Positions 1-31,793 of a DNA stretch of 31,793 bases are shown in pieces. Origin of the DNA: a virus; IMG/VR virus record IMGVR_UViG_3300029448_000216, positions 1 to 31,793 of that record; one strand, given 5' to 3'. The translations under genes and the position numbers were made by a program. Within the stretch, counting starts at the first letter, position 1. Each line of letters opens with the position of its first letter. The notes below the pieces were generated by a model that saw nothing but the letters and a program-made list of their open reading frames with translations, ran no database searches and was not told the DNA's origin.

Positions 1-261
1 TTTGCTGTAGATAATACTTGGGCAGGTTCTAGTGATCCTGCTAATAATACAAACGGAGCTACTTGGAATACTTCTTGGTCTGATACAGTCTTTCCTGCTT
101 TTAGCTGCGCTCAAAATAATAATGTAGCAGTAAACTATGGTGGCTATACAACCATTTCTATTTCAAGTTCAGCTAACGATGGAGAATACGGAACTTTTGA
201 ATATGCACCCCCATCAGGATACTATGCCTTATGCACTAAAAACTTAGCGGAGTACGGATAA
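1..261 (+). CDS. Distal tail/fibre protein, C-terminal 86 residues (5' cut by window)
   Basis: Frame 1 is open from the first base to a TAA at 259-261, whose last base is the A of the next ATG (TAATG coupling). The fragment is rich in Asn, Ser, Gly and aromatic residues and ends PPSGYYALCTKNLAEYG. From memory, that ending is a hallmark of adhesin-like tail proteins (SPRY-related or DUF7483-type) in uncultured marine phages. The following gene is of the same type, so this is probably the end of a host-recognition protein. The start and full length lie outside the window. No catalytic motif is visible; function is inferred from family resemblance and position. Confidence 0.7.
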   Translation, partial: FAVDNTWAGSSDPANNTNGATWNTSWSDTVFPAFSCAQNNNVAVNYGGYTTISISSSANDGEYGTFEYAPPSGYYALCTKNLAEYG

Positions 262-1331
262 TGGCTTATACAACGATAGACGACCCATCAGCACATTTTC
301 AGACTGCTCTTTGGAGTGGTAATGCTGGCACACAAGATATAACCAATGATGGCAATAGCGATTTAAAACCTGATTTTACTTGGACTAAGCCAAGAACTAT
401 TGCTTATGGTCATAAGTTAATGGATTCTACAAGAGGTATTGGTTCTTCAGGCAAGTTTTTATTTTCTGATGCGTCAAATGCAGAAGATAGCATAAACGAT
501 TATATGATGACTTTTAACACTGATGGATTTAGTGTTGGTGCAGGGGATGCGGGTTTTAATGCTTCAAATGATACTTATGTTACTTGGCAATGGAAAGCAA
601 CCAGCGGTACAACAGCTTCAAACTCAGTTGGTGATATATCATCAACAGTACAAGCAAACACAACAGCAGGTTTTAGCATAGTTACTTACACAGGTAATGG
701 TAGTGCAAACCAAACCATAGGACATGGACTAGGTGCTGTTCCTAAAATGATTTTATTTAAAAATAGGTCTAATGTTGCTTATTGGTATGTTTATCATGTT
801 GCTACTGGCAACGATACTATGATGTATCTTAACCTTACTAATGCCGCACAATCTTTATCTAGTCAGTTTTCTACACCAACAACTACAACTTTTAATGTAA
901 GTAATGAAAACAGTACATTTAGTGGTTATAACACTAATACTGATAATTATGTTGCTTATGTGTTTGCAGATGTTCAAGGCTACAGCAAGTTTGGTAGTTA
1001 TGTCGGTAATGGTAATGCAAGTGGTCCGTTCATCTATACAGGCTTCAAACCTGCTTTTTTGATGATTAAAGATACAGGGGCAGCGGGTAATTGGTTTATG
1101 ACAGACCATAAAAGAAACACATTTAATTTAGTAGATGATTGGTTTGTTGCTAATGGAACTGGTGTAGAAACTAATACTTTAAATGCTTCGAGTGTAGATT
1201 ATTTATCTAATGGGTTTAAATTAAGAACAACTTATTCAGAAGCAAATACAAATGCTAGAAAATACAGCTACATGGCATTTGCAGAAAATCCATTCGTAAC
1301 ATCAACAGGTATTCCAACAACAGCTAGGTAA
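261..1331 (+). CDS. Tail adhesin/fibre-like protein (DUF7483-like)
   Basis: 356 residues with beta-rich composition (Asn, Thr, Ser, Gly, aromatics). Features include a WQWKA segment near residue 110, a GLGAVPKMILFKNRS segment around residue 155, and YVGNGNASGPFIYTGFKPAFLMIKDT around residues 248-275, each a phrase I associate with the DUF7483 family of marine phage tail proteins. It ends with a YMAFAENPFV segment. The ATG overlaps the upstream stop by one base, and GGAG lies about 10 nt before it (247-250). Its probable role is as part of the distal tail or fibre contacting the host surface, inferred from the family and from its place beside another fibre-like gene and a small tail protein. 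No chaperone or enzymatic domain is seen. Confidence 0.72.
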   Translation: MAYTTIDDPSAHFQTALWSGNAGTQDITNDGNSDLKPDFTWTKPRTIAYGHKLMDSTRGIGSSGKFLFSDASNAEDSINDYMMTFNTDGFSVGAGDAGFNASNDTYVTWQWKATSGTTASNSVGDISSTVQANTTAGFSIVTYTGNGSANQTIGHGLGAVPKMILFKNRSNVAYWYVYHVATGNDTMMYLNLTNAAQSLSSQFSTPTTTTFNVSNENSTFSGYNTNTDNYVAYVFADVQGYSKFGSYVGNGNASGPFIYTGFKPAFLMIKDTGAAGNWFMTDHKRNTFNLVDDWFVANGTGVETNTLNASSVDYLSNGFKLRTTYSEANTNARKYSYMAFAENPFVTSTGIPTTAR

Positions 1332-1359
1332 AATAATTAATTTGAGGTAATATAAAATC

Positions 1360-1929
1360 ATGTGGGCATTAGTAGAATCAGGAAGTGTTAGCAAAGTCTA
1401 TACACGACCAAAACAAATAACAGTAGGAGACATTCAATATCCTAGCAACATTTTTATGCTTTGGACTGGCTCTGAGTTAGAAGCCATAGGCATTTATGAA
1501 GTTGTAATAGACAACACCAATTATAAAGACCCTGAATATTATATTAATACCAATCAGTCTTTTGCATTTGGGAGTGGCAAAGTTACAGCCACCTATGGTA
1601 CAGCAACAGCTAGAGCTTTAGATGATACAACCACCGATGGAGTTGTAACTAGAGGTTTAAAATATACTCACTCTGAAACAATAGACAATCAAGCTTATAG
1701 CTTGTTACAACCAAATGACTGGATGGTGGTTAGAAATGCAGAAAGCTCTAAAGCAATACCTTCAGATTGGCTAGATTACAGAGTAGCAGTTAGAACAGCC
1801 GCATCAGATATGAGAACAAAGATAAATGCAGTTGCAAATGTAGATGCTTTGGCTGATCTTTATAAATACAATGATGCAACACCACCAGTAAGACCACTGG
1901 GTGAGTTTCCAACCCCACCAACTTCATAG
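1360..1929 (+). CDS. Phage tail accessory protein (DUF4376-like C-terminus)
   Basis: 189 residues. The N-terminal half is beta-rich. A central LQPNDWMVVRNAE segment leads into a helical stretch, DWLDYRVAVRTAASDMRTKI, resembling the DUF4376/tail-assembly pattern (W...YR..VR....) often found beside tail fibre genes. It ends in a Pro-rich tail (PPVRPLGEFPTPPT). It follows the adhesin gene by 28 nt, and GAGG lies upstream with long spacing. Its likely role is tail fibre assembly or a minor tail component. The assignment rests on pattern and neighbourhood, not on a full-length match. Confidence 0.6.
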   Translation: MWALVESGSVSKVYTRPKQITVGDIQYPSNIFMLWTGSELEAIGIYEVVIDNTNYKDPEYYINTNQSFAFGSGKVTATYGTATARALDDTTTDGVVTRGLKYTHSETIDNQAYSLLQPNDWMVVRNAESSKAIPSDWLDYRVAVRTAASDMRTKINAVANVDALADLYKYNDATPPVRPLGEFPTPPTS

Positions 1930-1938
1930 GAGTAAAAT

Positions 1939-2106
1939 ATGTTAGATTTAACTTTAAAATTAATACAGTTAGCACCTTGGGTAATATCAGGTGCATCACT
2001 TATTTGTGCTTTAACCCCAACACCAAAGGATGACCAAATGCTTGCAAAAGTTTATTGGCTAGTAGATTGGTGTGCAATTAACATAGGCAAGGCAAAAGAC
2101 AAATGA
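1939..2106 (+). CDS. Small membrane-associated protein, 55 aa
   Basis: ATG at 1939 preceded by AGGAG at 1929-1933. The stop TGA (2104-2106) overlaps the next ATG at 2103. The product begins MLDLTLKLIQLAPWVISGAS and has one hydrophobic segment (about residues 4-25), then a mixed helix with several Trp residues and a basic end (GKAKDK). I do not recognise a family. Position between tail genes and holin-like genes, and one possible membrane segment, make a lysis accessory role possible but unproven. Confidence 0.6.
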   Translation: MLDLTLKLIQLAPWVISGASLICALTPTPKDDQMLAKVYWLVDWCAINIGKAKDK

Positions 2107-2303
2107 GTTGGTGGACAAAAGTAATTAATTTTTTTAAGCCGCTCCCATCAGACGAGCTTCCTAATCCTTTAAAAGAAAAGGAATATGAAACAGAGCTAGT
2201 CAGAGCAAGAAACAAAAAAGGCAGGTATGTAGCTGATGATCCATCAACCCCAGATGTTGATGAAGCTTACACTACAGTCAAAGTTAAAAAAAAGAAAAAA
2301 TAA
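2103..2303 (+). CDS. Small basic hypothetical protein, 66 aa
   Basis: The start overlaps the upstream stop (ATGA arrangement). The N-terminus MSWWTKVINFFKPLP is amphipathic and aromatic, the middle is charged, and the C-terminus is a run of Lys (KVKVKKKKK-type). No known domain recognised. It is packed in a series of small genes between tail and lysis functions and is likely translated by coupling. Membrane-surface binding by the Trp/Phe-rich N-terminus is a guess. Confidence 0.6.
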   Translation: MSWWTKVINFFKPLPSDELPNPLKEKEYETELVRARNKKGRYVADDPSTPDVDEAYTTVKVKKKKK

Positions 2304-2306
2304 CTT

Positions 2307-2489
2307 ATGGCTACTGTCAAAGATGCTCTCAATAAATTAGAGTCGCATGAAAGAGAGTGTGCAATTCGCTACAAAAATATTGAAGCCAGGCTAGAGTCTG
2401 GGGATAAGCGGTTTGATAAATTAGAAAACATGATATGGGGTGTATACCCTTTTATTGTTATAAGCGTAGTTTTAGCTAAATTTTTATAA
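2307..2489 (+). CDS. Coiled-coil plus single-TM protein (XhlA/holin-accessory-like), 60 aa
   Basis: Residues 1-40 are a charged, heptad-like helix (DALNKLESHERE, then KNIEARLESGDKRFDKLE). Residues 42-60 are hydrophobic (MIWGVYPFIVISVVLAKFL) and end at the C-terminus. This coiled coil followed by a C-terminal membrane anchor is the arrangement of XhlA-type haemolysin/holin accessory proteins. The stop TAA (2487-2489) overlaps the next ATG (2489), so it is coupled to a second holin-like gene. Role as a lysis helper is inferred from topology and neighbours. Confidence 0.6.
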   Translation: MATVKDALNKLESHERECAIRYKNIEARLESGDKRFDKLENMIWGVYPFIVISVVLAKFL

Positions 2490-2872
2490 TGGAAGATAAC
2501 AGAAGTAGATTTTCAGGCGATATGGATCGTAACGAAGTTGAGATGGATCTCAATAAGTTTATGGCTATGATTGAAGAAATCTCTCAACTGAAAGATAAAA
2601 TTAGAGATCTTGAGGATGATACAACCAAGAACCCACATCAAAGATGGATTCATCTAGCAAAAGCGGTTGATTCTTGGAGAATATTTCCAAGAGCCTTTCT
2701 TACCGTATATATAGTTTTATTATACAAATGTACTATTTGGTTTATGGAACTGCCAGAACCTACATTTGAACAGTCTGGTCTTATTTCTATCGTGGTAGGA
2801 GCTGGCGCGGCCTGGTTTGGATTGTATGCAGGAACAACCGGGAGTAGTAAACAATTTAAAGGTGAAGACTGA
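2489..2872 (+). CDS. Putative holin, 127 aa
   Basis: The N-terminal 60 residues are charged and helical, including the stretch QLKDKIRDLEDD. Residues about 65-88 (WRIFPRAFLTVYIVLLYKC) and 97-116 (GLISIVVGAGAAWFGLYAG) are two membrane segments, the second Gly/Ala-rich as in holins. The phrases VDSWRIFPR and GAGAAWFGLY recur, from memory, in holin-like proteins of marine phages. It is coupled to the previous XhlA-like gene, and its stop overlaps the next start (TGATG). Probable role is timed permeabilisation of the inner membrane so the endolysin at 8.1-8.6 kb can reach peptidoglycan. Assigned by topology, not homology search. Confidence 0.6.
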   Translation: MEDNRSRFSGDMDRNEVEMDLNKFMAMIEEISQLKDKIRDLEDDTTKNPHQRWIHLAKAVDSWRIFPRAFLTVYIVLLYKCTIWFMELPEPTFEQSGLISIVVGAGAAWFGLYAGTTGSSKQFKGED

Positions 2873-4002
2873 TGAAAAACGAGGATCAAAAAAAGCACGA
2901 TAATATTATTGCTTGGGCTGCTCTTATGTTTTGCATAACATTAGTTACTGGTATCTCTATAAATGTTAATGCCCAGTCTAGTCAACAGTCTGGTACAGCT
3001 TGCGTTAACGGTTCTCAGTATTGTGAAAACAATTCTTTAGATACAGTCAATACAACTACAACAACTAACACCAACACCAATACGAACACCAATACCAATA
3101 CCAATAATACAACCACCAATAACACAAATAATTCAACGAATACTAATGTATCTACGAACACCAATACTTCGTCAAACACTAACGTAAATACAAATCAAAA
3201 CACAAATACTAATACAAACGTTAATACTTCTACTTCAACGGCCAATAGTACGTCCAATAACACAAACAATAATGTTAATACTTCGACCAGTACATCTACA
3301 GTAAATTCAACGGTTAACCAAAATGTTAATAATAATAACGTCAATACATCTACCAGCACCTCAAATAACACCAATACGAATGTTAATAAATCTGAGTCAG
3401 ACTCAAACGTAAAAACAAATAATGTTAATCAAAATAACAACAACACTAAATCTGATAACACTAACCGAAACATTAATGAATCCAATAGCACGCAAACAAT
3501 AAATCAGAACGTTAAATCTGAGGCTCCTCCTGCGTCTGCAATTGCTCCTAGTATAATGTCCTATTCTCAAGATTTATGTACCACAGGAGTCTCTGGAGCC
3601 TTCCAGGGGCAGGTATTTGGGTTGTCAGGTGGTAAATCAGTAAGAGACATGAATTGTGAAAGGCTCAAGCTATCTAAATACTTATACGATATGGGCATGA
3701 AAGTGGCCGCTATTTCTCTATTAGCTCAAGATGAAAGAGTGTTTAAGGCTATGTGGCAAGCAGGCACACCAGCACCTTATGAAGGCAAGATTGGAGAAGA
3801 GGCTAAAGAGTTATGGTTAGCTAACCCATCTAAAAGACCTGACAAAAAAGATTTTGAAGCAGAGTTTGTTGCAGAATGCAGTCAAGAATACAATCCCAAA
3901 AGAGATAAAATAAAAAAAGATGTTGTAGGCCTAGTAAGCAAAGTGGTTGTCAGCAAAACAAAATCTAAAAAACAATGCAAAAAAGAACTCTATGGTGGTT
4001 AG
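2872..4002 (+). CDS. Exported protein with Asn/Thr repeat domain, 376 aa
   Basis: A positively charged N-terminus is followed by a hydrophobic segment (about residues 13-32) ending VNAQ, a credible signal peptide with cleavage near residue 35. Residues about 57-213 are almost only Asn, Thr, Ser and Val in (NT)n, NVNTSTST and NNNN patterns. Residues about 215-376 form a compact domain with paired Cys, including MGMKVAAISLLAQDERVFKAM and a basic Lys-rich end. I recall this C-terminal domain from other marine phages, always unnamed. Next comes an overlapping gene (28 nt) for another exported protein. Function is unknown; an extracytoplasmic role late in infection, or on the virion, is inferred from the signal peptide. 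Confidence 0.75.
   Translation: MKNEDQKKHDNIIAWAALMFCITLVTGISINVNAQSSQQSGTACVNGSQYCENNSLDTVNTTTTTNTNTNTNTNTNTNNTTTNNTNNSTNTNVSTNTNTSSNTNVNTNQNTNTNTNVNTSTSTANSTSNNTNNNVNTSTSTSTVNSTVNQNVNNNNVNTSTSTSNNTNTNVNKSESDSNVKTNNVNQNNNNTKSDNTNRNINESNSTQTINQNVKSEAPPASAIAPSIMSYSQDLCTTGVSGAFQGQVFGLSGGKSVRDMNCERLKLSKYLYDMGMKVAAISLLAQDERVFKAMWQAGTPAPYEGKIGEEAKELWLANPSKRPDKKDFEAEFVAECSQEYNPKRDKIKKDVVGLVSKVVVSKTKSKKQCKKELYGG
3043..3510 (+). repeat. Degenerate tandem Asn/Thr codon repeat (ACCAAT-type)
   Basis: Within the exported-protein gene, codons AAC/AAT and ACN alternate for roughly 150 residues. The most regular part is at about 3064-3110, where six-base units such as ACCAAT, ACCAAC and ACGAAC repeat head to tail. 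Farther on, units of about 12-18 nt (AATGTTAATACTTC-like) recur. Such a tract can change length by replication slippage while staying in frame. Confidence 0.85.
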
Positions 4003-6209
4003 TTTGTTTGTGCTTCTCGTTAGAAGCTCAATATACATATGAGTCAGGACAAGACTTATATCACCTACAAACAAATGCCAACAACTTTGAAGGTGAGTTA
4101 GCATACGAGGTAGTAGATGATGGTATTAGTCCTGCAATTGACCTTTCTTTTAATTTTACTTTTTACGGCTCTACATTTACACAAGCAAGAATGGCAACAA
4201 ATGGATGTCTTCATTTTGGTAATAGTGGCAGCTATTGTAATGACTATACTCCTGACCCTATTAATGGACAGCACACCTATACCATATACCCTTTCTGGAC
4301 TGATTTAATTAGAGACAGCAACTCTCGTATGAAATCTTGGGGTGATAACAGCAAGATGATCTTCGGTTGGTACGACATGAGAGAGTACAACAGAGCATCT
4401 GACAATAGCTTTGAGATAATACTGTGGAACAATAATTCTTTTGATATTCGTTATGGCGCGTTAGATATTATTAACCATGATGTTCTTATAGGTGAGGTAG
4501 GCTCTAGCAAAGATAACTCCTACACTTACTACTACCATGATGAATGTTCTACTGGCACAACCAACGGCAACACTTGCGTCAATACCAACTGGAACAACAC
4601 CACTATCAATACCACCCTAGAGAATGGTGGATCTCTTTTTGGTTGGGGTTATGGCAACGGTGCTGATTGCAGTGATCCACTAAATGACTCTAGTTGTTCA
4701 GGGTATGCGGATGCCTTATTAACTCAACAATGTAATATAACTGGTCTTTATAGTCAGTCATGCCCTAACTACTGGCAAGCTTATGACGATCAACAGTGTG
4801 ATGAAGATCCACAATACGGTCCCTTTTGTCCCGGATACAGACAAGAGGAGTCAGTTGCCTTCTTTGATGATGAGCAAGCTGATTATGGTTTTGTAGATGA
4901 GCAAGAACAATTTGCAACTGGTATTTTTATTGAAGAAGAACATCATCAACGTCAAGAAGAGCCGTTTGTAATTATTGAGGTTTTTGAAGAAGATATGTTC
5001 CCACCCTTTGAAGAATTTGGTGGTGATAACTTTGAAGAATTTTTTGGCGGCCCAGAACCTGAAGAGCTAATAATATTTTTTGAGCCTGACCCTTTACCTT
5101 TTATAGATGATTTTCACCCTAGACATGAAGATCCTATACATCAAGACGATATATTGATAGAACAATTTATTTTACAAGAGACTGTATTTGTTGAAGACTT
5201 TAGTGAACCAGAAACCATTATAGCTATAGAGACGGTAGAAGAACTAGAAGAATGGTTTGAAGAGGAGACTAGAGAACATTTTGAAGAAAGACTGGAAGAA
5301 AGGCTTGCTGATCTTGATGAACCAGAAGAGGAATTTATAGAAGAGATCTTTGAAGAAGAAGCTGTAGAGGAAGTCTTTGAGGACTTAGAAGAAGTATTTG
5401 AAGAGCTTGAAGAAGAACGTTTGGCAGAAAGAGAAGAAGAGGCCAGAGAAGAAACCCTTGATGAAATATCAGAAGAATTAGATGTAGTTGAAAATGATGC
5501 TCCTTCAAGCAATGGTAAGCTTAGATCTGTTGCTTTAAGCCTAGTTAAAAACGCTGTGAAAACTGCAACTGCTAGTGTTAATGTAGGCTCTGTTACATCT
5601 CAATCTAGCTCATCAAATGTAATTAGTTCTAGTATAAGCACGCAATCATCTAGCAGCGGATCTGGAGGCGGTATAAGTACATCTAGTTCACCAAGCATGT
5701 CAGATCAATACGCAAGTGCTACTGCACAAAACAACCAGGTTTTATCTATGAGTTCAGACGTTGGTGGATCTGTAACAATTAGCATTACTCCTATGAATAC
5801 CGTTGATGGTGGTACAGAAGTGGTGATGGCTGACGTGCAAGTACAAAATGTGCAAGGTGAAATAGATACAGCTATTGGCGGTGTTATGACGCAATCAGAG
5901 GCAGATCAAATAGCAGATAAAATTATTGCGCAAAACATAGAAGCCCAACAAGAAGAAATGCAAGAAGAACAACAATCAACTGGTGAGTATAGTGATGAGT
6001 CCGGGCTAGTTGCATTGATAGGTTATGTACCACAGTTCAACACTTACACTCAATATCAATTACCGGACAGCCCTAGTTGGTACACTTCTCAAGACATATA
6101 CACCTCTGCTACACTAGATGACAACATAAATGCTTTTTATGATTATGCGAGTACAAATATTAATAATTTAGAAAGCATGACAAAAGGACAACCACAAATT
6201 TGGAGGTAA
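3975..6209 (+). CDS. Exported nidogen-like (NIDO) protein with acidic domain, 744 aa
   Basis: The start at 3975 lies 28 nt inside the previous gene and gives a signal peptide (MQKRTLWWLVCLCFSLEAQ). Residues about 20-215 resemble a NIDO-type beta domain: FNFTFYGSTFTQARMATNG, PFWTDLI, FGWYDMREYN and ILWNNNSFDIRYG segments. A Cys-rich part follows (residues about 225-290, many CxxxxC pairs, DDQQCDEDPQYGPFC). Residues about 290-515 are extremely acidic with Phe (EEF/EEVFE repeats). Then come Ser-rich linkers and a helical C-terminus with MTQSEADQIADKI. I recall the N-terminal domain from other marine phages without a function. It is cotranscribed with the Asn/Thr protein and is a likely partner. 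Surface adhesion or calcium-dependent binding is a guess. Confidence 0.75.
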   Translation: MQKRTLWWLVCLCFSLEAQYTYESGQDLYHLQTNANNFEGELAYEVVDDGISPAIDLSFNFTFYGSTFTQARMATNGCLHFGNSGSYCNDYTPDPINGQHTYTIYPFWTDLIRDSNSRMKSWGDNSKMIFGWYDMREYNRASDNSFEIILWNNNSFDIRYGALDIINHDVLIGEVGSSKDNSYTYYYHDECSTGTTNGNTCVNTNWNNTTINTTLENGGSLFGWGYGNGADCSDPLNDSSCSGYADALLTQQCNITGLYSQSCPNYWQAYDDQQCDEDPQYGPFCPGYRQEESVAFFDDEQADYGFVDEQEQFATGIFIEEEHHQRQEEPFVIIEVFEEDMFPPFEEFGGDNFEEFFGGPEPEELIIFFEPDPLPFIDDFHPRHEDPIHQDDILIEQFILQETVFVEDFSEPETIIAIETVEELEEWFEEETREHFEERLEERLADLDEPEEEFIEEIFEEEAVEEVFEDLEEVFEELEEERLAEREEEAREETLDEISEELDVVENDAPSSNGKLRSVALSLVKNAVKTATASVNVGSVTSQSSSSNVISSSISTQSSSSGSGGGISTSSSPSMSDQYASATAQNNQVLSMSSDVGGSVTISITPMNTVDGGTEVVMADVQVQNVQGEIDTAIGGVMTQSEADQIADKIIAQNIEAQQEEMQEEQQSTGEYSDESGLVALIGYVPQFNTYTQYQLPDSPSWYTSQDIYTSATLDDNINAFYDYASTNINNLESMTKGQPQIWR

Positions 6210-6210
6210 C

Positions 6211-6558
6211 ATGGACTGGTTTCAAAATAAAACAACACAAATCATTGCTTTGGTAGGTATCGTAGGAACCCTTGCTGGTTTTGGATATACAGGCGCAGAG
6301 TATGTTAACAGGCTAGAGAACCTAGAAGCCAAGATTGGTGGCGTAGATGAAGCAGAAGATGAAATGAAAATTATTGAAGAACGCTTTGCATCTATAGAAA
6401 CATCAGTGCAGTTTTTAGAAAAAGAAATAGATAGTATTGAAGTGCCAGATGTTACTGACATAAAAACAGATGTAGCCACCATTAAGGCTGAAATACAAAA
6501 CTTGCAAAGAGAAATAGACAAGATAGAAGATGCGGATAAAAATCCATTAGCAGGATAA
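6211..6558 (+). CDS. Membrane-anchored coiled-coil protein, 115 aa
   Basis: A very good ribosome site GGAGG (6202-6206) precedes the ATG. Residues about 10-28 are hydrophobic (IIALVGIVGTLAGFGYTGA), an N-terminal membrane anchor. The rest is a regular charged coiled coil (ENLEAKIGG, IEERFASIETSVQFLEKEID, IKAEIQNLQREIDKIED). The topology fits a periplasmic inner-membrane-anchored protein such as an i-spanin or tail-related stalk. It sits between the exported proteins and the lipoprotein genes. A better spanin candidate lies at 7090-7488, so this could be a second or accessory one. Confidence 0.65.
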   Translation: MDWFQNKTTQIIALVGIVGTLAGFGYTGAEYVNRLENLEAKIGGVDEAEDEMKIIEERFASIETSVQFLEKEIDSIEVPDVTDIKTDVATIKAEIQNLQREIDKIEDADKNPLAG

Positions 6559-6560
6559 AA

Positions 6561-6737
6561 GTGAAAATTTTTATTACTAAATTTACACATGATGAAAAAG
6601 AATATGATGGTCCAAATATACACGCAAACAATATAGATGAAGCTGAAACAGTTGCAGAAGTAAATGGTTACATCGTTCTTGGAGAACTTACAGATATAAT
6701 TATTATAGAAAATGAAAAAGAAAAAACATTACATTAA
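6561..6737 (+). CDS. Small conserved phage protein, 58 aa (GTG start)
   Basis: GTG at 6561 is preceded by AGGA at 6552-6555 and the frame is open to TAA at 6735-6737. The product begins MKIFITKFTHDEKEYDGPNI, then an acidic helix (IDEAETVAEVNGY) and a beta-like end (IVLGELTDIIIIEN). I recall small proteins of this pattern (K-F-T-x-x-x-K-E-Y-x-G followed by A-E-x-x-A) as common, unnamed genes in marine phages. No domain with known function is seen. Confidence 0.65.
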   Translation: MKIFITKFTHDEKEYDGPNIHANNIDEAETVAEVNGYIVLGELTDIIIIENEKEKTLH

Positions 6738-6738
6738 C

Positions 6739-6951
6739 ATGCATATAAGTAAGATATTTATTACAGCATTAGTAGGTGCGTTTTTAGTAAGTTGTTCAAC
6801 ACCATCTAGCTACATACCTATAGCAGAAAACTCTAATCTAGAATGGAATGATAAATATGATTCTGATAAGTGGCGTGAAAAATATAAACAATGTCAAGGA
6901 TTTCTGTATCAAGATAATGATGCTTGGCGTTGGTGCATGCAAGATGGCTAA
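6739..6951 (+). CDS. Small lipoprotein, 70 aa
   Basis: The product MHISKIFITALVGAFLVSC has a short hydrophobic signal and a lipobox L-V-S-C at its end, so Cys19 should be lipidated. The mature part is hydrophilic and Trp-rich (DKWREKYKQCQGF, DAWRWCMQDG), with two more Cys. An in-frame ATG at 6712 would add KKKKHYIN before this start and overlap the previous gene; neither start has a clear ribosome site, so the boundary is uncertain. A lipid-anchored envelope protein near holin, spanin and endolysin genes suggests an outer-membrane lysis factor. Confidence 0.65.
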   Translation: MHISKIFITALVGAFLVSCSTPSSYIPIAENSNLEWNDKYDSDKWREKYKQCQGFLYQDNDAWRWCMQDG

Positions 6952-7096
6952 GAAAGATGTAATAAAAGCAGTCATCTATATTGATGATGTTGTTGATAAG
7001 TCTAAAAAAGAAATATATCAATTATTTAAAAAAGCCATAGATAAAGAAAAAGTTAATCACTTTGAAATTCAAACCAATGATGAGGCCAGATGGTGA
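6944..7096 (+). CDS. Small hypothetical protein, 50 aa
   Basis: ATG at 6944 lies 8 nt inside the lipoprotein gene in another frame. The protein (MAKKDVIKAVIYIDDVVDKS and onward) is charged and helical, with no membrane segment. Its stop overlaps the next start by 7 nt (7090-7096). It is included because it tiles exactly between two coupled genes; I recognise no family. Confidence 0.5.
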   Translation: MAKKDVIKAVIYIDDVVDKSKKEIYQLFKKAIDKEKVNHFEIQTNDEARW

Positions 7097-7488
7097 GTAA
7101 AGTATTGCTAGGAGTTATTGGAATACTTATGGTGGCTTCGTATTATTTTTACAGTCAAAACCAAATACTTGTAGCAAACAATGCTTCGTTAAAAGGTGCA
7201 GTTGCCACTCAAGAAGAAGCTATAAAATATATACAAGAAGACTTCAAACTACAAACACAACAGCTACAAGACCTTACGGTTAAAAGTCAAATAGCTCAAA
7301 GAGAGCTCAACAGATATACTCAGTTTATACAAAACTATGAACTTACTGCTAAAATCATAGCTGACCCAGTAGAAATGCAAAGGAAAATAAATAATGGTAC
7401 AAAACATATCATGGAAAACATTGAGCAAATCAGCAGTGATGTTGACGGTCTTGATGATGGGCTTCAGTTGCAGCCTACTTCCAACTAA
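7090..7488 (+). CDS. Putative inner-membrane spanin (Rz-like), 132 aa
   Basis: Residues 4-22 (KVLLGVIGILMVASYYFYS) form an N-terminal membrane segment. Residues about 25-125 are a long coiled coil (ASLKGAVATQEEAIKYIQED, QLQDLTVKSQIAQRELNRY). This is the topology of Rz-type i-spanins. A lipoprotein gene starts inside its 3' end in another frame, which is also the classic Rz/Rz1 arrangement. Probable role is linking inner and outer membranes and fusing them at lysis. No sequence signature exists for this class, so the call rests on topology and overlap. Confidence 0.65.
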   Translation: MVSKVLLGVIGILMVASYYFYSQNQILVANNASLKGAVATQEEAIKYIQEDFKLQTQQLQDLTVKSQIAQRELNRYTQFIQNYELTAKIIADPVEMQRKINNGTKHIMENIEQISSDVDGLDDGLQLQPTSN

Positions 7489-7774
7489 AACAATACAAGT
7501 AACTGCAAAACCTATTGAGCGTAATATCGTACAGCCTATTATGCCTAGAGAGATTGATTTAAAACAGTTGCAATGGATAGCTGTTACACCCGATAACTGG
7601 GAAGAGCAACTTGCAAAGATAGAAAAACAAGAGGGCGAACTAGTTTTCTTGGCCATGACAATACCTGATTACGAAGTCATGGCATATAACATGCAAGAAA
7701 TAAAAAGATATATTACTGAATTAAAAGACGTTGTCGTTTATTATAGAAAAGTTACAACAAAAGATAATGAGTAA
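7394..7774 (+). CDS. Putative outer-membrane lipoprotein (o-spanin-like), 126 aa
   Basis: The start lies 95 nt inside the i-spanin-like gene in the +1 frame. A hydrophobic segment (SAVMLTVLMMGFSC) ends in a Cys at residue 26 with a non-ideal lipobox (G-F-S-C). The mature part has a compact domain, DLKQLQWIAVTPDNWEEQL, then a Phe-Leu-Ala-Met-Thr strand and a helix, ending VVVYYRKV. I recall this C-terminal pattern beside coiled-coil membrane proteins in other phages. Together with 7090-7488 it would form a spanin pair, though the domain is longer than classic Rz1. It could be another envelope lipoprotein. Confidence 0.6.
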   Translation: MVQNISWKTLSKSAVMLTVLMMGFSCSLLPTKTIQVTAKPIERNIVQPIMPREIDLKQLQWIAVTPDNWEEQLAKIEKQEGELVFLAMTIPDYEVMAYNMQEIKRYITELKDVVVYYRKVTTKDNE

Positions 7775-8147
7775 AAAACCAGAACCATATGTATACAAAG
7801 CAACCGTTGAGAGAGTGGTTGATGGCGATACAATCGATGTTACCCTTGACTTAGGATTTGATGTCCGTTTGCATAAACAACGCTGCAGGTTGGCAGGCAT
7901 AGACACCCCTGAGTCAAGGACCCGGGACTTAGCAGAAAAAAAACTTGGTCTAGCAGCCAAAGATAGATTGGTGGAGTTATGTTCAAGTCCTATAAGCATT
8001 AAATCATTTGGTAAAGGTAAATATGGCAGAATACTTGCGATCCCTTATACAGAAGATGGCAAAGATATTTGTCAGCTTCTTATCAAAGAAGGCCACGCAG
8101 TTGAATACGATGGTGGCAAAAAAACAAAAGTCTGGGGGGACTATTAA
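7767..8147 (+). CDS. Thermonuclease-like (SNase fold) endonuclease, 126 aa
   Basis: The start at 7767 overlaps the upstream stop by 8 nt. The SNase pattern is complete: VERVVDGDTIDV (Asp19, Asp21), CRLAGIDTPES (Arg41, Asp46, Glu49) and KYGRILA (Arg88), matching the calcium-binding Asp/Asp, the catalytic Glu and both Arg of staphylococcal nuclease. Length is that of a bare SNase domain. There is no signal peptide, so it should act in the host cytoplasm or, after lysis, on released nucleic acid. In a late operon beside the endolysin it may degrade host DNA for nucleotides or reduce viscosity at lysis. The activity is a confident family inference; the role is not known. Confidence 0.88.
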   Translation: MSKKPEPYVYKATVERVVDGDTIDVTLDLGFDVRLHKQRCRLAGIDTPESRTRDLAEKKLGLAAKDRLVELCSSPISIKSFGKGKYGRILAIPYTEDGKDICQLLIKEGHAVEYDGGKKTKVWGDY

Positions 8148-8148
8148 T

Positions 8149-8595
8149 ATGAATATTTCAGATGACGGATTTAACATTATAAAAAAATTTGAAGGTTGCG
8201 AATTAGAAGCCTACAAATGCGCAGCAGGAGTATGGACTATAGGCTATGGTCATACCAAAGATGTGCAAGAAGGCGATAAATGGACTGAAGAAAAATCAGA
8301 GTTTATGTTATGGCGCGAGCTAGAAGATGAGTATGAGCATTATGTTAACAGCCTGGTAACAGTTCCTTTAAACCAATGTCAGTTTGATGCTTTGGTTTCT
8401 TGGGTGTATAACTTAGGGCCAAACAATCTTAAAAGCAGTTCAATGCTTAGAGTTTTAAACGAAGGTAAATACGATGAAGTGCCTGCGCAAATGAAAAGAT
8501 GGAACAAAGCAAACGGCAAAGTTTTAGCTGGTCTTACAAGAAGAAGAGAGGCAGAAGGTTTGATGTTTGAAGGCGAGCCTTGGGATCATATATAA
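8149..8595 (+). CDS. Endolysin, GH24 lysozyme (muramidase), 148 aa
   Basis: ATG at 8149 follows a G-rich ribosome site (GGGGGGA, 8134-8140). The T4-lysozyme-like catalytic pattern is clear: KKFEGCELEAYKCAAGVWT followed by IGYGHT, giving Glu15, then 8 residues, Cys24, then 5 residues, Thr30. Most members have Asp in the middle position; Cys is a known variant of the E-8-(D/C)-5-T triad. Later conserved parts are NQCQFDALVSWVYNLG and RWNKANGKVLAGLTRRREAE. The enzyme cleaves the MurNAc-GlcNAc bond of peptidoglycan. It has no signal or SAR anchor, so it depends on a holin, for which 2489-2872 is a candidate. Confidence 0.92.
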   Translation: MNISDDGFNIIKKFEGCELEAYKCAAGVWTIGYGHTKDVQEGDKWTEEKSEFMLWRELEDEYEHYVNSLVTVPLNQCQFDALVSWVYNLGPNNLKSSSMLRVLNEGKYDEVPAQMKRWNKANGKVLAGLTRRREAEGLMFEGEPWDHI

Positions 8596-8596
8596 A

Positions 8597-10480
8597 ATGC
8601 CCTTAACAAAACTTACATTTCAACCCGGTATCAATAAAGAAATGACTGACCTTATGGATAAAGGTGGCTGGGCTGATGGTAATTTAGTTAGGTTTAGAAA
8701 AGGTTTACCAGAAAAGATAGGTGGTTGGACTAAAAATAGTCTTAATACTTTTTTAGGAGCATGTCGAGCTATGCTTGGTTGGGTGTCTTTATCATCCACT
8801 AAGTTTTTAGGCATGGGAACTAACTTAAAATATTATGTCAAAGAAGGTGCTAACTTTAATGATGTCACCCCACTTCGATCTACAACAGCAGCCGGCGATG
8901 TTACCTTTGCAGCAACCAATGGATCTTCAACCATTACAGTTACCGATACAGCTCATGGCGCAGTAGCAAATGATTTCGTAACCTTTAGTGGTGCTTCTAG
9001 TTTAGGTGGCAATGTTAATTCAAATGTTCTCAATCAAGAGTATCAAATAGATGCTATAACAAATGCTAACACTTATACCATAACTGCAAAAAACACCAGT
9101 GGAGTTACAGTTACAGCCAATGCATCTGATAGTGGCAATGGCGGTAGCTCAGTTGTAGGCAAGTATCAAATCAATACTGGCCTTAATGTTTATGTGCCAT
9201 CAACTGGTTGGGGTGTAAGCACATGGGGCTCTAGCACATGGGGTTCTGCTGCAGCGGCAAGCTTTGCCAATCAATTAAGATTGTGGTCGCATGATGCATT
9301 TGGTGAAGATTTAGTTATCAATCCTAGAGCTGGTGGTGTTTTTTACTGGGACACATCAAGCGGAACATCAGCCAGAGCAGTAAATATTACATCTTTGTCA
9401 GGAGCTAATCTTGCTCCAACCAAAGGCTTGCAAACAATTGTTAGTGATATTGATCGTCATGTTATTGTTTTGGGCGCAGATCCTATCGTAGGAAGCGCAA
9501 GGACAGGAAACGTAGATCCCTTGCTTATAGCTTTTAGTAGTCAAGAAAGTTTAACAGAATGGGAGCCAACAGCCACCAATACAGCTGGAGATATAAGACT
9601 GTCTTCAGGCTCACAGATAGTTGGCGGCCTAAGAGCAAGACAAGAAATACTTATTTGGACAGATACATCTTTATACTCCATGCAATTTATTGGTGCTCCA
9701 TTTACATTTGGCGTTAACTTAATCAATGAGAATGTAGGCATGATGTCACCTAATGCTGCTGTTAATGCACCAGATGGTGTTTACTGGATGGCTCGTGATG
9801 GCTTTTATAAATACGCAGGAGCTGTTCAAAGAGTTAATTGTAGTGTGCTTAACTATGTCTTAGATGATTTAAACGTAACTCAATCTTTTAAAATATTTGC
9901 TTTTAGCAATAAAGAATTTAATGAAATAGGATGGTTCTATTGTTCTGCAAGCAGTGACGATATAGATAGATATATCACATACAATTATTTAGAAAACGTT
10001 TGGAGCATAGGAGAGTTGTCAAGAACAGCTTGGTTAGACGAAGGGATCTTTGAAAATCCATTAGCAACAGAAGGATCAGCAAACAGCAGTGTTTTATATA
10101 ACCACGAGACTGGCTCAGATGCAGACGGTGTACCAATGGACAATGTCTTTATTGAGTCTGGTGATATTGATATTGATGAAGGCGAACAATTTGGTTTTGT
10201 TAGTAGAATTATTCCTGACGTTAAGTTTTTTGGTTCTACTCCTACAAGCGGCCAAATAAACTATGTTTTAAAATCAAGAAATTATCCGGGCGAAAGTTTA
10301 ACAACGAATTCAACCAGTGATGTTACGAGTTCTACCACACAAAATTTTGTAAGAACAAGAGCTCGTCAATTAGTATTTAGAGTTCAGTCTGATGATGATG
10401 CAGATACAGGAGTAAGAACTGGATTTAAGTGGAGACTAGGAGCCAATAGATTTGATATAAGAACTGATGGCAGAAGATAA
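8597..10480 (+). CDS. Large virion structural protein (tail tube/closure type), 627 aa
   Basis: The start at 8597 is one base after the endolysin stop. The N-terminus MPLTKLTFQPGINKEMTDLM, then GGWADGNLVRFRKGLPEKIGGW, is a signature I associate with a large structural protein widespread in marine podo- and siphoviruses. The rest is beta-rich with repeated Gly/Ser/Thr/Asn strands (for example STWGSSTWGSAAAAS), compatible with a propeller or stacked-beta fold like P22-type DNA-stabilisation/tail-hub proteins. It lacks signal and membrane segments. It begins the virion block and is coupled to the next gene (TAATG). The exact position in the particle cannot be told from sequence alone. Confidence 0.72.
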   Translation: MPLTKLTFQPGINKEMTDLMDKGGWADGNLVRFRKGLPEKIGGWTKNSLNTFLGACRAMLGWVSLSSTKFLGMGTNLKYYVKEGANFNDVTPLRSTTAAGDVTFAATNGSSTITVTDTAHGAVANDFVTFSGASSLGGNVNSNVLNQEYQIDAITNANTYTITAKNTSGVTVTANASDSGNGGSSVVGKYQINTGLNVYVPSTGWGVSTWGSSTWGSAAAASFANQLRLWSHDAFGEDLVINPRAGGVFYWDTSSGTSARAVNITSLSGANLAPTKGLQTIVSDIDRHVIVLGADPIVGSARTGNVDPLLIAFSSQESLTEWEPTATNTAGDIRLSSGSQIVGGLRARQEILIWTDTSLYSMQFIGAPFTFGVNLINENVGMMSPNAAVNAPDGVYWMARDGFYKYAGAVQRVNCSVLNYVLDDLNVTQSFKIFAFSNKEFNEIGWFYCSASSDDIDRYITYNYLENVWSIGELSRTAWLDEGIFENPLATEGSANSSVLYNHETGSDADGVPMDNVFIESGDIDIDEGEQFGFVSRIIPDVKFFGSTPTSGQINYVLKSRNYPGESLTTNSTSDVTSSTTQNFVRTRARQLVFRVQSDDDADTGVRTGFKWRLGANRFDIRTDGRR

Positions 10481-10806
10481 TGGCAAAGCTTCTTGATAGC
10501 AGGTTACCATTAGCGTTAAACGAAGTTGATGCAAGTTTATTCAATAGATTAGTTAGAATACTAGAAATTAATCTAGGAAAGTTTGATCCAAATTCAACAC
10601 CACAGTTTAATGATAGTGAAATAAATACTTTTGCTTTTAACGCTGGAGATGTTATTTGGAATACATCTATTGGCGTACTTCAGGTTTATGTTGGCAACAA
10701 ATGGATAGATCTACACACCCCTGTAGACCCTCATGGGTTTGAAGCTAGCGCAGAACTTGGTAATATAAGTATTAAAACTAATGGTGATATCACCTTAACA
10801 TTATAA
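10480..10806 (+). CDS. Small virion-associated protein, 108 aa
   Basis: The ATG overlaps the previous stop by one base. The N-terminal half is helical (LPLALNEVDASLFNRLVRIL), and the C-terminal half is beta-rich with aromatic residues (VIWNTSIGVLQVYVGNKW), ending in a Thr/Ile strand pair. I recall similar small proteins right after the large structural gene in marine phages, consistent with a minor virion part or adaptor. No enzymatic motif seen. Confidence 0.6.
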   Translation: MAKLLDSRLPLALNEVDASLFNRLVRILEINLGKFDPNSTPQFNDSEINTFAFNAGDVIWNTSIGVLQVYVGNKWIDLHTPVDPHGFEASAELGNISIKTNGDITLTL

Positions 10807-10819
10807 TCAGGAGCAAATA

Positions 10820-10993
10820 ATGCCTGCAAAAAAAAGAAAAACAACTAAGAAAAAAGGAGCTACGCCCACTAACCCATCATTATATTCTAGGGTAAAGGCT
10901 GAAGCTAAAAGAAAATTTAAAGTATATCCAAGCGCATATGCTAATGCTTGGCTTGTTAGAACTTACAAAAAACGTGGTGGTGGATATAGATAA
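10820..10993 (+). CDS. Small very basic protein (DUF5872-like N-terminal part), 57 aa
   Basis: ATG at 10820 has CAGGAG at 10808-10813. It begins MPAKKRKTTKKKG and continues YSRVKAEAKRKFKVYPSAYA, then NAWLVRTYKKRGGGYR. The segment from YSRVK to the end is typical of the first half of DUF5872-type proteins known from phages and giant viruses. Lys and Arg make up over a third of it, so nucleic-acid binding (packaged DNA or capsid interior) is plausible. Its stop overlaps the next ATG (TAATG), and the next gene carries the other part of the same family. Confidence 0.65.
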   Translation: MPAKKRKTTKKKGATPTNPSLYSRVKAEAKRKFKVYPSAYANAWLVRTYKKRGGGYR

Positions 10994-11346
10994 TGGCTAA
11001 ACCGACTGGAGGCTTAACTGAATGGTTTGGTAAAGGGCCAAAGGGAGATTGGGTGGACATAGGTGCACCTAAGAAAAAAGGTAAGTTTCAAAAGTGTGGT
11101 CGTAAGTCTGCTAAAAGTAGCAAAAGAAAGTATCCAAAGTGTGTACCAAGAGCCAAAGCTAAAGCTATGACAGCATCACAAAGAAGCAGTGCAGTCAGCA
11201 GAAAACGTGCGGCTGGTAATCCCGGTGGCAAACCAACCAATGTTAAGACTATAATAAAAAAACAAAATGGTGGTATAGTATCTCGTATGCATAAAGGCTG
11301 TGGTGCAGTTATGTCAGACAGAAGAAAGAGAACTAAGTTTTCATAA
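10993..11346 (+). CDS. Basic DUF5872-like protein, 117 aa
   Basis: The family signature is clear: GLTEWFGKGPKGDWVDIGAP, then KKKGKFQKCGRKSA, KRKYPKCVPRAKA and AAGNPGGKPTNVKT. The protein is strongly basic with four Cys (CGRKS, CVPRA, KGCGAV) that could bind metal. The last 30 residues (NGGIVSRMHKGCGAVMSDRR) recur, in my memory, at the ends of other marine phage proteins. It is translationally coupled to the preceding small basic protein. Likely a DNA-binding or interior virion component. The biochemical function of DUF5872 is unknown. Confidence 0.75.
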   Translation: MAKPTGGLTEWFGKGPKGDWVDIGAPKKKGKFQKCGRKSAKSSKRKYPKCVPRAKAKAMTASQRSSAVSRKRAAGNPGGKPTNVKTIIKKQNGGIVSRMHKGCGAVMSDRRKRTKFS

Positions 11347-11363
11347 AGTAAACTATTTAAAAT

Positions 11364-12422
11364 ATGCAAAATAAAAGTAACCTTGAAAAAATTTACGAAT
11401 TAAGAGGATATGCAACAGGAGATGCTGTTGGCCTATTGCCTGGTGGAGGTATACCATCTATGGTTATTAATACTCCTAAAATAAATATGCCATCTAGTCT
11501 TCCAGACAAAGCTGTTGATATTTTTGATGATGACTTTGAAGTAGAACTTTTTGAAGCAAAATACGATTCAGATAATCCTTATGACATTGATAAGTCTGCA
11601 TATGAAAATTATATGGACTCGACTAGAACAGCCGAAGATGATGCTCGTGATGATTTAGAAGAAGGTGTTAATAAAGTTAAGAAAGAAAAAAATGCAGAAA
11701 AAATGAAAGTTCTTGGAGAAATGCTAGAAATGGTTGGAGCTTCTAATGATTTCTCTCCACTTGTAAGAGGCCAAATAATTAAAGGATCTCAAGCCAGCAT
11801 ACCTCAATTACAAAGATTTCAAAACGGTGGCATAGCTGGTTTTGACTTTAGTAATTTTGATATTAACGATTATCTAGAAAATATTTTAGGTGTAGATACA
11901 GTTGAAGATACTGAAGAAGGCATGGCTACAGCTCTTGCTAGAGCTTATGGTGCAAAGTCTGGCATAGGTTCTTTAGGTTACAGTGATACAAAACCAGGTG
12001 CTAGAATTAGTATCGATGCCAAAGATGTAACACCAGATGTTTATAGGTTCTACCCATCTGAGGTATCTAAAATTTATGCACAAGCCAAAGGCGTACCTTT
12101 CTCTCCATTGGTAGCACCTCCAAGAGAAGCTACTTTCATAGACGATCTACAGCCTAGGCGTATAGCCAGTCAACTCTATGCTAAAGATGGGACTTTTGTA
12201 GAAAGAGACCAACTTGTTACTGGGCCTGGCGGCGAGAAAGGCGATGAGATTCCAGCTATGTTAAGCGATGGTGAGTTTGTAACCAACTCAGCAGCAGTAA
12301 GAGGTATGGGTATTATGGCTGGTGCAGATCCTCAAGACGAATACGAGCAAAGATTACTAGGTGCTCGTGAAATGTACAAAATGCAAAAGTTTGGAGAAGA
12401 CATAGCTAAAAAACTTGCATGA
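11364..12422 (+). CDS. Virion-associated hypothetical protein, 352 aa
   Basis: Mostly hydrophilic, with acidic helical stretches (DDDFEVELFEAKYDSDNPYD, EDDARDDLEEG). Two phrases recur across virion-block genes of marine phages: RFQNGGIAGFDFSNFD (about residues 152-168) and GDEIPAMLSDGEFVTNSAA (about residues 293-312), followed by a helix to the end. The second phrase is shared by many phage structural or scaffold-like proteins. There is no strong ribosome site before the ATG at 11364. It overlaps the next start by 4 nt. Likely an internal virion or assembly protein; no enzyme motif found. Confidence 0.65.
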   Translation: MQNKSNLEKIYELRGYATGDAVGLLPGGGIPSMVINTPKINMPSSLPDKAVDIFDDDFEVELFEAKYDSDNPYDIDKSAYENYMDSTRTAEDDARDDLEEGVNKVKKEKNAEKMKVLGEMLEMVGASNDFSPLVRGQIIKGSQASIPQLQRFQNGGIAGFDFSNFDINDYLENILGVDTVEDTEEGMATALARAYGAKSGIGSLGYSDTKPGARISIDAKDVTPDVYRFYPSEVSKIYAQAKGVPFSPLVAPPREATFIDDLQPRRIASQLYAKDGTFVERDQLVTGPGGEKGDEIPAMLSDGEFVTNSAAVRGMGIMAGADPQDEYEQRLLGAREMYKMQKFGEDIAKKLA

Positions 12423-12892
12423 ATCTAAGTATAAAATCCGTGTTGGCCACCCCTGAAAATGGCAAACACATAGCTGATTTTCTATCAGAACACTTTTGGA
12501 ATGAACATTCTCTATCAGACAAAGGATCTCCTGAAATAGATTGGAGTAGAGCTTCAGCCCACATAAATCATTTCCTGTTTGAAGGAGTTGTGTATAATGT
12601 ATTAGATGGTGATACAATCATTGGTAGTATTGCAGCTGCGCCAGATGCATATTGGTGGTCAGCAGAACAATACATAGGCGATGGTTGGTTTTATGTTATG
12701 CCAGAGTACAGAAACATAAAAGATCAAACACCACCGTCACATCTTTTAATAGATGCAATTATAGAATATGCTAAGAAACAAGATAAACCTTTAATTCTTG
12801 GTATTTTTAACCTAGATGGGGTAGAAAGAGCCAAGAAACTTTTTATTAAAAAAGGTTTTCACCAAATAGGTGGTATGTATTATAAGGATTAA
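12419..12892 (+). CDS. GNAT-fold acetyltransferase-like protein, 157 aa
   Basis: ATGA overlap with the previous gene. The layout fits a GNAT domain: an N-terminal helix (NGKHIADFLSEHF), central strands (VVYNVLDGDTIIGSIAAAP), then GWFYVMPEYRN, a helix (SHLLIDAIIEYAKKQ) and the C-terminal GVERAKKLFIKKGFHQIGGM. The usual Q/R-x-x-G-x-G/A acetyl-CoA loop is not evident between the Arg-Asn and Leu-Leu segments (KDQTPPS instead), so catalysis is doubtful. Similar proteins lie in the virion cluster of other marine phages, where they may be structural or modify virion or host proteins. Confidence 0.7.
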   Translation: MNLSIKSVLATPENGKHIADFLSEHFWNEHSLSDKGSPEIDWSRASAHINHFLFEGVVYNVLDGDTIIGSIAAAPDAYWWSAEQYIGDGWFYVMPEYRNIKDQTPPSHLLIDAIIEYAKKQDKPLILGIFNLDGVERAKKLFIKKGFHQIGGMYYKD

Positions 12893-12900
12893 ATGAAAAG

Positions 12901-14256
12901 ATGTGTTTAAGTAAAACTAAATCAGCACCTCCAGCAGAGGTTATAACAACACCTCAAACAGGTTATAGTTTTGTTTCTCCGTATATGGAGGATTACTCAC
13001 GCAGATTATTATCATCTTACTTTGGCGCACCCGGTGAATACGAAGGTCTCATATCTAGACCTAGAGATATTCCCATTGAGCAAACTGCTGGGCTCACTCC
13101 TTTACAAATACAAGCCCGACAGCAAGCCGGAAGACTTGGTGAGTATCAACCCTATGTAACTGAAGCTGGTCGACTCTTCGGTAGACAGGAAAGAGCTTTA
13201 GATGAAGCTTTTGGATATTTACCGGGTGCTCGTGATGCTGTTACTGGTGGCCTTGGTGCATTACAACGAGCAGAACAAACATCCATGGGCACTACAGGAA
13301 TGTACGATCCATCAATGGCTCAAAACTTTTTTAATCCATACGAAGATCAAGTTGTCCAACAAACATTAGAAGACATAGGCAGACAGTCAGCACAAGCAGA
13401 CATAGGTCTTAGGGATAGAGCTGTATCAGCCGGCGCATTTGGTGGATCTAGAGGAAGAATTACTCAAGAAGAATTAGCACGTCAAACAGGACGTGGAGCA
13501 GCAGAGGCTGTATCTGGTATTAGAAGTGCTGGTTTTGGTCAAGCACAACAACAAGCGCAACAAGCATTTGAACAACAGCGTGGTGCTCAACAAGGACTTG
13601 CAACCATGCAAGCAGGAATCGGCGGCCAGCAAGCACAACTAGGCCAGGCTCTTGGTGGGCTTGGACAATTAAGCGCAGGGCTTGGCGGCCAGTTCGGACA
13701 GATTGGTGGTGGGTTAGCAGGACTAGGACAGCAAACTCAACAACAGCTAGGCACTCAAGTCAATATGTTAAATCAACTTGGTCAACAAGGCCAAGCCACT
13801 CAGCAAGCAGCACTATCAAGACAGTTTGCTGGAGCGCAACAGCTTGCTCAAGAACCTTTACAAAGATTGCTCACAGGTCAACAGCTTTTAGCTGGATCTC
13901 CAATGGGAGGTATCTCTGGAGGTACTGGCACAAGCGCATATCAACGTGGTGTCTATCAGCAACCCACAGCATTAGGACAAGCAGTCGGTGCTGCAGGAAC
14001 TATTGCTACTGGACTAGGTTCTTTAGGATACACACCTTTTTCTGATGTAGATTTAAAAGAAAACATTAAAAAAATTGGTGAGCTAGAACCAGGTATCAAT
14101 TGGTACACATGGGATTGGAACGACAAAGGTAAAGCACTAGGTGCTGAAAGCGAGCCAGCTGAAGGCGTACTAGCTCAAGAAGTTCTAGAGGTTAAACCGG
14201 ATGCAGTCATTGTTCAAGATGGCTACTACGCTGTAGATTACAGCAAGGTGATGTAA
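12901..14256 (+). CDS. Internal virion protein, Gln-rich, with short S74-type C-terminal domain, 451 aa
   Basis: The start at 12901 is the first ATG after a very short out-of-frame peptide. Residues about 20-110 and 110-200 are helical with a GAFGGSRGR segment. Residues about 205-345 are Gln/Gly/Ala-rich repeats such as QQAQQAFEQQRGAQQGLA and GGLGQLSAGLGGQFGQIGGG. The last 71 residues begin SDVDLKENIKKIGEL and continue WYTWDWN, GVLAQEV and YYAVDYSKVM, the pattern of peptidase S74 / intramolecular chaperone domains (Ser381 followed by Asp, and Lys386). The usual long terminal helix after VDYSKV is missing. It may trim itself before Ser381. It neighbours other large internal virion genes. Confidence 0.72.
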   Translation: MCLSKTKSAPPAEVITTPQTGYSFVSPYMEDYSRRLLSSYFGAPGEYEGLISRPRDIPIEQTAGLTPLQIQARQQAGRLGEYQPYVTEAGRLFGRQERALDEAFGYLPGARDAVTGGLGALQRAEQTSMGTTGMYDPSMAQNFFNPYEDQVVQQTLEDIGRQSAQADIGLRDRAVSAGAFGGSRGRITQEELARQTGRGAAEAVSGIRSAGFGQAQQQAQQAFEQQRGAQQGLATMQAGIGGQQAQLGQALGGLGQLSAGLGGQFGQIGGGLAGLGQQTQQQLGTQVNMLNQLGQQGQATQQAALSRQFAGAQQLAQEPLQRLLTGQQLLAGSPMGGISGGTGTSAYQRGVYQQPTALGQAVGAAGTIATGLGSLGYTPFSDVDLKENIKKIGELEPGINWYTWDWNDKGKALGAESEPAEGVLAQEVLEVKPDAVIVQDGYYAVDYSKVM

Positions 14257-15992
14257 TGCCGGGAATAATGTCAGGCCTTGAGCCAGTAAGATTAAAAGAC
14301 GGTGGCTTCCCGGATCTAACAGGCGATGGCAAAGTAACACAAGCTGACATACTTAAAGGCCGAGGGGTAGAAGGTTTTGCAGAAGGTGGAGACCCTAGGT
14401 TTATGAGCCGAGAAGGTTTCTTCAGTATGAAAGACGACCCTGAAAGACTTAACGCACGAGATATTACTGATCTTATCTTTGATCCAAACGATCCATTAGA
14501 TTATGCAGCAGCTGGTATAGCAGCCACAGGTGTTGGATTACCAACAGCAGCAGCAATGAAGACAGCCAATACTGGAAGAAAAGTTCTTGGTGGCATTGGG
14601 TCAACACTTGCTACTACACCTCTTGTTAGGGAAGGTATAGAGTTTATGCAAAGTCCAGTTGAATACACTAAAGGAATTTTAGATCTTGTAACATCAGCAC
14701 CAGAGGCAGCTGGTTCAATGGGCGAAATAGCACAAGCGTTAAAAGCAGATCCAAAAGGAACAGCTTCTATTATCTATGAAACTGTTTCTGAAACATCTGG
14801 CTACCCTGTTGAAAGAGCAGACGGTGGCATTATGGGAATGGTAGATGGTGGCATACTGCCAACCAGCGCAAAGACTCCGGGCGGTAAAAAGAAAAAAGCT
14901 GTTATGACTGTCATGGATATGATGGATGAGATAGCAGAAAAACTTCCTACAAAACCTAAAGCTAAACCTAAACCTAAAGCTAAACCTAAGACTGCGCCAA
15001 AATTAAAAAATGAATTTAAAGATGATCCTGTTGCGACAGCTAGAAATGCAGCGGCTCAAAGAAAAGCTGCAAGAGAAGTAGCAGAGCCAGAACCAATTAA
15101 AGGCCAAGGAGCTAATGTTAATAAAGCAGCAGATGATGCTTTTGAAGGCAGTGCTGGTTCTCAAAAATCTATTCTTCAGCAAATGAAAGATAGACCCATA
15201 GCTGGAATAGGAGTTAGAAATCCTATTAAGACGGCCATAGCTGGCGGTGTAACAGCAGCGGTTCTTCCAATTGGAGAAGATCAGTCAACAACAACAGAGC
15301 AAGATGAAAGTGGAATTATAATAAGTGATGACAATGCCATAATTACAGACAATTCTGTAATTAACAAACCAACATATAATCCTGCAACTGATAATTCTTT
15401 AGCTTTTTATGTAAGAGAAGAATTAAAAGAAAAAGGATTTGAGGTAGATGACAAGGGTGAGTTTGTAACTAAGCCTAAGTTTTTTGATTATATAAAAGCA
15501 TTACCAGCAGGATACATGGATAAAGTTGGAAACGATCAAGACTTTGCTAAAAAAATGATGGCAGGTTTTTTAAATATGATGAAGCCAGTAGAAGGTTATG
15601 TGCCTATTAATCCAGCAGTTGCATTTGGTGAAGGGTACTTTGGCGAAGAAACAAGACAAGCTGATATGTTGCCTGCTGATGTGCAAACACTTAAATTTTT
15701 ACAAGACAATCCAAGGTTTGCTGATCTTTACAAACAAATGCAAGCAGCTAAAGTTGGCATGACTCTTGGAGAAGTTAAAGAAGGTCAACCAGAATATGTA
15801 TATGAAACTTTATTAAGAGATAAATTAGAAACTGGTGGCTACACTTCTGACCAATATCCTAATTTTATTTTAACTTATAATGGAAAACCAGTTGGGCCGG
15901 GTTTTGTAGGAGCTCAATTAGGTCAAGGTGTTAATGTTTACTTAGATCCTCTATTCGGAATACAAATAAAACCAAAAGCCAGCGCACCGTGA
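14256..15992 (+). CDS. Virion protein with EF-hand-type loop and Lys-Pro linker, 578 aa
   Basis: TAATG coupling with the previous gene. Near the start (about residues 22-33) is a textbook calcium-binding loop, DLTGDGKVTQAD, as in EF-hand/dockerin units. It is followed by KGRGVEGFAEGG, helical Ala/Gly-rich segments, the DGGIMGMVDGGI motif, a Lys/Ala/Pro linker around residues 230-250 and a C-terminal mixed domain. DGG phrases resemble those in neighbouring genes (NGGIAG, DGGFPD), suggesting a family of phage virion proteins. Likely an internal or ejection protein. The single loop might bind calcium for folding; no enzymatic motif found. Confidence 0.65.
   Translation: MPGIMSGLEPVRLKDGGFPDLTGDGKVTQADILKGRGVEGFAEGGDPRFMSREGFFSMKDDPERLNARDITDLIFDPNDPLDYAAAGIAATGVGLPTAAAMKTANTGRKVLGGIGSTLATTPLVREGIEFMQSPVEYTKGILDLVTSAPEAAGSMGEIAQALKADPKGTASIIYETVSETSGYPVERADGGIMGMVDGGILPTSAKTPGGKKKKAVMTVMDMMDEIAEKLPTKPKAKPKPKAKPKTAPKLKNEFKDDPVATARNAAAQRKAAREVAEPEPIKGQGANVNKAADDAFEGSAGSQKSILQQMKDRPIAGIGVRNPIKTAIAGGVTAAVLPIGEDQSTTTEQDESGIIISDDNAIITDNSVINKPTYNPATDNSLAFYVREELKEKGFEVDDKGEFVTKPKFFDYIKALPAGYMDKVGNDQDFAKKMMAGFLNMMKPVEGYVPINPAVAFGEGYFGEETRQADMLPADVQTLKFLQDNPRFADLYKQMQAAKVGMTLGEVKEGQPEYVYETLLRDKLETGGYTSDQYPNFILTYNGKPVGPGFVGAQLGQGVNVYLDPLFGIQIKPKASAP
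14952..14990 (+). repeat. Short tandem repeat coding Lys-Pro-Lys-Ala linker
   Basis: Units AAACCTAAAGCT and AAACCTAAA recur in tandem and encode the KPKAKPKPKAKPK linker of the 578-residue virion protein. It probably forms a flexible basic tether. Confidence 0.8.
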
Positions 15993-15996
15993 TCTT

Positions 15997-18900
15997 ATGC
16001 CATATATTACTTTTCCAGATGGCATCTCAAAATACATACCAAACAAAGATCCAAAAACAATAGAAAAAGCTAAAGCTGAACATGCGCTTGAAGTTAAATC
16101 TTTAAGCAAAGGCAAGGCTAATGTTTTAGGAGATGTTGGTAGACAAACCGTTGCTGGTGTTCAACAAGCAGTAAGAGGGGTAGCTGAAACAGGAGCATCT
16201 GTTTATGATCTTTTTACTGACGAAGATTTAACTAAAGATGTTGGTGAATACTTTGACAAGATTGCTGTTGGTGAAGCTGAAACTACTCAAGGACAAATAA
16301 CTAGATACTTAGTTCAATTTGGATTGCCGGGCTTTGGTGTTGCTGGAGTATTAAACCGTTTTGGAAAAATGAATAAAGTTACTTCAGCTCTTGGTGGTGG
16401 ACTAGCTGATGGTGCAGTAGCAACTGATGATGTCGATACTATTAAAGATATATTTATAGATCAACAATCAGAATCAGATCAAGCAAGACTGGCAAGACTT
16501 AATGGTGCAGAAGCAGCATCTGAAAGATTAAAAAATAAATTAGAAGTAGCAGCGGAAGGCGCTGGTTTTATATTAGGATTACCATTAGCGTTAAAAGCAA
16601 CAAAGGAAACTATTTATGGAGCTAGTGACTTATTAGCTCCAGGTGCATCTGTTGTGGCCAAAGGATTAACTGCAGCTAAAGGTGGTTTAAAACCTAATGA
16701 GTTGCAAAAAACAGCGTTTGATGCAAACCAAAACACATTAAAAAAATGGTTTACTTTTGCTGGAGACAGGCCTGACGAATTAGTTGCACAAACAATGGCC
16801 GCAAAAACATCTCAAGTTAAAGCTATGCAAGATCAAGTTGACACTGCTTTTGACCAAATAATAAAAACAACACAAAGAAGTGTAGATGGTGGCAGACTTA
16901 ATCAAACCAATGCGCTTGCTTTATCTAGAAACATAGAAGATTTTATGTTTCCAAGAATAAGAGTTGATTATCAATCTCCAAATTTATCACGATCAGATAA
17001 GATAAAAAAAGCTAGAACTATTCAAAAAGCTGCTGAACAAAATATTTTAGACTTAGAAAAGCAATACATAGACTATCAAGGGCTAGGTTTAGGAGAAGGC
17101 TTAAAAGTATCTACGTTATTAAAAAATAATAGAGATATTTTTGATACTTATTCTAATCAAGTTTTAAATTACAGTGATGAAGGTGCAGATGGGTTTATGC
17201 ATTTGTTTATACCAGATGAGTTAAAAAGTATTATTGCAGAAAACGCTGGCTTGTATGGAACAAGAGTTTACAGATCTATATTAGATAAAGGTTTTAAAGT
17301 TCAGCCAGAGTTTCAAGAAAGAGCCGTTAAAGAAATACAAGAAAACTTTGGTGTTGACAGACAAACTGCACAAAGAGAATTTTTTGAGCTATTAAATCCT
17401 GGCCCAAAAAATAAAAATGGTTTTGATTTTGAAACCAATGAGATGTTGATGGAGGGATTGCAAAGAGAAAAAGGTATTCTTAAAGGCAGACAATTAGATA
17501 ACTTACCACAAGTAAGAAGAGCACTAGGAGAAACAGCAGGATACTTACAAACAGATTGGAAGAGTGCTCTTGCTAATACCAAACTTACAGCAAATGTAAC
17601 CTCACAAAAACTTTCAGGTCTCATAGGTAAGACAGAAATGTTTAAGCAAATTAAACAACTTGATGAGCTCTCACCACAAACAGGTGGCGTTAAGTTTTTA
17701 AAGCCAAAGGAATTTGGTATAGATCCTAATACTGGCAAAGCTCAAAAAGAATTAAGAGACTTTGATGCTCAAGGCAATTCAATAGTATTTAAACAGTTCG
17801 ATGAAGATGCTGGCGCACTAGCTGGATCTTATGCAAGAGCAGACATATTTGATTCTTTAATGGGAGCTACATCAGATATGAAAGCTCAATGGCCTGTTCT
17901 TGGAAAGCTTTACACAGGAATGTTATCTGTTAAAGCTGGATCACAATATGGTAAAACAGTTTTATCTCCCGGAGCACAAGTAAGAAACTTTACAAGTATT
18001 CCATTCTTCTCATTATTAAATGGAAATCTTGGAAGCACTGGAAGGTTCGTTGATTCTGTTCAGACAAGTTTTGCTGGACTAATGGATCCAAAAGGAAAAA
18101 TTTTAAGAAAAGATAAAATTGCTGAACTTATGGAAGAAGGCATCATGCAAAAAGGTGGTGCTCAACTTGGTGAAACTTTAGAAATTGCAAAGCTTGCAGC
18201 TGAAAGAAGTGGATTAGTTTCTGGCATAGGAAAAGCTGTAGATAAATCAGGCATTAGATTTTTTGAAAAAGCATATGGTATGACTGATGATGCTGGTCGT
18301 GTATTTAATTACATGAGCGAAAAAGAAAGAATGATTCAAGCATTATCTAAGGCTCCAGAGTCAGTGGTTCCAATAGAGTCAGCAAAAAATATAACAAGGT
18401 TTGCAGATTTAATTGATGGATCTAAAGGAGGTGCAATTATAAGACCACAGGACATAATTGATAAGTATGGCCAAGAAGGGTTGGAACAATTTGCTAGATC
18501 TGAAGCTGGAGAAATTACTTTGAACACTGTTCAAAACTATCAAAGGATTGTGCCATTTGTTTCAGAAGTTATTAGAAGATCTCCATTTGGTAACTTTGTT
18601 GCATTCCCATCTGAAATTATAAGAAACACCACTAATGCTGTGAGTAGAGGTATAAAAGAATTAGCCAGTGATAATCCAGAGCTACAAAAAATTGGCATGA
18701 GAAGACTTACTGGAGCTGTAACAACTACTGCAGCTTTGCCAACAGCATTAACTAGCCTGGGCATGGCATTAACTGGAGTAGCTAAAGAAAAAATAGAAGC
18801 CTATCAAAGAACTGGAGCAACTCCATGGGATAGAACAGGAACACTAATACCTGTTGCTTCTGACAGAAACGGAAACCCAACTCAGTTTTTTAATTTTAGT

Positions 18901-19902
18901 TATATGAATCCATACGACTATTTAAAAAGACCTATCAATAGAGTGTTTCAAGAAGTTGCTAGTGGAAACAGAGATGAAGAATCATTACAAAAAATACTAC
19001 TTGATTCTTCAATGGGAGTTATTGGTGAGATGGGGCAAAGTTTTGTTGAGCCAGCATTTGCTGCTCAAGCTGTGCTTGATGGAATTAATGGAACAACATC
19101 AACAGGTAAAAAAATATGGGGTTCTTCAGATAGCACTGGAGATAAAGTTGCAAAAGGTTTTTATAATTTTATAGACACAGCATTACCAACAATTACTCCA
19201 TATAGAATAGAACCTGACTTAACAACAAAAAAACCTATTGGCATTTCTGCTCCGGGATTTACTCCTAAAAATTTTCCAAAGTCTGTATTTGGTAGCACTA
19301 ATCAACAAGGTGATGACCAAAAAATATTAGACCGAATGGGCAATGAGATTGATGTTGCTGAAACAATGGTGCAAGCATTTACTGGATTTAAAGTTGTTAA
19401 ACCTCAACTAGAAAGAACTGTAAGATATAGAGGCTTTGAAGCAAACGATGCAATCAGAGATGCTACCAATCAATTTAATAGATTGCTTAGAACCAATGAT
19501 AGAAAGACAGCAGAAGAATTTTTACAGGGATATATTAATCAAAATGAAAATAGATATACAGTATTAAGAGATTTATATACCACCATAGAAGATGCTAGAA
19601 CTTTAGGATTAACTGATAGGCAAATAGAAAAACAATTAAAAGATGCTAAAGTTGCTAACTATAAAGATGTTATGAGAGGAATCTTTAGACCAATAGATGT
19701 TAGTAGAGATTTAGTAGAAGCTTCAAGAGTTGGTAACATAGGAGTTCCTCAACCTATTAGCAAAGGAATGTTTGACTTATCTAAACAGGAGTTAACTCAA
19801 GGCTTAACTGGCCAATACTTAACACCAGACGTTAGAGCTCAAAGAGCATCTCAAGTTTTAAGAGAAGAAGAAGAGCAAAAAATATTAACAGGCACACCCT
19901 AG
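15997..19902 (+). CDS. Large internal virion/ejection protein, 1301 aa
   Basis: Starts MPYITFPDGISKYIPNKDPK, an N-terminal pattern I recall from very large virion proteins of marine phages. The length is close to that of T7 gp16. The sequence is largely helical, with amphipathic Ala/Gly-rich segments that could enter membranes (GFILGLPLALKATK; TTTAALPTALTSLGMALTGV near residue 920). I find no clear lysozyme or transglycosylase motif, though one could be hidden in the first 250 residues. It is the last late gene on the + strand. Its stop shares the tetranucleotide CTAG with the stop of the opposing resolvase gene. Likely ejected with DNA to form a channel. Confidence 0.7.
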   Translation: MPYITFPDGISKYIPNKDPKTIEKAKAEHALEVKSLSKGKANVLGDVGRQTVAGVQQAVRGVAETGASVYDLFTDEDLTKDVGEYFDKIAVGEAETTQGQITRYLVQFGLPGFGVAGVLNRFGKMNKVTSALGGGLADGAVATDDVDTIKDIFIDQQSESDQARLARLNGAEAASERLKNKLEVAAEGAGFILGLPLALKATKETIYGASDLLAPGASVVAKGLTAAKGGLKPNELQKTAFDANQNTLKKWFTFAGDRPDELVAQTMAAKTSQVKAMQDQVDTAFDQIIKTTQRSVDGGRLNQTNALALSRNIEDFMFPRIRVDYQSPNLSRSDKIKKARTIQKAAEQNILDLEKQYIDYQGLGLGEGLKVSTLLKNNRDIFDTYSNQVLNYSDEGADGFMHLFIPDELKSIIAENAGLYGTRVYRSILDKGFKVQPEFQERAVKEIQENFGVDRQTAQREFFELLNPGPKNKNGFDFETNEMLMEGLQREKGILKGRQLDNLPQVRRALGETAGYLQTDWKSALANTKLTANVTSQKLSGLIGKTEMFKQIKQLDELSPQTGGVKFLKPKEFGIDPNTGKAQKELRDFDAQGNSIVFKQFDEDAGALAGSYARADIFDSLMGATSDMKAQWPVLGKLYTGMLSVKAGSQYGKTVLSPGAQVRNFTSIPFFSLLNGNLGSTGRFVDSVQTSFAGLMDPKGKILRKDKIAELMEEGIMQKGGAQLGETLEIAKLAAERSGLVSGIGKAVDKSGIRFFEKAYGMTDDAGRVFNYMSEKERMIQALSKAPESVVPIESAKNITRFADLIDGSKGGAIIRPQDIIDKYGQEGLEQFARSEAGEITLNTVQNYQRIVPFVSEVIRRSPFGNFVAFPSEIIRNTTNAVSRGIKELASDNPELQKIGMRRLTGAVTTTAALPTALTSLGMALTGVAKEKIEAYQRTGATPWDRTGTLIPVASDRNGNPTQFFNFSYMNPYDYLKRPINRVFQEVASGNRDEESLQKILLDSSMGVIGEMGQSFVEPAFAAQAVLDGINGTTSTGKKIWGSSDSTGDKVAKGFYNFIDTALPTITPYRIEPDLTTKKPIGISAPGFTPKNFPKSVFGSTNQQGDDQKILDRMGNEIDVAETMVQAFTGFKVVKPQLERTVRYRGFEANDAIRDATNQFNRLLRTNDRKTAEEFLQGYINQNENRYTVLRDLYTTIEDARTLGLTDRQIEKQLKDAKVANYKDVMRGIFRPIDVSRDLVEASRVGNIGVPQPISKGMFDLSKQELTQGLTGQYLTPDVRAQRASQVLREEEEQKILTGTP

Positions 19903-20279
19903 AATATATCTATTACTAGCTCACATCTTGGATCGTCTTTGTCCACTCCACCAAACCTATAAACCACTTCTTTTATTTGTTTGAAGTCATCGTCTTGTAT
20001 GATCTGTGCTTTTACCAAAGCATCACAAGCAAACTTATCTATGACCGAACATGGATTGCTTATGTCAAGTCGCCTATTGCTCCTAGCGTAGTATGTGTAT
20101 GTTAATCTAACTGGCTCTGTAAACTTAGGTAAGTCTTGTATCTCTGGTAAGAGATCATCTGAGTATGTCTTCTTTGCTATAGATAAAACTCTGTAATGAG
20201 CATTGCGATAGTTGTTTAGATTTAGGATAAACTTTTTTTTCTTTAAGTAGTAAACATCCAAAGATAATTTAATCTTCAC
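19899..20279 (-). CDS. rusA-like: RusA-like Holliday junction resolvase, 126 aa
   Basis: The GTG start at 20279 overlaps the stop of the nuclease gene (TAGTG). The RusA signature is present: RRLDISNPCSVIDKFACDAL followed by VKAQIIQDDD, with Asp72, Asp81/Asp86 and the Asp96-98 cluster in the places of the family's metal-binding aspartates, and Asn75 in the usual DxxN position. Length matches RusA (about 120). It resolves four-way junctions formed during phage recombination and replication, or debranches DNA before packaging. It is the last gene of the leftward early operon, after the exonuclease and helicase. The Lys normally after DxxN is replaced by Cys-Ser, a mild departure. Confidence 0.85.
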   Translation of the reverse strand: MKIKLSLDVYYLKKKKFILNLNNYRNAHYRVLSIAKKTYSDDLLPEIQDLPKFTEPVRLTYTYYARSNRRLDISNPCSVIDKFACDALVKAQIIQDDDFKQIKEVVYRFGGVDKDDPRCELVIDIF

Positions 20280-21367
20280 TAGAACGGAACCCCGGTGTCT
20301 ACCCATGGCCTAATCTTTTGTATCGTGCCATCAAACAAATGTTTTATTTTATTGTATTGCTCTAAATCTTCTTTCGGAAAGCCACTGTTGATAACCTCTA
20401 TCAGCTCTTTGCTAGAATAAAAGTTATCTTCCTTAGAGTGTTTGCCTTCTGGGACATTAACAAATCGCATCTCATCTTTCTCATAAATTACTATGCTGTC
20501 GTCCTTTTCTATGCAGTGTGCTGGTATGAGGCCTGGTATGTAGTTATGATTCTTGCAACCTTTAAGCTGTCTGTCGTTGGATATATCTCTGCCATGTTTA
20601 TTGCAATGCCAAGTGCCATCTGATCCATCTAAGTTTACTTCAGCAAACCTACAAGATCTGCAATGTATCTTAGGTGGCAATGTCCTACCCAAGTATGCAC
20701 CTCTTTGTTTTGGTGTCATGTAGTTTTTAATTCTGTAATCTGTCTCAGGTATGTAATTGTCTGGCGGCCTGTCTGAAGACAATATGTTTGTAGCTTTATC
20801 GATCAACAAATCAAACGAGTCCTTATCATACTCAATAATTTCAGTATATAAGTCTGAGTTATTTTTATTATAAACAATGGCAATGCAGTGCTTGAGTTTA
20901 GCAAGACCCATGTACATATGTATTTGAGCAGCGTACTCCTCTGACCAGTCGCAATAACTACCCAAGCTTTGTAGCTTCTTAAACCTGTTATCGTTTGCAG
21001 TCTTGAACTCTAGTAGATATGCATTCTTTGGATCTAAACCTGGTAGCTTCTTTGCTATGCCATCTAAGTGGCCTTTGAGATGGCCGCCTAAAGTTTTGAC
21101 TTGAAGCTGTTTACCACTAGGCTCTAAATCAAATATGCTAGCCCCCGGTATCTTTCTTAGCTTCTTAATTAGATCTTCTTCAACCACGTTGCCGAGGTCT
21201 AACAGACGCAACACTCTTGGCTCCCAATCATCTGGCATCAGCCATCGCCAACGCAACCACAATAGCCTTTGGTTTGGATTGCCTATCTGACTCATGCCTA
21301 AATAGAATCTAAGACCTCTTTCTTTTTGTAGCTCTACATCATCGAGCAAGTGATTGATTGCTTTCAT
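20279..21367 (-). CDS. PD-(D/E)XK nuclease (Cas4/RecB-like exonuclease), 362 aa
   Basis: The nuclease core is visible: GHLKGHLDGIAKKLPG with Asp102, then AYLLEFKTAN with Glu120 and Lys122, and a downstream Gln148 (YAAQIHMYM) typical of the RecB-type motif. A Cys cluster at Cys236, Cys239, Cys255 and Cys271 (CRSC ... WHC ... GC) could hold zinc or an Fe-S cluster, as in Cas4/AddB-type nucleases. It overlaps the helicase by 4 nt upstream and the resolvase downstream. Likely a 5'-3' or single-strand exonuclease feeding the Sak4/ssDNA-binding recombination system. The C-terminal 80 residues are unassigned. Confidence 0.82.
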   Translation of the reverse strand: MKAINHLLDDVELQKERGLRFYLGMSQIGNPNQRLLWLRWRWLMPDDWEPRVLRLLDLGNVVEEDLIKKLRKIPGASIFDLEPSGKQLQVKTLGGHLKGHLDGIAKKLPGLDPKNAYLLEFKTANDNRFKKLQSLGSYCDWSEEYAAQIHMYMGLAKLKHCIAIVYNKNNSDLYTEIIEYDKDSFDLLIDKATNILSSDRPPDNYIPETDYRIKNYMTPKQRGAYLGRTLPPKIHCRSCRFAEVNLDGSDGTWHCNKHGRDISNDRQLKGCKNHNYIPGLIPAHCIEKDDSIVIYEKDEMRFVNVPEGKHSKEDNFYSSKELIEVINSGFPKEDLEQYNKIKHLFDGTIQKIRPWVDTGVPF

Positions 21368-23076
21368 AAACTTATCTCAGATCCATCTTTTGTTTTAACA
21401 CCAACAACGTTCTCATACTTGCCTTGCTTTTGCACAATAATCTCAGAGATAGAATCGAATGCGCCATTCTTAATTAACTCAGCGGCCATCCAAGGTTGGG
21501 TAGGCGAGCCCCACTTAGGAGTTATCTTCTTCCATTTACGCACTGCCATGTTATGTGCAGTAGGGTGGCCAAACATTAGAGGCATCTTCTTTGAAAAGAA
21601 CTCGTCCTTGATTGTAAAGACAACTTGACAATAGTCAGCACCATTCTTAGATTTAGTTACAGCTGCGTAGACATCCGTCACGGTCTTCCTTTTTGGAACT
21701 GATGCTTTCCTCTCATCTGATAAAACGGCTTGCTTCTCAGCCTTGGTACGCCTTGCTACCTCTCTTTCTTTCTTGGTCCACAAAACATTTGTCTTGTTGG
21801 CCTCAAACTTCTGCCCACATTCAACACATTCTTTAGCTGATGGCGAGTTGATAGCATTACAGCTTGCACAAATCTTAGGCTTGTATCGTCCGGGCAATGT
21901 ATCGCCTGGTTCTACTTCATCTAGACAGCCATGCCTAGCAACGTTCTCGCCATAGTCAAGCAATAAACAATTGTCTTTGTCATCGTGAATCCTCATGCCT
22001 CGACCACACATCTGCACATACAAGCCGATGCTTTGTGTTGGCCTTAGTAAAGCTATGCAATCTGTTCTTGGAGCGTCCCAACCTTCAGTCAGCACACCAA
22101 CGTTGCACAGTGCATGGATCTTGCCATCTTCAAAGTCTTGCAGTATCTGGTCTCGCTTATCGTTAGGTGTCTCACCTGTAATGAGTTCAGCCTTGATGTT
22201 GTATTGCTGTAAGTATTGAGTCATCTTGGTTGCATGTAGCACTGACACGCAAAAGAAAACAGAAGCTGTTCTGCCTTTGGTGTAAGCGTTATCTATCCAG
22301 TCGTTGATAACCTCAATGATGGTTTCATCTACCATGGCTATGTCTTCTAGTTCTTTTTCTCGGAAGTCGCCATTCTTAAACTTTAAACTAACCTTGCTAG
22401 CATCAATGATTGCATCATCGTTAACTGCAAAAGCAGACAACCTTGATAAGTAACCTGCTTCAATCAGCTCCGGGATAGATGCACTGTAAGCTATGTCTTT
22501 AAAGAAATGATCTTTACGATCCCCATAGATATAACCCTGGCCCATGCGATAGGGCGTGGCAGTGCAACCCATAACCTTCATAGGCTGACGAGCTGACAGA
22601 GTATCAATAATCTTTTTGTATCTGGTGAACGAATTAGGAGGCACGTTGTGAGCCTCGTCTATAATCATGTAGTCAAACTTACCTACTTTCTCTAAGCGTT
22701 TAGGAGAGGCAAGCGTATCGCGACTGGCTATGAGTATCTGTGCATTATGTTGAAAGCGTTTCATACCAGCAGCTAACACACCTGTTGGTGCATTGGGCCA
22801 CACAGTCTTTAGTTTTGTTTCAGCTTGAGATACAAGTTCTTTTCTGTGTGCCATAACCAAGAACCTGGCATCAGGATTCTTTGCTAGCACCTCTTTTATA
22901 AAGTGAGAAAAGATAATTGTTTTTCCGGCGGCCGTAGGTAAAGCTATAAGAGCATGTTCTTCTACTGGCCTGGTGGCAAACCAATTGTGCAATGCATCAA
23001 TAGCATTGCGTTGGTAGTATCTAAGCTTCAATTTAGTGAATCGTTTTGTCTGCTTTTTCTTCTGATAAGAACTCAT
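21364..23076 (-). CDS. SF2 DNA helicase (DEAD/DEAH, RecQ/UvsW-type), 570 aa
   Basis: All SF2 motifs can be seen: RYYQRNAIDAL (Q-like), LPTAAGKTII (motif I, Lys52), MIIDEAHNV (II, DEAH at 140-143), CTATPYR (III), VLTEGWDAPRTDC (V) and QMCGRGMR (VI, 355-362). A zinc ribbon follows (Cys403, Cys406, Cys417, Cys420; CASCNAINSP and CVECGQKF). The C-terminal 130 residues are unassigned. The start lies 44 nt inside the upstream small gene. It probably unwinds or anneals DNA in recombination-dependent replication together with the adjacent nuclease and resolvase. Phage helicases of this shape are often annotated as DEAD/DEAH-box or type III restriction-like. Confidence 0.9.
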   Translation of the reverse strand: MSSYQKKKQTKRFTKLKLRYYQRNAIDALHNWFATRPVEEHALIALPTAAGKTIIFSHFIKEVLAKNPDARFLVMAHRKELVSQAETKLKTVWPNAPTGVLAAGMKRFQHNAQILIASRDTLASPKRLEKVGKFDYMIIDEAHNVPPNSFTRYKKIIDTLSARQPMKVMGCTATPYRMGQGYIYGDRKDHFFKDIAYSASIPELIEAGYLSRLSAFAVNDDAIIDASKVSLKFKNGDFREKELEDIAMVDETIIEVINDWIDNAYTKGRTASVFFCVSVLHATKMTQYLQQYNIKAELITGETPNDKRDQILQDFEDGKIHALCNVGVLTEGWDAPRTDCIALLRPTQSIGLYVQMCGRGMRIHDDKDNCLLLDYGENVARHGCLDEVEPGDTLPGRYKPKICASCNAINSPSAKECVECGQKFEANKTNVLWTKKEREVARRTKAEKQAVLSDERKASVPKRKTVTDVYAAVTKSKNGADYCQVVFTIKDEFFSKKMPLMFGHPTAHNMAVRKWKKITPKWGSPTQPWMAAELIKNGAFDSISEIIVQKQGKYENVVGVKTKDGSEISL

Positions 23077-23320
23077 CTACGTTAGATGGATCCTTAACAA
23101 AGTTGTCGTAAACAATTGACGATATTAGTTTGACTGCATCATCTGGGTTATGCGAAAACTTAAACGCAGTTAAGATAGCAAACCTAGCCAAGGTTACGAC
23201 TGCTGCTTTGGTATCTAGATCTAGTCTAGACCAATCATCTAGACATATCTCCATGTCTTCAACGACTCTGTCGCAAGTATCTTTATCGAGCAAGTCTTCT
23301 GTCGTGTTGTTCTTTTTCAT
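23033..23320 (-). CDS. Hypothetical early protein, 95 aa
   Basis: Acidic, mostly helical protein (TCDRVVEDMEICLDDWSRLD, AAVVTLARFAILTAF). No domain recognised. It overlaps the 62-residue gene upstream by 38 nt and the helicase gene downstream by 44 nt, so all three appear translationally coupled. Its place directly before the helicase suggests a partner or regulator of that enzyme, but this is context only. Confidence 0.65.
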   Translation of the reverse strand: MKKNNTTEDLLDKDTCDRVVEDMEICLDDWSRLDLDTKAAVVTLARFAILTAFKFSHNPDDAVKLISSIVYDNFVKDPSNVDEFLSEEKADKTIH

Positions 23321-23471
23321 TTTTTACATCCACATTTAGTAGTGTTAGTTTAGCATTATGCATAGACTTACCTAGTTTAGGCGGTAGATTATTAAGGGTT
23401 GTATCTACACAGTTAACAAGATCTGTCATTGCACATATCAAAGCGTTAGCTTCTCGTTTATTTATATTCAT
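23283..23471 (-). CDS. Hypothetical early protein, 62 aa
   Basis: The start is fixed by GGAG six bases before the ATG at 23471. The protein begins MNINKREANALICAMTDLVN and is helical with a basic, charged tail (NEKEQHDRRLAR). It is the first gene after the hairpin/T-run element at 23482-23521, so its expression may depend on read-through. Its leader is almost identical to that of the first gene of this operon (25652). No family recognised. Confidence 0.65.
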   Translation of the reverse strand: MNINKREANALICAMTDLVNCVDTTLNNLPPKLGKSMHNAKLTLLNVDVKNEKEQHDRRLAR

Positions 23472-23481
23472 ATTTTTCTCC

Positions 23482-23521
23482 AAAAAAATAGTGAGGTGTT
23501 TTAGGGCTTAACCACACCTCA
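23482..23521 (-). terminator. Hairpin plus T7 run inside the leftward early operon
   Basis: On the minus strand, TGAGGTGT and ACACCTCA (23514-23521 and 23492-23499) form an 8-bp perfect stem with a 14-nt loop, followed after one base by TATTTTTTT. This is the form of an intrinsic terminator, although the stem is only about half G/C. It lies between the 65-residue gene and the 62-residue gene and would let the Sak4/ssDNA-binding part be made in excess of the helicase part. A competing stem crosses it (see findings), which suggests conditional termination. Confidence 0.6.
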
Positions 23522-23538
23522 AGGTTATGACGGAGATT

Positions 23539-23736
23539 CTAAGCCCTATCTTCTCTCCCGGAAATAATTTCTCCTATTTCAGTTTTAAGATTATCTCCAA
23601 GCCTATCAACTATTTTTGACAGACCTTCTTTGATGGTGTCATGGACACCAAGAGCTTTTATTTCACTCTTGATGTCACCTGACAGACGATTAACTATGGC
23701 ATTGTAACCGTCAAATGTAGGGACAGGATTACTCAT
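23539..23736 (-). CDS. Hypothetical early protein, 65 aa
   Basis: The ATG at 23736 overlaps the stop of the DUF669 gene (TGATG). The product (MSNPVPTFDGYNAIVNRLSG and on) is a charged amphipathic helix pair with repeated Ile/Leu spacing (IKEGLSKIVDRLGDNL), probably a small oligomerising protein. No family recognised. The last codons (GAT AGG GCT TAG) contain one arm of the interleaved stem with the downstream terminator region. Coupling to the ssDNA-binding protein suggests a recombination accessory role. Confidence 0.65.
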   Translation of the reverse strand: MSNPVPTFDGYNAIVNRLSGDIKSEIKALGVHDTIKEGLSKIVDRLGDNLKTEIGEIISGREDRA

Positions 23737-24245
23737 CACTTGTCCCAATCAAAGTCGTCTTCACCGCTAGATGAATCAGACTGTTCTGCGCTAGCTTTAG
23801 GCGTTTCAACTGGCTTGCCATTGCCAGGGATAAAATTGCCAATAACATTTTTATCAGCCCACTTAGTGCCATCGCCTTTGTCTTCGCCAACTTTAACTAC
23901 CATCTTTGCAAGGAAATTAACGTTCATCATTTCCTCAAGCTGCTCGATACCAAAAGCTTCGACATTAGGTTCCATGCCCATGGCCTTTCTCCACCCCTTC
24001 AACTTGCTTTTAGTTACACCGAGACCGTTGCCTTCGAGCATGTAGTTTTCCCAAACTTTTCTGCCTTGATATTTAGGTCCGACAACATCATAAGTAACTT
24101 CTATCATCTTATGACCTTTCTCAACAGATTTTTTAGACTTCCATGCTGTGGCTACCATTTCGTAGTCGCCAACTGGCATAAGTTCAATAGGACCACTGTC
24201 GTCTTCGACATCGGTCAGGTTCAGATTAAATATATCATCCGTCAT
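23736..24245 (-). CDS. DUF669-family ssDNA-binding/annealing-associated protein, 169 aa
   Basis: The domain reads IELMPVGDYEMVATAWKSKK, then EVTYDVVGPKYQGRKVWENY and LKGWRKAMG, which is the DUF669 pattern. The C-terminus is a Ser-rich linker and an acidic tip (SSSGEDDFDWDK), like the tails through which single-strand-binding proteins recruit partners. AAAGGAG precedes the ATG. It follows the Sak4-like ATPase gene directly. DUF669 proteins are known neighbours of Sak4/RecT-type recombinases and behave as phage SSBs. Likely coats ssDNA for strand annealing. Confidence 0.85.
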   Translation of the reverse strand: MTDDIFNLNLTDVEDDSGPIELMPVGDYEMVATAWKSKKSVEKGHKMIEVTYDVVGPKYQGRKVWENYMLEGNGLGVTKSKLKGWRKAMGMEPNVEAFGIEQLEEMMNVNFLAKMVVKVGEDKGDGTKWADKNVIGNFIPGNGKPVETPKASAEQSDSSSGEDDFDWDK

Positions 24246-25004
24246 TTATTTCTCCTTTAATTGTTTTAGAGATTGCTTGAACGCAGATAAGAATGCATTC
24301 CAATCAAGATCCAAAGGCATGTTGCCTAAGTCAACTCGACTCTTTGCATCAAAAGCTGCACTAAATTTATGAAACAACTTACGTTTGCCATAAGACACAC
24401 CCCTAGTTGTTTCCTTAAAACCTTGGCCGCTAGTACGAGTTGATACCTCGTAGTTGGCGAACAGGTTAAAGTCTACCCATTCCTTTATCTGTGAAGATAC
24501 TTTCTTGTGTAAACTCATTTCCCAACGATCATAGGGCTCACGCTCTGGATCATTGAAAGTTCTGATAGCTACATGGGAGAGAAGGATGACGTGCATCTTT
24601 TTCTTTTGTAGCAGATCAAACATTTTTAGAATACGGTTATAGAGTTCTGCTGACTCTGCATAACCTTTTCCGAAACCTAATGCCTCAATAGATTTTATTG
24701 AGTGAATATCACAAACCTTTTTTTGCACAAGCTTCTCAGCCCAGTCAGTGGTATCAAATACCAGAGTTTTGTAATCGTGTTCTTCTTCGTAAAGCGTTTG
24801 TAATTGTTTGACAATGTCATCGTAGCTTTCGCATAGAGGAAAGGATGGAGCATCAACAAAGTTAGTGCCATCTTCTGTCTTCACAAATATGGGTTTGGGT
24901 GCGTTAGATGCAAAGGTTGTCTTACCTATGCCGTCTGTTCCAGCTACATTAATCTTTAGTGCCGGGACTTTGATTCCTGTTTCAATAGTATTCAATAGAC
25001 TCAC
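24246..25004 (-). CDS. Sak4-like RecA-fold ATPase (single-strand annealing recombinase), 252 aa
   Basis: GTG start with GGAG 6 nt upstream; it overlaps the previous stop. The Walker A motif is GTDGIGKTT (22-30), Walker B is LVFDTTD (81-87), and a VILLSHV segment follows, as in the RecA core. The length and the downstream DUF669 gene match the Sak4 family of phage recombinases (RecA core only, without N- or C-terminal domains). It likely promotes annealing or strand exchange with the neighbouring SSB, using ends made by the PD-(D/E)XK nuclease. It could also be annotated as AAA_24 ATPase. Confidence 0.87.
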   Translation of the reverse strand: MSLLNTIETGIKVPALKINVAGTDGIGKTTFASNAPKPIFVKTEDGTNFVDAPSFPLCESYDDIVKQLQTLYEEEHDYKTLVFDTTDWAEKLVQKKVCDIHSIKSIEALGFGKGYAESAELYNRILKMFDLLQKKKMHVILLSHVAIRTFNDPEREPYDRWEMSLHKKVSSQIKEWVDFNLFANYEVSTRTSGQGFKETTRGVSYGKRKLFHKFSAAFDAKSRVDLGNMPLDLDWNAFLSAFKQSLKQLKEK

Positions 25005-25207
25005 CTTGGTCTCCTGTCACATTCGTTTACGTTGTATGGTTCTTGGGAAGCCACATGTTCTTCCCACATGTTTGACAACATGCTTGGTAGGTACATGCCG
25101 TTAATGTCTTTCATCTTTTTACAAAACTCTTCAAAGTCCATGCATCCAGATATGACATAACCAGCATCTTCATCAAGGCCAATTAAAAAATCTCCTGTCT
25201 TACTCAT
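25001..25207 (-). CDS. Hypothetical early protein, 68 aa
   Basis: The ATG at 25207 has AAGGAG upstream and overlaps the previous gene by 8 nt; the stop overlaps the Sak4 start. The product starts MSKTGDFLIGLDEDAGYVIS and is acidic, with a helix (DFEEFCKKMKDINGM) and a hydrophilic end. The LIGLDEDAG phrase is reminiscent of small proteins from recombination modules, but I cannot name a family. Confidence 0.65.
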   Translation of the reverse strand: MSKTGDFLIGLDEDAGYVISGCMDFEEFCKKMKDINGMYLPSMLSNMWEEHVASQEPYNVNECDRRPR

Positions 25208-25652
25208 CGTTATCTCCTTGTAATGGATCAATAAAAGATATGTAAGGTCTCTCATTAATCTTGGTGGTTAGTGCAGACTCGATCTTCTGCCAGGTTTCAG
25301 GATCAGCTTCTTGCATCTTCTTGCTTTGTCTAACATCCTCAACAAACTCTGACTTAAAAGGAAAGCCAGTTATATCTTTAGACAAACCAAGCAGCTGTTC
25401 TTGATCCCATTTTCTTGTCACTTTAAATTGCACTCGCAGATCTTTAGGTATAGCACCGTTAAGTCCTACCCTCTTAGAGCCACCAGTATTAGAAAGTGTT
25501 TGTGTTATTGATTTTATTTCTTGGCATTCAACAATGGCATTGTCTAAATTCTTAGACTCTTCTTTCAGCTTTGCTTGTTCACCAAGATTAATCTTCTTTA
25601 GCTTGAGCAGAGTTTTCAAGCCATAAGATTCATAGTTAATTTCTTTATCCAT
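25200..25652 (-). CDS. Early protein, DUF7173-like, 150 aa
   Basis: The start at 25652 is fixed by GGAG six bases before the ATG. The N-terminal half is a coiled-coil-like helix (TLLKLKKINLGEQAKLKEES). The C-terminal half has FPFKSEFVEDVRQSKKM, then DPETWQKIESALTTKINERPY, a pattern I link with DUF7173 proteins next to Sak4/SSB genes. It is the first gene of the leftward operon, directly behind the divergent control region. Function unknown; context suggests recombination. Confidence 0.7.
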   Translation of the reverse strand: MDKEINYESYGLKTLLKLKKINLGEQAKLKEESKNLDNAIVECQEIKSITQTLSNTGGSKRVGLNGAIPKDLRVQFKVTRKWDQEQLLGLSKDITGFPFKSEFVEDVRQSKKMQEADPETWQKIESALTTKINERPYISFIDPLQGDNDE

Positions 25653-25676
25653 ACTTTTCTCCAAAAAAATACTCTA

Positions 25677-25707
25677 TCTATATTAATGATCTAAAATCAT
25701 TTGTCAA
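25677..25707 (-). promoter_or_regulatory. Candidate leftward early promoter
   Basis: Minus-strand TTGACA (25707-25702) is a perfect -35 match. Possible -10 boxes are TAATAT (25685-25680, spacer 16) or TATAGA (25682-25677, spacer 19). The 25685-25701 inverted repeat sits between the -35 and -10 elements, so a bound regulator would block it. The start of the operon follows 25-35 nt later. Confidence 0.6.
25685..25701. promoter_or_regulatory. Operator-like inverted repeat (AATGAT-5-ATCATT)
   Basis: Perfect 6-bp arms AATGAT and ATCATT separated by CTAAA, inside the leftward promoter candidate. Size and position fit a dimeric HTH-protein site, and the gene for a small HTH protein begins about 60 nt away. 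Confidence 0.5.
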
Positions 25708-25715
25708 CAAATATC

Positions 25716-25744
25716 TTTACAATTTGTAATGTGTCAATTATCAT
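25716..25744 (+). promoter_or_regulatory. Rightward early promoter
   Basis: TTTACA (25716-25721), 17 nt, TATCAT (25739-25744): each box matches the sigma70 consensus in five of six positions with ideal spacing. Transcription would begin near 25751, just before AGGAGAG (25754-25760) and the ATG at 25763. It would drive the regulator, primase-helicase and modification genes. Confidence 0.7.
25717..25729. promoter_or_regulatory. Operator-like palindrome TTACAATTTGTAA
   Basis: A 13-base perfect palindrome (TTACAA-T-TTGTAA) that covers the -35 box of the rightward promoter. It differs in sequence from the 25685-25701 repeat, so two proteins, or one with loose specificity, may act here. Confidence 0.55.
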
Positions 25745-25762
25745 TGTCTTTTTAGGAGAGAA

Positions 25763-25957
25763 ATGCAACTCAAAGATTACATCGAAAAACGAGGCGAAGA
25801 ATCTTTAGCAAAAGATTTGAAAGTCTCAGTATCAACTATCCGTGCATGGCGTTGGGGTCATAGACAACCCTCAGTCAACCAGGCCAAGAAGCTTATTAAA
25901 ATGACCGGGCGTGCTCTCGATTGGGAAAGCATTTACGGATCTATCGAAAAGGTATAA
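25763..25957 (+). CDS. Cro-like HTH transcription regulator, 64 aa
   Basis: A small helix-turn-helix protein: MQLKDYIEKRGEESLAKDLK, then VSVSTIRAWRWGHRQPSVN, fits the Cro/C1 or YdaS-type pattern, with the recognition helix around residues 23-34. Length is that of a bare Cro-type domain. It has a strong ribosome site and its own sigma70-type promoter, and it lies between two divergent early operons with palindromes over both promoters, so it likely represses one or both and times the early genes. I see no integrase or CI-size repressor here, so this is not proof of a temperate life cycle. Confidence 0.8.
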   Translation: MQLKDYIEKRGEESLAKDLKVSVSTIRAWRWGHRQPSVNQAKKLIKMTGRALDWESIYGSIEKV

Positions 25958-25999
25958 GTGGCTATTGACTTGAACCTCAATATTAAGGGGGAAGAAATC

Positions 26000-27961
26000 A
26001 TGAACGACTCGCGCAGAGAGATGTTGATTTCTTTCTACGAGAATCATTTTCATCTCATACCCTGTGGCTCTAGGTCAGACACGATACCAGATTACTTTAA
26101 ACGCAGACATCAATACGAAGAAGACAACATACTAATCAAGCGATGGTCGAAGACACCAAGAGTTAAGTGGTCCAACTACATAGAAACACAACCCACATTA
26201 AAAGAAATCAAAGAATGGTATCTACAATTTCCAGGTTGTAATTGGGCAGCTATCACAGGCATTAACTTTGTGGTGCTTGATGCAGATACGCAAGAGGCCT
26301 GTGAGTTTGTAGAGTCAGGGCAGATAACAAGAACCACCATGAAACAAAAGACACCTCGTGGTGGCTATCATTACTTCTATGCTATCAATCCAAACCTCAA
26401 AGTAAGAAACACCACAGGCAGACTAGACATCAGAGGAGAAGGTGGCTATGTCATGATATCGCCTTCCAACCAATACATGTTTGAAACTGTAGACAGCATG
26501 AACGTGGATGACATGGATGAACTCCCATGTCTCAGCAGTCAAGACATGAAAGTAATCTATGACTTCAACGATACAGGCAAGACTGGAACGCAAGACAATG
26601 GCTTGCTTACAATAGATGGTGTCGATACTGGTATGCGTAACGATACCTTGGCAAGGCTTGTTGGCAAATGGATTCTAGAAGGATGGGGCAGACGTGAAGT
26701 TATTATTAAAGCACTCGATTGGAATCAAACCAACAACCCACCCATGAGTGTGCAAGAAGTATTGCAGACAGTAAACAGCATATGTGCTGGACATCTAAGA
26801 AGAAACCCAGCAGAGAGCACAGGGATCTTAGAATGGAATACAAGTCAGTGGCAGATACAACTGACAGATGAACTCAAAGAGATCATGGACCAAGAAGATC
26901 CCATCGAACAGCAAAAGAATGAAGAGGGACCAGACAGAGACCCACTCGGACTCAAGACATTCGCAGATCCCTTTTGGGATGGCATGGACTCATCGCGCAT
27001 CGAACAGTTTTGGGGCGATGCATTTGTCTTTCAACAATCAAGAGTCTTGCTCTTGGGTAAACCCAAGATAGGTAAATCGCACTGGCTAGGTGCATTCGCA
27101 GCAGCGGCCACCACAGGCACGGAGTTTATGAATCAACAGTTTAGTAGGCCACTCAAGGTTATGTGGCTACAGGCAGAGATCATCCATGAGTTCTTGAAGA
27201 AAAGAATTGATATGTATTATCAGCCATTCGTCCATGACAAAGAGATGCTAGAGATAGGCAAGTCCAATCTGATTGCTTCAGGTAGGCTACGCAAGAACCT
27301 CATGCGAGACAAAGACATAGATGAGATAGCAACAAGTATTGATTATCACAAACCAGACATAGTAATGATTGACCCTATCATTAACTTCTTTGATGGTGAG
27401 GAGAACTCTAACTCAGAGATACATGCAATGCTATCAAGAGTAGACAGACTCATAGAACTCTTTGGCGTAGCTTTTATTATCGCTCATCACACTGGTAAAG
27501 AAAGAGCAGATGACTTGTCGTTCATGTCAGCGCGTGGTGGTAGTGCCTTTGCTGGTTGGATGGATTCAGGTGTCAAGCTGTCAGGCAAGAAACCCAACAT
27601 GAATGTTTTCTATGAAGCAAGGAATGCCAAAGAACCAGAACAACATCTCGCTTACTTTGATTACGACAGAGGATTCTTTAGGGTGGTTGATGCACAAGAT
27701 TCTCCAGACGAAGTAGAGATAGCAAGAGTTGTGGCATCAGCGATGGACAAGCACAAGTTTTATACAAGACAGGATCTCGAACTCCTTGCTCGCAAAGCTT
27801 TGAAAGAATCTGACCTAGCATCAGGAGAGAGAGCAGCAAGGTATGCAGTCTCACATGTACAAAAGTATCTAGGAGATAGAGTGAAGAATCACAATGTCCC
27901 AGGTAAGAATGCATGGTATTACTTAGCAGATAACGAGATGAAGAGGCCTTGGGATGAATAA
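26000..27961 (+). CDS. Primase-polymerase/helicase replication protein, 653 aa
   Basis: Start chosen at ATG 26000 with GGGGGA 7 nt upstream; a GTG at 25958, directly after the regulator stop, is in frame but weaker. The N-terminal bifunctional primase/polymerase domain has VVLDADT (Asp94, Asp96), TPRGGYHYFY (His124) and LDIRGEGGYVMISPS (142-156). The C-terminal RecA-like helicase/ATPase has LLGKPKIGKSHW (Walker A, 353-360), IVMIDPI (Walker B) and FIIAHHTGK (sensor-like), as in RepA-type helicases. The two activities would start and unwind at the phage origin. It replaces separate primase and DnaB-type genes. No phage DNA polymerase is seen in the window. Confidence 0.88.
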   Translation: MNDSRREMLISFYENHFHLIPCGSRSDTIPDYFKRRHQYEEDNILIKRWSKTPRVKWSNYIETQPTLKEIKEWYLQFPGCNWAAITGINFVVLDADTQEACEFVESGQITRTTMKQKTPRGGYHYFYAINPNLKVRNTTGRLDIRGEGGYVMISPSNQYMFETVDSMNVDDMDELPCLSSQDMKVIYDFNDTGKTGTQDNGLLTIDGVDTGMRNDTLARLVGKWILEGWGRREVIIKALDWNQTNNPPMSVQEVLQTVNSICAGHLRRNPAESTGILEWNTSQWQIQLTDELKEIMDQEDPIEQQKNEEGPDRDPLGLKTFADPFWDGMDSSRIEQFWGDAFVFQQSRVLLLGKPKIGKSHWLGAFAAAATTGTEFMNQQFSRPLKVMWLQAEIIHEFLKKRIDMYYQPFVHDKEMLEIGKSNLIASGRLRKNLMRDKDIDEIATSIDYHKPDIVMIDPIINFFDGEENSNSEIHAMLSRVDRLIELFGVAFIIAHHTGKERADDLSFMSARGGSAFAGWMDSGVKLSGKKPNMNVFYEARNAKEPEQHLAYFDYDRGFFRVVDAQDSPDEVEIARVVASAMDKHKFYTRQDLELLARKALKESDLASGERAARYAVSHVQKYLGDRVKNHNVPGKNAWYYLADNEMKRPWDE

Positions 27962-28799
27962 TCCTTACAAGATAGAAGGACCGGCTCTGATTAGTTTCAG
28001 TGGTGGTAGAACATCAGGCTTCATGTTGTGGAATATTATCCAAGCATATGGTGGCACACTGCCTGAAGATATATACGTTACCTTTGCTAACACAGGCAAG
28101 GAAGCCCCGGAGACACTCGACTTTGTGCATGAGATAGGACAGAAGTGGGGCGTGAAGATACATTGGCTAGAGTTGTACTTCGGTGAAGAGCGTCCAGTCT
28201 ATCGCACCAAAGAAGTCACCTATGAAACAGCAAGCAGAAATGGTGAACCCTTTGAAGCTTTGTTGGATCGCAGACAATACCTACCCAATCCTGTTACTAG
28301 ATTTTGTACAAGCGAACTAAAGATTAAAGTTATGTCAAGGTTCATGCGTAAGTTACGAGGTCATAAGAATTGGTACAACGTTATTGGCTTACGCTATGAC
28401 GAACCAAGAAGAGTGGCAAGTGCACTCAAGCAATATGAAGCATGGACAAATATAACCCCCATGAATGATGCCAAACATACAGTCAAAGATGTGACAGATT
28501 TTTGGGAGCAGCAAAACTTTGATTTGAAGCTAACAAACTTTGGCGGTAAAACTTTGGCTGGCAACTGTGACCTCTGCTTTCTTAAAGGCAAGGACACAAA
28601 GGTTAAGCTGCTGCAAGAAAGACCAGAGATGGCAGATTGGTGGATCAAACAAGAACAGAAGTTTGGCGATCATGCTGGTGCTACCTTTAGAAAGGATGGC
28701 CCCACTTACATTGACTTGCTAGATATTAGTAAACAACATTCAGAATACAAGGAGCAAGATCTGTTCGATGAACAGATGACATGTTTTTGCCATGATTAA
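27954..28799 (+). CDS. PAPS-reductase-like PP-loop enzyme, 281 aa
   Basis: Overlaps the primase-helicase gene by 8 nt. The PP-loop is ISFSGGRTSGFML (SGGRTS at 16-21). Family motifs include VTFANTGKEAPETLDFVHEI, NPVTRFCTSELKI, IGLRYDEPRR, and a Cys pair in GNCDLCFLKG. This is the adenine-nucleotide alpha hydrolase fold of PAPS/APS reductases and DndC. A Cys-x-x-Cys and two further Cys near the C-terminus (TCFCHD) could bind a metal or Fe-S cluster. Phage members are common beside DNA modification genes. Whether it reduces sulfate esters, thiolates nucleic acid or counters host defence cannot be told here; its neighbours (membrane protein, C5-methyltransferase) favour modification. Confidence 0.82.
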   Translation: MNNPYKIEGPALISFSGGRTSGFMLWNIIQAYGGTLPEDIYVTFANTGKEAPETLDFVHEIGQKWGVKIHWLELYFGEERPVYRTKEVTYETASRNGEPFEALLDRRQYLPNPVTRFCTSELKIKVMSRFMRKLRGHKNWYNVIGLRYDEPRRVASALKQYEAWTNITPMNDAKHTVKDVTDFWEQQNFDLKLTNFGGKTLAGNCDLCFLKGKDTKVKLLQERPEMADWWIKQEQKFGDHAGATFRKDGPTYIDLLDISKQHSEYKEQDLFDEQMTCFCHD

Positions 28800-29013
28800 C
28801 CTAGATAAGAAAGCTTTGAAGGAAGCCATGGTCGATACATTTACTGGCACGCTTATCAATCTACCTTTGGTTTGGTTGGTCTTGTTTCTGTGCTTGATGG
28901 TCACGCATAACAGCTTCTTGATATCGCTAGCTCAAGCAGGTGTCTTGACGATAGTAGCAATCATTAGAAAGTATTGCATCAGAGTTTGGTTTAAGAGCAG
29001 GGAGGAGACGTGA
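28792..29013 (+). CDS. Small membrane protein, DUF7220-like, 73 aa
   Basis: ATGA-type overlap (8 nt) with the PP-loop gene. Starts MINLDKKALKEAMVDTFTGT, then two hydrophobic segments (LINLPLVWLVLFLCLMV; FLISLAQAGVLTIVAIIRKY) and a basic tail. The pattern matches the small DUF7220 membrane proteins of phages. It sits between the PP-loop enzyme and the methyltransferase gene. Role unknown; membrane location is the only firm inference. Confidence 0.75.
   Translation: MINLDKKALKEAMVDTFTGTLINLPLVWLVLFLCLMVTHNSFLISLAQAGVLTIVAIIRKYCIRVWFKSREET
29001..29007 (+). promoter_or_regulatory. Strong ribosome site of the methyltransferase (GGAGGAG)
   Basis: GGAGGAG lies 2 nt before the GTG at 29010. The spacing from its first GGAG (29001-29004) is 5 nt. 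It fixes the GTG as start despite its overlap with the previous stop. Confidence 0.6.
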
Positions 29014-30785
29014 TAAAGATTTTAGATTTATGTTCCGGGATTGGTGGATTCAGTCTTGGATTGGAGGCAACAGGTGGCTTTGAGACGGTAGCGTTTTGTG
29101 AGTTTGATGAGTTCTGTTGTAAGGTATTAAACAAGCATTGGCCTGGTGTGCCAATCTACAATGACTTAAAGGAGTTAGGCAATGAACCAGAAAGAATTAT
29201 TCAAGAATTTGACCTCATCTGCGGAGGCATCCCCTGTCAACCGTTCAGCGTTGCAGGCAAGAAAAAAGGCAAGGAAGACGACAGACACCTCTGGCCGTAC
29301 ATGTATGAAATTGTTAAACACAAAAAACCCACTTGGGTCATTGTCGAAAACGTTGGTGGCTTCGTCAATGTGGCACTCGATGATGTGTGTCTTGACTTGG
29401 AAGCCCAAGGTTACGCCACGCAATCGTTTGTTATTCCAGCTTGCAGTGTCGAAGCTCCCCATCGAAGAGACAGAGTCTGGATCCTCGGAAAGAACTTGGA
29501 GAACCCCAGACGCGCATTGCGGCAGGGGGGGATCGAGCAAGGAGAGGATGCAAATGAAGTTAGACAAGGGGATGCCGATCAGCTTGAACGATCAAGTGGC
29601 ACACCCAGAATTGATGTGGCCCACGCCAGCATCGAGGGACTGGAAGGGAGGATCTCCGGGGACAATCAAGGAGGACAAGAACGGCAAGCCGTATCGAGAA
29701 GCAAAGAACAGCAAGACGAAGTGGGGGCTGACACTCGATGCAGCAGTGGTCTATCAACAAAAGAAGATGTGGCCCACACCAACGACAATGGACTCAAAGG
29801 AGGACTCATTGAAGCATGCAACGAAGATGCTACAGGGCAAGACGCACAGAGCATCAGGACAGCCAATACAAAAGACGCTGTCAGACAAAGTCATGATGGA
29901 GGAGATCCGCAAGAACCCAGAGCTGATGGAACTCTATCAAGATCATCAGATGCTAGAGAGACCTCATCTACCAGAGCAACAGGAGTTTGTGAAGTATCTA
30001 AGGAGTCAGACAACAATCAAGGAACTAGCAGAGAAGACGGACATCAAGAAGACAACAATCGAACATTGGTTCAGGAAGGACACGAAAGGATTCAGTCATC
30101 CGTCAATCGAGGATTGGCAGACAATCAAACCCCACTTGAAGAAACTCAAGTACGACAAGGAGATGATGACAGTTCAATCGATAGAGTGGCAGAATCAAAA
30201 GATGTTCCCAACGCCAGCGGCCAGAGACTACAAGGACACAGGGGAGAACACGGACTACGAGAAACTAGCAAAGAAAAGCAAACTGGCAGGAGCAGTCAAG
30301 AGCAAGATGTATCCCACGCCAAGGAGCTCGATAGGGATGTCGATGACAATGGACACAGTGGTCAAGGCAATGGACAGCAACGACAGGGGCTACAAGGGGA
30401 ACTTGGAGGAGCGAGTGGCAATCGAGCAGAAGATGTGGCCGACTCCGAACGCCTCGGACAACAGGGACAGGGGGAACATGAGCGACCCAGCAATACAGCG
30501 AAGGATCGCAAAGGGCAAGCAAGTGGGACTAACGATGGCAGTCAAGGACAAACCGGGCAAGGGCACACTGAACCCGGAGTGGGTGGAATGGATGATGGGC
30601 TATCCGCCAGGTTGGACGGACATTTCGGATTCGCAGTAGAGCCTGAGATCCCAAGGGTGGCAACAGGAATCCCGGAACGCGTCAATCGACTCAAAGCTTT
30701 GGGCAATTCTATCGTGCCTCAAGTGATTAGAAATATTGGACTGGCAATCTTGGAAGAGGAGCAGAGAGATGTGGTCAAAAAATAA
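29010..30785 (+). CDS. dcm-like: Cytosine-C5 DNA methyltransferase (Dcm-type), 591 aa, with disordered insert
   Basis: Motif I is LDLCSGIGGFSLGLE. Motif IV is GGIPCQPFSVAG with catalytic Cys76. Motif VI is VENVGG (Glu113). Motif VIII is PHRRDRVWIL (150-159). Motif X is RLKALGNSIVPQV near residue 560. It transfers a methyl group from SAM to cytosine C5. Between VIII and X, where the target-recognition part belongs, are about 380 residues of Gly, Gln, Glu, Asp, Ser, Arg and Asn with hardly any hydrophobics and with DVA-T/S-type repeats. That entire stretch is also the coding region of another protein in the +1 frame (29182-30639). The recognised DNA site is unknown. It likely protects phage DNA from host restriction. 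Confidence 0.9.
   Translation: MIKILDLCSGIGGFSLGLEATGGFETVAFCEFDEFCCKVLNKHWPGVPIYNDLKELGNEPERIIQEFDLICGGIPCQPFSVAGKKKGKEDDRHLWPYMYEIVKHKKPTWVIVENVGGFVNVALDDVCLDLEAQGYATQSFVIPACSVEAPHRRDRVWILGKNLENPRRALRQGGIEQGEDANEVRQGDADQLERSSGTPRIDVAHASIEGLEGRISGDNQGGQERQAVSRSKEQQDEVGADTRCSSGLSTKEDVAHTNDNGLKGGLIEACNEDATGQDAQSIRTANTKDAVRQSHDGGDPQEPRADGTLSRSSDARETSSTRATGVCEVSKESDNNQGTSREDGHQEDNNRTLVQEGHERIQSSVNRGLADNQTPLEETQVRQGDDDSSIDRVAESKDVPNASGQRLQGHRGEHGLRETSKEKQTGRSSQEQDVSHAKELDRDVDDNGHSGQGNGQQRQGLQGELGGASGNRAEDVADSERLGQQGQGEHERPSNTAKDRKGQASGTNDGSQGQTGQGHTEPGVGGMDDGLSARLDGHFGFAVEPEIPRVATGIPERVNRLKALGNSIVPQVIRNIGLAILEEEQRDVVKK
29168..29174 (+). promoter_or_regulatory. Internal Shine-Dalgarno for the nested gene (AAAGGAG)
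   Basis: AAAGGAG at 29168-29174 is 7 nt before the ATG at 29182, inside the methyltransferase gene (in its frame the bases read as Leu-Lys-Glu-Leu codons). Fit and spacing are near ideal, which supports independent translation of the nested frame. Confidence 0.72.
29182..30639 (+). CDS. Nested +1-frame protein: W-P-T-P repeat/HTH protein, 485 aa
   Basis: The frame is open for 485 codons wholly inside the methyltransferase gene. It starts MNQKELFKNLTSSAEASPVN. Residues 37-90 contain TSGRTCMKLL, SSMWHSMMCVLTWKPKVTP and NRLLFQLA, phrases I recall from phage proteins beside C5-methyltransferases. Six motif copies follow: WRTPDAHC (106), MWPTP (145, 196, 418), MFPTP (341), MYPTP (376), most followed by a charged helix and a Leu/Val end. 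Residues 266-300 look like a helix-turn-helix (TIKELAEKTDIKKTTIEHWF). The end is TLNPEWVEWMMGYPPGWTD. Function unknown; it may serve as a separate target-recognition or regulatory partner for the methyltransferase, or be an inhibitor. Evidence for coding is the SD, the motifs and the family memory. Confidence 0.78.
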   Translation: MNQKELFKNLTSSAEASPVNRSALQARKKARKTTDTSGRTCMKLLNTKNPLGSLSKTLVASSMWHSMMCVLTWKPKVTPRNRLLFQLAVSKLPIEETESGSSERTWRTPDAHCGRGGSSKERMQMKLDKGMPISLNDQVAHPELMWPTPASRDWKGGSPGTIKEDKNGKPYREAKNSKTKWGLTLDAAVVYQQKKMWPTPTTMDSKEDSLKHATKMLQGKTHRASGQPIQKTLSDKVMMEEIRKNPELMELYQDHQMLERPHLPEQQEFVKYLRSQTTIKELAEKTDIKKTTIEHWFRKDTKGFSHPSIEDWQTIKPHLKKLKYDKEMMTVQSIEWQNQKMFPTPAARDYKDTGENTDYEKLAKKSKLAGAVKSKMYPTPRSSIGMSMTMDTVVKAMDSNDRGYKGNLEERVAIEQKMWPTPNASDNRDRGNMSDPAIQRRIAKGKQVGLTMAVKDKPGKGTLNPEWVEWMMGYPPGWTDISDSQ

Positions 30786-30796
30786 GCAAAAGTGGT

Positions 30797-30958
30797 TGTG
30801 CAATGGGAAAAGCGTGAATTGCACATGCCCTCTGTTAGGGTGCATTCTTATGCGATTTAGGTGGGTGTGCAGTTGTGCAGTTGCACATGCCTGCACATAC
30901 GCACATGCACCTCTGAAACCCTTGATTTTACTGGTATGTGCAGCTGTGCGCATGTGCA
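30797..30958. repeat. TGTGCA/TGCACA inverted-repeat cluster upstream of terS
   Basis: Non-coding region between methyltransferase and terminase genes. TGTGCA occurs at 30797, 30866, 30874, 30937 and 30953; TGCACA at 30820, 30882 and 30892; GCACATGC at 30821, 30883 and 30901, and its complement GCATGTGC at 30950. These form stems: TGTGCAAT/ATTGCACA (30797-30804 with 30818-30825), TGTGCA/TGCACA with a 2-nt loop (30874-30887) and CTGCACATAC/GTATGTGCAG (30891-30900 with 30934-30943, 10 bp). Such clusters can be protein-binding iterons: terminase packaging site or replication origin. Confidence 0.8.
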
Positions 30959-30978
30959 TCTCTATAGAGAACTATAGA

Positions 30979-31035
30979 TGGGTGGCTAAACGCACCCAAT
31001 CTTTGATAGAGAATAGGTTAATCTATAGATATAAT
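30979..31035 (+). promoter_or_regulatory. Stem plus TATAAT promoter candidate before terS
   Basis: TGGGTG/CACCCA (30979-30984 with 30993-30998) forms a small 6-bp stem. Then the perfect palindrome ATCTATAGAT (31021-31030) abuts TATAAT (31030-31035), an ideal -10 box. TCTATAGA also occurs at 30961-30968. No good -35 box is found at 16-18 nt (TTGATA at 31003-31008 is 21 nt away), so use of this promoter may need an activator. terS begins 17 nt after the -10. Confidence 0.5.
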
Positions 31036-31052
31036 TTAGTGGAATATTGCAG

Positions 31053-31622
31053 ATGAAAATTAAAAAGAAACTAACTAAAAAGCAAGAGAAGTTTGTCGAT
31101 CTCATGGTGTATCAGGATTACAATCAAACTAAGTGCGCTCATCTTGCAGGCTATGAGAATCCTGGTGTGGCCGCTACTAGGTTGTTATCTGATGAAGCTT
31201 TCTTTCATGTGCAAGAAAAGATTAAGCAGCTCAAGGCTGTGCAGAGGAAGAAGAACGAGATAACTTTTGAGGGCATAGCGAAGAAGCTCGCAGACATCAG
31301 AGACGTTGCGTTGGCAGATGGATCATATGGGCCAGCTGTGACAGCAGAGATTGCTAGAGCCAAGCTCGCAGGTTTGATGGTGGATAAGAAAGAGTTGAAG
31401 ATCCACAAGATAGATCACATGAACCGGGAACAGCTCGAGGCCAGGTTGCAAGAGCTAGTGCAAGAGAACCAAATCATTCTAGGCAAAGCAGAGGAAGTCA
31501 AAGAGGAGGTGCGGCCTAGTCAAGGTCTTCAAGATCTAAAGGCTGATGATTCTCAGATGGAGGATGTTGAGCCTGACGATTCTTTAGATGCGGAAGATCA
31601 GACTCAGAGAGCAGAAGGTTAA
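31053..31622 (+). CDS. terS: Terminase small subunit, 189 aa
   Basis: Start chosen at ATG 31053 with GGA about 9 nt upstream; an upstream in-frame TTG at 31047 is less likely. The N-terminus KKKLTKKQEKFVDLMVYQDY, then NQTKCAHLAGYENPGVAATR, is the HTH segment of Terminase_2-type small subunits, which bind the packaging site. A helical oligomerisation region (LADIRDVALADG to about residue 145) follows. The acidic tail (DDSQMEDVEPDDSLDAED) probably contacts the large subunit. It pairs with the large terminase, which must lie beyond the window. The last 107 nt overlap the opposing XseB-like gene. Confidence 0.85.
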   Translation: MKIKKKLTKKQEKFVDLMVYQDYNQTKCAHLAGYENPGVAATRLLSDEAFFHVQEKIKQLKAVQRKKNEITFEGIAKKLADIRDVALADGSYGPAVTAEIARAKLAGLMVDKKELKIHKIDHMNREQLEARLQELVQENQIILGKAEEVKEEVRPSQGLQDLKADDSQMEDVEPDDSLDAEDQTQRAEG

Positions 31623-31776
31623 CTCTGTCTTCTGCGTCCCGGAGCTTGCGCTTGCAGTAGCCCATGACTTTGACTCCCTTCTCCCATTCGGCCACCGATT
31701 CTTCTAAGCTTGATTGTTCTGAGTCTAGTTTCTTGACGATCCTATTTAGCTCTTGCATGCCTTTTTCAAAGCTCAT
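31516..31776 (-). CDS. xseB: Exonuclease VII small subunit homologue (XseB), 86 aa
   Basis: The protein begins MSFEKGMQELNRIVKKLDSE, then QSSLEESVAEWEKGVKVMGY and KRKLRDAEDRVNLL, a complete XseB helical-hairpin signature. Residues after about 57 are an extra hydrophilic tail that is antisense to the end of terS. ATG 31776 is favoured, with GGGA 6 nt upstream, but the frame stays open to the window edge, including a GTG at 31788, so the true start may be slightly upstream. XseB assembles with the large subunit XseA in ExoVII, which degrades single-stranded DNA. No xseA is seen here, so it may join the host XseA. Confidence 0.85.
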   Translation of the reverse strand: MSFEKGMQELNRIVKKLDSEQSSLEESVAEWEKGVKVMGYCKRKLRDAEDRVNLLLSESDLPHLKNRQAQHPPSENHQPLDLEDLD

Positions 31777-31793
31777 TCCCTGTCCCACTTGCA

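Follow-up and report, generated by a model that had tools for sequence, protein, structure and literature searches.

The closest precedent for the locus described here is M.EcoHK31I, a two-polypeptide C5-cytosine DNA methyltransferase (YGGCCR) whose alpha polypeptide carries motifs I-VIII and X and whose beta polypeptide carries motif IX. In M.EcoHK31I the beta gene is nested within alpha and read in a different frame. M.AquI is a natural C5-methyltransferase split inside the variable region, with motifs I-VIII in one polypeptide and motifs IX and X in beta. In C5-methyltransferases generally, motifs I-VIII and X belong to the large domain, and the target-recognition domain (TRD) and motif IX to the small domain (PMC3404938). 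Bacillus phages SPR, phi3T, H2 and SPbeta encode C5-methyltransferases with several tandem TRDs (PMC8936443, PMC12707154). The ShiLan domain is a sporadic homing element of phage methylases that hides an HNH nuclease in the third frame (PMC11855218).

We have analyzed a viral sequence of 31,793 nucleotides (IMG/VR record IMGVR_UViG_3300029448_000216; hereafter, the window), in which one gene, W, lies wholly inside a methyltransferase gene, M. The motif split is that of M.EcoHK31I, but the predicted TRD of that enzyme is in the large subunit, whereas here W has the TRD-like part and M shows no amino-acid constraint in the corresponding region. In comparison with M.EcoHK31I, W is longer, has exchangeable cassettes and is phage-borne, and the dual coding is longer and shared by a broad phage family. 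Unlike M.AquI, the window has motif X in M and W fully nested, and unlike the single-chain Bacillus phage enzymes it has its array in the nested gene. We consider it about 90% probable that M and W are the two polypeptides of one C5-cytosine DNA methyltransferase, read from overlapping frames of a single stretch of DNA, and would assemble to methylate phage DNA. In a literature search conducted largely outside the subscription journals, no description of a nested phage M/W family was found. The record of Paenibacillus larvae phage Redbud lists the nested ORF under the name ‘g50 internal gene’, and in accessible records the Redbud and PHROG 1008 annotations come with no functional account, no assignment as a subunit and no analysis of selection.

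M (alpha) occupies positions 29010-30785 on the plus strand, as do all features of the locus given below, and begins at a GTG to encode 591 aa. W (beta) occupies 29182-30639 in the +1 frame (485 aa, ATG start), and its ATG follows an AAAGGAG sequence (29168-29174) by 7 nt. The coordinates of W, the ribosome-binding site and the retention of five methyltransferase motifs in M had all been proposed in an earlier note made from the sequence alone, and each was verified. Motif I (DLCSGIGGF) is at 29025-29051, the catalytic Pro-Cys-Gln of motif IV at 29232-29240, the ENV of motif VI at 29346-29354 and the HRRDR of motif VIII at 29460-29474. A long linker then leads to motif X (RVNRLKALGNSIVPQ) at 30678-30722, 3′ of the W stop codon. 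The equivalent of motif IX (GTLNPEWVEWMMGYPPGWT) appears to lie in W, at 30562-30618.

A Pfam search matched M to PF00145 (E 1.7e-44), identifying it as a C5-cytosine DNA methyltransferase, and a PHROG profile search matched residues 1-582 to phrog_363 (E 5.4e-68). Similarity to M.HhaI (E 1.1e-17) extended over motifs I-VIII. The target-recognition region and motif IX are absent from the M polypeptide and are found in the W frame, so that M by itself does not have the composition of a single-chain enzyme. W matched phrog_1008, labeled ‘DNA methyltransferase’ in PHROG, with an E value of 2e-44. W was not recognized in Pfam and NCBIfam searches, with no significant Pfam methyltransferase domain and no motif IX detected by Pfam, and an hhalign comparison with E. 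coli Dcm gave no match. The putative motif IX of W is assigned from PHROG profiles, its position and in-frame homologues. AlphaFold modeling of W alone (a homologue, with 71 sequences) gave a pLDDT of 58.7, which is low confidence, and in a +1 read-through chain of another relative the W part had a pLDDT under 50. Neither model gave a confident small domain.

W is a real nested gene. When its synonymous codons were resampled according to the phage’s own codon usage, a mean of 38.9 stops arose in the M frame over 29500-30636, where none is observed, and not one of 3000 resampled versions left the M frame open. Resampling of the M catalytic codons gave 8.1 stops in the W frame and likewise no open version in 3000. 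Third-position G+C is 65% in W versus 26% in the other genes of the phage. A Shine-Dalgarno-like sequence was present at 106 of 120 W starts among the relatives. This internal ribosome-binding site (AAGGAG) overlaps a Lys-Glu pair of M, and in the loci that have a lysine of M there, the codon is AAG in 80 of 81, versus 102 of 198 lysine codons upstream. In close relatives, M had a synonymous divergence of 0.444 before the start of W but of 0.172 within the overlap, whereas nonsynonymous divergence was equal in the two regions (0.052 each). M third-position entropy likewise fell, from about 0.69 to 0.33 (P about 1e-5 by a one-sided rank test).

The earlier note had further supposed that both frames look selected, which held for the first 320 nt of the overlap. 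In an OLGenie-style count over 23 close relatives, whose pairs lack independence and whose bootstrap resampled columns only, the ratio in zone A (29182-29499, the W N-terminus above the M catalytic motifs) was 0.32 [0.14-0.69] for W and 0.16 [0.08-0.29] for M, indicating purifying selection in both frames. From about 29500 to 30550, W alone is constrained in its amino-acid sequence: in zone B (29500-30549) the dN/dS-type ratio was 0.15 for W versus 1.2-1.7 for M (1.71 given a W-nonsynonymous change). In zone C (30550-30636) W had a ratio of 0.17 and M a ratio of 0.81 given a W-nonsynonymous change. Both proteins are thus constrained over the M catalytic motifs, and W alone over the cassettes described below.

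Across the cassettes (29502-30550), the M frame is a stop-free polar linker that selection counts, stop counts and composition indicate to be otherwise unconstrained. Across the W region of 115 nested loci, there was no M-frame stop in 18,750 codons, versus 1,190 stops in the third frame. Where motif X lies in the W frame instead (five loci), M-frame stops numbered 63 in 1,100 codons (Fisher P about 1e-80). Whether the M frame is open depends on the location of motif X: stops in M’s own frame occur only in loci where motif X has moved into the W frame or, in one case (L022), out of M. The converse finding that could have spoken against W, stops in the +1 frame of homologous methyltransferase genes, did not occur. 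A test of T-ending codons before AA, AG or GA presupposes an open M frame and for that reason was kept out of the main evidence, a role served by the loci with motif X in W. The linker in the 115 loci is 15% hydrophobic and 2% aromatic. In the window it contains no aromatic residues versus 9% expected if W were written in the phage’s usual codons with no stops created, a deficit that is much smaller under W’s own codon usage (z -2.5). The most economical interpretation is that translation of M continues across the W region merely to reach motif X.

W loci were gathered in sets of 40 from IMG/VR, 80 via a shorter phage homologue, 80 via a motif IX-X query and 80 from bacterial genomes of many phyla, together with named phages. 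In 231 loci, which come from phages and from a wide range of bacterial phyla, W is nested at +1 and motif X is in M; this fully nested form, with motif X in the first frame, is that of the window and of the large majority of loci. A script classed six further loci as single chains (four of them named actinophages); in seven others motif X is within the W ORF, and in another two W is at +2. W is offset by +1 from M in all paired two-ORF loci except two, and its length ranges from about 160 to 620 aa with both frames open throughout. The earlier note’s statement that similar proteins occur free-standing in other phages was not borne out. No free-standing W was found, and the unpaired W sequences examined were rejected as candidates, every one of them being truncated by the contig edge on its 5′ side.

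Single-chain, two-ORF and fully nested forms can be ordered as a series, which bears on what W is. In the actinophages Ramsey, Phinally and Papez, the proteins gp69, gp5 and gp46, respectively, each match both phrog_363 and phrog_1008 (down to E 2.3e-72) within one ORF, in the order motifs I-VIII, W-type part, motif-IX-like segment and motif X. Two overlapping ORFs are found in KittenMittens (gp75/gp74), Anthony (gp80/gp79) and Juno112 (gp41/gp42); the second ORF matches phrog_1008 (E 9.8e-89 to 2.7e-63) and ends in motifs IX-X. In seven loci, including L039, L040 and L134-L136, motif X is inside the W ORF. The three phages just named and L039, L040 and L134-L136 all have two overlapping ORFs, the first with motifs I-VIII and the second with the cassettes and motifs IX-X. 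The division into I-VIII and IX-X seen in M.AquI is found in KittenMittens and the other actinophages with two ORFs and in L039, L040 and L134-L136. The conserved end of W, LNPxWVEWLMGYPxGWT, occupies the position of motif IX, and when the loci with motif X in W were compared, motif X followed in frame with this end, always 141 nt away. In other phages, judged by sequence, the W family is the C-terminal half (target recognition and motif IX) of the same C5-methyltransferase. The split of the nested form tracks the three-dimensional domains, since motifs I-VIII and X make up the large one and the TRD and motif IX the small one (PMC3404938).

A few loci depart from these layouts. L240 (1700-2683) and L270 (1652-2584) have motifs I-VIII and an IX-like motif in one ORF and motif X in another frame, which is either a fourth arrangement or the result of assembly frameshifts. 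In L253 and L255, a W-like end lies at +2 from M and motif X is in a third ORF; these are possibly broken copies. A Paenibacillus bovis plasmid has a second short W-like ORF in tandem (L049, 2435-2899), which contains PTP motifs and closes with a segment resembling motif IX. The Roseovarius sp. chromosome OX638333.1 has five W matches of equal length and identity (L274, L276-L279), which suggests repeated prophage copies.

Between its N-terminal part and motif IX, W consists of a row of units whose opening residues are [WFY]PTP or nearly so; in size and placement these match the tandem units of multispecific phage C5-methyltransferases. These cassettes have a median length of 40 aa and mostly number 1-8 per protein; known TRDs are about 40 aa. 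The window has six, in the order D-I-G-B-E-A: D (WRTP, 29497-29613), I (WPTP, 29614-29766), G (WPTP, 29767-30201), B (FPTP, 30202-30306), E (YPTP, 30307-30432) and A (WPTP, 30433-30561). All six W/F/Y-P-T-P motifs originally reported are at the correct positions, although the first is W-R-T-P. We observed 49 cassette types two or more times, recurring in orders that differ and among distant proteins, and a further 52 types once. Near relatives of the window have D-I-B-E-A, D-W-B-E-A and L-D-G-B-E-A, and types A and B recur in distant W proteins. The cassettes are swapped between phages. The HTH-like segment first noticed in W is present, at about 29980-30111, but as an insert of a single optional cassette, G. 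It is 50% identical to part of an N4/N6-methyltransferase of Staphylococcus phage Alsa_4 (L220, 556-2361), where it lies between SPPY and the C-terminal DPFIGSGTT, in the slot expected for target recognition. The Alsa_4 gene adjoins a Mom-like modification gene.

By analogy with the tandem target-recognition enzymes of Bacillus phages, the cassettes are probably target-recognition units. PTP cassettes are present in the W-type part of Ramsey and Phinally and absent from Papez gp46; cassettes are therefore dispensable for the basic enzyme, and another role is possible. There is perhaps an even chance that phage methyltransferases of this kind form a widespread class, whose nested out-of-frame gene encodes an array of swappable cassettes, each with its own DNA target, and specificities are gained and lost by exchange. 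In such an array each cassette would have to be open in two frames, because the partner’s motif X is read through it.

The two-part modification system suggested in the earlier note, a methyltransferase lacking its target-recognition region paired with W, is very likely given that the W family is the C-terminal half of the enzyme elsewhere. M would supply the large catalytic domain, with motifs I-VIII followed by X, and the approximately 350 codons between VIII and X would form a polar, unconstrained linker that is looped out. W would be translated from its own internal ribosome-binding site and would supply the small domain, made up of its N-terminal part, the WPTP array as target-recognition units and motif IX. 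We infer that M and W come together as a single enzyme acting on phage DNA, and that this methylation most likely serves to evade host restriction. Exchange of cassettes between phages would then alter the set of protected sequences.

Other explanations of the overlap are all improbable. One is that W is a genuine nested gene for an independent DNA-binding or regulatory protein, as the HTH-like segment, the lack of a significant Pfam methyltransferase domain and the AlphaFold models without a confident small domain would allow; we give this about one chance in twenty, since the W family is fused after motif VIII in single chains and carries IX-X in split enzymes, W is never found without M, and M lacks exactly the part that W resembles. 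Programmed frameshifting is marginally less probable. In this scheme ribosomes would leave the M frame for that of W and later return for motif X, to join I-VIII, TRD-IX and X in one chain, and it would account for W being almost always at +1 and for the canonical motif order that a single +1 shift yields. However, W has a conserved Shine-Dalgarno sequence and start of its own, its N-terminal 105 codons are constrained even though they would be missing from such a fusion, and a shift would not require the absence of M-frame stops that is seen throughout the W region.

A homing insertion with a hidden ORF, in which W would be selfish, is suggested by the ShiLan domains, which keep the methylase frame open around an out-of-frame ORF and are predicted to be looped out (PMC11855218). 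The likeness extends to an open methylase frame over the frame of another gene. W differs in being a conserved part of the enzyme, homologous to its own C-terminal half and present in essentially all relatives instead of sporadically; its start lies upstream of any insertion, over the catalytic motifs, and no HNH domain was matched in W at useful scores in Pfam or PHROG. We therefore hold such an origin to be very improbable. Least probable of all is that one frame is an untranslated accident of the other’s composition. The M frame indeed shows no amino-acid constraint in zone B, but the contrast of 0 stops in 18,750 codons with 63 in 1,100 where motif X is elsewhere, the distorted codon usage of W and its constraint in all zones argue against it. 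The two-polypeptide enzyme remains our preferred reading.

Near this locus in the window, a PAPS-reductase-like gene (27954-28799, plus strand) lies close upstream of the methyltransferase, and the M/W locus of phage C72C1 also has one nearby; it is perhaps part of a DNA-modification neighborhood. Further downstream, an exonuclease VII small-subunit (XseB) gene (31516-31788, minus strand; PF02609, 7.8e-15) lies antisense and tail-to-tail with a terminase small-subunit ORF (31047-31622), with an overlap of about 100 nt.

As an instance of dual coding, M/W is unusual in its length and in how widely it is conserved, and its products resemble two domains of one enzyme. Its relatives provide a natural control, in that the second frame closes when motif X changes frame. 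Many genes annotated merely as phage cytosine methyltransferases probably conceal a second subunit. More than 200 sequences from phages and bacteria share the nested arrangement, by which phages seem able to exchange targeting cassettes, and M/W would represent a natural split methyltransferase with separable targeting. The prediction that follows is that phages diversify their DNA modification through cassette swaps under a two-frame constraint.
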